Positions 1 through 52,007 of a stretch of DNA of 52,007 bases are shown here, one piece after another. A model generated the notes under the pieces. The model searched no databases, was not told where the DNA came from, and saw only the letters and a program-made list of their open reading frames with translations. Both the position numbers and the translations under genes were made by a program. This DNA is from Acidobacteriota bacterium. Lineage in GTDB: Bacteria > Acidobacteriota > Terriglobia > UBA7540. Position 1 is the first letter of the stretch. Each line of letters starts with the position of its first letter. The DNA lies in the NCBI GenBank assembly GCA_902812465.1, contig CADDZE010000027.1:1-52007 (forward strand). The letters run 5' to 3'.

Positions 1-33
1 GCCACCCCAGGCGGGCGGCTCGGAAGGGCCGCG

Positions 34-80
34 TTGCCGCTAACCTCAGTCGCCCTACGGGCTCCTTCGGCTAGCGGCAA
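34..80. repeat. 9-bp inverted repeat near the window start
   Basis: TTGCCGCTA at 34-42 is the exact reverse complement of TAGCGGCAA at 72-80, with 29 bases between. It could be the 3' hairpin of a gene lying before the window or a small palindromic repeat unit. No T-run follows, so a standard Rho-independent terminator is not supported. The rest of 1-266 holds no gene that I can support. Confidence 0.45.
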
Positions 81-84
81 AGAA

Positions 85-126
85 AAACCAAAACCGAACA
101 GATCATGGGCTATAAAAACCGGACAT
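85..126 (+). repeat. Copy E of a recurring intergenic element, upstream of ispH
   Basis: Read on the plus strand, this stretch contains CCAAAACCGAAC, then a short variable part with ATG, then TATAAAAAC. It aligns with the minus-strand reading of the copies at 19443-19482 (CCAAAACGAACC ... TTGAAAAC) and, less well, 19253-19292 and 25804-25837. It lies about 140 bases upstream of ispH, pointing toward it. The match is imperfect, so membership in the family is tentative. Confidence 0.35.
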
Positions 127-266
127 CGTCCCGTGCTAAGAACAGATGCGAGCTCAGGGTCGCCGTGCATCAAGCGCACTCGCCGTGCAGCGAGGTGGCG
201 GGTCGTTTTGACCCAAGCTTCGAGCCTCTGGTAGGATGGAAATTCTGCACCAGAGAGAAGTTGCCC

Positions 267-1235
267 ATGAATCCTAGCACGATCTTGCTGGCGAAACCGC
301 GAGGGTTCTGTGCGGGGGTGGACCGGGCCATCGCCGTCGTGAACATGGCACTGGACCTATACCCCCGTCCTATTTACGTGCGCAAGGAGATTGTCCACAA
401 CCGCCATGTAATCGAGTCCTTCGTACAGAGAGGTGTCGTGTTTGTAAGCGAACTGGACGAAGTTCCCGACGGAGCGGTGGCCATCTTCAGCGCACACGGC
501 GTTTCTCCCGAGGTCCGGCGGCAGGCGGCAGCGAGGAACTTGAAGGTGATCGACGCCACCTGTCCGCTGGTGACCAAGGTCCATCTGGAGGTGCAACGGT
601 TCGCCCGCGAGGGGCGCTCCATCATTCTCATCGGACACCAAGGCCACGAAGAAGTAATAGGCACCATGGGCGAGGCTCCCGGCTGCGTGAAGTTAGTGGG
701 GACGGTGGAAGAGGCCGAGGCGGTCCAGGTACCCGATCCGGAACGAGTTGCCGTCACCACTCAGACTACCCTGGGGGTCGATGATGCCAAGGTCATTTTG
801 AACGTTCTGCGGCGGCGCTTTCCCAAGCTCGTGACCCCACCGAGCGAGGACATCTGCTACGCCACCCAGAACCGCCAGAATGCCGTGAAGCTCATTGCCC
901 AGCGGGCAGCAGTCGTTCTTGTCCTGGGGTCACACAATAGCTCGAACTCGCGGCGCCTGCGCGAGGTGGCAGAGGCGGCTGGTGCCCGGGCTTTTCTGAT
1001 CGATGATGTCGCGGAAATCGATCCGGCGTGGCTGGAAGGCGCTGCGTGTGTGGGAGTCACGGCGGGCGCGTCAGCTCCTGAGTATCTGGTCCAGCAAGTC
1101 GTGGCATACCTTCAGAAACGAGGGGCCGGAAAGGTCGAGGAGGTCGAGGCCGTGGAAGAGCACGTTGAGTTCGTGCCGCCTCCCGAGCTGGCCCGCGCGC
1201 ACGCCGGGCGCACCCTTGAGGAGGCGGTTCCTTAA
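267..1235 (+). CDS. ispH: 4-hydroxy-3-methylbut-2-enyl diphosphate reductase
   Basis: Last enzyme of the MEP isoprenoid pathway; it reduces HMBPP to IPP and DMAPP in the cytoplasm using a [4Fe-4S] cluster. The 322-residue product has the three cluster cysteines C15 (RGFCAGVDRA), C99 (DATCPLV) and C197 (DICYATQNRQ), at positions close to those of the E. coli enzyme. The active-site histidines H44, H77 (SAHG) and H124 (GHQGH) are also present. I chose ATG 267 because it follows a GAGAGAAG Shine-Dalgarno and places the family-typical N-terminus; an in-frame upstream extension to 105 is unconserved in character. A C-terminal tail of about 30 acidic residues goes slightly beyond the core fold. It is first in a co-directional housekeeping series. 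Confidence 0.96.
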   Translation: MNPSTILLAKPRGFCAGVDRAIAVVNMALDLYPRPIYVRKEIVHNRHVIESFVQRGVVFVSELDEVPDGAVAIFSAHGVSPEVRRQAAARNLKVIDATCPLVTKVHLEVQRFAREGRSIILIGHQGHEEVIGTMGEAPGCVKLVGTVEEAEAVQVPDPERVAVTTQTTLGVDDAKVILNVLRRRFPKLVTPPSEDICYATQNRQNAVKLIAQRAAVVLVLGSHNSSNSRRLREVAEAAGARAFLIDDVAEIDPAWLEGAACVGVTAGASAPEYLVQQVVAYLQKRGAGKVEEVEAVEEHVEFVPPPELARAHAGRTLEEAVP

Positions 1236-1328
1236 TCTCGCCTCGCCTGATGCTGACACTTTCTCCCAAGCGCTAGCCTCGGTCGCCTGGCTCGGTCCCG
1301 GAGCGGACACCTGATCCCCAGTCACGTT

Positions 1329-3047
1329 ATGCGGTGCACTACTCTCCAACTCCTGCTGGCCTCGTTCGTGGCTTGCTCTTCCTCGGGCCAGGCGTTCACA
1401 CCAGTCGCCGCCCGGCACGGCATGGTCGTTTCGAGCGAGGCGCACGCCTCGCGGGCCGGGATCGAAATTCTGCAGTCTGGCGGCAACGCCGTCGATGCCG
1501 CTGTGGCCGTGGGATTCGCTCTCGCGGTCACGCATCCTGCGGCGGGCAACATCGGCGGCGGCGGCTTCATGCTGATCCGCATGAACAACGGAGAGACCGC
1601 GTTCATCGACTACCGCGAAGAAGCCCCGGCTACGGCCTCCCGTGACATGTACCTCGACCCGCATGGGCAGGTAATACCGCAGGCCAGCATCGTTGGCGCG
1701 AAAGCGGTCGGCATCCCTGGCACCGCAGCGGGACTAGCGCTGGCCGAGAAGCGTTACGGCAAGCTGGGGCTGGGGCGCGTCATGCTTCCCGCGATTGTTC
1801 TGGCTGAAGACGGCTTTCCAGTCAGCTACTCACTGAGCCAATCGCTGCGCGAGAAGGAGAGGCTGCTTTCCAAATTCCCGGAGACCCGGCATATCTTCCT
1901 GCGCGACGGAAACCCGTACCAGCCCGGCGAAATTTTCAGGCAGCCAGACCTGGCTCGCACGCTGAAGCTGGTTGCCCGGGAAGGGCCGGATGTTTTCTAC
2001 AAGGGCTCGATTGCGCAGGCCATCGCTGACACCATGCGTGACTACGGTGGCCTCATCACTACGGAAGACCTTGCGCAATACGAGGTGAAGGTTCGCCAGC
2101 CACTGGTAGGCCGCTTTCGTGGTTATACCATCCTCACTGCACCGCCGCCCAGTTCCGGAGGGATCGCGCTGATCGAAATGCTGAACGTGCTCGAGCCGCT
2201 GGACCTCGGTGTTCCTAATTCCTTTCACTCGATTCACCTGATGGCGGAAACTATGCGCCGCGCTTACGCAGACCGCGCCGCCTACGGCGGCGATGCTGAC
2301 TTTGTCTCTGTGCCGGTGGCGGGGCTGACGAGCCGCAGTTACGCAGCGAAGCTGAGGGACGAGATTCTATCGTCGAAGCCGGAGGCACCCGTGACAGCGG
2401 GAAGGCCCCATGCCTTCGAGTCCGGCGAGACCACGCACTACTCGGTGGTCGATGCCGAGGGCAATGCGGTCGCTAACACCTACACTTTGAACGGCGCTTA
2501 CGGAAGCGGCGTCACCGTCGAGGGCGCCGGCTTCCTGCTTAACGACGAAATGGACGATTTCACTGCCAAACCCGGGACGCCCAACATGTTTGGCCTAATT
2601 CAAGGGGAAGCGAACGTCATCGCGCCGCACAAACGCCCGCTCTCCTCCATGACGCCGACGATCGTGCTGAGGGAGCCCACCACAGATGCTGCAGGCAACC
2701 TCGGACCCCACTGGGCCAGCCCTTTGCGCCTCGTCCTGGGCTCCCCCGGGGGCGGCACGATCATCAGTACCGTTCTCCAGGTGCTGCTCAATGTACTGGT
2801 CTTCAACATGGACGTGAGGGAGGCGGTCACCGCTCCCCGCTTCCATCATCAGTGGATGCCGGACAAGCTTTTTCTCGAGCCTTGGGGATTTTCGGCAGAC
2901 ACCCAGCAGAAGCTTCGGGAGGCCGGCTATAAGCTGGAGATGCGGGGCTTGATCGGTGAGTGTCAGGCGATTGCCGTTGCTCCCGAAACCGGATGGCGCT
3001 TCGGGGCCGCTGATCCCCGCGGGGATGGCGAGGCAGTGGGTTACTGA
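1329..3047 (+). CDS. ggt: Gamma-glutamyltranspeptidase, secreted
   Basis: Cleaves gamma-glutamyl bonds of glutathione and related compounds and transfers or hydrolyses the glutamyl group; normally periplasmic. The 572-residue precursor starts with a cleavable signal (LQLLLASFVACSSSGQAF). The hallmark TTHYSVVD is present, so T368 is the expected autoprocessing site and N-terminal nucleophile of the small subunit. The GNIGGGGFM glycine-rich stretch (about 73-81) and LSSMTPTIV and GSPGGGTI near the C-terminus fit the family. Length is normal. Its TGA stop (3045-3047) overlaps the ATG of the next gene by one base, which suggests translational coupling. Confidence 0.95.
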   Translation: MRCTTLQLLLASFVACSSSGQAFTPVAARHGMVVSSEAHASRAGIEILQSGGNAVDAAVAVGFALAVTHPAAGNIGGGGFMLIRMNNGETAFIDYREEAPATASRDMYLDPHGQVIPQASIVGAKAVGIPGTAAGLALAEKRYGKLGLGRVMLPAIVLAEDGFPVSYSLSQSLREKERLLSKFPETRHIFLRDGNPYQPGEIFRQPDLARTLKLVAREGPDVFYKGSIAQAIADTMRDYGGLITTEDLAQYEVKVRQPLVGRFRGYTILTAPPPSSGGIALIEMLNVLEPLDLGVPNSFHSIHLMAETMRRAYADRAAYGGDADFVSVPVAGLTSRSYAAKLRDEILSSKPEAPVTAGRPHAFESGETTHYSVVDAEGNAVANTYTLNGAYGSGVTVEGAGFLLNDEMDDFTAKPGTPNMFGLIQGEANVIAPHKRPLSSMTPTIVLREPTTDAAGNLGPHWASPLRLVLGSPGGGTIISTVLQVLLNVLVFNMDVREAVTAPRFHHQWMPDKLFLEPWGFSADTQQKLREAGYKLEMRGLIGECQAIAVAPETGWRFGAADPRGDGEAVGY

Positions 3048-3904
3048 TGGAATACGCCCTTTCCACACGCCTGCTTGTCGAACAGCGTTTGACCTCGCAC
3101 ATACTGGACCAGATCCTGGCTACCGGAATTCGCCAGATCGAGATCTTTGCCGCACGCCAACACCTCGACTACTACGACTCGAACCACGTGCGCGACGTGG
3201 CTCAGTGGTTTTCCGACCATGGCGTCACCCTTCACTCCCTCCATGCCCCCTTGTTCACGGATTTCGACTGGGGACGCAGCGGCGGCCTGCCCGTTTCGGT
3301 GGCCTACTTGGAGAAACGCCTGAGAATAGACTCGATGGATGAAATTAAGCGAGCTATGGACGTCGCTGAGCGTCTGCCTTTCCGCTACCTGGTGCTGCAC
3401 CTCGGCCTGCCGGAAGACGAGTACGACCCTCGCCGCTTTGACGCCGCTTTCACCTCCCTCGAACACCTCAAGGTGTTCGGCAAAGAGCGTGGTACGGAAT
3501 TACTCTTGGAAAACACGCCCTGCGATTTGGGCACTGCGGAGCGACTGATTCAGTTCATCCAATACACCCGGCTTGATCTGAAGATCTGCTTCGATGCCGG
3601 GCATGCTCATATGTCGGGAGGAGTGCATTCCGCTTTTGAAATCGTGAAGCCGTACTTGGCGTCCATCGAGATTCACGACAATCATCGTCAGGAAGACGAA
3701 CATCTGCTTCCCTTTGAAGGGGAGATTGACTGGGCTCAAACCTTCCGCGATGTGCGGTCCTGGTGGGCCGCCGGAGGGAAGGAGTGCACTTTTCCTATTC
3801 TGCTGGAGCCGCATTTGCAAGGCTCCGAAGCCCCCAGCCTTTCGCGCGTCCACCAGGCTATAGTCAGGCTCGATTCGCTGGAAGAGCGGAACACCGACAG
3901 ATAA
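3047..3904 (+). CDS. Sugar phosphate isomerase/epimerase-type TIM-barrel protein
   Basis: A 285-residue protein of the xylose isomerase-like / endonuclease IV-like TIM-barrel superfamily. Candidate divalent-metal ligands occur in order: E in LLLENTP, D and H in CFDAGHAH, H in IHDNHRQEDEH, and E in LLEPH. Also visible are a HSLHAP strand and the charged segment FEGEIDWAQTF that often covers the active site. The substrate cannot be read from the sequence; members isomerise or epimerise sugars or act on other polyols. The start ATG overlaps the ggt stop (TGATG), so it is probably translated together with ggt, though no shared pathway is evident. Confidence 0.8.
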   Translation: MEYALSTRLLVEQRLTSHILDQILATGIRQIEIFAARQHLDYYDSNHVRDVAQWFSDHGVTLHSLHAPLFTDFDWGRSGGLPVSVAYLEKRLRIDSMDEIKRAMDVAERLPFRYLVLHLGLPEDEYDPRRFDAAFTSLEHLKVFGKERGTELLLENTPCDLGTAERLIQFIQYTRLDLKICFDAGHAHMSGGVHSAFEIVKPYLASIEIHDNHRQEDEHLLPFEGEIDWAQTFRDVRSWWAAGGKECTFPILLEPHLQGSEAPSLSRVHQAIVRLDSLEERNTDR

Positions 3905-3929
3905 CTGACCACAACGGAGAGGGACTCGC

Positions 3930-5231
3930 TTGCCCGTCATCGAGATCCGCCAAGCTTCGGAGCACGCTGGAGAGGAAGTAACCGTGCAGGGTTGGCTCTA
4001 TAATCTGCGCGAGAGCGGCAAGCTGCTCTTCCCACTTATCCGGGATGGCACCGGGATCATGCAGGGAGTGGTCTCGAAAGGCGCCGTGTCACCTGAGACG
4101 TTTGAACGAGTGCGTGACCTTACACAGGAGTCCTCCCTGCGCGCCACCGGAAGGGTGCGTGCCGACGCTCGTGCGCCTGGAGGTTTTGAGCTGGACATCT
4201 CGGAAGTGGACGTAATCCAGCGCATTCCTCCTGACCGCCCCTACCCCATTACCCCCAAGGAGCACGGCATCGAATTCCTCATGGACCACCGCCACCTCTG
4301 GCTGCGGTCCTCGCGGCAGCGCGCTATCCTGGGGGTCCGCCACGAGATTATCAAAGCATGCCGCGACTTTTTCGATGACCGCGGATTTACCCTGGTCGAT
4401 GCACCTATCTTCACGCCGGCCGCCTGCGAGGGAACAACGACCCTCTTCGAGGTGAAATACTTTGACGATAAGGCCTACCTCACGCAGTCCGGCCAGCTTT
4501 ACAACGAAGCGGCGGCAGCAGCGGTCGGCAAGACTTACTGCTTCGGTCCTACATTTCGTGCCGAAAAGTCGAAGACACGTCGGCATTTGACCGAATTCTG
4601 GATGATCGAGCCGGAAGTGGCCTTTGCTCATCTCGACGACATCTGCGCTCTCGCGGAAGAACTCGTGGCATTTGTAGTTGGGCGCGTGCTCGACCGGCGG
4701 CGTGCCGAACTGAAGACGCTGGGGCGCGATGCGTCCAAGCTGGAAGCATGCATTCTGCCCTTCCCGCGTATCACCTATGATGAAGCCGTGAAGATCCTGC
4801 AGACCAAGGGAAGCGGCATCCAGTGGGGCAGCGACTTTGGCGGCACGGATGAGACGATTCTTTCCCAACAATTTAACAAGCCGGTGGTCGTCACCCACTA
4901 CCCCGGCCAGGTGAAGGCCTTCTACATGGCGCCGGACCCTCAGCGCCCAGAGCTGGCGCTCTGCGTCGACATGCTGGCGCCGGAAGGGTACGGAGAAATT
5001 ATCGGAGGAGGGGAGCGCATCGCGGACTACGACCTTCTCCTGAGGAGAATCGAGGAAAACCGCCTGCCACGCGAAGCTTTCGAGTGGTATCTCGACCTCC
5101 GCCGCTACGGCACCGTTCCGCACGCGGGTTTCGGCATGGGCATCGAGCGTGTGGTGGCATGGATATGCGGTCTCGATCATGTGCGCGAAACGATCCCGTT
5201 CCCGCGTATGTTGTATCGGCTAAAACCGTGA
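3930..5231 (+). CDS. asnS: Asparaginyl-tRNA synthetase
   Basis: Class IIb aminoacyl-tRNA synthetase that charges tRNA-Asn. The 433-residue protein has an N-terminal OB-fold anticodon-binding domain (about 16-100, [11 protein letters not shown]). Motif 2 is around 205-230 ([20 protein letters not shown], with R210) and motif 3 near the end is [10 protein letters not shown]. The [11 protein letters not shown] sequence and compact length are typical of AsnRS and not of bacterial AspRS, which carries a large insertion. The start is TTG at 3930, preceded by GGAGAGGG; no in-frame ATG gives a complete OB domain. It lies 25 bases after the isomerase gene. Confidence 0.94.
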
Positions 5232-5370
5232 TTTTGCGGGGCGCTCAAACGGGCCGGGGCAGCAGGCAACGAATACGGCGGTCTGAAGTTATTGGAGCGC
5301 GGCCTCGGTTCCTGTGCTGCACGCGGTCTCTATCCTTAGCGCTCGTGCTTTAAAAGCTTGTACGTGACTG

Positions 5371-5380
5371 GTCAGCTGAC
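5371..5380. promoter_or_regulatory. 10-bp palindrome upstream of the arginase gene
   Basis: GTCAGCTGAC is a perfect palindrome 43 bases before the GTG start of the arginase gene, within a gene-free stretch. It could be a half-site-symmetric operator, but no regulator is encoded nearby and a 10-bp palindrome can occur by chance. Confidence 0.2.
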
Positions 5381-5422
5381 TGTGCGCCGTTTGACTCTCG
5401 GCAAGCTCAAAAGGACTTCGCT

Positions 5423-6328
5423 GTGAGGATCCGTATTCTAGGCGTGCCACTCGACCTCGGCCAGGAGCGCCGCGGGGTGGATATGGGGCCATCGGCAGTC
5501 CGAGCCGCTGGTCTGAACGCCGCTTTGAAAAGCCTAGGCCACCAGGTAGAGGACGCCGGCAATGTGCCTGTGAAGATAGCCGAAGAACAGCACTTCGGGG
5601 AGAAGCGAGCAAAGTACCTAAATGAGATCGCTGAGACGTGTGCAGAACTCGCCGTGCGCGTCTGCCAGACCCTGGAAGGTGGACTGTTCCCCCTCACACT
5701 CGGGGGCGACCACTCGATTGCTATCGGGACGATCGCCGGCGTGTCCAAGTACTTCCGTGATCGCGGTCAGACCATCGGCTGCCTGTGGATCGATGCGCAC
5801 GGCGACATGAACACGCCGGAGACCAGCCCAAGCGGTAACATTCACGGTATGCCTTTCGCTGTATGTTTGGGCATGGGGCCTGACTCTTTGACGAAGATTT
5901 ACGGGTTCGCGCCGAAACTATCGGCGAGGCATTGTGTCCTGATAGGCGCTCGCGATCTCGACACGCGGGAGCGGCGGCAAATCAAGGAGTCTGGCATCCA
6001 CGTTTTCACCATGCGCGAGATCGATGAGCAAGGGATGCGGTCGGTCATCGAAAAGAGCTTGGCCCTGGCCACCCAAGACACGGCCGGCTTTGTAGTATCC
6101 CTGGATATGGACGTGGTCGATCCGGAAGAAGCGCCCGGTGTCGGTACGCCGGTGCGTGGCGGCATTACCTTCCGCGAAGCGCATCTGGCCATGGAGATGA
6201 TCGCTGACAGCGGCAAGATGGTTTCCATGGAGGTGGTGGAGATCAATCCCATCATCGACGTGCATAATAAGACAGCGATCCTTGGCGTCGGCCTGGTGAC
6301 TTCCGCGCTGGGGAAGAAGATCCTCTAG
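5423..6328 (+). CDS. rocF: Arginase (ureohydrolase family)
   Basis: Hydrolyses L-arginine to ornithine and urea with a binuclear manganese centre. All six metal ligands are visible: H97 in GGDHS, D124, H126 and D128 in DAHGDMN, and D228 and D230 in SLDMDVVDP. The N-terminus (VPLDLGQERRGVDMGPSAVR) and the EAPGVGTPVRGG loop match true arginases better than agmatinases. The 301-residue length is normal. The start is GTG 5423 after an AAAAGGA ribosome site. Its substrate within the ureohydrolase family is assigned by sequence character, not proved. Confidence 0.9.
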   Translation: MRIRILGVPLDLGQERRGVDMGPSAVRAAGLNAALKSLGHQVEDAGNVPVKIAEEQHFGEKRAKYLNEIAETCAELAVRVCQTLEGGLFPLTLGGDHSIAIGTIAGVSKYFRDRGQTIGCLWIDAHGDMNTPETSPSGNIHGMPFAVCLGMGPDSLTKIYGFAPKLSARHCVLIGARDLDTRERRQIKESGIHVFTMREIDEQGMRSVIEKSLALATQDTAGFVVSLDMDVVDPEEAPGVGTPVRGGITFREAHLAMEMIADSGKMVSMEVVEINPIIDVHNKTAILGVGLVTSALGKKIL

Positions 6329-6392
6329 CCATGGGGGATGGACGATTTGGAAAGAGCCGAGACTGAAGGCTGGGGAGGAGGGTTCAAAGCTT

Positions 6393-7556
6393 GTGACTGA
6401 ACGCCCACGCCTCCGCCTGGGCATCCTCTTCGGCGGCCGCTCCGGCGAGCACGAAGTCTCGCTCCGGTCGGCTGTGTCCGTCCTTCGCGCCATTGACCCG
6501 CACAAGTACGAAGTGGTGCCGATTGGCATTACCAAACAGGGCCGCTGGCTGGTGGGCCCGATGGCCACCCAGCTTCTTTCCGCTCCCGAGAAGCTGCTGC
6601 CGGATGTCCTGAAGCACGGTATCCCCGTCACCCCTTCTGTCGATCCAACCGGGCCGCAGCTGGTTCCCGTTAGCTCCGCCGCTCTCCGCCGTGGCGAGGC
6701 TCGCCCACAGGGTGTGCCGCGCGTCGACGTCATTTTCCCTGTCCTCCATGGAACGTTCGGTGAGGACGGAACCGTTCAGGGTTTGCTGGACCTAGCCGGC
6801 ATCCCCTACGTCGGGACGGGCGTGCTCGGCTCGGCGGTCGGCATGGACAAGGACGTGATGAAGCGCCTCTTTCGGGATGCTGGGCTGCCCGCCGTACCCT
6901 GGGTCACCATCCTGCGCAGCGAATGGGAGAGAGAGCGCGCACCCATCCGCCACTCCATCGAGCGGCGCTTGCGTTATCCGCTCTTCGTCAAGCCGGCCAA
7001 CCTAGGTTCATCGGTGGGAATCAGCAAAGTATCGGGCCGACGGCAATTGGCCCCGGCCATCGATCTGGCCGCTCAGTATGACCGCAAGATTGTCGTGGAA
7101 AAGGCGGTTGAGGATGCGCGCGAGATCGAATGCTCCGTCCTTGGGAACGATCAGCCCCAGGCGAGCGTGCCGGGCGAAGTAATCCCGGTCAATGAGTTCT
7201 ACGACTACGAAGCAAAGTACCTGAAAGAGGGATCAAAACTGCTCATTCCCGCTCCCCTAACAGCGAGGCAGAGGCATCGCGTTCGTGACCTGGCCGTGCG
7301 CGCCTTTCGCGCCATTGATGCTGCGGGCATGGGACGTGTCGACTTCCTGATGAGCCGCAGCAGCGGACGGATCTATGTAAACGAGATCAACACTATTCCG
7401 GGATTCACCAAGATCAGTATGTATCCAAAGCTCTGGGAGGCAACTGGTCTGTCGTATTCGCAGCTCATCGACCGGCTCATCGAACTTGCCCTCGAGCGCC
7501 ACCGCGATCGTGCCCGCACCTGCTACAGCTACCGTTCTCTGGAGGCAGAACGTTGA
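6393..7556 (+). CDS. ddl: D-alanine--D-alanine ligase
   Basis: ATP-grasp enzyme that makes the D-Ala-D-Ala dipeptide for peptidoglycan. The N-terminal motif ILFGGRSGEHEVSLRSA, the ATP-grasp segment LFVKPANLGSSVGISK and the metal-binding NEINTIPGFT are all present. With 387 residues it is a long-form ligase, and the central insertion (LEPV-like loops, KHGIPVTPS) fits that group. GTG 6393 is preceded by GGGGAGGAGGG. The 64-base gap after the arginase contains the ten-mer GATGGACGAT, which recurs at 33801 and, inverted, at 33868. Confidence 0.95.
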   Translation: MTERPRLRLGILFGGRSGEHEVSLRSAVSVLRAIDPHKYEVVPIGITKQGRWLVGPMATQLLSAPEKLLPDVLKHGIPVTPSVDPTGPQLVPVSSAALRRGEARPQGVPRVDVIFPVLHGTFGEDGTVQGLLDLAGIPYVGTGVLGSAVGMDKDVMKRLFRDAGLPAVPWVTILRSEWERERAPIRHSIERRLRYPLFVKPANLGSSVGISKVSGRRQLAPAIDLAAQYDRKIVVEKAVEDAREIECSVLGNDQPQASVPGEVIPVNEFYDYEAKYLKEGSKLLIPAPLTARQRHRVRDLAVRAFRAIDAAGMGRVDFLMSRSSGRIYVNEINTIPGFTKISMYPKLWEATGLSYSQLIDRLIELALERHRDRARTCYSYRSLEAER

Positions 7557-7655
7557 CTCCTGGCAACTTGCCTGGAAGTCCCTTGGTTACCCTTCGCTAA
7601 CATTCTTGCCACCACTCACTGCAAACCGCTTCCGCGCCGGCACGCGAGGCGCATG

Positions 7656-9842
7656 TCAATTGAATGACACAATCTCCACGTCGCCCTCGCGACGCAGGAT
7701 GTTAACGCTCACATTCTCTTTAAAGCGTGAGATGGAGAGGTCCACCGAGCCGCTCGCAACTTGCAGGCCTCTAATCTGGATGTCTGGAACCGACTCGGGC
7801 AGGAAGGCATGAATAAAGCGGACCTGGGGCGGCGAGGCCGTAATGGAAATTCCCAGGCAAGCACCCAGTAACATGAAAACCGCGGCCGCTGACCATGCCT
7901 GCGGCGAACACGCCACCGGGTAGAGCGTCGGCCCCTCGCCTGGGCGCCGCGTGAATCCGCAAAACAGCTCAGGCAGACGGTGCAGCTCAAGGAAAATCGC
8001 CGCGTCAAAGAGTCCGGTAAACACGCGCAAGACGGGCTCGCTTAGACCATACCGTGCCATTCCAGACGCAATCAAGGCGTTGTCGTGCGGCCAGACAGAA
8101 CCGTTGTGGTAGGACATAGGATTGTAACGCACCGCCCGGGAGCTGACGGTGCGGATACCCCAGCCAGTAAACATGTCTTCTTCTAGCAGCCCGCGGGCCA
8201 CAAGGCGGGCGCGCTCCGGGCTGGCGATTCCCGTGAAGAGGGTGTGACCCGCGTTCGAGGTTCGCACCTGACAGGGCCTTTTTCTGCCGTCCAGAGCCAA
8301 GGCATAGGAGGAGATGGCGTCACACCAGAACGCCTTCTCGAATCTTGCCCGCAGTTGCGCTGTTTGTATTCGCAGTACCGACGCGTGCTCGTGCCGGCCC
8401 AGGGCTTCGGCCAGCGCGGCTGCCCACTGGCGGGCGGCGTAAACGTATCCCTGCACCTCGCACAAGGCGATGGGCCCTTCGGCCAGCGTGCCGTCCGCGT
8501 GGAAGATAGCGTCGCGCGAGTCCTTCCAGCCTTGATGCTCGAGCCCCTTGGGGGAACGCCGCGCGTACTCGACAAATCCGTCGCCGTCCACGTCGCCGTG
8601 CTCGTCTATCCAGCGCAGGGCCAGCTCGATATTGGGCCAGATGCGCTCAATCAGCGCGCGATCACCTGTGCGCTCAAAATAAGCCCCAGCGAGCATGACG
8701 AACAAGGGCGTGGCGTCCACGCTGCCATAATAGCGCCCGAAAGGGACTTCTCCCAAGGCCGCCATTTCGCCCTTGCGCGTCTCATGGAGAATCTTGCCAG
8801 GCTCGGCATCCGCAGCCGGGTTGGTTTCGGTGGCTTGTGTGGCCGCCAGATAAGTGAGCACGCTGCGTGCCAGCTCCGGTTGGATCCAGAGGGTCTCGAA
8901 CGCCGTGATAATGCCGTCGCGTCCGAAGGCGGTGCTGAACCAGGGAACGCCGGCGTAAGGATAGGGTCCGTGGGGCGTATCGGTGATAAGCATGTGCAGG
9001 TCGGCCGCAGCACGGTTCACCCAGTCGTTAAACTGCTCGTTGGACGTGTGAACCTGCGGTACCCGCCTCCGAGCTGTTTCCAACGCTCGGCCGGCCTGCT
9101 CGAAGGCTGTTTCGAAGGCCAAGACTTGAGGTGCCGAAGAGGACTCGGGCTCGCAAGCAGCGGTAAGGTAGAACACCTCGCGTCCGCGGGGCTGCAAGTG
9201 GAGATTGAAATGCAACTCCCCAGGCTGAATGCGAGCTGGAGGCGGGGAGCACCGCACGCGGGTTCGGCGAAGCGCGCGGTCGAGCCCCTTATAGGCGACC
9301 ACCACTTCGCCGCCTTTAGTCTCCACACCCAGTGGATTGCCCCGCCGCTCTCGCCGGATCCCACGAACCTCGAAGACATCGGCAAAGTCCGACTGCAGCT
9401 GAACGGAGAGAGAGACGGCAACGGGCGACAAGCTATAGCTGGTAATGATGATCCGTTCGTAGCAGACCGCATTCCAGAGGAACTTTTCGCGCGCGAGATG
9501 CAGAGTGCCACGCGGCAGGACCACGTTGCCGTCCGTGAGGATGTCGGAATTAGTAAGGTCGACTGCCAGCAGGGCGTTGTCTTCCTTAACGGAGGAGCTA
9601 AGCAGCATGGGGCGCTCGCCGTTGAGTTTGAGTACCAGGCGGGAAAGGAAGCGCGTCCCCTCATGATACAAGCCCTGTGTGCCCTGCCCGATCGGCTCGA
9701 TGTCCCCGTGGCGGTCAAACACGGCGAAGCTTTCGCCGTGCTTCAGAACCTGGGTGCGACTATCAGCAAGCGAGGACGTTGCCAGGATATAGAAGTGGTC
9801 CCTGACGCGGATGACTTCTTTGACGGTATTGCCAGCTGGCAT
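7656..9842 (-). CDS. Amylo-alpha-1,6-glucosidase / bacterial glycogen-debranching-type protein
   Basis: A 728-residue protein with an N-terminal beta-rich domain of the bacterial glycogen-debranching N-terminal family (about 10-260; FAVFDRHGDIEPIGQGTQGLYHEGTRFLSR) followed by an (alpha/alpha)6-barrel of the amylo-1,6-glucosidase type. The barrel shows WFSTAFGRDGIITAFE, GEVPFGRYYGSVDATPLFV, EHQGWKDSRDAIFHADG and YNPMSYHNGSVWPHDNALIA. The family acts on alpha-glucans or trehalose-linked storage sugars; the exact substrate cannot be read. I prefer ATG 9842 over a TTG at 9869 because AGGGGAGA sits six bases before it. A GT4 glycosyltransferase lies upstream on the same strand, a common pairing in alpha-glucan metabolism. 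Confidence 0.85.
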   Translation of the reverse strand: MPAGNTVKEVIRVRDHFYILATSSLADSRTQVLKHGESFAVFDRHGDIEPIGQGTQGLYHEGTRFLSRLVLKLNGERPMLLSSSVKEDNALLAVDLTNSDILTDGNVVLPRGTLHLAREKFLWNAVCYERIIITSYSLSPVAVSLSVQLQSDFADVFEVRGIRRERRGNPLGVETKGGEVVVAYKGLDRALRRTRVRCSPPPARIQPGELHFNLHLQPRGREVFYLTAACEPESSSAPQVLAFETAFEQAGRALETARRRVPQVHTSNEQFNDWVNRAAADLHMLITDTPHGPYPYAGVPWFSTAFGRDGIITAFETLWIQPELARSVLTYLAATQATETNPAADAEPGKILHETRKGEMAALGEVPFGRYYGSVDATPLFVMLAGAYFERTGDRALIERIWPNIELALRWIDEHGDVDGDGFVEYARRSPKGLEHQGWKDSRDAIFHADGTLAEGPIALCEVQGYVYAARQWAAALAEALGRHEHASVLRIQTAQLRARFEKAFWCDAISSYALALDGRKRPCQVRTSNAGHTLFTGIASPERARLVARGLLEEDMFTGWGIRTVSSRAVRYNPMSYHNGSVWPHDNALIASGMARYGLSEPVLRVFTGLFDAAIFLELHRLPELFCGFTRRPGEGPTLYPVACSPQAWSAAAVFMLLGACLGISITASPPQVRFIHAFLPESVPDIQIRGLQVASGSVDLSISRFKENVSVNILRREGDVEIVSFN

Positions 9843-9881
9843 GCCGAATCTCCCCTGGGCCGCGAGCAAGTTGAACCCCCC

Positions 9882-9912
9882 GCATTTAGTCTATCGATTC
9901 GGCAAAAACCGA
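9882..9912 (-). repeat. Possible copy F of the recurring intergenic element
   Basis: On the minus strand this reads CGGTTTTTGCCGAATCGA, close to CCGGTTTTTGCCAAAACGA in the copy at 19443-19482. It lies 40-70 bases upstream of the debranching-enzyme start and points toward that gene. Only the first half matches. The rest of 9843-10117 holds no gene I can support. Confidence 0.3.
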
Positions 9913-10117
9913 TACGACTCCAAGATCTAGCGTGGCGCACCCATTGAAACCTTTCCCTGGTTTTGACGGCCGGAGTGCCCAGAACGCCGCTTCCCAAGCC
10001 CACAGAGACGGTGACGCTCAAAGTCTGCTCCGGAACACGCCAGATGCAGAGGCTCCCCACCCCACCACAGAAAGGCTGCACCTCTTCGCCAGGCGGCGGG
10101 GCTATAGCCGCGCATGG

Positions 10118-11317
10118 CTAGTTGTTCTCACTGACCCCGGAAAGCGATCGCAGGTGAAACGGACGCCTCCCGCCGTCATTCCCCAACGAGGCCAGAGGTG
10201 ACGCTCCAGCAACGGCCGGAAGAGGTCCAGAATGGTCGAATGTCCGGCGCGCCAGGCTCGCGACTTTGGCTTTGCACGCTGGCCTGACCACCGCTTGTTC
10301 GCGCACCCGCCCGTAGACGCGCAGGTAGTCGAGGGCCATGCGTTCTGCGGTGAATCGGCTCTCGAAAACGCGGCGGCAACGCTGGCGGTCCAATTGCGAC
10401 ACGTACCGGACCGCGACCACCGCCTCCTCCACATTGTCAACGATGTAGCCCGTGACGCCATCACTTACCACCTCGGGCACTGAGCCGCGGCGGAAGGCAA
10501 TCACCGGGGTTCCGCAAGCCATAGCTTCAATCATCACCAGTCCGAAGGGCTCTGGCCAGTCCAGCGGCATGAGCAAGGCCAGCGCCTTCCCTAGAAATTC
10601 CTCTTTCTCCCGCTCTCCGATCTCGCCAATGAACTCGACGAAGGGCTGATCCAGCAGCGGTCGGATGACCTCGCGAAAATACTCGCCGTCGGCGCGGTCG
10701 ACCTTGGCAGCAATCCGCAGCTTGATGCCGGTGCGGCGAGCAATCTCGATGGCTCGGTCGACACCCTTCTCCGGAGAGATCCGCCCCAAAAAAGCCAAGT
10801 AATCACCCGGCCGAAGGCTAGGCCGATAGAGGTCCACCGGTAGTCCGTGATAAACAGTCGCCTGCCAGTTCAGCCAAGGCAGCGGCCGGCGCTGGGCATC
10901 AGAAATTGAAACCACCGGCACGTCGCCGAACTCCCGGTAAAGAGGCACCAAATCGGGAATATCCAAGCGCCCGTGCAGAGTGGTCACGTGCGGGACGCGC
11001 TGGCGGCGGCTCAAAGGGAAGTGCAAGTAGTCGACGTGATAATGAATAATGTCGAAGTCTTCCGCGCGTTGCATCACCTGTTCCAGCATGAGGACGTGAT
11101 GAGCCAACTGGTCGATGCAGCGGGAATCCAGCCTCAGGGCCTGCGGGCACTGGGGAACCAGGCGAGCCGAGGTCACCGAATCGCGGCTGGCAAACAAAGT
11201 GACGTCATGGCCCTGGCGGACCAGCTCCTCAGTGAGATAGGAAACGACACGCTCGGTACCGCCGTAGAGCTTTGGGGGAACACTCTCATAGAGCGGCGCA
11301 ACTTGGGCGATCCTCAT
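10118..11317 (-). CDS. GT4-family glycosyltransferase
   Basis: A 399-residue GT-B retaining glycosyltransferase. The N-terminal domain starts MRIAQVAPLYESVPPKLYGGTERVV. The C-terminal nucleotide-sugar domain has LAFLGRISPEKGVDRAIEIA and the E-x7-E motif EPFGLVMIEAMACGTPVIAF. The acceptor is unknown. ATG 11317 is chosen because AGGAGGTG lies just upstream; a longer frame to 11371 has no such site. The gene is followed after 275 bases by the debranching-type enzyme, which suggests, but does not prove, a role in alpha-glucan or compatible-sugar synthesis. Confidence 0.88.
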   Translation of the reverse strand: MRIAQVAPLYESVPPKLYGGTERVVSYLTEELVRQGHDVTLFASRDSVTSARLVPQCPQALRLDSRCIDQLAHHVLMLEQVMQRAEDFDIIHYHVDYLHFPLSRRQRVPHVTTLHGRLDIPDLVPLYREFGDVPVVSISDAQRRPLPWLNWQATVYHGLPVDLYRPSLRPGDYLAFLGRISPEKGVDRAIEIARRTGIKLRIAAKVDRADGEYFREVIRPLLDQPFVEFIGEIGEREKEEFLGKALALLMPLDWPEPFGLVMIEAMACGTPVIAFRRGSVPEVVSDGVTGYIVDNVEEAVVAVRYVSQLDRQRCRRVFESRFTAERMALDYLRVYGRVREQAVVRPACKAKVASLARRTFDHSGPLPAVAGASPLASLGNDGGRRPFHLRSLSGVSENN

Positions 11318-11717
11318 GCGCACACCTCCTAAAAAATTTCTCTCTTTCTCCTTACGACTTCCTGAAGGCAACTAGCCAAAAAACCGCGTTGCCAAACGGA
11401 CCGGCGACTTCACATCGCCATGCTTCTGCGGTGTTCTGGAAGGCTTAAAAACCCCTCGTCATTCTTTCAAAAGCTCGCTAAGAACAAATCATACTCAAAC
11501 CGACCGCCTTTCGGCAAGAGGGCATTGGCCTTGGGCCCAGGACTGCTGCCGACCGAAGTGGGCAAAGCAACCGCCGCCCGACTCCACATGCACTGGTAGG
11601 GGACTCCCTCTGCCTCGATGTACGGTAGACTATCCATTATAACCGTGCTGCCATGAGGTCGCGCTCGTTGCGCAGTACGAGCAAAGAGTGGCACCCTTGG
11701 ATGGCCCGAAGACGGGA
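11318..11717. other. 400-base spacer upstream of GT4 and the arsM relic
   Basis: The stretch separates divergent units (GT4 on minus, arsM relic on plus). It has a T-rich block beside the GT4 ribosome site and an AT-rich TCCATTATAACC near 11631-11642 that could hold a promoter for the relic. No protein, RNA or clear repeat is supported. A 75-codon minus-strand frame (11467-11694) shows no recognisable feature. Confidence 0.5.
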
Positions 11718-12138
11718 ATGGAAGAACGCGAGCACTACGAAACAGGAGAACTCGTGAGTGTAGAACCGCCCTCAGAGAACATTAAGGAAGTTGTGAAGAC
11801 GAAATACAGGGAGGCCACCCTTTCCGACGTGGTGGTACGCGGCCGCGTGCCGCCGCAAATCTGCAAGAGCATCGAGTTGTGGGTGGGGTGCGTGGCCGGT
11901 GCTTTAGAAGAATCAGAGTATCGGGGCCAAGCTAGCTGCCGCCGGTTTCGAGCCTCGAATTGAGCCCACGCGGGTCTACGGGGTCGGGGACGACTCCCGT
12001 CAGTTTCTCGCCGCTCACGGAGTCGATGCCAACCCCATCGCCCCGGCTGTCGATGGCAAATTCATCAGTGCTTTCGTGCGGGCCTGCTTCTCAGCGGGCT
12101 TCAGGAACAGCAAGAGAACGGCGGAAGGCCCGGGATGA
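11718..12138 (+). pseudogene. arsM: Decayed arsenite S-adenosylmethyltransferase (ArsM)
   Basis: Two ends of an ArsM-type methyltransferase remain. The N-terminal piece, ENIKEVVKTKYREA, is joined directly and in frame to the late segment SDVVVRGRVPPQICKSIELW and WVGCVAGALEESEYRG. The reading frame is then lost by one extra C in the CC at 11927-11928. In the shifted frame the family tail continues as KLAAAGFEPRIEPTRVYGV ... FLAAHGVDANPIAPAVDGKFISAFVRA to TGA 12136-12138. The whole SAM-binding core (motif I and the arsenic-binding cysteine region) is missing, roughly half of the usual length. The product cannot be active. ATG 11718 is the likely original start; GTG 11688 and 11754 are alternatives. 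Confidence 0.82.
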
Positions 12139-12395
12139 TGGCAGGAACCCGATTTGGAAACGAACTCAGGCGATGGTACCGTCATGCCCAGCGACTTTTT
12201 CATGTGCTGGTGGGCTTGACCTTCCTGGCGCTGGCGGTTGCGGGCGCCTGGGTGTCGTTCGGCGAGTGGCGGGATTATCTGCGCACGCCGTCGGCCGGCG
12301 TGTGGAGGTTCGGAATCCTGGTGGGCTTCACCGTGATGCTGGTGATTCTGGGCCTTTATTCTTTTCTTAAAGCTCGCGGCGTTCGCGAGCGGTAG
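12135..12395 (+). CDS. Small two-helix membrane protein, unknown function
   Basis: An 86-residue protein with two predicted transmembrane helices (about 24-42, VLVGLTFLALAVAGAW, and 60-79, FGILVGFTVMLVILGLYSF) and positive ends, so probably in the inner membrane. I do not recognise the family. Its ATG (12135) overlaps the terminal TGA of the arsM relic as ATGATG, with GGAAGG upstream, so it was probably translated in coupling with arsM when that gene was intact. A second ATG at 12138 is possible. Confidence 0.55.
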   Translation: MMAGTRFGNELRRWYRHAQRLFHVLVGLTFLALAVAGAWVSFGEWRDYLRTPSAGVWRFGILVGFTVMLVILGLYSFLKARGVRER

Positions 12396-12632
12396 GCCAC
12401 CCAGACCGTTCGCCAGAAGGATCTGGCCTGAGCTTCATTGAACTCGAGAGCCCAACCCGTCTCCGCCGCCGCGGCGAGTGTGTCTCGAGTCTTTGAGCGA
12501 CACCGGCTGACCAACCAAAGCAAACCAGGTGAGGTTCTGTCGAGCACAAACGCGGAATAGGCCGTACCCCCAGTGGTCCGGAGCACTGTCACGAGGTTCG
12601 CACCTGCGAAATCCAGCAGTGTGAGGTCATTC

Positions 12633-14237
12633 ATGAAAGATGACCAAGCTCAGGGTGCCGCCGAGACGGTCACCGGTCCGGCGGAGCCAAAGTATTTCTA
12701 CCGTCCGGAGGACCTTCGCGACTGGGACTTCGAGCGCGACCTCGGTTCTCCCGGGGAATACCCCTTCACGCGGGGCATCTACCCTAACCTCTACCGCGAC
12801 CGCCTGTGGACGATGCGGCAGTACGCAGGTTACGGCACCGCCGCCGAGTCCAATGCGCGCTACCGTTACCTGCTCGCGCAAGGCAGCACCGGGCTCTCTG
12901 TGGCCTTCGACCTTCCCACGCAGATCGGCCTCGATTCCGACCATCCCCTGGCCCAGGGGGAGGTCGGCAGAGTCGGTGTGGCCATCGACTCACTGGCGGA
13001 CATGGAGGCGCTCTTCGAAGGTATTCCTTTGGACCGCGTGTCCACCTCCATGACCATTAATTCCACGGCCGCCATCCTGCTAGCGCTCTACTTCGCGGTG
13101 GCGGAGCAGCAAGGCGTCCCGCTCGCAAAGCTGTCGGGCACGGTGCAAAACGATATCCTCAAAGAATATATCGCGCGTGGGACTTATATCTATCCCCTCA
13201 AGCCGGCGCTGCGGATTGTGACGGACATCTTCTCCTTTTGCCACGAGCATGCCCCGCTGTGGAACACCATTTCGATCAGCGGGTACCACATCCGTGAAGC
13301 AGGTTCGACCGCGGTGCAGGAGCTCGCCTTCACCCTCGGCAACGCGATCGCTTACGTTCAGGCAGCCGTCGATCGCGGGCTGGCGGTCGACGACTTCGCC
13401 CCTCGCCTCTCTTTCTTCCTGAACTCCCATAACGGCTTCCTGGAGGAAGTGGCTAAGTTTCGGGCTGCGCGCCGCCTTTGGGCCCGGATTATGCGCGAGC
13501 GGTTTAAAGCCAGAAATCCCCGTTCCTGGATGTTCCGCTTTCACACCCAAACCGGAGGGAGCACGCTGACCGCTCAACAGCCCGACGTCAACCTGGTACG
13601 AGTCACGCTGCAGGCGCTGGCAGCGGTCCTGGGCGGCACGCAGTCCCTGCATACGAACGCCCGGGACGAAGCTCTGGGCTTGCCCACCCAAGCCTCGGCG
13701 CTCATCGCGCTGCGCACGCAGCAGATTATCGCGCATGAGAGTGGCGTAGCGAACACGGTCGATCCGCTCGGCGGCTCGTATTGCATCGAAAGCCTCACCA
13801 ACGAGATGGAGAGGGGAGCCGAAGAGTACTTGTGCAAGATTGACGCTATGGGCGGGATGCTGCCCGCCATCGAAAGCGGATACATCCAGCGGGAGATCCA
13901 ACAGGCGGCTTACGAGTATCAGCGTGCCATCGAACGCGGCGACCAGGTAGTGGTGGGCGTCAACCGCTATAAGGACTCCGCCAGCCCGTCGCTGCCCATC
14001 CTGCGCATTGACCCCGCCATCGAGCGAGCCCAGGTCGAGCGACTGCGGCAACTACGAGCCCGCCGTGATCCGTCACGCGTCGCCCGCGCGCTGGCCCAGG
14101 TGGAGGAAGCCGCTCGCTCCGAGGCCAACTTGATGCCGGCCATCCTCGAGGCCGTCAGGGCTTACGCTACTGTGGGTGAGATCGCCGATGCCTTGCGGCG
14201 GGTCTTCGGAGAGTACCGGGAGGCCGCGGTGACCTGA
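12633..14237 (+). CDS. Methylmalonyl-CoA mutase, large (substrate-binding) subunit
   Basis: A 534-residue TIM-barrel acyl-CoA mutase subunit lacking the C-terminal B12-binding domain, so it must pair with a separate cobalamin-binding subunit not encoded in this window. It interconverts (R)-methylmalonyl-CoA and succinyl-CoA in propionate metabolism. Two substrate-determining positions favour methylmalonyl-CoA: Y64 in RQYAGYGT and R194 in KPALRIVTD; isobutyryl-CoA mutases have F and Q there. Other hallmarks are [45 protein letters not shown] and [21 protein letters not shown] 12633 follows GTGAGG; the frame extends to 12573 but that part is not family-like. Confidence 0.9.
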
Positions 14238-14343
14238 CCGCAAGGCATGCCACAACCCGCGGGAGAATTCTCGCACTCGGGCCCCAGTCGCCTGGTTCCA
14301 TCCTGGCCCTCGCCTGGGCTCGAAGGACCTGCATACCGAATTC

Positions 14344-16080
14344 TCATCGCGCTTCATAGACCACTTTGCCACCCACGATGGTCATCACCACGGAAGCATC
14401 CTTGATCTTTTCCGGCGGAACGGCGAAGAGGTCATCCGAAAGGACAATGAGGTCGGCGAGCTTGCCGGGGGCAATGGTTCCTTTGTCTTTTTCCTGGAAG
14501 GCCGCGTAGGCGCTGCCCTGCGTGTAGGCGCGCAAGGCCTGGTCGAGGGTCAGCTTCTGCTCGGGGAACCAGCCTTCCGGATGCTTACCGTCGAGCGTTG
14601 CTCGTGTGACTGCCGCGTAGACACCCAGCAGCGGATTCAGCGGAGCCACCGGCCAGTCCGTGCCGAAGGCCAGCGGAGCACCCGCGTCGAGCATGGAGCG
14701 CCAGGCGTAGCTCCAGCGCGCCCGCTCGCGTCCGATGCGCTTTTCCGCCCAGCGACCGTCGTCAATGGCATGGTAAGGCTGCATGGAGGCGATAACGCCC
14801 AGCCTGGCGAACCGCGCGAAGTCCTCGGGGCGGACGTGCTGCGCATGCTCGATGCGAAAGCGGTGCGCCGCCGGATGATCACCGCCCACACGGGCAAAGA
14901 TGTCCAGCATTTCGGCGTTGGCCCGCGTGCCGATGGCATGAATGGCTATCTGGATGTGTGCTCGGTCGGCGTCGCGCACATAGGCTTCCATCTTCGAAGG
15001 AGGATTCATCAAAGGCAGGGGCAAGCCGCGGTTCTGGGGGTCGTCTACGTAAGGAGCATCCATCCAGGCGGTACGCGAGCCGAGTGATCCGTCAGCAAAA
15101 CCCTTGACGGCTCCCAGTTGAATGAAATCGCTGCCCATATCCTCGGAAAGCCCGGCCTCGGCCAGTCGCTTCCACTCGACGATGGGGACCAGTTCGTAGA
15201 AGCGGCAGGTGAGCCAACCCTCCCGCTCGGCGCGCCGCAAAAGCTCGATCTCTCCCGTGAACTCGCCGTCCGGCGTATTCCCGCCCAGGTTCATGTCCTG
15301 CACGGACGTCACGCCGACGCGCCGCGCTTCGGCCAGCCCCGCACGGACCGCGTCCTCAAACTCTTCGCGGCTCGGATTGGGAATCACCCGCTCGACCAGC
15401 GCCTGGGCCGCGTCCTTCAGGATGCCCGTCGGCTCGCCCGTCTTCGGATCGCGGACGATCACGCCCCCCACCGGATCTCTCATATCGCGGCTAATGCCGG
15501 CAAGCTTCAAGGCCAGCGAATTAGCTAAGCCCGCATGGCCATCGTAGCGGCTGAGATACACGGGATTCGAAGGCGTGACCGCGTCGATCATCCAGCGCGT
15601 GGGCAGTCGGGCGTCCGGCCACGCCTCTTCGTCCCAGCTGCCGCCCAGCATCCATCGCCCCGGCTTCATCGATTTCGCCTTTTCGGCGATCCGCTGCACG
15701 AAGTCTTGTTCATCGCGGGTGCGCTTGAGGTCGATCTCCAGAAGCTGGAAACTGCCATCGACAAAGTGGACGTGGTCGTCAATGAATCCCGGCATGGCGA
15801 AGCGGCCTTGCAGGTCCAGCACCCTCGTATTGGGGCCGATATACATCCGAATCTGTTCGTCGTCGCCCACCGCCAGGATCCGCCCGTTGGCGGCTGCCAC
15901 CGCTTCGACAAAGCTTCCGGGTGCAGTCTTCTGGCCCGGACCTGCATAGGGTTCACCCGTCCAAATTTTGCCGTGGAGCAAAATGACGTCGGCTCCCCGC
16001 GGCAATTCGGCCGGCGTGGTCACAACAAATGCCATGATGAGCAAGGGAACTGCCAGGAGGGCGTGGGAAAAGTAAGTCAT
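14344..16080 (-). CDS. Secreted metal-dependent amidohydrolase (YtcJ/NfdA-like, amidohydrolase family 3)
   Basis: A 578-residue amidohydrolase with an N-terminal signal (HALLAVPLLIMAFVV). The metal-binding IDDHVHF, the later RIEHAQHV and the catalytic-aspartate segment FGTDWPVAPLNPL are present. PYHAIDDGRWAEKRIG and GTIAPGKLADLIVLSDD are typical of the YtcJ subgroup. Substrates in this group are poorly known (N-formyl or N-acyl compounds in NfdA), so no substrate is assigned. It lies 58 bases downstream of leuB on the same strand and may be read through from the leu genes, but a role in leucine synthesis is not expected. Confidence 0.85.
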   Translation of the reverse strand: MTYFSHALLAVPLLIMAFVVTTPAELPRGADVILLHGKIWTGEPYAGPGQKTAPGSFVEAVAAANGRILAVGDDEQIRMYIGPNTRVLDLQGRFAMPGFIDDHVHFVDGSFQLLEIDLKRTRDEQDFVQRIAEKAKSMKPGRWMLGGSWDEEAWPDARLPTRWMIDAVTPSNPVYLSRYDGHAGLANSLALKLAGISRDMRDPVGGVIVRDPKTGEPTGILKDAAQALVERVIPNPSREEFEDAVRAGLAEARRVGVTSVQDMNLGGNTPDGEFTGEIELLRRAEREGWLTCRFYELVPIVEWKRLAEAGLSEDMGSDFIQLGAVKGFADGSLGSRTAWMDAPYVDDPQNRGLPLPLMNPPSKMEAYVRDADRAHIQIAIHAIGTRANAEMLDIFARVGGDHPAAHRFRIEHAQHVRPEDFARFARLGVIASMQPYHAIDDGRWAEKRIGRERARWSYAWRSMLDAGAPLAFGTDWPVAPLNPLLGVYAAVTRATLDGKHPEGWFPEQKLTLDQALRAYTQGSAYAAFQEKDKGTIAPGKLADLIVLSDDLFAVPPEKIKDASVVMTIVGGKVVYEAR

Positions 16081-16138
16081 AAATGTCTGGATGTCGGACG
16101 GAAAAGGTCTCGAAGTTACTCGACGCTGGACTCTCGGA

Positions 16139-17260
16139 CTACCTCTTCTTGCGAGGGTGCGTCGCCTGCTGGCCGGACTTGAGAATCCGCTTCACCTCGA
16201 TGGCGATCAGGTCACCCATGCGCGAAGTGGAAACGGGGCGGCTGCGTCCGGGAAAATCCGCGGTGCGAACACCGCGCTTGAGCACTCTTTCGATGGCGGC
16301 TTCGATGGCTTGGGCCGCCGCTTCCATGCGACAGGAATACCTCAGCATCATGGCACCGCAGGCGATGGCTGCCACCGGGTTGGCGCGCTTGCGCCCAGCA
16401 ATGTCCGGAGCGGAGCCGTGGATCGGCTCGTAAAGGGCGTAGCGCTCGCCCAGGCTGGCCGACGGCAAAAGCCCAATCGAGCCCGAGAGCACCGCGGATT
16501 CGTCACTGAGGATGTCACCAAACATGTTGCTGGTGAGTATCACGTCGAAGCGCGTCGGCTTTTCGATGAGCTGCATGGCGCAGTTGTCGACGTACAGGTG
16601 GTCGAGTTGCACGTCCGGGTAGGAACGGCCGATGCGCGTCACCACTTCGCGCCACAAGCGCGAGGACTCGAGCACGTTGGCTTTGTCCACGGAGGTCACA
16701 TGGTTGCGCCGCACGCGCGCGAGCTGAAAGGCTCGGTGGGCCACTCGTTCAATCTCGTGCTCGCGGTAGACTTCCGTGTTGATGCCAATGCGTTCCCCAT
16801 CGCGCGCGAAGATACCGCGCGGGTTGCCAAAATAGATACCGCCCAGCAACTCCCGCACTATCACCAGGTCCGTGCCCCGCACGATGTCCGGCTTCAAGCT
16901 TGAGATGCCAACCAGCGAGTCCAACACCTTGGCCGGCCGAAGGTTAACGTAAAGCCCCAGCCTTTGACGGAGTTGCAGCAGGCCCTGCTCCGGACGCACT
17001 TCCGGGCGCTTATTGTCCCACTGCGGGCCCCCTACGGCGCCAAGAAGGATCGCGTGGGAGTTGTTGCAAATGGAGATGGTTTCGGCAGGCAGCGGAACGG
17101 CCGTTGCATCCACGGCGCAGCCACCTATCAGCCCTTCCTGAAATAGGAAGAGCGGGCCCTGTACCTCTTCAACCGCCTTCAGGACCTTTACCGCCTCAGC
17201 TACGACCTCGGGGCCAATGCCGTCACCTGGTAGAACGGCGACCCGGAAAAGTCCCTGCAT
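16139..17260 (-). CDS. leuB: 3-isopropylmalate dehydrogenase
   Basis: NAD-dependent oxidative decarboxylation of 3-isopropylmalate in leucine synthesis. The 373-residue product has VAVLPGDGIGPEV at the N-terminus, LLGAVGGPQWD, LRPAKVLDSL, the isopropylmalate signature loop REHEIERVAHRAF, DKANVLESSRLWREV, and the NAD-site GSAPDIAGRKRANPVAAI. Length is normal. ATG 17260 has no Shine-Dalgarno; a promoter-like TATAGT lies 12 bases before it. It sits 196 bases after leuA on the same strand. leuC and leuD are not in the window. Confidence 0.95.
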   Translation of the reverse strand: MQGLFRVAVLPGDGIGPEVVAEAVKVLKAVEEVQGPLFLFQEGLIGGCAVDATAVPLPAETISICNNSHAILLGAVGGPQWDNKRPEVRPEQGLLQLRQRLGLYVNLRPAKVLDSLVGISSLKPDIVRGTDLVIVRELLGGIYFGNPRGIFARDGERIGINTEVYREHEIERVAHRAFQLARVRRNHVTSVDKANVLESSRLWREVVTRIGRSYPDVQLDHLYVDNCAMQLIEKPTRFDVILTSNMFGDILSDESAVLSGSIGLLPSASLGERYALYEPIHGSAPDIAGRKRANPVAAIACGAMMLRYSCRMEAAAQAIEAAIERVLKRGVRTADFPGRSRPVSTSRMGDLIAIEVKRILKSGQQATHPRKKR

Positions 17261-17272
17261 AGTCTTGCCATA

Positions 17273-17301
17273 ACTATAGCGGTATGGACCTGGAAATGCA
17301 A
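17273..17301 (-). promoter_or_regulatory. Candidate promoter for leuB with a very short leader
   Basis: On the minus strand, TTGCAT (17301-17296) and TATAGT (17278-17273) are separated by 17 bases. Transcription would begin about 6 bases before the leuB ATG, giving a nearly leaderless mRNA, which agrees with the lack of a ribosome-binding site. The -35 match is only partial. Confidence 0.4.
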
Positions 17302-17456
17302 GAGAACCTAGAAGTTGGGGTCAGCCAAGTCTTATCTCGAGCGCGGGGCTACGTCTAAGTCTAAGGAAATACGAGCATTCTCCCTTTGCTCGGTACTTGC
17401 ATCTAACCTTTTGATTCTACGCCACTTATGTGATAAACGAGGGCTATGCCTAGGGG

Positions 17457-19046
17457 TTAATAACCCGCTGGAAAGAGTTGATTTACGCGCTCGTCGGCAT
17501 GGACGCCTGCCGCTGCCGCTCTTCGAGCCTGTTGAGCTTGTAATTCGTACACCGCCTTGTTCGCCGCCTGAAGGTAGGACCGGGCGGCAGCCTCGACCAC
17601 GTTGTGGCTGCTCGCCTGGCCGCTGAATTCGCGGCCCTCAAAGCGCGCCCGGACCACCACCTCGGCCACTCCATCCGTCCCGGAACCCACCGTGTGCACA
17701 GAGAAATCAACGATTGTTCCTGGGATGCCGATGATGCGGTCAATCGCGCGGAAAGCGGCGTCGCAGGGTCCTTGGGCGGTGGCGGAATCGTGGTAGACCT
17801 GGCCATCGCGCTCGAGCTCGATGGTAGCGGTGGAAGGACCTTCGGTCGACGCGACGGTCTGGAAGGAGCGCAGGCTGTAGGTTTCCGGCAGGTGATCGAA
17901 GCCTTCGCGCACGATCGCGATCAGGTCCTCGTCGTAAACCTGCTTTTTCCGGTCAGCTAAACGGCAAAACTGCTGGTAGGCGCGATCCAGTTCCGGCTTG
18001 CTGAGACTATAGCCGAGTTCCTCGAACCGCTTGGCTAGCGCGTGCCGGCCCGAGTGCTTGCCTAGCACAATTTCATTCGAAGACATTCCCACCGTCTGCG
18101 GAGTGATAATCTCGTAAGTGATGGCATTCTTCAGGACGCCATCCTGGTGGATGCCCGCTTCGTGGGCAAACGCGTTGCGTCCCACGATGGCTTTGTTCCG
18201 CTGCACTTCCACGCCGGTGAGGCGCGTGAGGAGCTGGCTCGACGCATACAGCTCTTCGGTACGAATTTCGGTGTAGACCGGCAAGGCGTCGCGACGGACG
18301 TAGATGGCCATCACGACCTCTTCCAGCGCCGCGTTGCCCGCGCGCTCACCAATGCCGTTGATGGTGCACTCCACTTGCCGGGCCCCGCCCCGTATGCCGG
18401 CCAGCGTATTAGCCACCGCCAGCCCCAGGTCGTTGTGGGTGTGGGTGCTGAGCATCACACGGTCCATGCCAGGCACTTTGGCCTTCACGTCGGCAAACAT
18501 CTGTTCGTATTCGGGCTCCAGGCAATAACCAACTGTGTCCGGCAGATTTAGCACAGTGGCGCCAGCCTCGACCGCAGCATGGCAGCACTCGATGAGGTAG
18601 GCGCGATCGGTGCGGCCCGCATCCTCGGGGGAAAACTCGACGTCCGCGCAGTAAGACTTGGCATAGCCCACCGCCCAACTAATCTGCTTCAGCACTTCCT
18701 CACGCGTCTTGCGCAGCTTGTAACGCAGGTGGACGTCCGAGGTGGCGAGAAAGGTATGAATGCGTGGACGCGCGGCGCCCTTCAGGGCTTGCCACGCGCG
18801 GTCGATGTCAAGCTGGCTGGCGCGAGCGAGGGCCGCGATTACGGGGCGGCGGATTTCCGCCGCGATCGCTTGCACTGCTTCGAAGTCGCCCTGGGAAGCA
18901 ACAGGGAAACCGGCTTCAAGGATGTCGACACCCAGGCGGTCAAGCTGGCGAGCCATCTCGAGCTTCTCCTCGAGATTCATGCTGCAGCCGGGGGACTGCT
19001 CGCCGTCGCGCAACGTAGTGTCAAAAATGTAAACCTTTTCTGGCAT
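17457..19046 (-). CDS. leuA: 2-isopropylmalate synthase
   Basis: Condenses acetyl-CoA and 2-ketoisovalerate in the first committed step of leucine synthesis. The 529-residue protein has [17 protein letters not shown] (R13 and D14 catalytic), the metal-binding [14 protein letters not shown] and the [15 protein letters not shown] signature. The C-terminal LeuA regulatory domain (about 380-510), through which leucine usually inhibits the enzyme, is present, ending in the segment [20 protein letters not shown]. It is a full-length bacterial-type LeuA. ATG 19046 follows ACGGAG. Upstream lies a 700-base spacer with repeats, one of which points into this gene. Confidence 0.95.
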
Positions 19047-19252
19047 TGTCCACTCCGTTTGTTAGCGGCTCTCGGGGTCTGGAGCTCTGATTGTCCTACC
19101 GGTCGGTCGGTCCGGTCAAGTCCCCTCTGCGGTCCTCCTTCCTTGCCAGCAAGCTCCTACGCAGATTTCTGTCCGCGGTTGCTGAGCCGCTTCCACCCCG
19201 GCCCGACCCAGCCGAGTGCGCTTTGAGCGATCCTTGCCGGCGCCTCGGTCCT

Positions 19253-19292
19253 GTGTTTTCAACCGGATTTCCGGTTCGTTTCGTCAAATGCA
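19253..19292 (-). repeat. Copy A of the recurring intergenic element
   Basis: Plus-strand form: TTTTCAA, nine variable bases, then CGGTTCGTTTCGTCAAAT. On the minus strand it reads TTTGACGAAACGAACCGG toward leuA. The variable part makes a perfect inverted repeat AACCGG-AAAT-CCGGTT in this copy. About 32 of 40 positions agree with copy B. Confidence 0.65.
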
Positions 19293-19442
19293 TCTCTCGT
19301 GCACCACCCATGCGCTAGGCACAAGGCTCCTCAGCCGACCGTCCGCCCTGCAGCAGGCACATCGGGCAGCGAAGCCGGCGCTCAGGATGCGCAGGAACAG
19401 GCGAAACCGAGTCTCGCCGGCACCTCCGGAAAGTGTCCTCTC

Positions 19443-19482
19443 GTGTTTTCAATCACATATCCGGTTCGTTTTGGCAAAAACC
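19443..19482 (-). repeat. Copy B of the recurring intergenic element
   Basis: Plus-strand form: TTTTCAA, nine bases, then CGGTTCGTTTTGGCAAAA. It lies exactly 190 bases from copy A and in the same direction, toward leuA. The sequences before both copies also resemble each other (GCCGGC then CCTC), so the repeat unit may be longer than the 40-base core. Confidence 0.65.
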
Positions 19483-19715
19483 GGCTGCGTTTGCGGGCAT
19501 TGAGCGCTGCACCGCTCGCTCAGGTGCGAGCTCGGATAGACTGTTACAAACCGCACTTTGCATACAAAGCGCACCGTGAATAGAAAGCCGAGGGCGCGGT
19601 CTACAGGTGCAGCGGGAGCAGTATAAGGGGCGAAGGCCGGAGTTCAGCCAATCGTCATTTTTGTCGCAAACGCACGCATGGTAACGGCCGGGGAACCTTG
19701 CGATTCCGGGAGTGT

Positions 19716-19740
19716 TAGAATGAAAGCAACTTCTTGCTTT
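19716..19740 (+). promoter_or_regulatory. -10-like TAGAAT followed by an 18-base inverted repeat
   Basis: TAGAAT (19716-19721) is followed by AAAGCAA-CTTC-TTGCTTT (19723-19740), a perfect 7-bp inverted repeat. It would cover the expected transcription start and ends just before the GGAGG ribosome site of the gene at 19754. It could be an operator or a 5'-UTR hairpin. Confidence 0.4.
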
Positions 19741-19753
19741 GCCCGGAGGTCCC

Positions 19754-20164
19754 ATGAGAACGCTCATCGCTTTGGTGGTCTTCCTCGGCGGCTCGACGTG
19801 GACCGCTTCTTCTGCCGCCGCGGGTCCGACTCTTTTTTTGGCTGGCCAGGAACAGCAAAATCCCGCTCCCTCTTTTCCGGCAACGCCGGGCCAGCCCACC
19901 GAGCCGGTGATGATCCGGCCTACCAGGCCACCCAGTGCCGCTCGGTTCCCTGACGAACCGCCACAACCAGAGGCTAGGCTGCAGAGACCACCCTTTAATG
20001 CAGCGAAAGCCCGCCAGCAGGCCCGGGAGCTAGCCGACCTCGCCAGCAAAATTCCCAGCGAGATCGACCAAGTGTCCAAGAATGTCCTGCCGAAGGACTT
20101 GGACGAGCAGCTCAAGCGGATACAGAAGCTCGCCAAGCAGCTGCGGTCGCAGCTCGCGCAATAG
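19754..20164 (+). CDS. Small secreted proline-rich protein with helical C-terminus, unknown function
   Basis: A 136-residue protein with a signal peptide (MRTLIALVVFLGGSTWTASSAAA). A proline-rich low-complexity region follows (about 35-85), then an amphipathic helical tail with coiled-coil character (AKARQQARELADLASKIPSEIDQ ... LKRIQKLAKQLRSQL). ATG 19754 is preceded by GGAGG. I do not recognise the family. The layout (export signal, flexible linker, helical end) suggests a periplasmic protein that binds a partner or oligomerises. It stands alone, convergent with thiL. Confidence 0.65.
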   Translation: MRTLIALVVFLGGSTWTASSAAAGPTLFLAGQEQQNPAPSFPATPGQPTEPVMIRPTRPPSAARFPDEPPQPEARLQRPPFNAAKARQQARELADLASKIPSEIDQVSKNVLPKDLDEQLKRIQKLAKQLRSQLAQ

Positions 20165-20212
20165 GCGCCAGACCTTCGGTGGCAGAGCGAAGCATCTTGC
20201 GGGGCCTTACCC

Positions 20213-21184
20213 TTAAGGCGCGCGGCGCGAGGACGCGCGCGCAAAGTGATCGTAGCCAGCGGCCGCGAGAGGTTTGGCTCGGCCATCGAGGCCTATCAGC
20301 CACCGTTGCTTCTTTAGGGTGATCACTCCGATCTGGGTCAGTGGCACACCCTGGTATTTTGGCGGGATCCGTTTGGCTTGGCGCGACGGAACCGTGAAGA
20401 GCAACTCGTAATCCTCGCCTCCCTCAAGTGCCAGCCGGAGGGCTTCCGTTGGCCGCACCAGAACTCCGGGAAAGGGAATCAGCCGGGCATCGATGGTGGC
20501 GCCTACGCCGCTCGCTTGGCAGAGACGAGCGAGGTCGCTCGCCAGGCCGTCACTTAGGTCGATGGCGGCGGAAGCTAATTTGCGGCGAGAGAGGAAGCGG
20601 CCGAGGGCGCACCGCGGCTCCGGATAGAGATGCTTATGAAGCGCGAGAGCTAGGTTGCGGCCTGGTGGTCTCACGTGCCCGCGTGGAGCCAGGCCTCGTG
20701 GCCGCTGGAGCCAACGCAGCCCCAGGGCCGCCAACCCTAACTGGCCGCTGACAAAGATGGCATCGCCAGGGCGCGCGCCACAACGGCGCAGGGCGTGCCC
20801 GCGCTCCACCTCGCCAGCCGCCACGACATCAATGAACATGCGGGTGCGGGAGACCGCCGTGTCGCCGCCCACCAGAGTAGTCCGGAAACGGCGCGCCAAG
20901 CGAAAGAATCCACGATAGAAGGCCTCGGCCCAGGCGCGGCCGGCGCGAGGCGAGACGGCGAGAGAGAGGAGGGCGAAGCGCGGCGTTCCGCCCATGGCTG
21001 CCACATCGCTCAGGGAACGTGCCAGGGCGCGGTGGCCGGCGCTTTCCGCGGGATGGAGGGCAAAATCGAAGTGGACGCCTTCCAGCAGCAGGTCGGCAGT
21101 GAGCACCAACTCACAGCCGGGCGCCACGCGAACCAGCGACGCGTCGTCGCCTATTCCCAGCGTCACGAGGCCGCGGCCCGGCAC
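20213..21184 (-). CDS. thiL: Thiamine-monophosphate kinase
   Basis: Phosphorylates thiamine monophosphate to the active diphosphate. The 323-residue product has LGIGDDASLV, TADLLLEGVHF, ARSLSDVAAMGGTPRFALLSLA, VGGDTAVS and ALEGGEDYELLFTVP, all ThiL hallmarks with their metal-binding aspartates. The listed start is GTG 21184, but GIGDD then lies at residue 10, unusually close to the end. The frame stays open upstream and reads SEAEWVSWIRQRAVPG, which looks like the normal ThiL N-terminal helix. No ATG, GTG or TTG lies in that extension; CTG 21238 is a candidate start. The gene follows an MgtC-like gene on the same strand. Confidence 0.88.
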   Translation of the reverse strand: MPGRGLVTLGIGDDASLVRVAPGCELVLTADLLLEGVHFDFALHPAESAGHRALARSLSDVAAMGGTPRFALLSLAVSPRAGRAWAEAFYRGFFRLARRFRTTLVGGDTAVSRTRMFIDVVAAGEVERGHALRRCGARPGDAIFVSGQLGLAALGLRWLQRPRGLAPRGHVRPPGRNLALALHKHLYPEPRCALGRFLSRRKLASAAIDLSDGLASDLARLCQASGVGATIDARLIPFPGVLVRPTEALRLALEGGEDYELLFTVPSRQAKRIPPKYQGVPLTQIGVITLKKQRWLIGLDGRAKPLAAAGYDHFARASSRRAP

Positions 21185-21266
21185 CGCGCGCTGGCGGATC
21201 CAGCTTACCCATTCAGCTTCACTTCTCCAACTTCGCAGGCAGGCCTCGCTCCGATCAAGCGAAGAT

Positions 21267-21752
21267 TCAGTGTTGAGCTGGGTTTTGCGGGGCGCCCGGG
21301 GTTCCCTGCTCCCGATCCTGGTCCAGCCTTACCTTGAGGCGCCACAGCGCTTTCAGAGTAATCAGGTTCAAGGCGCTCAAGATCAGTGCGACTTCATAGC
21401 GTCCCATGGCGACGGCGGCGCCGACCACCGCAGTACTCCAGATGCTTGCCGCCGTCGCCGTACCGCGCACGGTTGCGCCGTCTCGGAGAATGGCTCCGCC
21501 TCCCAGGAAGCCGATGCCGGCGATCAGGCCCTGCAAGACCCGCGACTGGGCTGCGGCGTCCAGGGTGGTCACGAGGAGCAGGTAGCCGCAGCTCGCCATG
21601 GCGACGATGGGAAATGTTCGCACGCCGACGCCGTGGGCCTCCCGTTCCCGCTCCCAGCCGACGGGCAGGGTCAGCAGATAGGCTACGAGAATCTTCCCCA
21701 GGCTGATCCAGACCTGGGAGGCATCCAGGCCGGCGATGGCAGCATGGAGCAT
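21267..21752 (-). CDS. MgtC/SapB-family membrane protein
   Basis: A 161-residue inner-membrane protein with four or five hydrophobic segments. Family signatures are LLTLPVGWEREREAHGVGVRTFPIVAMASCGYLL, IAGIGFLGGGAILRDGATVRGTATAASIWSTAVVGAAVAMGRYE and a short charged tail after the last helix. It is the short form without the C-terminal ACT-like domain of Salmonella MgtC. In pathogens MgtC modulates the ATP synthase and Mg2+ or acid adaptation; the role of environmental homologues is unclear. It sits 38 bases downstream of the GH36 gene and upstream of thiL. Confidence 0.85.
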   Translation of the reverse strand: MLHAAIAGLDASQVWISLGKILVAYLLTLPVGWEREREAHGVGVRTFPIVAMASCGYLLLVTTLDAAAQSRVLQGLIAGIGFLGGGAILRDGATVRGTATAASIWSTAVVGAAVAMGRYEVALILSALNLITLKALWRLKVRLDQDREQGTPGAPQNPAQH

Positions 21753-21790
21753 GGTCGGTCGGAGACAAAACTCCGTGGTGCTTCGCGGGG

Positions 21791-24067
21791 CTAATGCGCC
21801 TTCGTCAACACCACCAGGGTGCTATCGTAGTCGCCGCGCAAGCTAAAGTTCAGGCCGTGATGCATCAGGAACGAGCCGCTCATCACTTCCGCTTTCTCCA
21901 CCAAGCGGTCGTCCGTCGTCTTCACCCGGTACTGGGCCTGCTCGTCGAGCCCGCGCAGGAAGATGGTGGGCGCGGGCCGCAGGAATTGCTGCGAATGCAG
22001 AAAGGCGAAGAGCACTACCTGCTGGCCGTCGCGGGCGACGTACTCGTTGGCGGTCAACTCGCCTTCGCGGGGAGAGAAAAGGCGGTAGAGGTCCCCGCTC
22101 TGGACGGTCTCGCGCACGCTCTTGTAGTAAGCCACCATCTGTTTTGCCAGACTAAAATCTTCGTCGGACCACTTGTTCAGATTGGCGCCAATCCCCAGCG
22201 CGCCCTGCATCGCCACCAAAAAGCGGAATTTGAGCGGCGTCGAGCGGCCGTTGAGGTTCGGCACATCCGTGACCCAGCTCGACATGACCTTGGGCGCGTA
22301 GGCGAACGTAAAGCCTTCCTGGATGCGCAGCCGGTCGAAGGCCTCTGTATTGTCGGAGGTCCAGACGACGTTGGCGCGCTCCAGCACCCCCAGGTCCACG
22401 CGCCCTCCTCCGCCCGAGCACGATTCGATCTCCAGCCCCGGGTGTCGGGCCCGCAGCCGGTCCATGATCTCATAGACATGGCGTACGTACTTCACCCACA
22501 CCTCTTTCTGTTCTGCCAGGGGCGCCTCCGGCCAGCCGGGCTCAGACAAGTGGCGGTTCATATCCCACTTGATGTAGCGGATGTTGTTCTCGGAAAGGAT
22601 CTTGTCGAGGGCGCCCAAGATGTATTCCTTCACGTCGTCCCGCGCCATGTTGAGCACCAGCTGGTTGCGCGCCTCGCTGCGCGGGCGCCCCGGGAAGTTA
22701 AGCACCCAGTCAGGGTGGCGGCGGTAGAGGTCGCTGTTGGGGTTCACCATCTCGGGCTCGAACCAGAGGCCAAATTCCATACCCAGTTGGTTGACGTAGC
22801 GGATGAGGGACTGCAGGCCGTGGGGGAACTTCTGGGGATTTACGTACCAGTCGCCCAGGCCGGCGTGGTCATCGTTGCGCTGGCCAAACCAGCCGTCATC
22901 TACCACAAACAGCTCGACGCCGATCCGTGCCGCCTTTTCGGCCAGCGCCTTCTGGCCTTCCTCGCTGACGTTGAACGTGGTCGCTTCCCAGGAGTTGTAA
23001 AGCACTGGGCGGACGTGGGGCCGGTCATGATCCGGCAGAATTTCGTCGCGCTCGAAGCGGTGCATCAGCCGCGAGGCGCCACCGAATCCGCGGGCGCTAT
23101 AGCCTCCGTAATAAGGCGGCGTCTCAAAGGTCTCGCCCGGCTTCAGGAGCCAGGAAAAGTCAAAATCGTTGTAGCCGCCCGTCACTCGCACCTGGTGAGC
23201 CGGCGGTGTATCCTCGATGACTAGCTTCCAGTTTCCGCTCCAGCCAACGGCACCGAACCAGACGCGGCCATGCTCCTCATCGGCCTGGCCGGCGTCGATC
23301 GCAAACCACGGATTGAGCTGGTGGCTGGTGTTGCCGCGGCGGCTCTCGAGTACGATCTTGCCGGGATGGATGGGCGTGCGGGTAAGCTGGGTCTCGCCCG
23401 CCCAGCGTCCCGTCAAGTAGGTCAAGCGATAGCCCTCGCCGGGGGGAGCGTACCACACGCCCGCTTGGACGCTCTCAAGGGTAATGGAGTCCGGAGTCCG
23501 GTTCTCCAGGCGGGCTTGCTTGCGAATGATATCCTCCTTGGGAAACACCCGGTACGTCAGGTCAACGAACAAGTCGTACTGGATGTCCTTGAGACGGATT
23601 ACCAGCGTGTCGTCGCGGATCTCGTGGGACACATACTTTAGCACCAGGTCGCGGACTCCGTTGGCCAGGATGACCTTGAGTGCTGGTTCGTTGTAGTAGC
23701 GACCGCCCCAGCCCGGGTATTCGAGGTTGGTCATCGTCTCGCTCGAATCGAAAGACGCATGCTCCGGAGCGGCATGGAGCGGTGCCAAACCTTCATCGCC
23801 CTCCAGGCGCTCGCCCCAGTAGGCAGCCTGCAGCTCATTTCTTTCGTTCAGGCCCATAACGTAGGAGGTGTGGTCCGTGGTGAGCACCCAAAGTTTCAGG
23901 GCGGGAAGGAAGCGCACCGGCTCCGCTCGAGGGATAGCCTGCTCTGCGTTCAACGCCCTAGTGGCCAGGAACAGCACCCCCATGCAGCCGATGAATCCCC
24001 TCCCGACAGAACGGCCGTACCCAACGCGCTGCCAGCCGCTCCAAACGCGGCAATGATGGAAGCACAT
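21791..24067 (-). CDS. Alpha-galactosidase-type glycoside hydrolase, family GH36
   Basis: A 758-residue retaining glycosidase. An N-terminal beta-supersandwich is followed by a (beta/alpha)8 barrel starting with ELFVVDDGWFGQRNDD. The expected nucleophile is D502 in YIKWDMNR and the acid/base is D572 in WTSDNTEAFDR; SCSGGGGRVDLGVL lies between them. Length matches the long GH36 enzymes active on raffinose-type alpha-galactosides. A basic N-terminus plus a hydrophobic stretch (FIGCMGVLFLATRALNA) predicts export. ATG 24067 is chosen for the AGAGG seven bases upstream; an ATG-free extension to 24091 lacks one. A secreted TPR protein is encoded 199 bases upstream. Confidence 0.9.
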   Translation of the reverse strand: MCFHHCRVWSGWQRVGYGRSVGRGFIGCMGVLFLATRALNAEQAIPRAEPVRFLPALKLWVLTTDHTSYVMGLNERNELQAAYWGERLEGDEGLAPLHAAPEHASFDSSETMTNLEYPGWGGRYYNEPALKVILANGVRDLVLKYVSHEIRDDTLVIRLKDIQYDLFVDLTYRVFPKEDIIRKQARLENRTPDSITLESVQAGVWYAPPGEGYRLTYLTGRWAGETQLTRTPIHPGKIVLESRRGNTSHQLNPWFAIDAGQADEEHGRVWFGAVGWSGNWKLVIEDTPPAHQVRVTGGYNDFDFSWLLKPGETFETPPYYGGYSARGFGGASRLMHRFERDEILPDHDRPHVRPVLYNSWEATTFNVSEEGQKALAEKAARIGVELFVVDDGWFGQRNDDHAGLGDWYVNPQKFPHGLQSLIRYVNQLGMEFGLWFEPEMVNPNSDLYRRHPDWVLNFPGRPRSEARNQLVLNMARDDVKEYILGALDKILSENNIRYIKWDMNRHLSEPGWPEAPLAEQKEVWVKYVRHVYEIMDRLRARHPGLEIESCSGGGGRVDLGVLERANVVWTSDNTEAFDRLRIQEGFTFAYAPKVMSSWVTDVPNLNGRSTPLKFRFLVAMQGALGIGANLNKWSDEDFSLAKQMVAYYKSVRETVQSGDLYRLFSPREGELTANEYVARDGQQVVLFAFLHSQQFLRPAPTIFLRGLDEQAQYRVKTTDDRLVEKAEVMSGSFLMHHGLNFSLRGDYDSTLVVLTKAH

Positions 24068-24266
24068 GCTAGGACCTCTGCAAAGGTTCAAAGCTCCGGG
24101 CCTGCTACCCCTGCGGTCAGGCTCGAGTCATTATTCGAGTGTATTGAAATGGGCGTCAAGCGCGCTGCCTTTGGGGGGAGATGGGAGGAGCAGCCTGAAC
24201 GGAACCGGATCGGCCGCCTTCCCCGCCCAGCCTGCGCCTGCGGCGACGCCGACGAAGCCCCCACCC

Positions 24267-25691
24267 TCAATGCGGTAGTCCACCCGACACACTCTTCATG
24301 GAGTAAACAAACTGCTTGATCTCGAGCCGGCGCTGGTCCACCTCTGCCAAGTGTTGATCGTAGAGCTGCTTGTGGAGCTGAAACTCCTTTTCCGCCAGCT
24401 CCTTCTTTCCCAGGTGAACGTAAGCCTGGCCGAGCCGGAAGTGGGCGTCCGGGAGATTGGGCGAGAGGCGTACGGCTTGCTGATATTCCTGGACGGCTCT
24501 TTCATACTGGTGGCCTGCCGAATAAAGGTTCGCCAACTGGAGATGGGCCTCGGCGTAGGCTGGAGCAAGCTCGATGGCCCTCCTTAGCAGGGATTCGACT
24601 TGGTCCAGTTTCGCGCCCGACAGGTCACTGCGGTTCCCCTTCCAAAGGCTCACCGCGTAATAGAAGAGGGCCTGCGGGTCGCGGGGCCGGAGATCAGCCA
24701 AGCGGCGGAAGCGTTCCACCACCTCGTTGACCAGGCTGGGAGAGAGGTCATAAGCAGCGCTCAGAAAATAGTAAGCGCGCGGGTCAGAGGGATTGAGGTC
24801 GGTAGCTCGCATAAGCGCCTTGACCGCGTCATCGTAGCTGCCGCGCAGGAAGAGCGCTAAGCCGAGTCCCACGGCCAGGCGGGGAGAATTAGGATAACGT
24901 TTAAGCCCTTCGCCGAACACTTCGGCTGCGGGGCCGGCGGTGTGGTGGACGAGGAGTTCGCAGCCCCAATCGAAGAGGTTGGATTCGCTGGGGTCCATGT
25001 GCGCCGCCTTCTCGTACTCGTTGACGGCGGCTACATAATCGCCAGCCTTCTCCTCGATCCCAGCTAGCAGGTTGTGGAGTTCGGCCGTGTCCTGCTGCTT
25101 TACCAGCACTTGAATGAGCCGTCGTGCCTGTTCCAAGCGTCCTTCGTAGTTGTAAGCGAGCGCCAGATCGTACCCGTTGTCGTAAGAGGCTGGGTTGAGC
25201 TTCTCGGCCTTTTCGAGATACGGAATGGCGGCTGGGATGTGCCCCGTCTTCAGGTACAACGAACCCAGGTTGCGATTGGCGTCGAAGTTGTCTGGCTCGA
25301 GCTCGATGACCTTCTGGAATTGCTTTTCGGCGAGTGCCGTCTGGCCCCGCCGCGCTAGGTTCGTGGCTAGGTTGTTACGGGCGGGCCCGGAGTCCGGCCG
25401 CAACCGCACCGCCCGCTCGAAAGGTGCGGTGGCCTTGTCCTCCTTGCCCTCGGCCGAATAAACCAGTCCCAGCAGCTCCTGCACCTCAAAGCTGTCCGGT
25501 AAAACCTTGGCGAGCCCTTCCAGCTCTTGCTCCGCCGCGGCGTATTGCCCCAAGTTGAAATGCGCTAGTGCCGACTGAAACCTGGAATCGAGGGTGCGGC
25601 GGCTTCCACTCGCCTTTTGGCCCGACTGCGGGGGAGACAAGCCGAGCACTAGGAAGGCAGCCAGCAGCGCTACGCCTCGAGGAGCGAACAT
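24267..25691 (-). CDS. Secreted TPR-repeat protein
   Basis: A 474-residue protein with a signal peptide (GVALLAAFLVLGLSPPQSG) and about ten TPR units across nearly the whole length. Typical units are LNPASYDNGYDLALAYNYEGRLEQARRLI and LSPNLPDAHFRLGQAYVHLGKKELAEKEF. It should be a periplasmic or outer-membrane protein-binding scaffold; no enzymatic domain is present. ATG 25691 has GGAAG seven bases before it and a weak TAAGAT -10-like sequence just upstream. It precedes the GH36 gene on the same strand. Copy C of the recurring element lies about 110 bases upstream, pointing toward it. Confidence 0.85.
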   Translation of the reverse strand: MFAPRGVALLAAFLVLGLSPPQSGQKASGSRRTLDSRFQSALAHFNLGQYAAAEQELEGLAKVLPDSFEVQELLGLVYSAEGKEDKATAPFERAVRLRPDSGPARNNLATNLARRGQTALAEKQFQKVIELEPDNFDANRNLGSLYLKTGHIPAAIPYLEKAEKLNPASYDNGYDLALAYNYEGRLEQARRLIQVLVKQQDTAELHNLLAGIEEKAGDYVAAVNEYEKAAHMDPSESNLFDWGCELLVHHTAGPAAEVFGEGLKRYPNSPRLAVGLGLALFLRGSYDDAVKALMRATDLNPSDPRAYYFLSAAYDLSPSLVNEVVERFRRLADLRPRDPQALFYYAVSLWKGNRSDLSGAKLDQVESLLRRAIELAPAYAEAHLQLANLYSAGHQYERAVQEYQQAVRLSPNLPDAHFRLGQAYVHLGKKELAEKEFQLHKQLYDQHLAEVDQRRLEIKQFVYSMKSVSGGLPH

Positions 25692-25803
25692 GCCGCTTCC
25701 ATCTTACCAGACCAGAAAGTGCGAGGCCGCTGACAGCGGTAGGGGGGCGATTCGATGCTCATGTGGGCCCAGGAAGCACGGCGTCAGAAACGCGGGCCTC
25801 GAT

Positions 25804-25837
25804 TTTTCAAGAACCTATACGGTTCGTTTCGTCAAAT
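25804..25837 (-). repeat. Copy C of the recurring intergenic element
   Basis: TTTTCAA, nine bases, then CGGTTCGTTTCGTCAAAT. The right-hand part is identical to copy A over 18 bases. The minus-strand reading points toward the TPR gene starting at 25691. Confidence 0.65.
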
Positions 25838-25889
25838 ATCCTGTTCGCACAGCAGAGCGGCGCGAGCTGGCACACGGCTCAGACAAAGT

Positions 25890-25912
25890 AGACATGTCTG
25901 ACGAGTCAGACA
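25890..25912. promoter_or_regulatory. Two overlapping palindromes, possible operator
   Basis: AGACATGTCT (25890-25899) is a perfect palindrome. It overlaps TGTCTGAC-GA-GTCAGACA (25895-25912), a perfect 8-bp inverted repeat with a two-base centre. Such overlapping symmetry fits a dimeric regulator site (GntR-type sites look similar) better than a terminator. It is about 200 bases upstream of the TPR gene and 145 bases past the sedolisin stop. Confidence 0.45.
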
Positions 25913-25984
25913 CGATGAGTATTTGCAAGGGCGCTCGGCAGGAGTCAGCACCCCCGCCGAGTCTGCGATACGTCACACCGAACA

Positions 25985-26013
25985 GGCCGTGCCAGGGCGA
26001 GCCTGGCACGGCC
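25985..26013 (-). terminator. Strong 12-bp hairpin after the sedolisin gene
   Basis: GGCCGTGCCAGG (25985-25996), loop GCGAG, and CCTGGCACGGCC (26002-26013) form a perfect GC-rich stem 44 bases beyond the sedolisin stop codon. No U-run follows on the minus strand (TGTTCGGTGT), so it may act as an mRNA 3'-end stabiliser or an L-shaped terminator and not as a classical one. Confidence 0.6.
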
Positions 26014-26057
26014 GCTGAAGTCTAGATGAGGCGAAATGCTTCGAGTCGCTTCCACTG

Positions 26058-27518
26058 TTATTTTCCAAGCCGGCCACGCGGGGTTCCGACGCCAGTGCAC
26101 TGGTCCCAGAGCGGACCCGCATTGGCGCCATTCGACCCCGTCGTGACGTCGTAGAAGTTAGACGAGTAGGCGGTCTTAGAAAAGAGTTGGTCGTAGATGA
26201 GGTTATTCTCTTCCGTCGTATAGTATCCGCCGGTGTTGGGAGCCGTTCCCAGCCGGTTGTTCGAAGCGTTGACGATACCGGCGAGAGCTGGCGAGGCTAC
26301 ACTGGTGCCTCCCACGATGACCCAGCCGCCGTATCCGAAGGAATCGTAGACGTACACGCCGCTAGCCGGATCGGCGTCGAATGAAAGGTCAGGAGTCTGC
26401 CGGGCCGTCTGCCCGAACTGTGGATACTGGAAGGGAGCCCAGGGCCCCATGCCGTTGGAAAACTGCGGGGGATTCTGCCACAGCTCATACTGACTGACGC
26501 CCCCTCCGGAACCCGACCAGCAGCTCTCGTTCAGGAAATTGCCATTGGCATCCCGGTTCACCGTCGTGCCCCCTGCCGACACCACCCATGGCGAAGAGCT
26601 CGGATAGGCCGCGCCTAATCCGGAGTCACCTGCGGAAGCAAAGTAGACGATTTGCTTCCAGTAGTTCCAGAAAAAGTACCCGTCGTCATTCACCTCGTTG
26701 GCGAACTCCCCGCTTCCCCAGCTATTGGATATATCACCGCCGCCTGCTGCGCTCACCAACTGGCCTGCGACGTATTCAGCGTAGAGCAGGTCGTCGTAGC
26801 TGTTGGAGCATGCCTCGACCAAATAGATGCGGGCAGCCGGCGCCATCGCATGAGCCCACTCGATATCTAGGTCTTCTTCCAAACCCCAGCCCACGTCGGC
26901 GGGAGGAACCGTGCAGTGGCCGTTGCCATTGGCGTAGACCTTCGTGAAGTTAGCTGCCGGCAGCCCAAAGTTGGCTGAGAACGCCGCCAGGTCGGACGCC
27001 GCCTTGGGGTTATCATAGGCGTCCACCAGGGCGATCGCTCCCCAGCCACCTGAAGGGTGCCTGGTGCCACCCGCGGCCGGATTACACCCGGCGTAGATAG
27101 GCCCCACCCTATAAACGCAGCCCAGGGATGCCGGTGTCTCCGCGAACGTATAGTCCGGATTAGCCGTCGACGCCTGTCGCCCGGCTGGGACAAAGATTAG
27201 ATGGTTAGTGTGAGCGCGCACGCCAGCGTCCTCGGGGCGCACTACACTGCTTTCTGGAACGACTACCCGGCCCTCCGGCTTCACGGCCTGAGCCTGGCTT
27301 TCATTAGGTGCAGACTCTGCCTGCGCTTGCGGGACTGCTGTTGGCGTCCTGGCTGGGTCGGGGCGATCCTCTTGGGCTACCCATGCCAAGGTTGGCACAA
27401 CGGCACATGCGACGATCACCGCCGAAGCACGAAGGAGCCTTCTGGTCCATCGTCCTGCCTTAGCTCCGTTCGCGCCCCGCCATCCGCGGGGTTCGGTGTT
27501 TCTCAATTGGGTTGTCAT
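26058..27518 (-). CDS. Secreted sedolisin-family (S53) serine-carboxyl peptidase
   Basis: A 486-residue exported peptidase. All four S53 catalytic residues are present: E214 and D218 in LEEDLDIEW, oxyanion D298 in FASAGDSG, and nucleophile S406 in GGTSVASP. The C-terminal calcium-site segment FYDVTTGSNG and TGVGTPRG is also kept. The N-terminus has a twin-basic region and a hydrophobic stretch (ASAVIVACAVVPTLAW), then about 70 residues rich in P, A, Q and E. It lacks the roughly 180-residue pro-kumamolisin prodomain usual in the family. ATG 27518 is preceded by TAAGGAGGGG. A Pho-box-like site and a hairpin lie in its leader region. Confidence 0.9.
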   Translation of the reverse strand: MTTQLRNTEPRGWRGANGAKAGRWTRRLLRASAVIVACAVVPTLAWVAQEDRPDPARTPTAVPQAQAESAPNESQAQAVKPEGRVVVPESSVVRPEDAGVRAHTNHLIFVPAGRQASTANPDYTFAETPASLGCVYRVGPIYAGCNPAAGGTRHPSGGWGAIALVDAYDNPKAASDLAAFSANFGLPAANFTKVYANGNGHCTVPPADVGWGLEEDLDIEWAHAMAPAARIYLVEACSNSYDDLLYAEYVAGQLVSAAGGGDISNSWGSGEFANEVNDDGYFFWNYWKQIVYFASAGDSGLGAAYPSSSPWVVSAGGTTVNRDANGNFLNESCWSGSGGGVSQYELWQNPPQFSNGMGPWAPFQYPQFGQTARQTPDLSFDADPASGVYVYDSFGYGGWVIVGGTSVASPALAGIVNASNNRLGTAPNTGGYYTTEENNLIYDQLFSKTAYSSNFYDVTTGSNGANAGPLWDQCTGVGTPRGRLGK

Positions 27519-27624
27519 ACGGTGTTCCCCTCCTTAAGTTGTGTCATCCATGTCTCTGTTAGGTTCGTCTCAAGCCACACGTCGTCTGCGGTTGAAGAGC
27601 TCGGCGGGGCCCCTTCCTTTGTGC

Positions 27625-27647
27625 GGCTACCGGGCAATCCGGTAGCC
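27625..27647 (-). promoter_or_regulatory. 9-bp hairpin in the sedolisin leader
   Basis: GGCTACCGG (27625-27633), loop GCAAT, CCGGTAGCC (27639-27647) form a perfect stem about 110 bases upstream of the sedolisin start. On the sedolisin strand GCACAAAGG follows directly. This vaguely recalls a c-di-GMP-I riboswitch, but its conserved elements are absent, so I leave the role unassigned. Confidence 0.45.
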
Positions 27648-27708
27648 CGACGCGCCCCAACTTATGATCGCACGAGAGTTACTGCAATGGAGCGTTTCTT
27701 GCATTAAT

Positions 27709-27726
27709 ATGACAAAATTGTGACAT
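27709..27726 (-). promoter_or_regulatory. Pho-box-like direct repeat
   Basis: On the minus strand, ATGTCAC-AATT-TTGTCAT gives two 7-base units with an 11-base period and an A/T-rich 4-base spacer. This matches the PhoB consensus CTGTCAT-N4-CTGTCAC/T except at the first base of each unit. It is oriented toward the sedolisin gene, about 190 bases upstream of its ATG. Confidence 0.4.
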
Positions 27727-27858
27727 GCTAACCAATTGCCGCGGAAAGAGTTAGGACAAGCAGCTGGACCCAGCCCGCGAACCAGCTTGGATACAACCGA
27801 CATCCCCGCTCCCCACCCCGGCTCCCGCCCGCCCACAAACCGCCTCCGGCTCTTGTCC

Positions 27859-27870
27859 TACAATGGCTTC
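27859..27870 (+). promoter_or_regulatory. TACAAT six bases before the queA ATG (leaderless promoter candidate)
   Basis: TACAAT (27859-27864) is a 5/6 match to the -10 consensus and ends six bases before ATG 27871. Transcription would start at or beside the A of the ATG. There is no Shine-Dalgarno sequence and no clear -35 box. The same arrangement occurs at the TPR gene starting at 46160. Confidence 0.4.
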
Positions 27871-28974
27871 ATGGAGGTTAACGAATTCGATTATCACCTG
27901 CCGCCCGAGCTAATCGCGCAATACGCCTTGGCGGAGCGCGATGCGTCGCGCCTGATGCTACTCAACCGCCGCAGCGGGACCTTCTCCGACCACCAGTTCC
28001 GTGACCTCCCCAGGCTGTTGCAGCCCGGCGATCTGGTGGTGTTCAACAACACCAAAGTCCTTCCCGCCCGCCTGCTCGGCCAGCGGCGCGGCACGCGAGC
28101 GCAGCCTATTGGCAAGCGCAACCCCGCCCGGCGCGACTACCTCACCGCCGAAGTCGAATTACTCCTTTTGCGTCAGGAAGAGGAAAACACGTGGCAGGCC
28201 CTGGTGCGCCCCGGCCGGAAGGTTCGCACCGGTGAGGTGCTGGGCTTCCGCCCCAGCCCGCCGGAGTCAGGTGTCACGCTCGAAGCGGAGGTGCTGGGCC
28301 GCGGACCCTATGGCGTCCGGCGCGTGCGGCTGACGGCCCAAGGCGGCACCGTCGCCGAAGCCATCGAGCGTCTCGGCCACGTGCCTTTGCCGCCCTACAT
28401 TCGCCGTCCGGATAGCGCTGAGGATCGCCACACCTACCAAACCATTTACGCCAAGGTGCCCGGGGCGGTAGCCGCCCCCACCGCGGGATTGCATTTCACT
28501 CGGCGCATCCTGGAGGCGCTCGACGCGCGCGGTATCGAGCGCTGCGAAATAACGCTGCACGTGGGCGCGGGCACGTTCCGGCCCGTCCACGCCCAGCGCG
28601 TCGAGGAGCACCGGATGGAGGCCGAATGTTACCAGATCACGGCCGAGGCAGCGGAGGCGGTGAACCGCGCCCTCGCCGAGAGGCGGCGGGTAATAGCCGT
28701 AGGCACCACCAGCGTCCGCACGCTCGAGCATGTCGCCGCTGCCCATTCCGGCAGGATCGTTGCCGGGCGTGGCGAGACGAGCCTGTTTATCTATCCGAGC
28801 TTCAATTTTCAAGTGGTGGGCGGCCTGCTGACCAATTTCCACCTACCGAAATCGACGCTGCTGATGTTGGTGTGCGCGTTCGCGGGGCGGGATCTGACGC
28901 TGCGCGCCTACGGCCACGCGGTCGCACAGCGATATCGATTCTATAGTTACGGCGACTGCATGCTGATCCTCTAA
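27871..28974 (+). CDS. queA: S-adenosylmethionine:tRNA ribosyltransferase-isomerase
   Basis: Transfers and rearranges the ribose of SAM onto preQ1 in tRNA to give epoxyqueuosine. The 367-residue protein begins VNEFDYHLPPELIAQYALAERDASRLMLLNR and contains GDLVVFNNTKVLPARLLG, LPPYIRRPDSAEDRHTYQTIYAKVPGAVAAPTAGLHFT, LHVGAGTFRPV and LLTNFHLPKSTLLMLVCAFAG, all QueA signatures. It is slightly longer than usual through a basic insertion near residues 70-95. The open frame extends to 27736, but the family N-terminus fixes ATG 27871. No other queuosine gene is in the window. Confidence 0.95.
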   Translation: MEVNEFDYHLPPELIAQYALAERDASRLMLLNRRSGTFSDHQFRDLPRLLQPGDLVVFNNTKVLPARLLGQRRGTRAQPIGKRNPARRDYLTAEVELLLLRQEEENTWQALVRPGRKVRTGEVLGFRPSPPESGVTLEAEVLGRGPYGVRRVRLTAQGGTVAEAIERLGHVPLPPYIRRPDSAEDRHTYQTIYAKVPGAVAAPTAGLHFTRRILEALDARGIERCEITLHVGAGTFRPVHAQRVEEHRMEAECYQITAEAAEAVNRALAERRRVIAVGTTSVRTLEHVAAAHSGRIVAGRGETSLFIYPSFNFQVVGGLLTNFHLPKSTLLMLVCAFAGRDLTLRAYGHAVAQRYRFYSYGDCMLIL

Positions 28975-29092
28975 ACGGCAGGGTGCGTGAAACCTTGAGC
29001 CCAGCCTATGAAATTGACACCTGACCGAGGCTTAGAATAGGCTCGAGCGCTTGTGTCAGAGTGCCCCCCCTCTACTGCATGACGGTGCCTGA

Positions 29093-30544
<1,452 letters not shown>

Positions 30545-30793
30545 CCGCGTCCAGCAGTGAGGGCTGGAAGGCTGCCAGCGGGCAAGCTGTTGGCAGTCAG
30601 GGTTTCGTTGAGCCAAAGGCGATGTTGGCCTGCCGAGCCAACAAGCTTCACTCGCCTCGACAATGAAAAGGGGCAGTGCTAAGCTGAAGTCGGTTGGAGG
30701 AGGGCAATGAACCCGCGGTTTCTCAGCTAGTTACAGGGGGCGGAGAAACCAGGGACTGCCTGAAGGGGAACGGCTCTTGGGAGGTCGGGAGGC

Positions 30794-31156
30794 ATGAGGC
30801 GGTCCGACTCCGGAGAAGGCTACGGCAAGGCGATCTTTGCCCTCGCGATCGTGGCGGGGATAGCCTACATAGCCATCAAAGCCGTGCCCCCTTACGTGGA
30901 GAATTATGAGCTGACCGACCACCTGCGCGACCTCGCCGTCCGTGCTACAGTGGAGCGGATGTCCGGCGACAGTGTGACGCAGGATGTGCTGGAATACGCC
31001 CATAACCTGGGATTGCCTGTGACGGCAGCGGACGTCAAGGTTACATCCACCGGCGGCATGGTTAAGATCGAACTGGATTACCGGGTCCCCATTGACCTGA
31101 AGTTTTATACCCTGTTCCTGCACTTTACGCCCGCGGCAGAAAACCGGGCCTTATAG
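30794..31156 (+). CDS. Small single-helix membrane protein (DUF4845-like)
   Basis: A 120-residue protein with one N-terminal transmembrane helix (about 12-30, KAIFALAIVAGIAYIAIKAV) and an outside domain of about 90 residues ending in beta-like strands (VKIELDYRVPIDLKFYTLFLHF). The helix plus small alpha/beta domain resembles DUF4845-type proteins; this is an impression from sequence shape. GGGAGG precedes ATG 30794. Its stop is only three bases before the start of the penicillin-binding protein gene, so the two are very likely one transcript and may act together at the envelope. Confidence 0.7.
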   Translation: MRRSDSGEGYGKAIFALAIVAGIAYIAIKAVPPYVENYELTDHLRDLAVRATVERMSGDSVTQDVLEYAHNLGLPVTAADVKVTSTGGMVKIELDYRVPIDLKFYTLFLHFTPAAENRAL

Positions 31157-31159
31157 CGT

Positions 31160-33784
31160 GTGCTTTACGTTGCCCAATCCGTATCCCCGACAGGTCCGCG
31201 GCGGTTGGCGCCCGCTCGGAAAGGCTCTTTTCGCTGGCGGCTGCGCCGTATGCCGGCTTGGCAGAAAGCACTAGTCGCCGCCGCATTCGCCGCGGCCGGG
31301 GTGGCTGCCGGAGTTTTCCTTCATTACTACACCGTCTTTTCCGCCATGATCGACGCGCGACTGGGCGGGGAAGTGTTTGACCACGCCTCTGTCATCCTGT
31401 CCGCGCCCGAGGAGCTTTATCCCGGTGACGCATGGACACCACAGGCCCTCATCACCCGTTTGCGCCGGGCCGAGTACCGGGAAGGCAGTGCCGCCTCCGG
31501 CGTCGGGGAGTACAGCCTTCGCGATGCACGTCTCGAAATTTACCCCGGCCCCGACTCCTACTTCCACGATGGGCCCATCACCGAAGAACCAGCGGCGCTC
31601 CAATTCGACAACGGCAAGCTCGCTTCCATCACCCGCCTTTCTGACGGCCAGCCCTTGGACCATTACTGGATCGAACCCCAGGTCATCACTACGCTGTTCG
31701 ACCAGAGCCGGACCAAGCGGCGCCTGGTGCACTATGAGGACCTGCCCAAGACACTAGTGGACGCCGTGCTGGCCGCCGAAGACCATCGGTTCTTCAGCCA
31801 TCATGGCGTGAACTTCTACCGCCTGATTGGGGCGGCCATCACCGACCTGCGCGGCGACCGCGGCCTGCAGGGTGGGAGCACGCTGACCATGCAGCTGGCG
31901 CGCAGCTTTTTCCTGACGCCGCAGCGTACCCCGCGCCGCAAGCTGGAGGAGATCTTCCTTGCCTTCCTGCTCGAGCAGCGGCTGAGCAAAGAGGAGATCT
32001 TCGCCCTGTACGCCAACCAGGTCTACCTAGGCCAGCATGATACCTTCGCTATTCATGGTTTTGGGGAGGCAGCGGACGCCTATTTCGGCAAGGACGTGCG
32101 CAGCATAACCCTCCCAGAAGCGGCTTTGCTGGCGGCGCTGATTCGCGGTCCTAACCTCTACTCTCCCTATAAGCATCCAGCCCGGGCAGTGGAGAGGCGC
32201 AACCTAGTGTTGCGCCGCATGGCGGAAACAGGCTTCATTACCCGGGAGCAGGAGCGCCAGGCCGCCCAGGCCCCGCTGACGCTCGCCCACCGCGAAGGCG
32301 GGGGCAGCGACGCGCCGTACTTCGTCGATCTGGTGAAGGATGAGCTGCTTTCTAAATTCTCCGAGCGCGATTTGCTATCCCAAAGCTACCGCATCTACAC
32401 CACCCTGGACCTGGACCTGCAAGCGGCGGCCACGGAGTCGGTGCGGACCGGTATGAAGGAAGTGGATGAAGTGCTGGCGAAGCGTCGCGGCAGGCGCAAA
32501 GAAGCCGCGCCGCCTGACCCCAACCAGCCTCAAGTGGCTTTAATCGCCCTCGATCCGCACACCGGAGCCGTCCGCGCGCTGGTGGGCGGGCGGGATTATG
32601 GGGAGAGCCAGCTCAACCATGTGCTGGCGCGCCGCCAGCCGGGATCTATTTTCAAGCCCTTTGTTTATGCAGCAGCCCTGGATACGGCGGTCAATCCTCT
32701 GAGTCCGGGCGCGCCACCCCTCACCACAGCGACGGTGCTCTCCGACGAGCCCACTACCTTTGAATACGAGGGCAAGACCTACGAGCCCCGCAATTACAAG
32801 CAGGAATACCACGGCGACGTGACTCTGCGCCAGGCGCTTGCTTATTCCTTGAACAACGCTACTGTGCGTCTGGCCGAAATGGTCGGCTACGAGCGCATCC
32901 GCCAGCTCGCCATTCGGGCAGGCATCAATCACGACTTACTCGCCACGCCTGCCCTTGCCCTAGGCGCTTACGTGGCGACCCCCATGGAAATGGCTGGCGC
33001 CTACACCGTCTTTGCCAATAAAGGAAAGTACGAATCGCCGTGGCTCATCCAGGCAGTCAAGGACTCAACGGGTCGTGTGCTCTACCAGAGCCCGGTGACG
33101 GAGCGGCAGGTGCTCGATCCGCGCGTCGACTATCTCATGGTGAACCTGATGCAGAGCGTCATCGATCATGGCACGGCCTTCGGCGTGCGCGCGCGAGGCT
33201 TCAGCGCTCCCGCCGCGGGCAAGACGGGGACCTCCCACGATGGCTGGTTCGCCGGCTTCACTTCCAACTTGCTAGCGGTGGTCTGGATCGGCTACGACGA
33301 TGACCGAGAGCTAGGCCTCTCCGGATCGGCCTCGGCTCTGCCGATATGGACGGACTTCATGAAGCGCGCTGTCAGCCTTCCGCCTTACCATCGCACGCAG
33401 GACTTCGCGGAGCCACCTGGTATTGTCACGGTGCCGGTCACCTTCGCCAACGTTTCACTCTCCTGGGACAAGATGACCACCGGCCAAGAGGTCTTTATTG
33501 CTGGCACCGAACCTTCCCCCGAGGGTTTAGGCGAACGATTAGCGGGAGTGTTGCGCAAGATTCTGCCCCTGGGCGAGGCCAATCCGGAAGTACACGCGGC
33601 GGGACCGCCGACCACGCCGTCCCCTGCCTCAAGCCTGCCAGGTTCGCCGAATGCGGCCGGCACTTCTTCCCCTGCGTCAGAGTCGCCGGATCCGGCACCG
33701 CCGAAGAAACGGGGAGTGATTAAGAAGTTCCTTTCCATCTTCAAGAAGGGGAGCTCGAAGGATGCGAGTCCCCCGAAGGATTGA
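31160..33784 (+). CDS. Class A penicillin-binding protein (PBP1-type, bifunctional)
   Basis: An 874-residue peptidoglycan polymerase and crosslinker. A basic cytoplasmic tail and a transmembrane helix (about 35-60) are followed by a UB2H-like region. The GT51 domain has catalytic E207 in EDHRFFSHHG, GGSTLTMQLAR and the LYANQVYLG motif. The transpeptidase has nucleophile S496 (S-I-F-K499), S563-L-N565 and K688-T-G. The C-terminal 100 residues are proline/serine-rich and end in a lysine-rich basic tail. Start GTG 31160 has no good ribosome site and probably depends on coupling to the small gene ending at 31156. The layout resembles E. coli PBP1b. Confidence 0.93.
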   Translation: MLYVAQSVSPTGPRRLAPARKGSFRWRLRRMPAWQKALVAAAFAAAGVAAGVFLHYYTVFSAMIDARLGGEVFDHASVILSAPEELYPGDAWTPQALITRLRRAEYREGSAASGVGEYSLRDARLEIYPGPDSYFHDGPITEEPAALQFDNGKLASITRLSDGQPLDHYWIEPQVITTLFDQSRTKRRLVHYEDLPKTLVDAVLAAEDHRFFSHHGVNFYRLIGAAITDLRGDRGLQGGSTLTMQLARSFFLTPQRTPRRKLEEIFLAFLLEQRLSKEEIFALYANQVYLGQHDTFAIHGFGEAADAYFGKDVRSITLPEAALLAALIRGPNLYSPYKHPARAVERRNLVLRRMAETGFITREQERQAAQAPLTLAHREGGGSDAPYFVDLVKDELLSKFSERDLLSQSYRIYTTLDLDLQAAATESVRTGMKEVDEVLAKRRGRRKEAAPPDPNQPQVALIALDPHTGAVRALVGGRDYGESQLNHVLARRQPGSIFKPFVYAAALDTAVNPLSPGAPPLTTATVLSDEPTTFEYEGKTYEPRNYKQEYHGDVTLRQALAYSLNNATVRLAEMVGYERIRQLAIRAGINHDLLATPALALGAYVATPMEMAGAYTVFANKGKYESPWLIQAVKDSTGRVLYQSPVTERQVLDPRVDYLMVNLMQSVIDHGTAFGVRARGFSAPAAGKTGTSHDGWFAGFTSNLLAVVWIGYDDDRELGLSGSASALPIWTDFMKRAVSLPPYHRTQDFAEPPGIVTVPVTFANVSLSWDKMTTGQEVFIAGTEPSPEGLGERLAGVLRKILPLGEANPEVHAAGPPTTPSPASSLPGSPNAAGTSSPASESPDPAPPKKRGVIKKFLSIFKKGSSKDASPPKD

Positions 33785-33800
33785 AAGTTGTCGATTGAAC

Positions 33801-33877
33801 GATGGACGATTGCGGATCAGGGGGAGGCACCTGGTGAAGGTGGCGCTGCTCAACCAGCAAGCAACCCATCGTCCATC
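33801..33877. repeat. 10-bp inverted repeat before a TPR gene
   Basis: GATGGACGAT (33801-33810) is the exact reverse complement of ATCGTCCATC (33868-33877), 57 bases apart. The right arm touches the GGGGGGTG ribosome site of the gene at 33891, so pairing could affect its translation. The same ten-mer occurs at 6337-6346 in the arginase-ddl gap. Confidence 0.4.
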
Positions 33878-33890
33878 TGGGGGGTGAAAC

Positions 33891-34703
33891 ATGAACGCTC
33901 ATCCTCGCACCGTGCTGATCGCCGTGGTCTGTATGCTCCTGGTAAAGAATCTCTCGCTCCGTTGTGCCAGCCTTGCCGTTGAAGGCAGCTCCTCCACGCC
34001 GGTGCCGCAGATCAGCCCCCTCTCTACTTCACCACCTTCCAAGACGCTTTCGCCCGAAGAGCGTGGGGACATCTTTATGGCACGCAAGAACTACGCCGAC
34101 GCGGTCGATTACTACCACCGCGCTCTGGAGCGGAAGGACGAAGCCCGTTTGTGGAACAAGCTGGGTATCGCTTATCAGCAGCAGTTGGACTTCGCCGCCG
34201 CGCGCAAGGCCTACGAGCGGGCGATTCATGAGCGGCGCGACTTCGCCGAGGCCTGGAACAATCTGGGAACTATATATTACTTAGGCCAAAAGCCCAAGCG
34301 CTCGCTGAAGTACTACCGGCACGCGATTCAATTGAATCCCCAATCCGCTTGCTTCCACATGAATCTCGGGACTGCCTACTACCGTTTGAAGAAGCCCCAG
34401 AAGGCAGTGGAGGAATACCGGCAGGCGCTGGTGCTGGATCCCAATATCCTGAACGAGCACTCGTCGGTCGGAACGGTGCTAGATGCCGCCCGCGGCGGCG
34501 ACGTGGAATACTACTTCTACATGGCCAAGGTGTTCGCTTCGTTGGGGCGTATTCCCGAGTCCATCCGCTACCTCCGCCGCGCGTTCGAAGACGGCTTCAA
34601 GGACGTCAAGAAGCTCGACGAAGATCCCGACTTCCTCAAGATCAGCAAGGACCCCGCCTACATCGCCTTGCGGAACAACCCGCCGCTGCCGATTAGGAAC
34701 TAG
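33891..34703 (+). CDS. Exported TPR-repeat protein
   Basis: A 270-residue protein with an N-terminal hydrophobic export signal (TVLIAVVCMLLVKNLSLRCASLAV) and a Ser/Pro linker. About four TPR units follow (EERGDIFMARKNYADAVDYYHRALE, RLWNKLGIAYQQQLDFAAARKAYERAI, AEAWNNLGTIYYLGQKPKRSLKYYRHAI, CFHMNLGTAYYRLKKPQKAVEEYRQAL). The last 80 residues are helical with less regular repeats. ATG 33891 has a strong GGGGGGTG ribosome site. Probably periplasmic; the partner is unknown. It follows the PBP gene by 106 bases. Confidence 0.8.
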   Translation: MNAHPRTVLIAVVCMLLVKNLSLRCASLAVEGSSSTPVPQISPLSTSPPSKTLSPEERGDIFMARKNYADAVDYYHRALERKDEARLWNKLGIAYQQQLDFAAARKAYERAIHERRDFAEAWNNLGTIYYLGQKPKRSLKYYRHAIQLNPQSACFHMNLGTAYYRLKKPQKAVEEYRQALVLDPNILNEHSSVGTVLDAARGGDVEYYFYMAKVFASLGRIPESIRYLRRAFEDGFKDVKKLDEDPDFLKISKDPAYIALRNNPPLPIRN

Positions 34704-34834
34704 CAGCTGCCTTTCAAGCCTCCACGACCTGCAGCAGAGCAGACAAGGCGGCGCCGAAGCAAGGCTGCCCCCGTGGGGCTCCATTCGCCCCGCCTCCCTG
34801 CCGATAAGCTAGGGGAGGCTCTCGCAAAAGAGAC

Positions 34835-34942
34835 ATGCGCAGCTGGTTACTCTTCCTGGCGGGCTTTTACGCCGGCACCCTAGCAAGCTTCCTCGGTTAC
34901 TACCTTTTCTCCCGCTTCACGGCTCCGCGGCGTCATCGGTAG
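34835..34942 (+). CDS. 35-residue single-helix membrane peptide (tentative)
   Basis: A short frame encodes MRSWLLFLAGFYAGTLASFL followed by GYYLFSRFTAPRRHR. It has one hydrophobic helix (residues 4-25) flanked by basic residues, with a basic tail that fits a cytoplasmic end. A GGGAGG lies 17 bases upstream and AAAGAGAC directly before the ATG, so the ribosome site is weak. The last 26 bases overlap the 3' end of the convergent GNAT gene. The clean hydrophobic pattern supports a real peptide, but length alone makes this uncertain. Confidence 0.4.
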   Translation: MRSWLLFLAGFYAGTLASFLGYYLFSRFTAPRRHR

Positions 34943-35963
34943 GCGCGAAGCGGGCATCCGGGTGATGCCAAGCATATGCACCAAAGGTCCGCAGCGTGGC
35001 AAAGCCCAGACGTTCGTATAGGCGGACGGCGCCGCGATTGGCGCTGGTCACGGTCAGGGACACTTCCCCGAATCCTTGTTTTGCCAGCGTGGTGAAGGCG
35101 TGGGCGAGCATCAGGCCGCCAGCTCCCCGCCCTTGAAACTCCGGGGCGACAGCGATCTGCGGGATGTGGGCTGTGTCAGGGCGCACCATGGTGAGGGCCA
35201 GGAGGCCGGCCAGCCTGCGGGTGGCGCGTTCGATTGCCACCACCGAGGCTTCCGTCAGGGACTCGCCGCATCCGCGCAAATGCAGGATGTTTTCGAGCAG
35301 GCGTGCGGCGCCACTTACCGACCGGTACTGATCATTGACCGCAGCATCGACATGGCCGCGATACGTCGAGTACAGCAGCCGCGCTGCCTGGGCATCGTGC
35401 TGACGGCTCCAGGGTTCCAGCACGAACTCGCGTGCCGCTTGTTTGGCGCGCGGACCTTCAAAGTTCCTCGACCCGCCGCCCAGGCCAAGCACCATGAACT
35501 TCCGCTCAAAGATCTCGAAATCCCGGGCCGTGAAGACGGGCGCAAGCTGTTCCGGCTGGAAGTGCGGCAATTGCGCTTCGATGCGGGAAATGCCGGGGGT
35601 GGCCATGAGAGTTTCAAGCACCGGTTCGAGCAAACGGCACGCAGACTCCGCCACGCTATCTCCTGGCTCAAGGAACAAGTTGCCAATCATCCCCTTCTCG
35701 CCTTCGTGGAGGAAGAAGCTGTATCCATGAATGGCCTTGCCACTTACCAGGGCGTAGCCCGTCAGGCGCTTTTCGGCCAGGCAGGAGGCGATGAGGCGGG
35801 CTGAAGGGGCGTAGTCCCAGTGCAGATTTCGGTTCCAGACCTCGCATTCGGCCTTCAGTAGAGAGGCAAAGTCGGAGGCATCGAACTGGCGGATATCTAC
35901 AATTTCCGCGGGCAAAGGGATCTCCCGGCGGCGCAAATCCAGCGAGCCACGAGTATAGTCCAA
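34917..35963 (-). CDS. Tandem GNAT-fold acetyltransferase
   Basis: About 348 residues with two GNAT-like halves. The N-terminal half (IRQFDASDFASLLKAECEVW ... GYALVSGKAIHGYSFF ... GMIGNLFLEP) is degenerate. The C-terminal half has a good acetyl-CoA motif, QIAVAPEFQGRGAGGLML, and SANRGAVRLYERLGF. Tandem GNATs often keep one active half, as in mycothiol synthase; the substrate is unknown. No ATG fits the N-terminus. I chose TTG 35963, with GGAGAAGGAG somewhat far upstream; ATG 36044 is an alternative and the frame stays open to 36536. It is divergent from the acyltransferase gene. Confidence 0.75.
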   Translation of the reverse strand: MDYTRGSLDLRRREIPLPAEIVDIRQFDASDFASLLKAECEVWNRNLHWDYAPSARLIASCLAEKRLTGYALVSGKAIHGYSFFLHEGEKGMIGNLFLEPGDSVAESACRLLEPVLETLMATPGISRIEAQLPHFQPEQLAPVFTARDFEIFERKFMVLGLGGGSRNFEGPRAKQAAREFVLEPWSRQHDAQAARLLYSTYRGHVDAAVNDQYRSVSGAARLLENILHLRGCGESLTEASVVAIERATRRLAGLLALTMVRPDTAHIPQIAVAPEFQGRGAGGLMLAHAFTTLAKQGFGEVSLTVTSANRGAVRLYERLGFATLRTFGAYAWHHPDARFAPTDDAAEP

Positions 35964-36000
35964 AACGAATCGGTGGGAACTCCTTCTCCGGTTTATCCGA

Positions 36001-36006
36001 TATAAT
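36001..36006 (+). promoter_or_regulatory. Perfect TATAAT -10 box before the LpxL-type gene
   Basis: TATAAT lies 65 bases before the acyltransferase ATG. No good -35 hexamer is present at the usual distance. It overlaps the 5' region of the divergent GNAT gene if that gene starts upstream of 35963. Confidence 0.35.
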
Positions 36007-36071
36007 CCTGGTGTCCTCCGGCTCACGCAGGCACCCGGCCTCATCCGCACCGGGAAAAGCGGCCGTTCCCC

Positions 36072-37046
36072 ATGGGTCTTGAGGTTGCAGCATCCGCCAA
36101 GGAGGTTTCCACGCCGGCGCGCATCACCCTGCGCTACCGGGTTGAATATCTGGCCGTCCGCTCCATCCTGGAGCTTCTGGGGTGGCTGCCGCACCGCGCA
36201 TCGCGCGCGCTGTGCGCCGTGCTGGCCGCGCTGAGCTACCGCCTGTGGCCGCGGTTGCGCCGCGTAGGGCTGGTAAACCTCCGGCTTGCTTACCCCGACT
36301 GGAGCGAACGACAGCGCCGCCGGGTCCTTTTTGCCAGCTTTCAGAACCTGGGGCGGATGCTGGCTGACTTCGCGCATTTTCCCCGGTGGGCCCGCGCGAA
36401 TATGGAGCGGATCGTTGTTTATGACGGCTTTGAGCATTTCGCTCGCGCTCGGGAGCAGGGGAAAGGCGTCCTGTTCTTGACAGCTCACTTTGGCAACTGG
36501 GAACTCAGCTCGTTCGCCCACGGCGCTTATGGCCACCCTCTCAGCTTCGCGGTCCGCCGCCTTGATAACCCCCTGCTCGACGCGCTGATCAATCGCTATC
36601 GCACCCTGACGGGCGGCCGGGCCATCGAAAAGAACGATTTGGCGCGCGAGGCGCTGCGTGTGCTTCGCCAGGGCGAGTCGCTGGGCATTCTAATGGATAC
36701 CAACATGCTCCCCTCCGAAGGCGTCTTTGTTCCTTTCTTTGGACGCCTCGCCTGCACCACCACTGGCCCGGCACGGCTGGCGCGCAAGACGGGAGCGGCC
36801 GTCGTGCTAGGCCTGGTCATCTGGGATCGGGAACTCGGCAAGTACCGGCTGCGCTTCGAGCCGGTCGAGTGGATCCACCGCGACGATCCGGAAGAAGAGG
36901 TCACAACCAATACGGCTCGCTTCACGGCGTTGATTGAAGCCTACGTGCGACGTCATCCTGAACAGTGGCTGTGGGTTCATCGGCGGTGGAAGACGCGGCC
37001 ACCTGGCGAGGCCCCGCTCTATGAAGCCAGTGACCGGCGGCTATAG
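36072..37046 (+). CDS. LpxL/HtrB-family lysophospholipid or lipid A acyltransferase
   Basis: A 324-residue membrane-associated acyltransferase. The catalytic H-x4-E motif is H139-F-G-N-W-E144 in FLTAHFGNWELS. Other family features are the RLAYPDWSERQRRRVLFASFQNLGRMLADF region, GILMDTNMLPSEGVFVPFFG and the C-terminal HPEQWLWVHRRWKTRPP. The family adds late acyl chains to lipid A at the inner membrane; use of another lysolipid cannot be excluded. There is no Shine-Dalgarno at ATG 36072. It is divergent from the GNAT gene and convergent with the fusion gene after 30 bases. Confidence 0.85.
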   Translation: MGLEVAASAKEVSTPARITLRYRVEYLAVRSILELLGWLPHRASRALCAVLAALSYRLWPRLRRVGLVNLRLAYPDWSERQRRRVLFASFQNLGRMLADFAHFPRWARANMERIVVYDGFEHFARAREQGKGVLFLTAHFGNWELSSFAHGAYGHPLSFAVRRLDNPLLDALINRYRTLTGGRAIEKNDLAREALRVLRQGESLGILMDTNMLPSEGVFVPFFGRLACTTTGPARLARKTGAAVVLGLVIWDRELGKYRLRFEPVEWIHRDDPEEEVTTNTARFTALIEAYVRRHPEQWLWVHRRWKTRPPGEAPLYEASDRRL

Positions 37047-37076
37047 ACGGGAAGGTCGGAGTCATTCCGTTACTCG

Positions 37077-39251
37077 CTACTCGGCATCGACCACGCAGCG
37101 GAAGCCGATGGCGGCGGAGCGGTCGATGCTCGGCGCCATCAGCAGGTACTTACCGTGCTCGTTCAGCTTGTAGGCCTGCGGGAAGTACCACCCCGAGCCC
37201 TGCGGTTGGTAGTAGCCGCCGCCGCGCACGATGGCCGCGCGCGTGTGTTCGTCCTGATACTCGTCGGTCCACTGCCAAACGTTGCCCGTTAAATCCATGA
37301 CCCCGAACGGACTGGCACCCTTCGGATACGCGTCAACGTCCGTCGGCTCGCGCATGGAACGGCCCGTCTCGGCTGCCGGGACAGCCGAAGCGTCCCATGC
37401 ATTTCCCCACGGATACAGCCGGCCGTCGGTGCCTTGTGCCGCATATTGCCACTCCCACTCATGCGGCAGCCGCTTGCCCGCCCAAGCTGCATAGGCGCGC
37501 GCATCTTCGAGTGACACCCAGACCACTGGCTTCTTCTCCCACCCCGCAGGATATGAACCGCTGTGCCAATGGCGCAGAAAGTTGTGATCATCTTTGGGAT
37601 GGTAGTGCGTTGCGTCCATAAAGCGCTTGAAGTCGGCGTTCGTCACCGGGTAGCGGTCGATGTAAAAGGGCTTGATGCGCATCACGTGCAGGTGATGGCG
37701 GCGGGGAGAGTTCTCCCACGGGTACTGCACATCAACACCGACGTCGTCGCCGCCTTCGATTTCGACGCCCGAAACCTGGAAGCGAAAGTCTGCTTCGGGA
37801 ATCTTTACCATCCCGGGCGGCGCCACCCGAGCAGGCTTGGTCGCAGCCATCTCGACGAGGCGCTGGGGCAGAAAATGCCATTCGTGGGAGAAACTCTGGA
37901 GCGGCGTCTTAGCCAACTCGCGCATCTCTACTAGCAATTGCTTCTCCTTCGCGCCGAGAGTGCGTGTGGCCAGCAACGCGCCGAAGCCCTTGGGCTCGAG
38001 GTCGAAACGGAGGATAGCTGTTCCGCCTTCAATCGTTGGGGCCAGCTCGGTGCCATGCCACACGTCGTAGTAGTGAAGGCCCGCCTGATGTGAAACCTGA
38101 ATCTGGGGACCCGTCACGGCGAATTCATTGCGGTTGACGATGGTCCAGAGCGTCTGCGTGGCACCGGGCCATTTGCTGGCAAACACCCCGTAGCGCAGCG
38201 TCGGCGTGTGCGGTTCCCAGCCAGAGCTCACCAGGAGGTCGGCAAACGCCCGCTCGATCTTTGCCACCCGGCGCAGCGCCTCCGCGTCACGCGGCGTGAT
38301 TGGATTCCAGATGCCCCAGATATTCTCCCAGCTCTCGTAGCCGACACCATTGAAGAAAGCGTACTGCAGGTTGTCGGTCTTGTCGCGATTCCAGCGGTCG
38401 CAGACGTTCACCATGTGGCGCGTTTCGAGCCACTTGTAGCGGCTGATCATGGGCACGAACGGATACTTCCAGTAGCCCCAGGTCAGGTTGTTCCAGGCGA
38501 CGGCTTCGTCCGGCGGGCCGCCCTCTGGCTCAAGGGCGAGGGGATGACGCGTGCGGTCCGAAGCCAGGCGAAAGGCGCGCGGGATGCCGTCCAGTGTGTC
38601 GCCGTTGATGCCGTCGGCGCCGATTTCCGCCATGGCCTGTGCCGTCGCCTCCCAGTTGGGCAATCCCGGATCGCGGGTGCCTTGGTCCCAGACCATCACC
38701 GGAAAGAGCACCCGCACGCCACGGCGGTGGAAATCCGCGATCATCTGGCGGAGGCCCGCGAGACCGCCCGGCATATCGTGCAGCAGATCGTATTGATTGC
38801 GGTCGTCCACGCCGATATTCGGGTAGGTATGCCAAATGAGCACCGAGTCGATACCGCCGTACCGCTTGTCAAGATCGTCGAGATACCGGTCCACAGTGTA
38901 GCGGCCCGCCAGCGGATCATAGAAATACCGGTCATGGATCATCATTTGCGGCTGAATGAAACTGGATTGCGTCCAGCGGAGCTCCGGGCGGCCGTACTCG
39001 GAGCCGTCGTAGCCGATGCGGATCAGCCGCTCTCGCCGCCAGTGGGTGATGTCCGCCAGCCACTCGCGAAACGCCTCGGCCGTCGGATGGTCTTGATCCG
39101 CCCTCCAACAGCAATGGCTATCGCCTTCGACGGCCGGACCCGGTATCTGCTCGCCCTGCGGGGGATACTTGGTGTCCTGGGCCCATACGCAAGTGAAGCA
39201 AAGAAATACCGACACCAGGTGGCAAGCCAGCTTCAGTTTAGGCATAGTCAT
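37077..39251 (-). CDS. Exported glycosidase-like / SUMF1 (formylglycine-generating-enzyme-like) fusion
   Basis: A 724-residue exported protein (signal KLACHLVSVFLCFTCVWA). The N-terminal 480 residues look like a (beta/alpha)-barrel with a C-terminal beta domain: SVLIWHTYPNIGVDDRNQYD, GVRVLFPVMVWDQGTRD, GADGINGDTLDGIPRAF, TLWTIVNRNE. I cannot assign a GH family. Residues of about 500-720 form a SUMF1/FGE-sulfatase domain: KPFYIDRYPVTNADFKRFMD, WVSLEDARAYAAWAGKRLPHEWEWQYAAQG, DLTGNVWQWTDEY, AIVRGGGYYQP. The redox cysteines that follow the RGG segment in true FGE are absent. It lies 150 bases after the TonB receptor gene on the same strand. Confidence 0.75.
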   Translation of the reverse strand: MTMPKLKLACHLVSVFLCFTCVWAQDTKYPPQGEQIPGPAVEGDSHCCWRADQDHPTAEAFREWLADITHWRRERLIRIGYDGSEYGRPELRWTQSSFIQPQMMIHDRYFYDPLAGRYTVDRYLDDLDKRYGGIDSVLIWHTYPNIGVDDRNQYDLLHDMPGGLAGLRQMIADFHRRGVRVLFPVMVWDQGTRDPGLPNWEATAQAMAEIGADGINGDTLDGIPRAFRLASDRTRHPLALEPEGGPPDEAVAWNNLTWGYWKYPFVPMISRYKWLETRHMVNVCDRWNRDKTDNLQYAFFNGVGYESWENIWGIWNPITPRDAEALRRVAKIERAFADLLVSSGWEPHTPTLRYGVFASKWPGATQTLWTIVNRNEFAVTGPQIQVSHQAGLHYYDVWHGTELAPTIEGGTAILRFDLEPKGFGALLATRTLGAKEKQLLVEMRELAKTPLQSFSHEWHFLPQRLVEMAATKPARVAPPGMVKIPEADFRFQVSGVEIEGGDDVGVDVQYPWENSPRRHHLHVMRIKPFYIDRYPVTNADFKRFMDATHYHPKDDHNFLRHWHSGSYPAGWEKKPVVWVSLEDARAYAAWAGKRLPHEWEWQYAAQGTDGRLYPWGNAWDASAVPAAETGRSMREPTDVDAYPKGASPFGVMDLTGNVWQWTDEYQDEHTRAAIVRGGGYYQPQGSGWYFPQAYKLNEHGKYLLMAPSIDRSAAIGFRCVVDAE

Positions 39252-39401
39252 TCACGCTAAACATCCTACTACCCCCACCTCCTGTTGGGTCACCCGGCTG
39301 GATGAGCGCGCTCCCCTCGGAACCCTTCGGAAAGAACCGAAGCCGAGCGGGCTACACACCGGTCCTGGAAGCGCAAGCCAGGGCATGGCGCGGATACGGC
39401 G

Positions 39402-42400
39402 TCAGAACTCCAAGCGCAGTCCGAATTGCGAAGAGCGCGGCAAGCTCTGGTCTATCGAGTGACCAAACAACGGGCTCGATAGATCACTGATGGGCTGCGT
39501 CAGGTTGACGCGATTGAACAGGTTGAAAATGTCGGCACGCAATTCGAGCGACGCACCTTCGGAGGTGAACCACCGAATCCGGGCCGCCTTGGCGAACTCC
39601 ACGTTGACGTTTGCGAGGCCAGGACCCATGAAGGTGTTGCGGCCCAGATTGCCCGGCTGCCCCGGAGCAGGCAGCGGGAAATCCGAGGCCTTGAAGACAC
39701 CACGGATGAACGAGCTGCGGTTGGTATGAAGGTTATTCCCGAACGCTGGCGTGTTGGGCGTGTCATAGTTGTACCCGTCGGCATTAAAGTCGCCCCGTGG
39801 GAAAGGCGCGCTGGTGAAGACGGTAAAGGGCAGCCCGCTCTGCAGCACCGCGATTGTCGACATCCGCCAACCCGTCGTCACTTTGGAAGCCAATCCCGAT
39901 TTCCACGCAGTTGGGAGGTTGACGACACTGTCCAACGTAAACCGCTGGCCCACGTCGTAATCTGCGCGACCGTGCTGTACCGAAACGTTCAGTGGATTAA
40001 ACACCGCTTCCCCCCAGTCCGTCCCATTGTCATTACTGCTGAGCTCGTCGGTGGCCTTGCCAAAGGTATAGATACCACGGAGCTGCCAGAAGTGGCTGAA
40101 GCGCTTTCCAAGCATCAGGGTGGCGTAATGCCCATCGGCGACGCCGATCGTGCGTCCGAAGATGATGGGACCGAAGTAAGGGTTCAGCCGAGTCTGGGTG
40201 CCATGGTGGATGATGAGGTCTCCTGGGAAGCGGTTCACATCAGTTTGGATGAAGAGGTGATTGCTATGCGAGCCGTTATAATCGGCTTCCGCCATCAGGT
40301 CATGCCCCAGCTCGCGTTGGATGCTGACCATCCAGGTATGCGTCCGCGGTTGATCCAGCACCGGCTGCACGCCCGAAGTCCGCACCGGGATTCCGACCAA
40401 GCCGCCCGCCGGATTGACTTGGAAGGTCAGGCCCGGAGGGACCGGCCAGATGAATCCAGTGGGATCGCCGAGCGCATAGCTAAAAGCTTGCTTGTTAAAA
40501 ATGTTGAACGAAGGAGTGGCCCAGGTGGGCGGGTTGCTCCGCTGCGAGAACGACCATGATCCGTCGGCAACGTTGTTGTAGAACAAGCCGTATCCTCCCC
40601 GCAGTGCCGTCCTGCCGTCCCCCAAGATATCCCATCCGAAGCCGATTCGCGGACCCCAGCCAGTGGGCCGGTTGTTAGTGACGTACGCCTTCCGCCCGCC
40701 GCGAACCGACATGACCCCGTTCGCTACCTGCTCCGCAAAACTGCTTCCTGAACCCGGAGTGAAGAAGGGAAAGGGCGTCGTGGAATTGTGATACGTTCCC
40801 CAGTGTCCGAAGTAATCGAAGCGCAGGCCGAGGTTGAGGGTGAAACGCGGCGTCACCTTCCAGTCGTCCTGCACGAAGGTTCCCCAGTACAGCCATCGAA
40901 GCACTTGGTAAAGGTTGCTGGCAAGCGCACCGTTCGCCACGGTCACCGTGGGGCCGGTCTGTGAGAAGGGCAAGTCCTGGGCGAAGTCGAGCAAGTTGGC
41001 AAAACCGAAGTTGGGCCGCAGAAGCGGAGCGGTAAAAAGGTCGTCATCGTGGTGACGGTCGACGTCGATCCCGGTCTCAATCGTATGGCTCCCGTGCGTC
41101 CAAGTGAGCACGTCATGCCAGTTGTAATTGTCATGAACCCAGCCCGCCGGACCCCACTGGGAGAAGCCTGAAACACCGGTGATGAAGGCGTTCGGAAGGC
41201 TCCTGGCATTAGCTGTGGCCGGATTACTGCCGGAAGACCTCACCGCCGTGAAGCCTGCTTCGTTGAGCAGCGTGGGAGAGAAGGTGTGCGTCCAATCGAC
41301 CTTACCGTACAAGCCGAGATTGGGAACCTTAACCCGGTAGATCGGCCGGGGATCGGTTTGCAGCTGGAAGACGTGAGTGTGAAAGAAGTCAAAGAAAAGC
41401 CGATCCTTGTAATTGTGCGCGTTGACATCGACTCGGGCGTGCCACTGGTAAGCATTGTGGGTGGGGTTCTGGCTGAAGAAGCCCTCCCCGACAGCTGGTA
41501 AGTCCGCCGGAAAGGCAGTAGCCGGGAACTGGCCAGGATTCTGCTGCTCCAACTGGGCCACGGTGAGAATGTTTTGCGTGGGTATTGCGCCGGGAGGCGC
41601 CTTCGTGAAGAAAACCGTCGAGATATTGTTGGGAAAGTTCTGTTCGACAAAGTGGGCGAATTCCGGCGTTTCCACCGTCGCCACCTGGGTGGTTGCGACC
41701 GACGATTTCAAGAAAAAGATGCCACCGAAAGCAAACACTTTATCCTTGATAATCGGGCCGCCCAGCGTGCCACCAAACTCATTCCGCCGGAAGACGGGCA
41801 CCGCGTGGCACCCACTGGCAGCGGGCGGACAGCTTTGGAAGATCGTGCGGCTCGCCAGCGCATTATCCGTGTGAAACTCAGAAAGGGTGCCGTGCAGCTG
41901 GTTGGTGCCTGGCTTAGTGAAGACCTGGATGTAGGCGCCGCTGTAGCGCCCCTTCGATGCGGAAAACGTGGCAGCCGACACTCGCATGGCCTGAACAAAA
42001 TCGGGCTCGGGCGTTAGGTTCACCACTCCGTCCCGCGACGCGCTCACCACACTGGTGCCGTCCACGTCGTACTCGTTGTTTTCCTGGCGCTGGCCGGCGG
42101 CGTTGATTTCGTAGGCAGGTTCCTGCTCAAAGCTGTCGTTGTTCGCCGAGCCCGACCCCAGCGCGCCGCCGCGCGGCCGGCCCGAACCTGTCACCCCCGG
42201 CGCGAGCTCCAGGATGCTGGTGTAGATGTTCCTCCCAAACAACGGAGCCTCCGAGATCATTTGCTCGTTGATCTCGCGCGAGGTATTGCTCTGCTCGGTC
42301 TCGACGGCAGCGACGTTCGACTTGACCTCCACCGTGGTGATCTGGTGGCTCACGGTGAGCGTGGGGAACAGGGTCATCACCTGGTTCGATTCCAACTGCA

Positions 42401-42860
42401 GGTTCCTCTGCACCCAGGAGCTGAAGCCGGTCGCCGTGACTTCGACGGTGTAATTCCCTTCCGGAAGCGCGGTGACCCGGAACGTGCCGGTGTCGGTGCT
42501 CACCGTCTCCCACCGCACATTCGTCGCCTCGTTGGTGACAACCACTTTCGCGCCTGGCACCACCGACCCACTTTGGTCGACCACCGTCCCGGTGAATCCG
42601 CTGTTGAACTGGGCGCGCGCTGGCCGGGCGCTGATGAGGGTCACCAGCGGCAGCAGGCACGGCAGCAAGGCGGCCTTTCCCCAAGCGGTCGCCCGCCCTC
42701 TGGCCAACGCCAGCCTTGGAGACCGCAACAAGCTTCCTAGCTCATGCAGACAGCACCCCGAGTTGCTGCGCCACCGCGCAAGCCAGGAGCGAGCGCTGGA
42801 CAACAACCTCGCCCAGCCAAAGGTCTGCCCAAGCCCAGGACCACAAGATTTCTGTTCCAT
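39402..42860 (-). CDS. Oar-like TonB-dependent outer-membrane receptor 1
   Basis: About 1152 residues. A carboxypeptidase-regulatory-like domain (about 85-170, GFTGTVVDQSGSVVPGAKVVVTN) is followed by a plug (INEQMISEAPLFGRNIYTSILELAPGV) and a large 22-strand-type barrel ending SQFGLRLEF, an aromatic outer-membrane insertion signal. It should import large or bulky nutrients with TonB energy. ATG 42860 has GGAGG seven bases upstream, but leaves about 60 residues before the hydrophobic export segment (AALLPCLLPLVTLISARPARA), which is unusually long. Its start is only 20 bases after the TPR gene ending at 42881, so the two are one operon. Confidence 0.88.
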   Translation of the reverse strand: MEQKSCGPGLGQTFGWARLLSSARSWLARWRSNSGCCLHELGSLLRSPRLALARGRATAWGKAALLPCLLPLVTLISARPARAQFNSGFTGTVVDQSGSVVPGAKVVVTNEATNVRWETVSTDTGTFRVTALPEGNYTVEVTATGFSSWVQRNLQLESNQVMTLFPTLTVSHQITTVEVKSNVAAVETEQSNTSREINEQMISEAPLFGRNIYTSILELAPGVTGSGRPRGGALGSGSANNDSFEQEPAYEINAAGQRQENNEYDVDGTSVVSASRDGVVNLTPEPDFVQAMRVSAATFSASKGRYSGAYIQVFTKPGTNQLHGTLSEFHTDNALASRTIFQSCPPAASGCHAVPVFRRNEFGGTLGGPIIKDKVFAFGGIFFLKSSVATTQVATVETPEFAHFVEQNFPNNISTVFFTKAPPGAIPTQNILTVAQLEQQNPGQFPATAFPADLPAVGEGFFSQNPTHNAYQWHARVDVNAHNYKDRLFFDFFHTHVFQLQTDPRPIYRVKVPNLGLYGKVDWTHTFSPTLLNEAGFTAVRSSGSNPATANARSLPNAFITGVSGFSQWGPAGWVHDNYNWHDVLTWTHGSHTIETGIDVDRHHDDDLFTAPLLRPNFGFANLLDFAQDLPFSQTGPTVTVANGALASNLYQVLRWLYWGTFVQDDWKVTPRFTLNLGLRFDYFGHWGTYHNSTTPFPFFTPGSGSSFAEQVANGVMSVRGGRKAYVTNNRPTGWGPRIGFGWDILGDGRTALRGGYGLFYNNVADGSWSFSQRSNPPTWATPSFNIFNKQAFSYALGDPTGFIWPVPPGLTFQVNPAGGLVGIPVRTSGVQPVLDQPRTHTWMVSIQRELGHDLMAEADYNGSHSNHLFIQTDVNRFPGDLIIHHGTQTRLNPYFGPIIFGRTIGVADGHYATLMLGKRFSHFWQLRGIYTFGKATDELSSNDNGTDWGEAVFNPLNVSVQHGRADYDVGQRFTLDSVVNLPTAWKSGLASKVTTGWRMSTIAVLQSGLPFTVFTSAPFPRGDFNADGYNYDTPNTPAFGNNLHTNRSSFIRGVFKASDFPLPAPGQPGNLGRNTFMGPGLANVNVEFAKAARIRWFTSEGASLELRADIFNLFNRVNLTQPISDLSSPLFGHSIDQSLPRSSQFGLRLEF

Positions 42861-42880
42861 TAGCCACCTCCGGGGGAGGC

Positions 42881-44488
42881 TCAGCGGCGGGCTTCGATAC
42901 GGGGCCGCTGCTCCTCCTTTACCTTTTCCTCTTCGCGTTCGGCGGCGAACTCCTCCAGAAGTTGCCGGCCTTGGTCTCTTCGTCCCGTTCTCAGGTAAAG
43001 CCGTCCCAGTTCGTACTTGGCGGAGGGGTGGCGGGGATCGTGCGCCAGGCACTTGAGCAAGTTTTCCTCCGCTGCTTTGGAATCGGTCTTCAGATACAGC
43101 TTCGCGAGCTGAAAGTATGAGTCGGCGAAATCTGGATTCAACCGGATAGCCCGGTCAAGCTCATCGGTTGCCCGTGCCAAGAGGGTAGGCGTCAACCCTT
43201 GGCGCTCGCCCAACTGCACGATCAAGTTTCCTAGGTAGTAGTGCATGTAGTAGTTCTGTGGGAAGCGGGCAAGCGCGGCGGTGAGCGTTTCGATGGCCTC
43301 GTGAAGGTGTCCATCATGCGATTGAGTGACGGCCAAGCTCAGCAAGGCCTCGCTGTTCTCCGGCTGAAGTGCCGCAGCGCGCCGCAAGACCCTTTCGGCC
43401 TCAGCCCTGCGGCCCAGCTTATCTAACACCGCACCCCGCTGGACCATCAGTCGATAGGACCTAGGGACGCGACTGAGGCCAACCTCAGCAACTTCCAATG
43501 CCAGTGGGTAATTTCCGTAATCAAGGCATAGCGTGCTGTAATCCAGATAGTTTTCTTCTCGTTCAGGCGCGAGTTCTGCCGCCTGGCGCAGAGACTGCAC
43601 GGCTAGCGCAAGGTCCCCGACTCTCTCGGCCATGTGCGCGAGGAGATTCAAGGAGTCCGCGTGGGGCTCCCTTGCCGTCACCAACTCGAGCACCTTCAGC
43701 GCCTCAGCAGTGCGTCCCATGCGGCTCAGGATCACGGCCCGCTGCTCATCAAGGCTGGGCAGGGCGGGGTCCTTCTGGCGGGCGCGCTCGATCATCTCGA
43801 GCGCCTTGGAGTAATGGCCGCAATCCGCATAAAGCCGACTCGCCTCCAAGTAGTCAGCGGCAGCCACCCCTGGGGCCTCGCTCAAACGATCGAGCACTGG
43901 CCAGCACCTTTCGGGACGGCCGAGCGCCAACAGCGATTGGCTCAGAGCAAGGATCGCTTGCGGGTAGTGGAACACCACGTCCCCCGACTTTTCGAAGTGG
44001 GCTGCTGCCTCCGCATACTGGTGACGGCGAGCCGAGAGGATGCCAAGGAACAGGTGGGCCACGGGCTGGCTGGCACCATCTTGGGCAAGCTGCTCGAACT
44101 CACGGCGTGCCAGATCGAACCGCCCGGTTTTAAAGTACTCCAACGCCAAGTTCTTACGCGCCGGCACAAATCTCGGGTCGCCGGCAAGCACCCGAAGAAA
44201 ACACCGCTCAGCCTGCTGGCTATCGCCCATCAGGCTATAAGTGGCTCCAAGTGCGTTGAGCAGAATTCGGTTCGACGGGTCGCTGCGAAGACCCTGCTGG
44301 AAGGCGGTGAGGGCCGCCTGTAGGCGGCCTTCCTGAACCAGCCCCATGCCGGCCTTGTAGGACTGCTCGGCCTGAATCCTACCAGATACTCCCGAATTCT
44401 GGGCTGAAGCCGTGGCAACTAGCGCGGCACCGAGGAGGAGGCCCGCAAGGGGTGCCGTTGACGGTTGGGACCGGGTCACGGGATACAT
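42881..44488 (-). CDS. Secreted TPR protein paired with TonB receptor 1
   Basis: A 535-residue exported protein (signal LAGLLLGAALVATASAQ). It is made almost wholly of TPR units (about 13), e.g. NRILLNALGATYSLMGDSQQAERCFLRVLA, FVPARKNLALEYFKTGRFDLARREFEQLA, FADSYFQLAKLYLKTDSKAAEENLLKCLA. It ends with a charged tail rich in E, K and R. ATG 44488 is preceded by GGAAG; a longer frame to 44539 would run through the operator. It is the first gene behind the TTGACA promoter and the LacI-type operator. Its position before the receptor gene suggests a partner role such as substrate capture or receptor assembly. Confidence 0.85.
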   Translation of the reverse strand: MYPVTRSQPSTAPLAGLLLGAALVATASAQNSGVSGRIQAEQSYKAGMGLVQEGRLQAALTAFQQGLRSDPSNRILLNALGATYSLMGDSQQAERCFLRVLAGDPRFVPARKNLALEYFKTGRFDLARREFEQLAQDGASQPVAHLFLGILSARRHQYAEAAAHFEKSGDVVFHYPQAILALSQSLLALGRPERCWPVLDRLSEAPGVAAADYLEASRLYADCGHYSKALEMIERARQKDPALPSLDEQRAVILSRMGRTAEALKVLELVTAREPHADSLNLLAHMAERVGDLALAVQSLRQAAELAPEREENYLDYSTLCLDYGNYPLALEVAEVGLSRVPRSYRLMVQRGAVLDKLGRRAEAERVLRRAAALQPENSEALLSLAVTQSHDGHLHEAIETLTAALARFPQNYYMHYYLGNLIVQLGERQGLTPTLLARATDELDRAIRLNPDFADSYFQLAKLYLKTDSKAAEENLLKCLAHDPRHPSAKYELGRLYLRTGRRDQGRQLLEEFAAEREEEKVKEEQRPRIEARR

Positions 44489-44514
44489 GGACAAGCTTCC
44501 AGCCGCCCAATGAA

Positions 44515-44526
44515 TGAATCGATTCA
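44515..44526. promoter_or_regulatory. LacI-family operator candidate
   Basis: TGAATCGATTCA is a perfect 12-bp palindrome with the central CG typical of LacI/GalR/CcpA-family sites. It lies 27 bases before the TPR ATG and about 10-20 bases after the predicted transcription start, a classical position for repression by blocking RNA polymerase. The divergent gene at 44828 encodes a LacI-family regulator. Confidence 0.75.
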
Positions 44527-44542
44527 AAATTGGCTCCACGCT

Positions 44543-44570
44543 TTTACATCCGGTGCATCGGGCTTGTCAA
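44543..44570 (-). promoter_or_regulatory. Promoter of the TPR-TonB receptor operon
   Basis: On the minus strand, a perfect -35 TTGACA (44570-44565) and TGTAAA (44548-44543, 4/6) are separated by 16 bases; GTAAAA with 17 bases is an alternative -10. The start would fall near 44536, just before the palindrome at 44515-44526. Confidence 0.65.
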
Positions 44571-44766
44571 GAGGTTTTTTTAAACACTGGCGTCCGGACA
44601 AGGGCGGCGCCGGCTTTACTGACCGCGAGAACGCTCGCCAGCGCGATTGGGCTCGGCGCCTCGCCGGCAGGCCCATGGCCCTGCAGCCTCCCGTGGCGTA
44701 TACGTTGCTTAGCTTTCGCTGCAGCTCAATTAGGCAGGAATAGCCGTGCCGCACCGCGACCGAGCA

Positions 44767-44797
44767 CGTGCATGCACGCACGATGCTTTGCCATAAT
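44767..44797 (+). promoter_or_regulatory. lacI-gene promoter with 12-bp palindrome
   Basis: CATAAT (44792-44797) is a 5/6 -10 box 30 bases before ATG 44828. At the -35 position lies the perfect palindrome CGTGCATGCACG (44767-44778), overlapping the shorter palindrome GCACGTGC (44764-44771). It differs from the TGAATCGATTCA site but could bind a regulator of this gene. Confidence 0.4.
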
Positions 44798-44827
44798 AGG
44801 CTCCAATTAGCTACAGGAGCGGTCAGT

Positions 44828-45877
44828 ATGGCCACGGTGAAGGAAGTGGCGGCGCGGGCCGAAGTATCGGTGGGGACGGTTTCGAACGTCTTAAGCGGTG
44901 CCGCGCGCGTCAGCTGTGCCCGCCGCGAGCGCGTGCTGGCAGCGATTCGCGAGCTCGGGTATCAGCCCAACCACATCGCGCGCAGCCTCAAGCTTCGCCA
45001 GACGATGACGCTCGGGATGATCGTGTCCGATATCACCAATCCTTTTTTCTCCCAGCTGGTGCGGGGGGCCGAGGAGGCGGCCCTCGAGGCGAACTACCTG
45101 CTGCTGACCTTCAATACTGATGACCACGTTGATCGCGAGAAGCAGGTCCTTGCCGTGCTCCGGGCCAGGCGCGTGGATGGAATCCTGCTGGTGGTGGCGC
45201 CCGCCCCTAACAGCGACTACGCCCACGTCAACGAGACCATCGAGATGCGAACGCCAGTGGTTTGCCTTGATCGCGTGCCGCCCGGGATCAAAGTGGACTC
45301 GGTGACGGTCGATAACGTCGCGGCCGCCAGGCGCTGCGTGCAGCACCTGCTGGAGAGGGGTCACCGGCGGATCGGCATCATCACCGGCTCTCCGCTGCTT
45401 GAGACGGCCCGTCAGCGGTTGCTAGGGTATCGCAAGGCTCTGGCCGAAGCCGGCATCCCGTTCGATTCGGGGCTGGTGCGGCAGGGCGATTTCCGGACCA
45501 GAAGCGGCTACCAGCTTGGCCGTGAACTTCTGGCGAGCACCCGGCGCCCCACGGCCGTCTTCGTTTCCAACGGTCTCATGGCGATCGGCCTCTTGAAAGC
45601 CGTGGAAGAGTTGGGCCTCCAATGTCCTCGAGATGTGGCTATCGCCACTTTTGATGACATGCCGTGGGCGGAAGGGTTTCGGCCGCACCTGACCACGGTC
45701 GCGCAGCCCGCTTACGAAATGGGCTATCGTGGCGCGAAGCTGCTCATGCAACGCATCGCCTCGCGCGAAACGGCCGCGCCGCCCACGAAAATACGCCTCC
45801 ACGCCGAGCTCAAAATTGCGGAATCGACCAGCCTCCCACTGCGGGCCAGAGGCCTCCGGCACACACTGAGAGCTTAG
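44828..45877 (+). CDS. LacI-family transcriptional regulator
   Basis: A 349-residue DNA-binding regulator. The N-terminal helix-turn-helix is MATVKEVAARAEVSVGTVSNVLSG and the hinge helix YQPNHIARSLK (about 44-54) fits a family that bends DNA at a central CG. A periplasmic-binding-like effector domain follows (TLGMIVSDITNPFFSQLVRGAEE, VDGILLVVAPA, RPTAVFVSNGLMAIGLLKAVEELG, RDVAIATFDDMPWAEGFRPHLTTVAQP), typical of sugar-responsive members. ATG 44828 follows AGGAG; the frame runs on to 44768 but the HTH fixes the start. The likely target is the divergent TPR-TonB receptor operon. Confidence 0.92.
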   Translation: MATVKEVAARAEVSVGTVSNVLSGAARVSCARRERVLAAIRELGYQPNHIARSLKLRQTMTLGMIVSDITNPFFSQLVRGAEEAALEANYLLLTFNTDDHVDREKQVLAVLRARRVDGILLVVAPAPNSDYAHVNETIEMRTPVVCLDRVPPGIKVDSVTVDNVAAARRCVQHLLERGHRRIGIITGSPLLETARQRLLGYRKALAEAGIPFDSGLVRQGDFRTRSGYQLGRELLASTRRPTAVFVSNGLMAIGLLKAVEELGLQCPRDVAIATFDDMPWAEGFRPHLTTVAQPAYEMGYRGAKLLMQRIASRETAAPPTKIRLHAELKIAESTSLPLRARGLRHTLRA

Positions 45878-46085
45878 CGCCCAGACTGCGTGAAACCCGG
45901 CTCTACCTGCGCGAGTCGCACTCTACTGCAGAATCTTACATCCTTCATCCTTCCGCCCCAACCTAAAGGATACGTTCGCCCACCATCGGACTTGCCGCTG
46001 CCAGACGCGCCGATGCTTCAGATGGGCGAGCGGTGCTTGGCCGCCCGCACAGATGACTGCATCACGAAGCCGGCCCGGTGAGAGA

Positions 46086-46119
46086 ATGAGCTGACCGCTG
46101 GGCAGCGGCTTGCGCTCAT
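46086..46119 (+). promoter_or_regulatory. Two-part hairpin upstream of TPR gene 2
   Basis: ATGAGC (46086-46091) pairs with GCTCAT (46114-46119). Inside it, CCGCTG (46095-46100) pairs with CAGCGG (46103-46108). The structure lies 40 bases before the TPR gene. It could be the 3' end of the lacI-family transcript or part of a leader. There is no T-run. The rest of 45878-46159 has no recognisable feature. Confidence 0.4.
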
Positions 46120-46159
46120 CGAGCGGCGTGGGTGAAGTCCTGCGTCGTAAAATACCCTC

Positions 46160-47581
46160 ATGCGCAAGCTGGCTGCCATCGCCCTCTGTGTCTGGGGTCT
46201 GAGCCTTGTCAGTCAGCGCGGCCAGGCGATGAGCGATCCACTTCCTGCCCTGCCCACCATTAATGTCGCCGATTTTCGTCCCGAAGTGCGGGCCCAGCTT
46301 CAGGAAGCATACCAGGCGGCGCAGCAGCATCCCGCCAGTGCTGCGGCCGTTGGCAAGCTGGCGATGTTGATGGACGTCTACGACCGCCCCGGCCCCGCCG
46401 AGACGTGCTACGAGCGAGCTCACCGGCTCGACCCTGCTTCGTTCCGGTGGCTTTACGATCTTGGGTCGCTCCTGGCCAGGCAACGAAGGCGCGCGGCGGT
46501 AGACGTACTGCGGGCAGCGCTCCAGCTTCAGCCCGGCTACCTCCCAGCGCGGCTCAAGCTGGCTGACGCCCTCCTTGCCGCCGGCGACCTCGACGCCAGC
46601 GCGGTGGAGTACTCCGCCATAGCCAGGCAGTTTCCTGACGCGGCTGAGGCCTATTACGGGCTGGGACGCATCAGCGTGGCGCGCGGCCAAACCGAAGCTG
46701 CGGCTGAATACTTCCGCAAGGCGTGCGACCTTTTTCCCTCCTACGGTGCGGCACACTACGCCCTGGCGCAGGCGGAACGCCAGCTCGGGCGAAGCGCGGA
46801 AGCCGCGCAGCAACTCGCCTTGGCTGAAAAACACAAGAGTCTGGTGCCCCCGGTCAACGATCCTTTGCGTGACGAGCTGCGGGAGCTCGACCAGTCGGCT
46901 CCCTCTCACCTCGAGCGCGGTGTCCAGCTCGAGCAGGCCGGCCGCTTGCCGGACGCTATCGCCGAGCACGAGCGGGCTCTTCAGCTTGACCCTACGCTGG
47001 TGCAGGCCCACGTGAACCTCATAGCCCTCTATGGGCGAAGCGGGCAGCCGGCCAAAGCCGAGGAGCATTACCGGGCGGTGCTGAAGCTGAATCCGGAGCA
47101 GTTTCCCAAGGCCCACTATGACTACGGCGTGCTGCTCATGCAAAACCGCCACTATGCCGAAGCCGAACAGGCCTTCCGCCGGGCCATCCAGGCCGATCCC
47201 TCCTATGCCGAAGCCCATAACAACCTGGGCGTGCTCCTCGAGCGCCAGGGGCGCCTGGCCGAGGCTACCAGCGAGTTCCAGAAGGCTCTTCAAATCCAGC
47301 CCAGCTATCGCCAAGCGCACTTTAACTTGGGCAGGATATGGGTGAACCAAGGGCGATACCCGGAGGCGATCGGGGAATTTCAGAAGACTCTTTCACCCGT
47401 CGATGATCAAACGCCAGCATACCTTTATGCCTTGGGAGCCACTTACGGGCGCGCCGGTAACCGCCAGAAGGCCTTCTACTACCTCGAGGAGGCTCGCCGC
47501 GAGGCGTCAGCCCGCCGGCAGACAGGCCTCGTGGCCAGCATCGACGCCGACCTGCGCAGCTTCGAGCATGCTCAACCTTGA
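46160..47581 (+). CDS. Secreted TPR protein paired with TonB receptor 2
   Basis: A 473-residue exported protein (signal MRKLAAIALCVWGLSLVSQRGQA). About ten TPR units follow, interrupted near residue 235 by a linker (KSLVPPVNDPLRDELRELDQSAPS). Good units are LVQAHVNLIALYGRSGQPAKAEEHYRAVL and YAEAHNNLGVLLERQGRLAEATSEFQKAL. There is no Shine-Dalgarno; TAAAAT (46148-46153) ends six bases before the ATG, so the mRNA may be leaderless. It precedes the second TonB receptor gene by 314 bases on the same strand, the same gene order as in the other TPR-receptor pair. Confidence 0.85.
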   Translation: MRKLAAIALCVWGLSLVSQRGQAMSDPLPALPTINVADFRPEVRAQLQEAYQAAQQHPASAAAVGKLAMLMDVYDRPGPAETCYERAHRLDPASFRWLYDLGSLLARQRRRAAVDVLRAALQLQPGYLPARLKLADALLAAGDLDASAVEYSAIARQFPDAAEAYYGLGRISVARGQTEAAAEYFRKACDLFPSYGAAHYALAQAERQLGRSAEAAQQLALAEKHKSLVPPVNDPLRDELRELDQSAPSHLERGVQLEQAGRLPDAIAEHERALQLDPTLVQAHVNLIALYGRSGQPAKAEEHYRAVLKLNPEQFPKAHYDYGVLLMQNRHYAEAEQAFRRAIQADPSYAEAHNNLGVLLERQGRLAEATSEFQKALQIQPSYRQAHFNLGRIWVNQGRYPEAIGEFQKTLSPVDDQTPAYLYALGATYGRAGNRQKAFYYLEEARREASARRQTGLVASIDADLRSFEHAQP

Positions 47582-47895
47582 CCGCAATCGTTGAGAACGA
47601 AGGTTGACTTTCTACCACTTTGTGTATATGAAATTTGGAATCTGCCGGTATGGCTTTAAATTGGGCCCATTACAATTACTACAAGCGACGCTTTTTCAGC
47701 AATTTATACTAATTCAAGTTTGGTCTGACTCTTGCTAATTTGCCTAGGAACGTTGTACCGTGCGTTTTGCGGCATCTCCGGTGCCTCAGGGCACTTGCCA
47801 TGCCGCCATAGGAAGAGGGAAGCCGAGGCATAACTTTTACGGGCCATCGGGCTCGCGATCCAAATTTTTTGACCCTCCCGAAAGGAGCGTTCGCC
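47582..47895. other. AT-rich spacer before TonB receptor 2
   Basis: The 314 bases hold no gene. The first half is clearly more AT-rich than the surroundings, with TATACT (47705-47710) as a -10 candidate but no fitting -35. No copy of the TGAATCGATTCA palindrome is present, so this receptor may not share the control of receptor 1. Confidence 0.5.
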
Positions 47896-50800
47896 ATGAC
47901 GGGGATTAGCCGGAGAATCTGCCAGTCAACCGCGTGGGCTCTAGGTCTCATGGTGCTCTGTGCCACTGCCGTTTTCAGCCAAGGTAGCGGCACCATTAAA
48001 GGCATCGTCACCGATCCCACGGGAGCTGTGGTGCCCAACGCCGTGGTGACGGTCACCAACCAGGCGACGGGGGCGAAAGTGACGACGAGGACCACCGGAG
48101 CCGGTCTCTACGAGGTCACCTCGTTGATCCCTGGAATTTACACCGTCGAAATATCGGCGCCCGGGTTTCGCAACTATGCCAATCGCGGCGTCACCTTGAC
48201 GACGGATCAGGTGCTGGGCATCAATGCGACCCTGGAGGTAGGTTCCTCGACGCAGACCGTAACCGTGGAGGCGGCAGCGCCACTGGTGAACACGGAGGAA
48301 GGCCGAATGTCGGCTCTGGTCACCGGCTCCGAGGTGAAGAACCTGCCTCTGAACGGGCGCAATATTTACCAACTGATGCAGCTCGTTCCGGGCGCCGTCA
48401 ATTCGACTTCTGTCGACTTCGAAGCGGGAACGGGCGGTATCCAGACCAACATTAACGGCGCGCGCGCCAACTTCAATGGCTTCCTGTTTGACGGCGTTTC
48501 CAACAAGGGGCTGAGCGGCGGCTCGAACGCGCAACCAGCGCCCGATTTCGTACAGGAATTCCGCATCGAAACCAACAACTTTGACGCCCAGTACTCGAAT
48601 TCGGCCGGCTCCATCACCGATGTCAGCAGCAAGTCCGGCGGCAATGAGTTTCACGGCGACCTTTGGGAATTCTTCCGCAACGACAAGTTGAACGCCCGGA
48701 ACTTCTTTGACGGCGCCACCAAGTCCGAGTGGCGGCTGAACCAATTCGGTGGCACCCTTGGGGGGCCCATCAAGCGGGACAAGCTCTTCTTCTTCGGCGG
48801 TTACGAAGGCGAACGCTTCCGCACCGCGGCGCCCTTCCTGCAGTTCACTGAGAGTCCGGAGTTCCGGAACGCCGTCGAGACCACTAACCCCAATTCCGTG
48901 GCCGCGCTTCTTTACAAGACTTTTCCTGGACCCGCTCCCGTCAGCCAACTCAGCACGGTCGATACGATCGTCAATAACAACGTCAGTGGCGGCGATATCG
49001 GCGCTACGATCGGTGCTCCTTACGCGCTTGGCACCCTGCTGAGTGACGCCTACCTCGGTTACACCGATCCTTGCTTCCTCAGCAGCTTTGTAGGAATCGG
49101 CAGCCCCGCGGGCGTGCCTAGCCTGCCTAATGTGACCTGGGGTAACCCACAAGCGTTTGCGAACGAGGCGGCAAAATTGTTCGGGGTTACACCAGCGGAG
49201 AACGCACAGATTGCGGCCAATATTGCCGCCGGCTGCCCGGGGTCTGGCTTCGTCGCCCCGCCGGTGCAAGCGGGAGCCATTTCGCGTTCCGCGATCATGA
49301 ACGGGTACGTGAACGCGGCCGGCTCCACCCGGGCTAAGGGGGTCTTCTACAACGGCGATCAGTACATCGTCCGCCTGGATTACCAGGGCGAGAAGACCCG
49401 GATGTTCGGCCGCTTCTACTTCCTGCTGCAGAAGAACCCCAACGTCTCGCCCGTCACCGGCATCCGTGGGTTCACCGCTCCGGCTTCGTCCTCCTCCCCG
49501 GGTGCGGCCTATAGCTTTGTCCACTCGTTCACGCCCACGGTGGTGAATACATTTCACGCTGGTTTCACGCGCGGCCAGTCGGCCGTCACGCCCACCAAAT
49601 CGCAGTTTGGTGTGCCCAACATCAGCTTTGACACGGGCGAGCCCAGCTTCGGGGCTTATAACGGCTATCCGCAGTTCTTCAACGAAGATGTCTTTAACTT
49701 TCGCGACATGGTGACCATGGTCAAGGGTACGCACTCCCTCAAAGTGGGAGGCGAGTTCAAGCGCAACTATGAAAACAGCGAGTTTGACGTAGGACGCCCC
49801 AGCTACAGCTTTGCGGACCCGGTCTTTTTCGCCAACGACCTGCCCTACCTGGAGGCAGCGGGGGTAAACCCCGAGCTGACCTCGGGAAAAGCATCGCATA
49901 TCGACACCAACATTCGCGCTTGGCGCAACTATGAGGTGGGATGGTTCGTGCAGGACGATTGGAAGGTGAAGAAGAACCTCACTCTGAACCTGGGACTGCG
50001 CTGGGACTTCTTCAGCCCCCATACGGAGAAGTACCACCACGCCACCCGGTTCGTTTTCGGCCCCGGCAGCAATCCTATAGCCCGGCTCGCCAGTATTAAC
50101 TGCCAAGCGTTCATTGGCTCCAACTGCCTGGCCCCGGCGGGCGACACATTTACCCCGAACGGTGGCTTCACCACCGCACCGTCCCTCTTCCCTGCTCATT
50201 ACAAGAACTTCGCGCCACGCTTCGGCTTCGCCTGGGATCCCTTCGGGAATGGCAAGACTGCGATCCGTGGCGGAGCGGCCATCTCTTATGAAGCCAGCTT
50301 CTACAATGCTCTGTCGAATTCCCGCTGGAACCTTCCGTTCTATGCGTTTAACGAGGCCTGCCCGGTCTTCTGCGGCGTCCCGGGTTTGCCCACTTACGGG
50401 CCCACCAGCGCCAATGGCACTCCAACGGGGGCAGCCCCCACGTTCAGCGGCCCGCCCGATAACGTCGGACAAGGGCCTGCGGGAGCGGGGTTTGCCGGCA
50501 ACATCATGGGATGGCTCTCGGCTAATCCCAACGTCGCCTCGCTCACGGGTATTCCGAGCCCCACCTATCAGCTTCCCTACATCGAGCAATTCTTCTTCGG
50601 CATTCAGCGTGAGTTGACTCCCTCCACCGTGCTGGAGATTAATGGCGTGGGCACGCTCTCGCGCCACCTGTTCTGGGCTGAGGACCCGAACCGCGTGGTG
50701 GGCGGAAAACAGCGGCCCGCCGGTACAGTCTTCAATCCTTGCACTGGCACGTATGCCAGCGGCTCGCCTCCGCAAGTCAATCCGTGCTTTGGCCATCTTC

Positions 50801-51654
50801 GCACCTGGGAGACGAGTGTCAACTCCAGCTACGAAGGCCTTCAGGTTAGCCTTACGCGCAAGTTCAGCCGGGGGCTGGCCTTCACGACGAACTACACTTA
50901 CAGCCATTCGATTGACTTGCGCTCCACTTGGCATGGCTTGAGCAGTGGGGGCTCGGCAACGGACTCCAACGCCGTGGGCGAGTCGGGCTATTCGTATGAC
51001 CCGAACGCCCTCTATCTGGAACGGGCAAGTTCCCTGTTTGATATCCGCCACCGCGTGGTGGGCGATGTCCAATGGGAGTTTCCATGGCTCAAATCCCAAC
51101 GGGGTTTGACCGGACACATACTGGGAGGCTGGACAATTAACACCGCCGTCAGCCTCCAGACTGGTTTCCCGTTCACGGTTGGCGCTCGGAAAGACTTCAA
51201 TGGCGACGGTGTTCGGTCCGACCGGCCCAATACACCCAGCTTCGGTAACTTCAAGTACTTCAATTCGACTGATTTCGAGGCGGGCTCCGGCCCCAAGGGA
51301 TTGAGCGTGATGCAAGCTCTGGGCCCCGCCAATCCGAATGCCACTTGCGCTACGGCCAACACAACCGGCTGCATGGGGGTATTCCCCATCCCAGCTCCGG
51401 GTACCGTAGGCAATCTCGGGCGCAACACCTTCCGAGGACCGGGCTTTGCCGAGACGGATATGTCGCTGTTTAAGCACATCCCCATCGGCTCCAGCGAGGC
51501 CCGCTACCTCGAGTTCCGGGCTGAGTTCTTTAATATCTTCAATCGCACCAACCTCAATCCGCCCGTCGCGAATCTCAGCGATGGCAGCTTCGGACTAGCG
51601 ACCAGCGCCGCTGACCCGCGCGAGATTCAGTTCGGGCTGAAGCTCTACTTCTAG
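47896..51654 (+). CDS. Oar-like TonB-dependent outer-membrane receptor 2
   Basis: A 1252-residue receptor. A signal peptide (STAWALGLMVLCATAVFSQ) is followed by a carboxypeptidase-regulatory-like domain (about 27-110, GTIKGIVTDPTGAVVPNAVVTV), a plug (MSALVTGSEVKNLPLNGRNIYQLMQLVPGA ... FDGVSNKGLSGGSNAQPAPDFVQEFRIETNNFDAQYSNSAG) and a very large barrel ending QFGLKLYF. ATG 47896 follows AAAGGAG; an upstream in-frame start at 47869 has none. The ligand is unknown; this family imports polysaccharide fragments, peptides or chelates. A good terminator follows, so it ends its transcript. Confidence 0.9.
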   Translation: MTGISRRICQSTAWALGLMVLCATAVFSQGSGTIKGIVTDPTGAVVPNAVVTVTNQATGAKVTTRTTGAGLYEVTSLIPGIYTVEISAPGFRNYANRGVTLTTDQVLGINATLEVGSSTQTVTVEAAAPLVNTEEGRMSALVTGSEVKNLPLNGRNIYQLMQLVPGAVNSTSVDFEAGTGGIQTNINGARANFNGFLFDGVSNKGLSGGSNAQPAPDFVQEFRIETNNFDAQYSNSAGSITDVSSKSGGNEFHGDLWEFFRNDKLNARNFFDGATKSEWRLNQFGGTLGGPIKRDKLFFFGGYEGERFRTAAPFLQFTESPEFRNAVETTNPNSVAALLYKTFPGPAPVSQLSTVDTIVNNNVSGGDIGATIGAPYALGTLLSDAYLGYTDPCFLSSFVGIGSPAGVPSLPNVTWGNPQAFANEAAKLFGVTPAENAQIAANIAAGCPGSGFVAPPVQAGAISRSAIMNGYVNAAGSTRAKGVFYNGDQYIVRLDYQGEKTRMFGRFYFLLQKNPNVSPVTGIRGFTAPASSSSPGAAYSFVHSFTPTVVNTFHAGFTRGQSAVTPTKSQFGVPNISFDTGEPSFGAYNGYPQFFNEDVFNFRDMVTMVKGTHSLKVGGEFKRNYENSEFDVGRPSYSFADPVFFANDLPYLEAAGVNPELTSGKASHIDTNIRAWRNYEVGWFVQDDWKVKKNLTLNLGLRWDFFSPHTEKYHHATRFVFGPGSNPIARLASINCQAFIGSNCLAPAGDTFTPNGGFTTAPSLFPAHYKNFAPRFGFAWDPFGNGKTAIRGGAAISYEASFYNALSNSRWNLPFYAFNEACPVFCGVPGLPTYGPTSANGTPTGAAPTFSGPPDNVGQGPAGAGFAGNIMGWLSANPNVASLTGIPSPTYQLPYIEQFFFGIQRELTPSTVLEINGVGTLSRHLFWAEDPNRVVGGKQRPAGTVFNPCTGTYASGSPPQVNPCFGHLRTWETSVNSSYEGLQVSLTRKFSRGLAFTTNYTYSHSIDLRSTWHGLSSGGSATDSNAVGESGYSYDPNALYLERASSLFDIRHRVVGDVQWEFPWLKSQRGLTGHILGGWTINTAVSLQTGFPFTVGARKDFNGDGVRSDRPNTPSFGNFKYFNSTDFEAGSGPKGLSVMQALGPANPNATCATANTTGCMGVFPIPAPGTVGNLGRNTFRGPGFAETDMSLFKHIPIGSSEARYLEFRAEFFNIFNRTNLNPPVANLSDGSFGLATSAADPREIQFGLKLYF

Positions 51655-52007
51655 TAGTCACGACTGAGCGCATCGGTGGAGGCCAGGAGCGGTGCTCTTG
51701 GCCTCCGTGGTGCTCTTGTTCTTTCGCGAACCCACCGACCTGCCAAATACACTTCCCGCGCGTCAAACCCAAGCTTGGGCTGGGCTTCCCGGTTAGCCGG
51801 CTTGTCTGCCGCTCCTGTCAGCCATCTGTGCGGACTGCGGCTTTCCATCGTCCTCTTGGAAGCTAACCGCGAAGCCCTCCCTTGCTTGCTCGTGCGTTGT
51901 TTTGGGTTGGTAGCTGTGAATTTCTGTTTTGTGTTTTCTGGCCTCCGGTGGTGGCTAGGGTAGGCGATCTATGTATTTTCAATCACTTGGTGGCTTCGAA
52001 CCTGTCG
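51655..52007. other. Window-end spacer
   Basis: After the terminator no gene is supported. Near 51969-52007 TTTTCAATCAC matches the left part of copy B of the recurring element, but the right part diverges and the window ends. Confidence 0.4.
51678..51706 (+). terminator. Terminator hairpin after TonB receptor 2
   Basis: GGAGGCCA (51678-51685) pairs with TGGCCTCC (51699-51706). Inside it, GAGC (51687-51690) pairs with GCTC (51694-51697), leaving one G-U pair and a 3-base loop: a 13-bp stem 24 bases after the stop. A modest T-rich stretch (CTTGTTCTTT) follows about eight bases later. Confidence 0.65.

Follow-up and report, generated by a model that had tools for sequence, protein, structure and literature searches.

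The 52,007-nucleotide stretch of DNA analysed here (the window) comes from a bacterium of the phylum Acidobacteriota and makes up an entire contig of its 3.9-Mb genome (190 contigs, labelled G000). It carries the same short intergenic sequence in front of more than one gene. This raises the question of whether the sequence is a promoter, another kind of regulatory element or a dispersed repeat. The copies in the window, recovered by both pattern and model searches and referred to below as type A, are listed together with the genes that they precede:

25804..25836, minus strand: type A copy, pointing at the TPR gene
24267..25691, minus strand: TPR-repeat protein, 474 aa (ATG at 25691), downstream of the 25804 copy
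19446..19478, minus strand: type A copy, GTGATT variant, distal of the two before leuA
19256..19288, minus strand: type A copy with a deviant AAATCCGG middle, proximal of the two before leuA
17457..19046, minus strand: leuA, 2-isopropylmalate synthase, 529 aa (TIGR00973, 693 bits, above the cut-off)

With up to three mismatches allowed, a search of the window gives three pattern matches and no more, all of them exact and on the plus strand as the pattern is written; the gene-facing strand of all three is the minus strand. Shuffled windows gave a mean of 0.00 matches. These are the sites at which an earlier note had described a recurring element, its first two starts lying 3 bases early. The weaker relatives that it had placed at 85-126 and 9882-9912 were missed by the pattern search (up to three mismatches) and also, up to E = 10, by a 57-column model run without filtering. 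Of the five examples cited there, the two copies before leuA and the one before the TPR gene are members, whereas those assigned to ispH and the debranching enzyme are not. The complete set is far larger than the window shows. A search of G000 with up to three mismatches returned 77 copies, compared with 0 for the reversed pattern, and the sequence-only 57-column model gave 79 strong matches (E <= 1.6e-6), 77 of which had served to build the model and two of which were new to it. The model score falls from 29.5 to 18 bits after the 79th match. A motif scan of the whole genome, suggested earlier as a way of exposing too few copies, yields 77-79 copies vs 0 in the control.

To place the copies relative to genes we used a codon-usage caller written for this analysis. 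In G000, 76 of the 77 type A copies are intergenic; the single copy called inside a gene (L065) was excluded from the orientation counts. Two of the 76 have no called downstream gene, and for the 74 that do, the gene is co-oriented in 70 cases and opposed in four. The median distance from element to start codon is ~180 bp for the intergenic copies. Sorted by flanking genes, the 76 copies comprise 36 divergent, 29 tandem aligned, 0 tandem opposed and four convergent cases, and seven with one flank uncalled. Of these classes, the tandem one says most about orientation, and no copy runs against a tandem gene pair. The proposal that the element points toward the downstream gene is thus borne out in G000, where we find neither a random orientation nor a location within genes, either of which would have spoken against it.

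Alignment of the G000 copies shows 32 nearly invariant base pairs with weaker conservation from about -12 to +45/+50; outside about -12 to +50 the flanks diverge between copies, apart from a 9-bp period. Because the flanks around the 32-bp element are not conserved, the copies are not recent duplicates. By eye, the element can be read as two imperfect direct half-sites, GTTAATTTGACGAAACGAACCGG and GTTGTTGAAAAATCGAGGTCGG. Most type A copies are preceded by a 9-bp array between -160 and -30. In this interval, GT dinucleotides occur 254 times at a lag of 9 (56 expected) and 196 times at 18 bp (52 expected), and two control regions show no lag-9 excess. The repeating unit approximates ATYGTAWRC, and chains of at least three units number 69 in 76 regions vs one in the downstream control. 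The chain search listed none of its own for the proximal leuA copy (19256..19288); the arrays of the other two window copies are as follows:

25869..25915, minus strand: array of five 9-bp units, CGTGTCTGA CTCGTCAGA CATGTCTAC TTTGTCTGA GCCGTGTGC, upstream of the 25804 copy
19540..19578, minus strand: array of four 9-bp units, ACGGTGCGC TTTGTATGC AAAGTGCGG TTTGTAACA, upstream of the distal leuA copy

The arrays have a common period and mostly no common sequence, and as periodic sites upstream of promoters they look like a putative upstream binding-site array. Type A copies also fall into subfamilies with linked diagnostic positions, one of them marked by a larger conserved upstream stretch; the linked positions may reflect subfamilies alone. 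Taken together, the element is real and abundant, lies upstream of genes, points at them and comes with a 9-bp array. A coding reading (frame KRTGYVVEK) was weighed since several variable positions fall at third codon places, and was rejected because many copies contain stop codons (TAA or TAG after GGA) and the synonymous third positions (offsets 8, 11, 14, 17, 26 and 29) hardly vary.

The element belongs to a wider superfamily. Its last part, GTKRTTGAAAA, recurs in two further G000 families, types B and C, which were reached via weak matches of the type A model. Type B is a tandem of GAATCCCACTATGTTRTTGAAAAT, and type C is GGAACGAAGCCACCAAGTTATTGAAAACACG, for which a genome search with up to two mismatches gave 49 copies, against none in the control. 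Seventeen type B and C loci were passed to the gene caller, which made a call for 16; the downstream gene is co-oriented in 15 and uncalled in one. One type C copy lies in the window:

51976..51996, minus strand: type C core, AAGCCACCAAGTGATTGAAAA, near the contig end (pattern and model search)

Here the element points at the 3' end of the gene at 47950-51654. Distinct versions are also present in related genera (g10; G026; G034, G014 and G027). Of the 37 family genomes, 21 have 7-75 copies of the core GTTRTTGAAAAYA and the other 16 have 0 to 4, compared with three control matches across all 37. In 24 genomes outside the family there are at most three per genome, i.e. the core is not enriched. 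All four type A copies of G014 are on one 100-kb contig, C5 (L031, L036, L039, L042, L162), which may be a misplaced contig from a G000 relative; the G014 type A neighbourhoods show no DNA similarity to the G000 loci compared, apart from the element itself.

Is the type A element itself a promoter? At leuA, the core promoter can be recognised independently:

19090..19119, minus strand: leuA core promoter TTGACC...GACAAT, matching the TTGAC-CCGACCGGTCGG-(A/C)AAT promoter of relatives

This promoter (TTGACCGGACCGACCGACCGGTAGGACAAT at 19119-19090) is located downstream of both element copies, 136 bp from the nearer one. For comparison, 30 family loci were fetched and ten leuA upstream regions read; one is that of the window, another comes from a relative with no more than 69 bp, and the remaining eight are from usable relatives. 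The motif TTGACTT..(C/A)CCGGTYGG(A/C)(A/C)AAT just 5' of leuA is common to six of the eight, is partial in L220 and is reduced to its TTGACTT part in L205. The type A element is absent before leuA in the relatives whose upstream DNA was read. A palindromic CCGACCGGTCGG, likely an operator, is frequent in the spacer of the family leuA promoters (L199-L227). More generally, sigma70-like sites (TTGAC-N16-19-TANNNT) on the element strand number 15 in 74 G000 regions, all between +95 and +258 and 13 of them between +95 and +170. There are none from -300 to +75 in the 74 regions, and the element itself contains no -35/-10 hexamers spaced 16-19 bp apart. The idea that the type A element is itself the core promoter is not supported, and where core promoters are recognisable the elements lie upstream of them. 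The earlier description as a regulatory or promoter element accordingly survives in its first half, through the orientation and intergenic position of the copies, but not in its second, given the separate leuA promoter and the downstream position of the sigma70-like sites.

If the element were the core promoter of an alternative sigma factor, transcription would have a second start and a long leader, and the 9-bp array would be the activator site. This would account for the strict orientation of the element and for the array at a typical activator distance. Moreover, with a downstream sigma70-like site in only 15 of the 74 regions, there is room for another promoter. However, the 32 nearly invariant bases lack a relaxed spacer, unlike a two-box promoter, tandem copies 40-75 bp apart would mean stacked promoters, and the leuA promoter is elsewhere. 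The TTGAC start pointed out in the earlier note is present in most G000 copies, as this explanation would have it, but is lost in the g10 relatives, and the end kept in all families is the opposite one, GTTRTTGAAAA. We therefore regard an alternative-sigma promoter as improbable. A sigma54 (-24/-12) interpretation, weighed by eye, was dropped.

Another reading is a function at the RNA level, as part of a leader or as a multi-copy small RNA possibly resembling 23S rRNA helix 35. In g10 and G026, the module has a TTGAC-type promoter with a palindromic or near-palindromic centre ~95-200 bp upstream of it and directed into it, whereas in G000 no sigma70-like promoter is seen upstream on the element strand. 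The consensus of g10 folds at -4.49 kcal/mol vs -0.2 for column shuffles, and that of G026 (14 copies; a weak fold) at -5.4 vs -0.28 kcal/mol. Pairs are few, however: the g10 fold has seven, with 0 compensatory changes in 42 sequences, and a conserved structure with compensatory changes was found in none of G000, g10 and G026. In addition, 40 G000 regions fold no better than shuffles (mean z -0.22 to 0.05 over five stretches). A search of the window and five g10 loci against Rfam 15 returned two tRNAs only, with no match to the module. The likeness to rRNA consists of CGAACCGG(N3-5)GTTGAAAA in 23S rRNA (L160, L192), in the same order as in the element and in a region which we take to be helix 35. 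The rRNA gap between the two halves is shorter than in the G000 elements, the flanks are unrelated, and the likeness is confined to type A, since types B and C have no CGAACCGG half. Across 396 phylum genomes, a related-pattern scan found outside G000 mostly single matches of a 21-base form, which at the loci checked lies within 23S rRNA, and four further single matches. All in all, we consider it improbable that the module acts as RNA. Conserved non-coding sequence is what it has in common with Rfam families such as the bacterial motifs of PMC2864571, from which it differs in having no Rfam match and no supported conserved structure.

A dispersed, non-autonomous, MITE-like repeat, once or still mobile, might bring regulatory sites with it and persist chiefly where it points at a gene; this would explain several features of the distribution. 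Copy number differs strongly between and within genera. The window's genus is represented by one genome in these comparisons. There is also little overlap between the genes near the 77 G000 copies and those near g10 copies, the one clear homologous downstream pair being two TPR genes (L128 and L067). In addition, copies form subfamilies with linked diagnostic positions, those in g10 and G026 have 200-450 bp in common, and the leuA relatives that were read have no element. Against this, the G000 copies have no common flanks beyond the element, and the 9-bp arrays match in period and mostly not in sequence, one subfamily sharing more. Neither terminal inverted repeats nor target duplications were seen by eye, and 29 aligned vs 0 opposed copies in tandem gene pairs would be unexpected for a functionless repeat. 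We consider a mobile origin of this kind unlikely, albeit worth keeping in mind. Small intergenic or MITE-like repeats of bacteria, a group reviewed in PMC2229807, are likewise short, intergenic, lineage-restricted and present in tens of copies per genome; our element differs in being strictly gene-directed in G000, with unshared flanks and no inverted ends seen, and in being tied to a periodic array upstream of promoters.

The most economical explanation is a putative upstream binding-site module for DNA-binding proteins acting on nearby promoters, to which we give about an even chance of being correct. The 32-bp element would be the predicted site of a sequence-specific DNA-binding protein, and the 9-bp array would bind a second, oligomerising protein. 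Together they may tune, most likely by activation, a sigma70-type promoter ~100-170 bp downstream. Other genera of the family have this core in tandem copies whose spacings increase in steps of roughly one helical turn, which would fit bound proteins that must share one face of the DNA. The unit spacings in three sets are mostly 38-41, 50-52, 59-61 and 72-73 bp, and those in g10 are 54-55, 65-66 and 76 bp, with some longer and a few shorter. A period of 10.8 bp best fits the 30 spacings between 38 and 73 bp in these three sets, and random independent spacings equalled this fit in 0 of 1000 trials. When whole clusters were moved at random, 4% of placements equalled it, making this a weak test. 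Helical phasing of the units in steps of ~10-11 bp is therefore suggested rather than proved.

Several observations count against an upstream binding-site module. A sigma70-like promoter was recognised in only 15 of the 74 regions; the array-to-element distance varies, and some regions have no chain of at least three units; and type C lies between co-oriented genes, where some gaps are short and transcription may run through. In g10 the orientation is looser, with 18 tandem aligned, 6 opposed, 10 divergent and 4 convergent cases among first units with both flanks called, and in a sample from G034, G014 and G027 six of 20 face an opposed gene. Furthermore, no common pathway is evident among the matched target genes. 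Family matches were obtained for 19 distinct proteins among 70 downstream calls, comprising leuA, recN, a RelA/SpoT protein, uvrC, mutS, aroA, glgA, tig, thiC, PhoH, the NADH-oxidoreductase 20-kDa subunit, an ATP-grasp CoA ligase, a DHDPS-family protein, a sigma factor, an rRNA dimethylase, three TPR proteins and a DUF7948 protein.

PhoB boxes, MetJ boxes and MraZ repeats, the tandem-site arrays of activators or repressors, are direct repeats with a fixed period upstream of promoters, and the putative binding-site module resembles them in this. It differs in that its 9-bp period is joined to an unrelated 32-bp element and in having ~80 targets across general metabolism. Nearly invariant 32-bp sites at so many targets are far more conserved than the usual sites of bacterial regulators. 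The related arrays across much of the family suggest a widespread, putative control system. More tentatively, and possible rather than probable in our view, this could be a global site system common to a family of largely uncultured Acidobacteriota, in which one undescribed protein family would read helically phased sites with the GTKRTTGAAAA core and, in the window's genus, would work together with a second protein that reads the 9-bp units. With tens to more than 100 sites per genome, before housekeeping operons and between co-oriented genes, such a system would organise transcription genome-wide and not for one pathway. Among the targets are genes of general metabolism, of repair and of the stringent response. 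If one protein binds all sites, it would be a global regulator in a group whose experimental genetics is almost non-existent. As bait for the putative binding protein, the core is directly usable. A search of the literature on Acidobacteria regulatory motifs, gene-directed intergenic repeats, 9-bp direct-repeat activators and the core sequence found no account of the element in the portions of the sources consulted.

Finally, two further sequences accompany the relatives of the element. The motif CTTGACN5TGGSCTAGYRTGGTAGYCT is conserved upstream of the g10 arrays (L163-L172, g10 loci), with 21 copies in G009, 18 in G023, 11 in G029 and none in G000 or G026. In G026 (L173-L188), most copies have a palindrome such as GATAGCGTAGTACACTACGCTATC over a sigma70-like -10, ~200 bp upstream of the core, which looks like a repressor operator.

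Follow-up and report, generated by a model that had tools for sequence, protein, structure and literature searches.

The Rus locus of Bacteroides thetaiotaomicron brings together nucleoside and ADP-ribosyl hydrolases, a SusC/SusD pair and a regulator of a different type from the one considered here. Where PMC12596196 deals with this ribose-scavenging locus (RusR), it describes RusT as a putative ribose transporter. In the LacI-family regulons surveyed by Ravcheev et al. in 2014, operators are even palindromes with a central CG that lie near a start codon and exert local control (PMC4052901); the main text of that survey contains no occurrence of Acidobacteria. The operator of Escherichia coli Cra (FruR) has the consensus TGAAACGTTTCA with the core TGAAWCGWTTCA (PMC11157272, Table 1). 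A published code relating helix residues to operator bases applies to TVSR-type helices (PMC2978694), and the residues through which RbsB contacts ribose have been listed (PMC2630998). Our literature search found no paper on the regulon described below in Acidobacteria.

We analyzed a stretch of 52,007 nt (the window), in which a LacI-family gene and a TonB receptor operon flank a palindrome and its promoter:

44828 to 45877, plus strand: P0001, LacI-family repressor with an RbsR-like ribose pocket (Pfam LacI helix-turn-helix and Peripla_BP_3)
44565 to 44570, minus strand: -35 element TTGACA (6/6), which recurs in perfect form in orthologous promoters
44541 to 44546, minus strand: -10 element TAAAAG (4/6) after an 18-bp spacer; relatives have similarly weak -10 elements
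44515 to 44526, no strand assigned: predicted operator TGAATCGATTCA, conserved in orthologous loci
44496 to 44500, minus strand: putative ribosome-binding site GGAAG, read from the sequence
42881 to 44488, minus strand: P0002, TPR protein, first gene of the operon, with a syntenic orthologue behind an operator in L109/L044
39402 to 42740, minus strand: P0003, TonB-dependent Oar-like receptor (CarboxypepD_reg and OMP_b-brl_4 domains), exact start uncertain
37077 to 39251, minus strand: P0004, third gene of the operon, about 470 residues of no recognised family fused to an FGE-sulfatase domain

An earlier note on this DNA had described a perfect 12-bp palindrome with a central CG just downstream of a TTGACA promoter with a 4/6 -10 element, and a LacI-family regulator encoded divergently. 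We found the palindrome at 44515-44526 and the promoter on the minus strand, with the regulator at 44828-45877 on the plus strand; what the note described and where it placed it proved accurate to one base. TGAATCGATTCA lies 14 bp past TAAAAG and, as had been said, just before the TPR start, although we counted 26 bases to the ATG (44488-44486) rather than 27; with its even length, its central CG and a centre ~32 bp 5' of the ATG, it has the features of LacI-family operators set out in PMC4052901. The "TPR-TonB receptor operon" of the same note does contain both genes, but its third gene, at 37077-39251, had been overlooked, as had the lack of an operator in the promoter of the window's own lacI, upstream of which a matrix scan found no second operator (best score, -4.1). 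We also observed an outer inverted repeat, CCAAT ... ATTGG at 44507-44533, that flanks TGAATCGATTCA with unequal spacing; no such repeat was seen around those operators of relatives that were inspected.

A standard strict promoter scan reported no promoter, because its rule requires T as the last base of the -10 element, and promoters were therefore compared by hand. Of the 12 target operators in relatives, 7 have a perfect TTGACA no more than 60 bp upstream (0.1 expected), and most operators of relatives overlap a sigma-70-like promoter or sit just downstream of one. Judged from sequence, the arrangement of operator and promoter is that of steric repression of initiation.

The first protein of the operon, P0002, has a signal-peptide-like start, and the receptor P0003 has an orthologue in L044 that is 68% identical. 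P0004 is present in 23 of the 61 genomes searched and is repeatedly linked to this LacI gene, with orthologues at the LacI-linked loci L041, L043, L044, L115 and L142. Its N-terminal ~470 residues gave neither a Pfam match nor a credible sequence match in the PDB, and a structure prediction from 5 sequences was unusable (mean pLDDT, 41); P0004 is possibly a new enzyme. Immediately beyond the LacI gene, the plus strand carries a second pair of genes for a TPR protein and an Oar-like TonB receptor (46160-51654), for which a matrix scan of the window found no operator-like site.

Exact searches found a single copy of TGAATCGATTCA in the window and in the 3,916,882-base genome. Near matches with up to two mismatches in the window were unremarkable (2 found, 1.3 expected), so that the window alone is no proof of function, which comparison has to supply. 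Scored with a weight matrix built without the window, position 44515 reached 24.5, inside the 19.1-25.0 span covered by the training sites, and the runner-up in the 52 kb was far below it at 12.1. Elsewhere the genome has four sites with one mismatch, two of which (C12:23319 and C36:34400) lie within open reading frames or at their edges, and no ribose-type gene was recognised near either.

Orthologues of P0001 occur in four genomes of the family (65-70% identity) and, at 47-70%, in named Acidobacteriota that belong chiefly to Bryobacterales, Solibacter and Terriglobia. We compared 19 orthologue loci (290 kb) with 62 loci that carry other LacI genes (1.13 Mb), using statistics in which bases were taken as independent. 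Exact TGAAWCGWTTCA was found at 14 sites in 9 of the 19 orthologue loci, against 0.023 expected, and at none of the 62 non-orthologous loci or the loci of the four LacI paralogues in the window's genome. Allowing one mismatch raised the count to 29 sites in 15 of the 19 orthologue loci, where shuffles gave 0.2, and to 14 sites in the 62 others, where the corresponding figure was 5.2. When all perfect 12-bp palindromes were ranked by enrichment with no motif preset, TGAATCGATTCA came first (5 loci) and TGAAACGTTTCA second (3 loci). Only one-mismatch sites are present at L107/L041, the closest of the orthologue loci (70% identity), and no site was found at the orthologue loci L117, L120, L121 and L122. 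A functionless palindrome arising by chance, a reading that can appeal to the near matches expected in any single window, is scarcely credible in the face of this excess beside orthologues and of the conserved promoter placement, and the comparison of orthologue with other LacI loci led us to reject it.

The sites at orthologous loci precede lacI, TPR/TonB operons and genes for ribokinase, nucleoside hydrolase and ADP-ribosylglycohydrolase. In L108, L109, L042, L110 and L119 the site is ahead of lacI itself, making autoregulation likely there. The conservation check that had been proposed for the palindrome thus came out in its favor: the core is kept near orthologous regulators, as is the -35 element, while the flanks vary. 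The contention that regulator, operator and target can be linked from sequence also held.

It is very unlikely that the palindrome is bound by some other LacI-family regulator, such as a Cra-like protein, and that the adjoining lacI gene is incidental. The site tracks P0001 orthologues, often within their own promoters, even though TGAATCGATTCA agrees with the operator of E. coli Cra, for which PMC11157272 (Table 1) gives TGAAACGTTTCA as the consensus and TGAATCGTTTCA as a natural site, and the palindrome also turns up in relatives that have no P0001 orthologue. In the window's genome, the four LacI paralogues have no site beside them, and none of the four, when aligned, combines V15, G16 and N20 as P0001 does. 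The genomes G039, G052, G059 and G024 each hold 5-6 exact TGAAWCGWTTCA sites and no P0001 relative detected at 1e-20; other LacI proteins may therefore use the same operator, and one may do so in these four genomes.

P0001 itself is a LacI-family member by every feature tested. It joins an N-terminal LacI helix-turn-helix (PF00356, 58 bits) to a C-terminal periplasmic-binding-protein-like domain (PF13377, 124 bits), both above cut-off; its predicted model resembles CcpA, PurR and RbsR (Z, 32-34), and among solved sequences E. coli RbsR comes nearest (E, 8e-59). In a tree, E. coli RbsR is neither sister nor orthologue of P0001, and a branch with support of 100/94 places all the site-bearing regulators to one side. 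Against the RbsR equivalogs of NCBIfam, P0001 scored 231 bits where 531 are required (NF007743) and 239 where 382 are (NF047341), so we say that it works like RbsR, not that it is RbsR; the Cra/FruR equivalog NF008452 likewise gave 149.8 bits against a cut-off of 385. The code of PMC2978694 was left unapplied because the helix of P0001 is TVSN and the code is for TVSR.

In an alignment with E. coli RbsB and RbsR, the ten RbsB residues that contact ribose (N13, F15, F16, D89, R90, R141, F164, N190, D215 and Q235) are all identical in P0001. The full set is likewise present in 17 of 18 orthologues and in 4 of 4 further homologues; it is found in none of the four paralogues of this genome and, among other LacI proteins, in 2 of 25 and 4 of 62. 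E. coli RbsR itself departs at two pocket positions (Y74 and W147). The regulon content of relatives points the same way. Among the products of their loci are ribokinase scoring above its curated cut-off, a RhaT/ureide-permease-like transporter, nucleoside hydrolases and ADP-ribosylglycohydrolases; several of the genes are preceded by an operator, and sugar transporters are found in related loci as well. A Rus-type ribose locus would place ribokinase, nucleoside hydrolase and TonB receptor under one regulator; L097 holds all three and L136 and L041 some of them, a combination that the operon of the window lacks. Together, pocket identity and the regulon content of relatives make ribose the best effector candidate, narrowing the "sugar or glycan fragment" of the earlier note, which was too vague, to a single predicted compound.

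ADP-ribosylglycohydrolase-like proteins adjoin this LacI clade in L116 (3799-5457), L115 (14736-16460) and L112 (8229-9815), a recurrence that suggests that ADP-ribose or ribosides serve as nutrients. In the window's genome we found no ADP-ribosylglycohydrolase, and homologues of ribokinase, nucleoside hydrolase and the transporter, which lie elsewhere in it, have no site within 2 mismatches. As these enzyme genes are scattered and without sites, the link to ribose there rests on the pocket and on the relatives, and the regulon seems to be reduced to the uptake operon.

The operator could be correctly identified and yet the inducer could be something other than free ribose, whether a nucleoside, a different pentose, or a product that is phosphorylated or derived from ADP-ribose. 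We consider this unlikely, if well above the other alternatives. The NCBIfam scores of P0001 for CytR (nucleosides), RbsR and PurR are nearly equal and each below its own cut-off, and the hydrolases at relatives' loci act in the same direction, but the identity of all ten ribose contacts, among them F222, which is rare among other LacI proteins, argues for ribose, and ribokinase in some of the same loci fits free ribose inside the cell.

We therefore favor, with a probability of roughly 80%, a model in which P0001 would block the TPR operon from TGAATCGATTCA and intracellular D-ribose would release it; most likely, the palindrome serves as operator for an RbsR-like repressor that responds to ribose and controls the TPR protein, the TonB receptor and the fused FGE-domain protein. 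Without inducer, a P0001 dimer would occupy TGAATCGATTCA just downstream of the -10 element, at about +8 to +20, and would stop transcription from the TTGACA promoter of the TPR-TonB receptor-FGE-domain operon. Imported ribosides or nucleosides would give intracellular D-ribose, which would enter the periplasmic-binding-protein-like domain of P0001 and cause the repressor to let go, so that the outer-membrane uptake genes would be on when ribose-containing compounds are present. The sequence, the conservation of operator and promoter, the co-occurrence with the regulator clade and the conserved ribose pocket are observations; binding, repression, ribose as the inducer and the receptor's substrate are inferences.

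Oar-like TonB receptors are very numerous in soil Acidobacteria, and their substrates are mostly unknown; the link of operator and pocket to ribose offers a testable substrate class for this receptor and for the uncharacterised FGE-fused P0004. A wider picture is tentative, and we lean toward doubting it: this LacI clade may govern a widespread, undescribed regulon for scavenging ribose or ribonucleosides in Acidobacteriota. Riboside import would fall to Oar-like TonB receptors and TPR proteins, P0004 would be a new enzyme acting on them, and the operator would have converged with that of Cra through a different helix.

Set beside known systems, P0001 is closest to E. coli RbsR, its nearest solved sequence, with which it shares a ribose pocket of largely the same residues and ribokinase at the loci of its relatives; it differs in its place in the tree and in its predicted control of TonB receptor operons rather than of the rbs ABC transporter. 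With E. coli Cra it has in common the 12-bp operator core TGAAWCGWTTCA, whereas the proteins are only 26% identical, their recognition helices differ (SRTTASYV in Cra, SVGTVSNV in P0001), and Cra senses fructose-1-phosphate where the candidate effector of P0001 is ribose; the pair would be a naturally occurring example of one operator read by two LacI-family helices. As in Rus, ribose-linked genes occur together with outer-membrane TonB-type uptake, here with Oar-like receptors, TPR proteins and a LacI repressor instead. Finally, the predicted P0001 operator shares with the regulons of Ravcheev et al. the even palindrome, the central CG, local control and proximity to the start codon, and strong comparative evidence ties it to the adjacent repressor, in what would be a convincing, if ordinary, LacI-type switch, newly placed in soil Acidobacteria.
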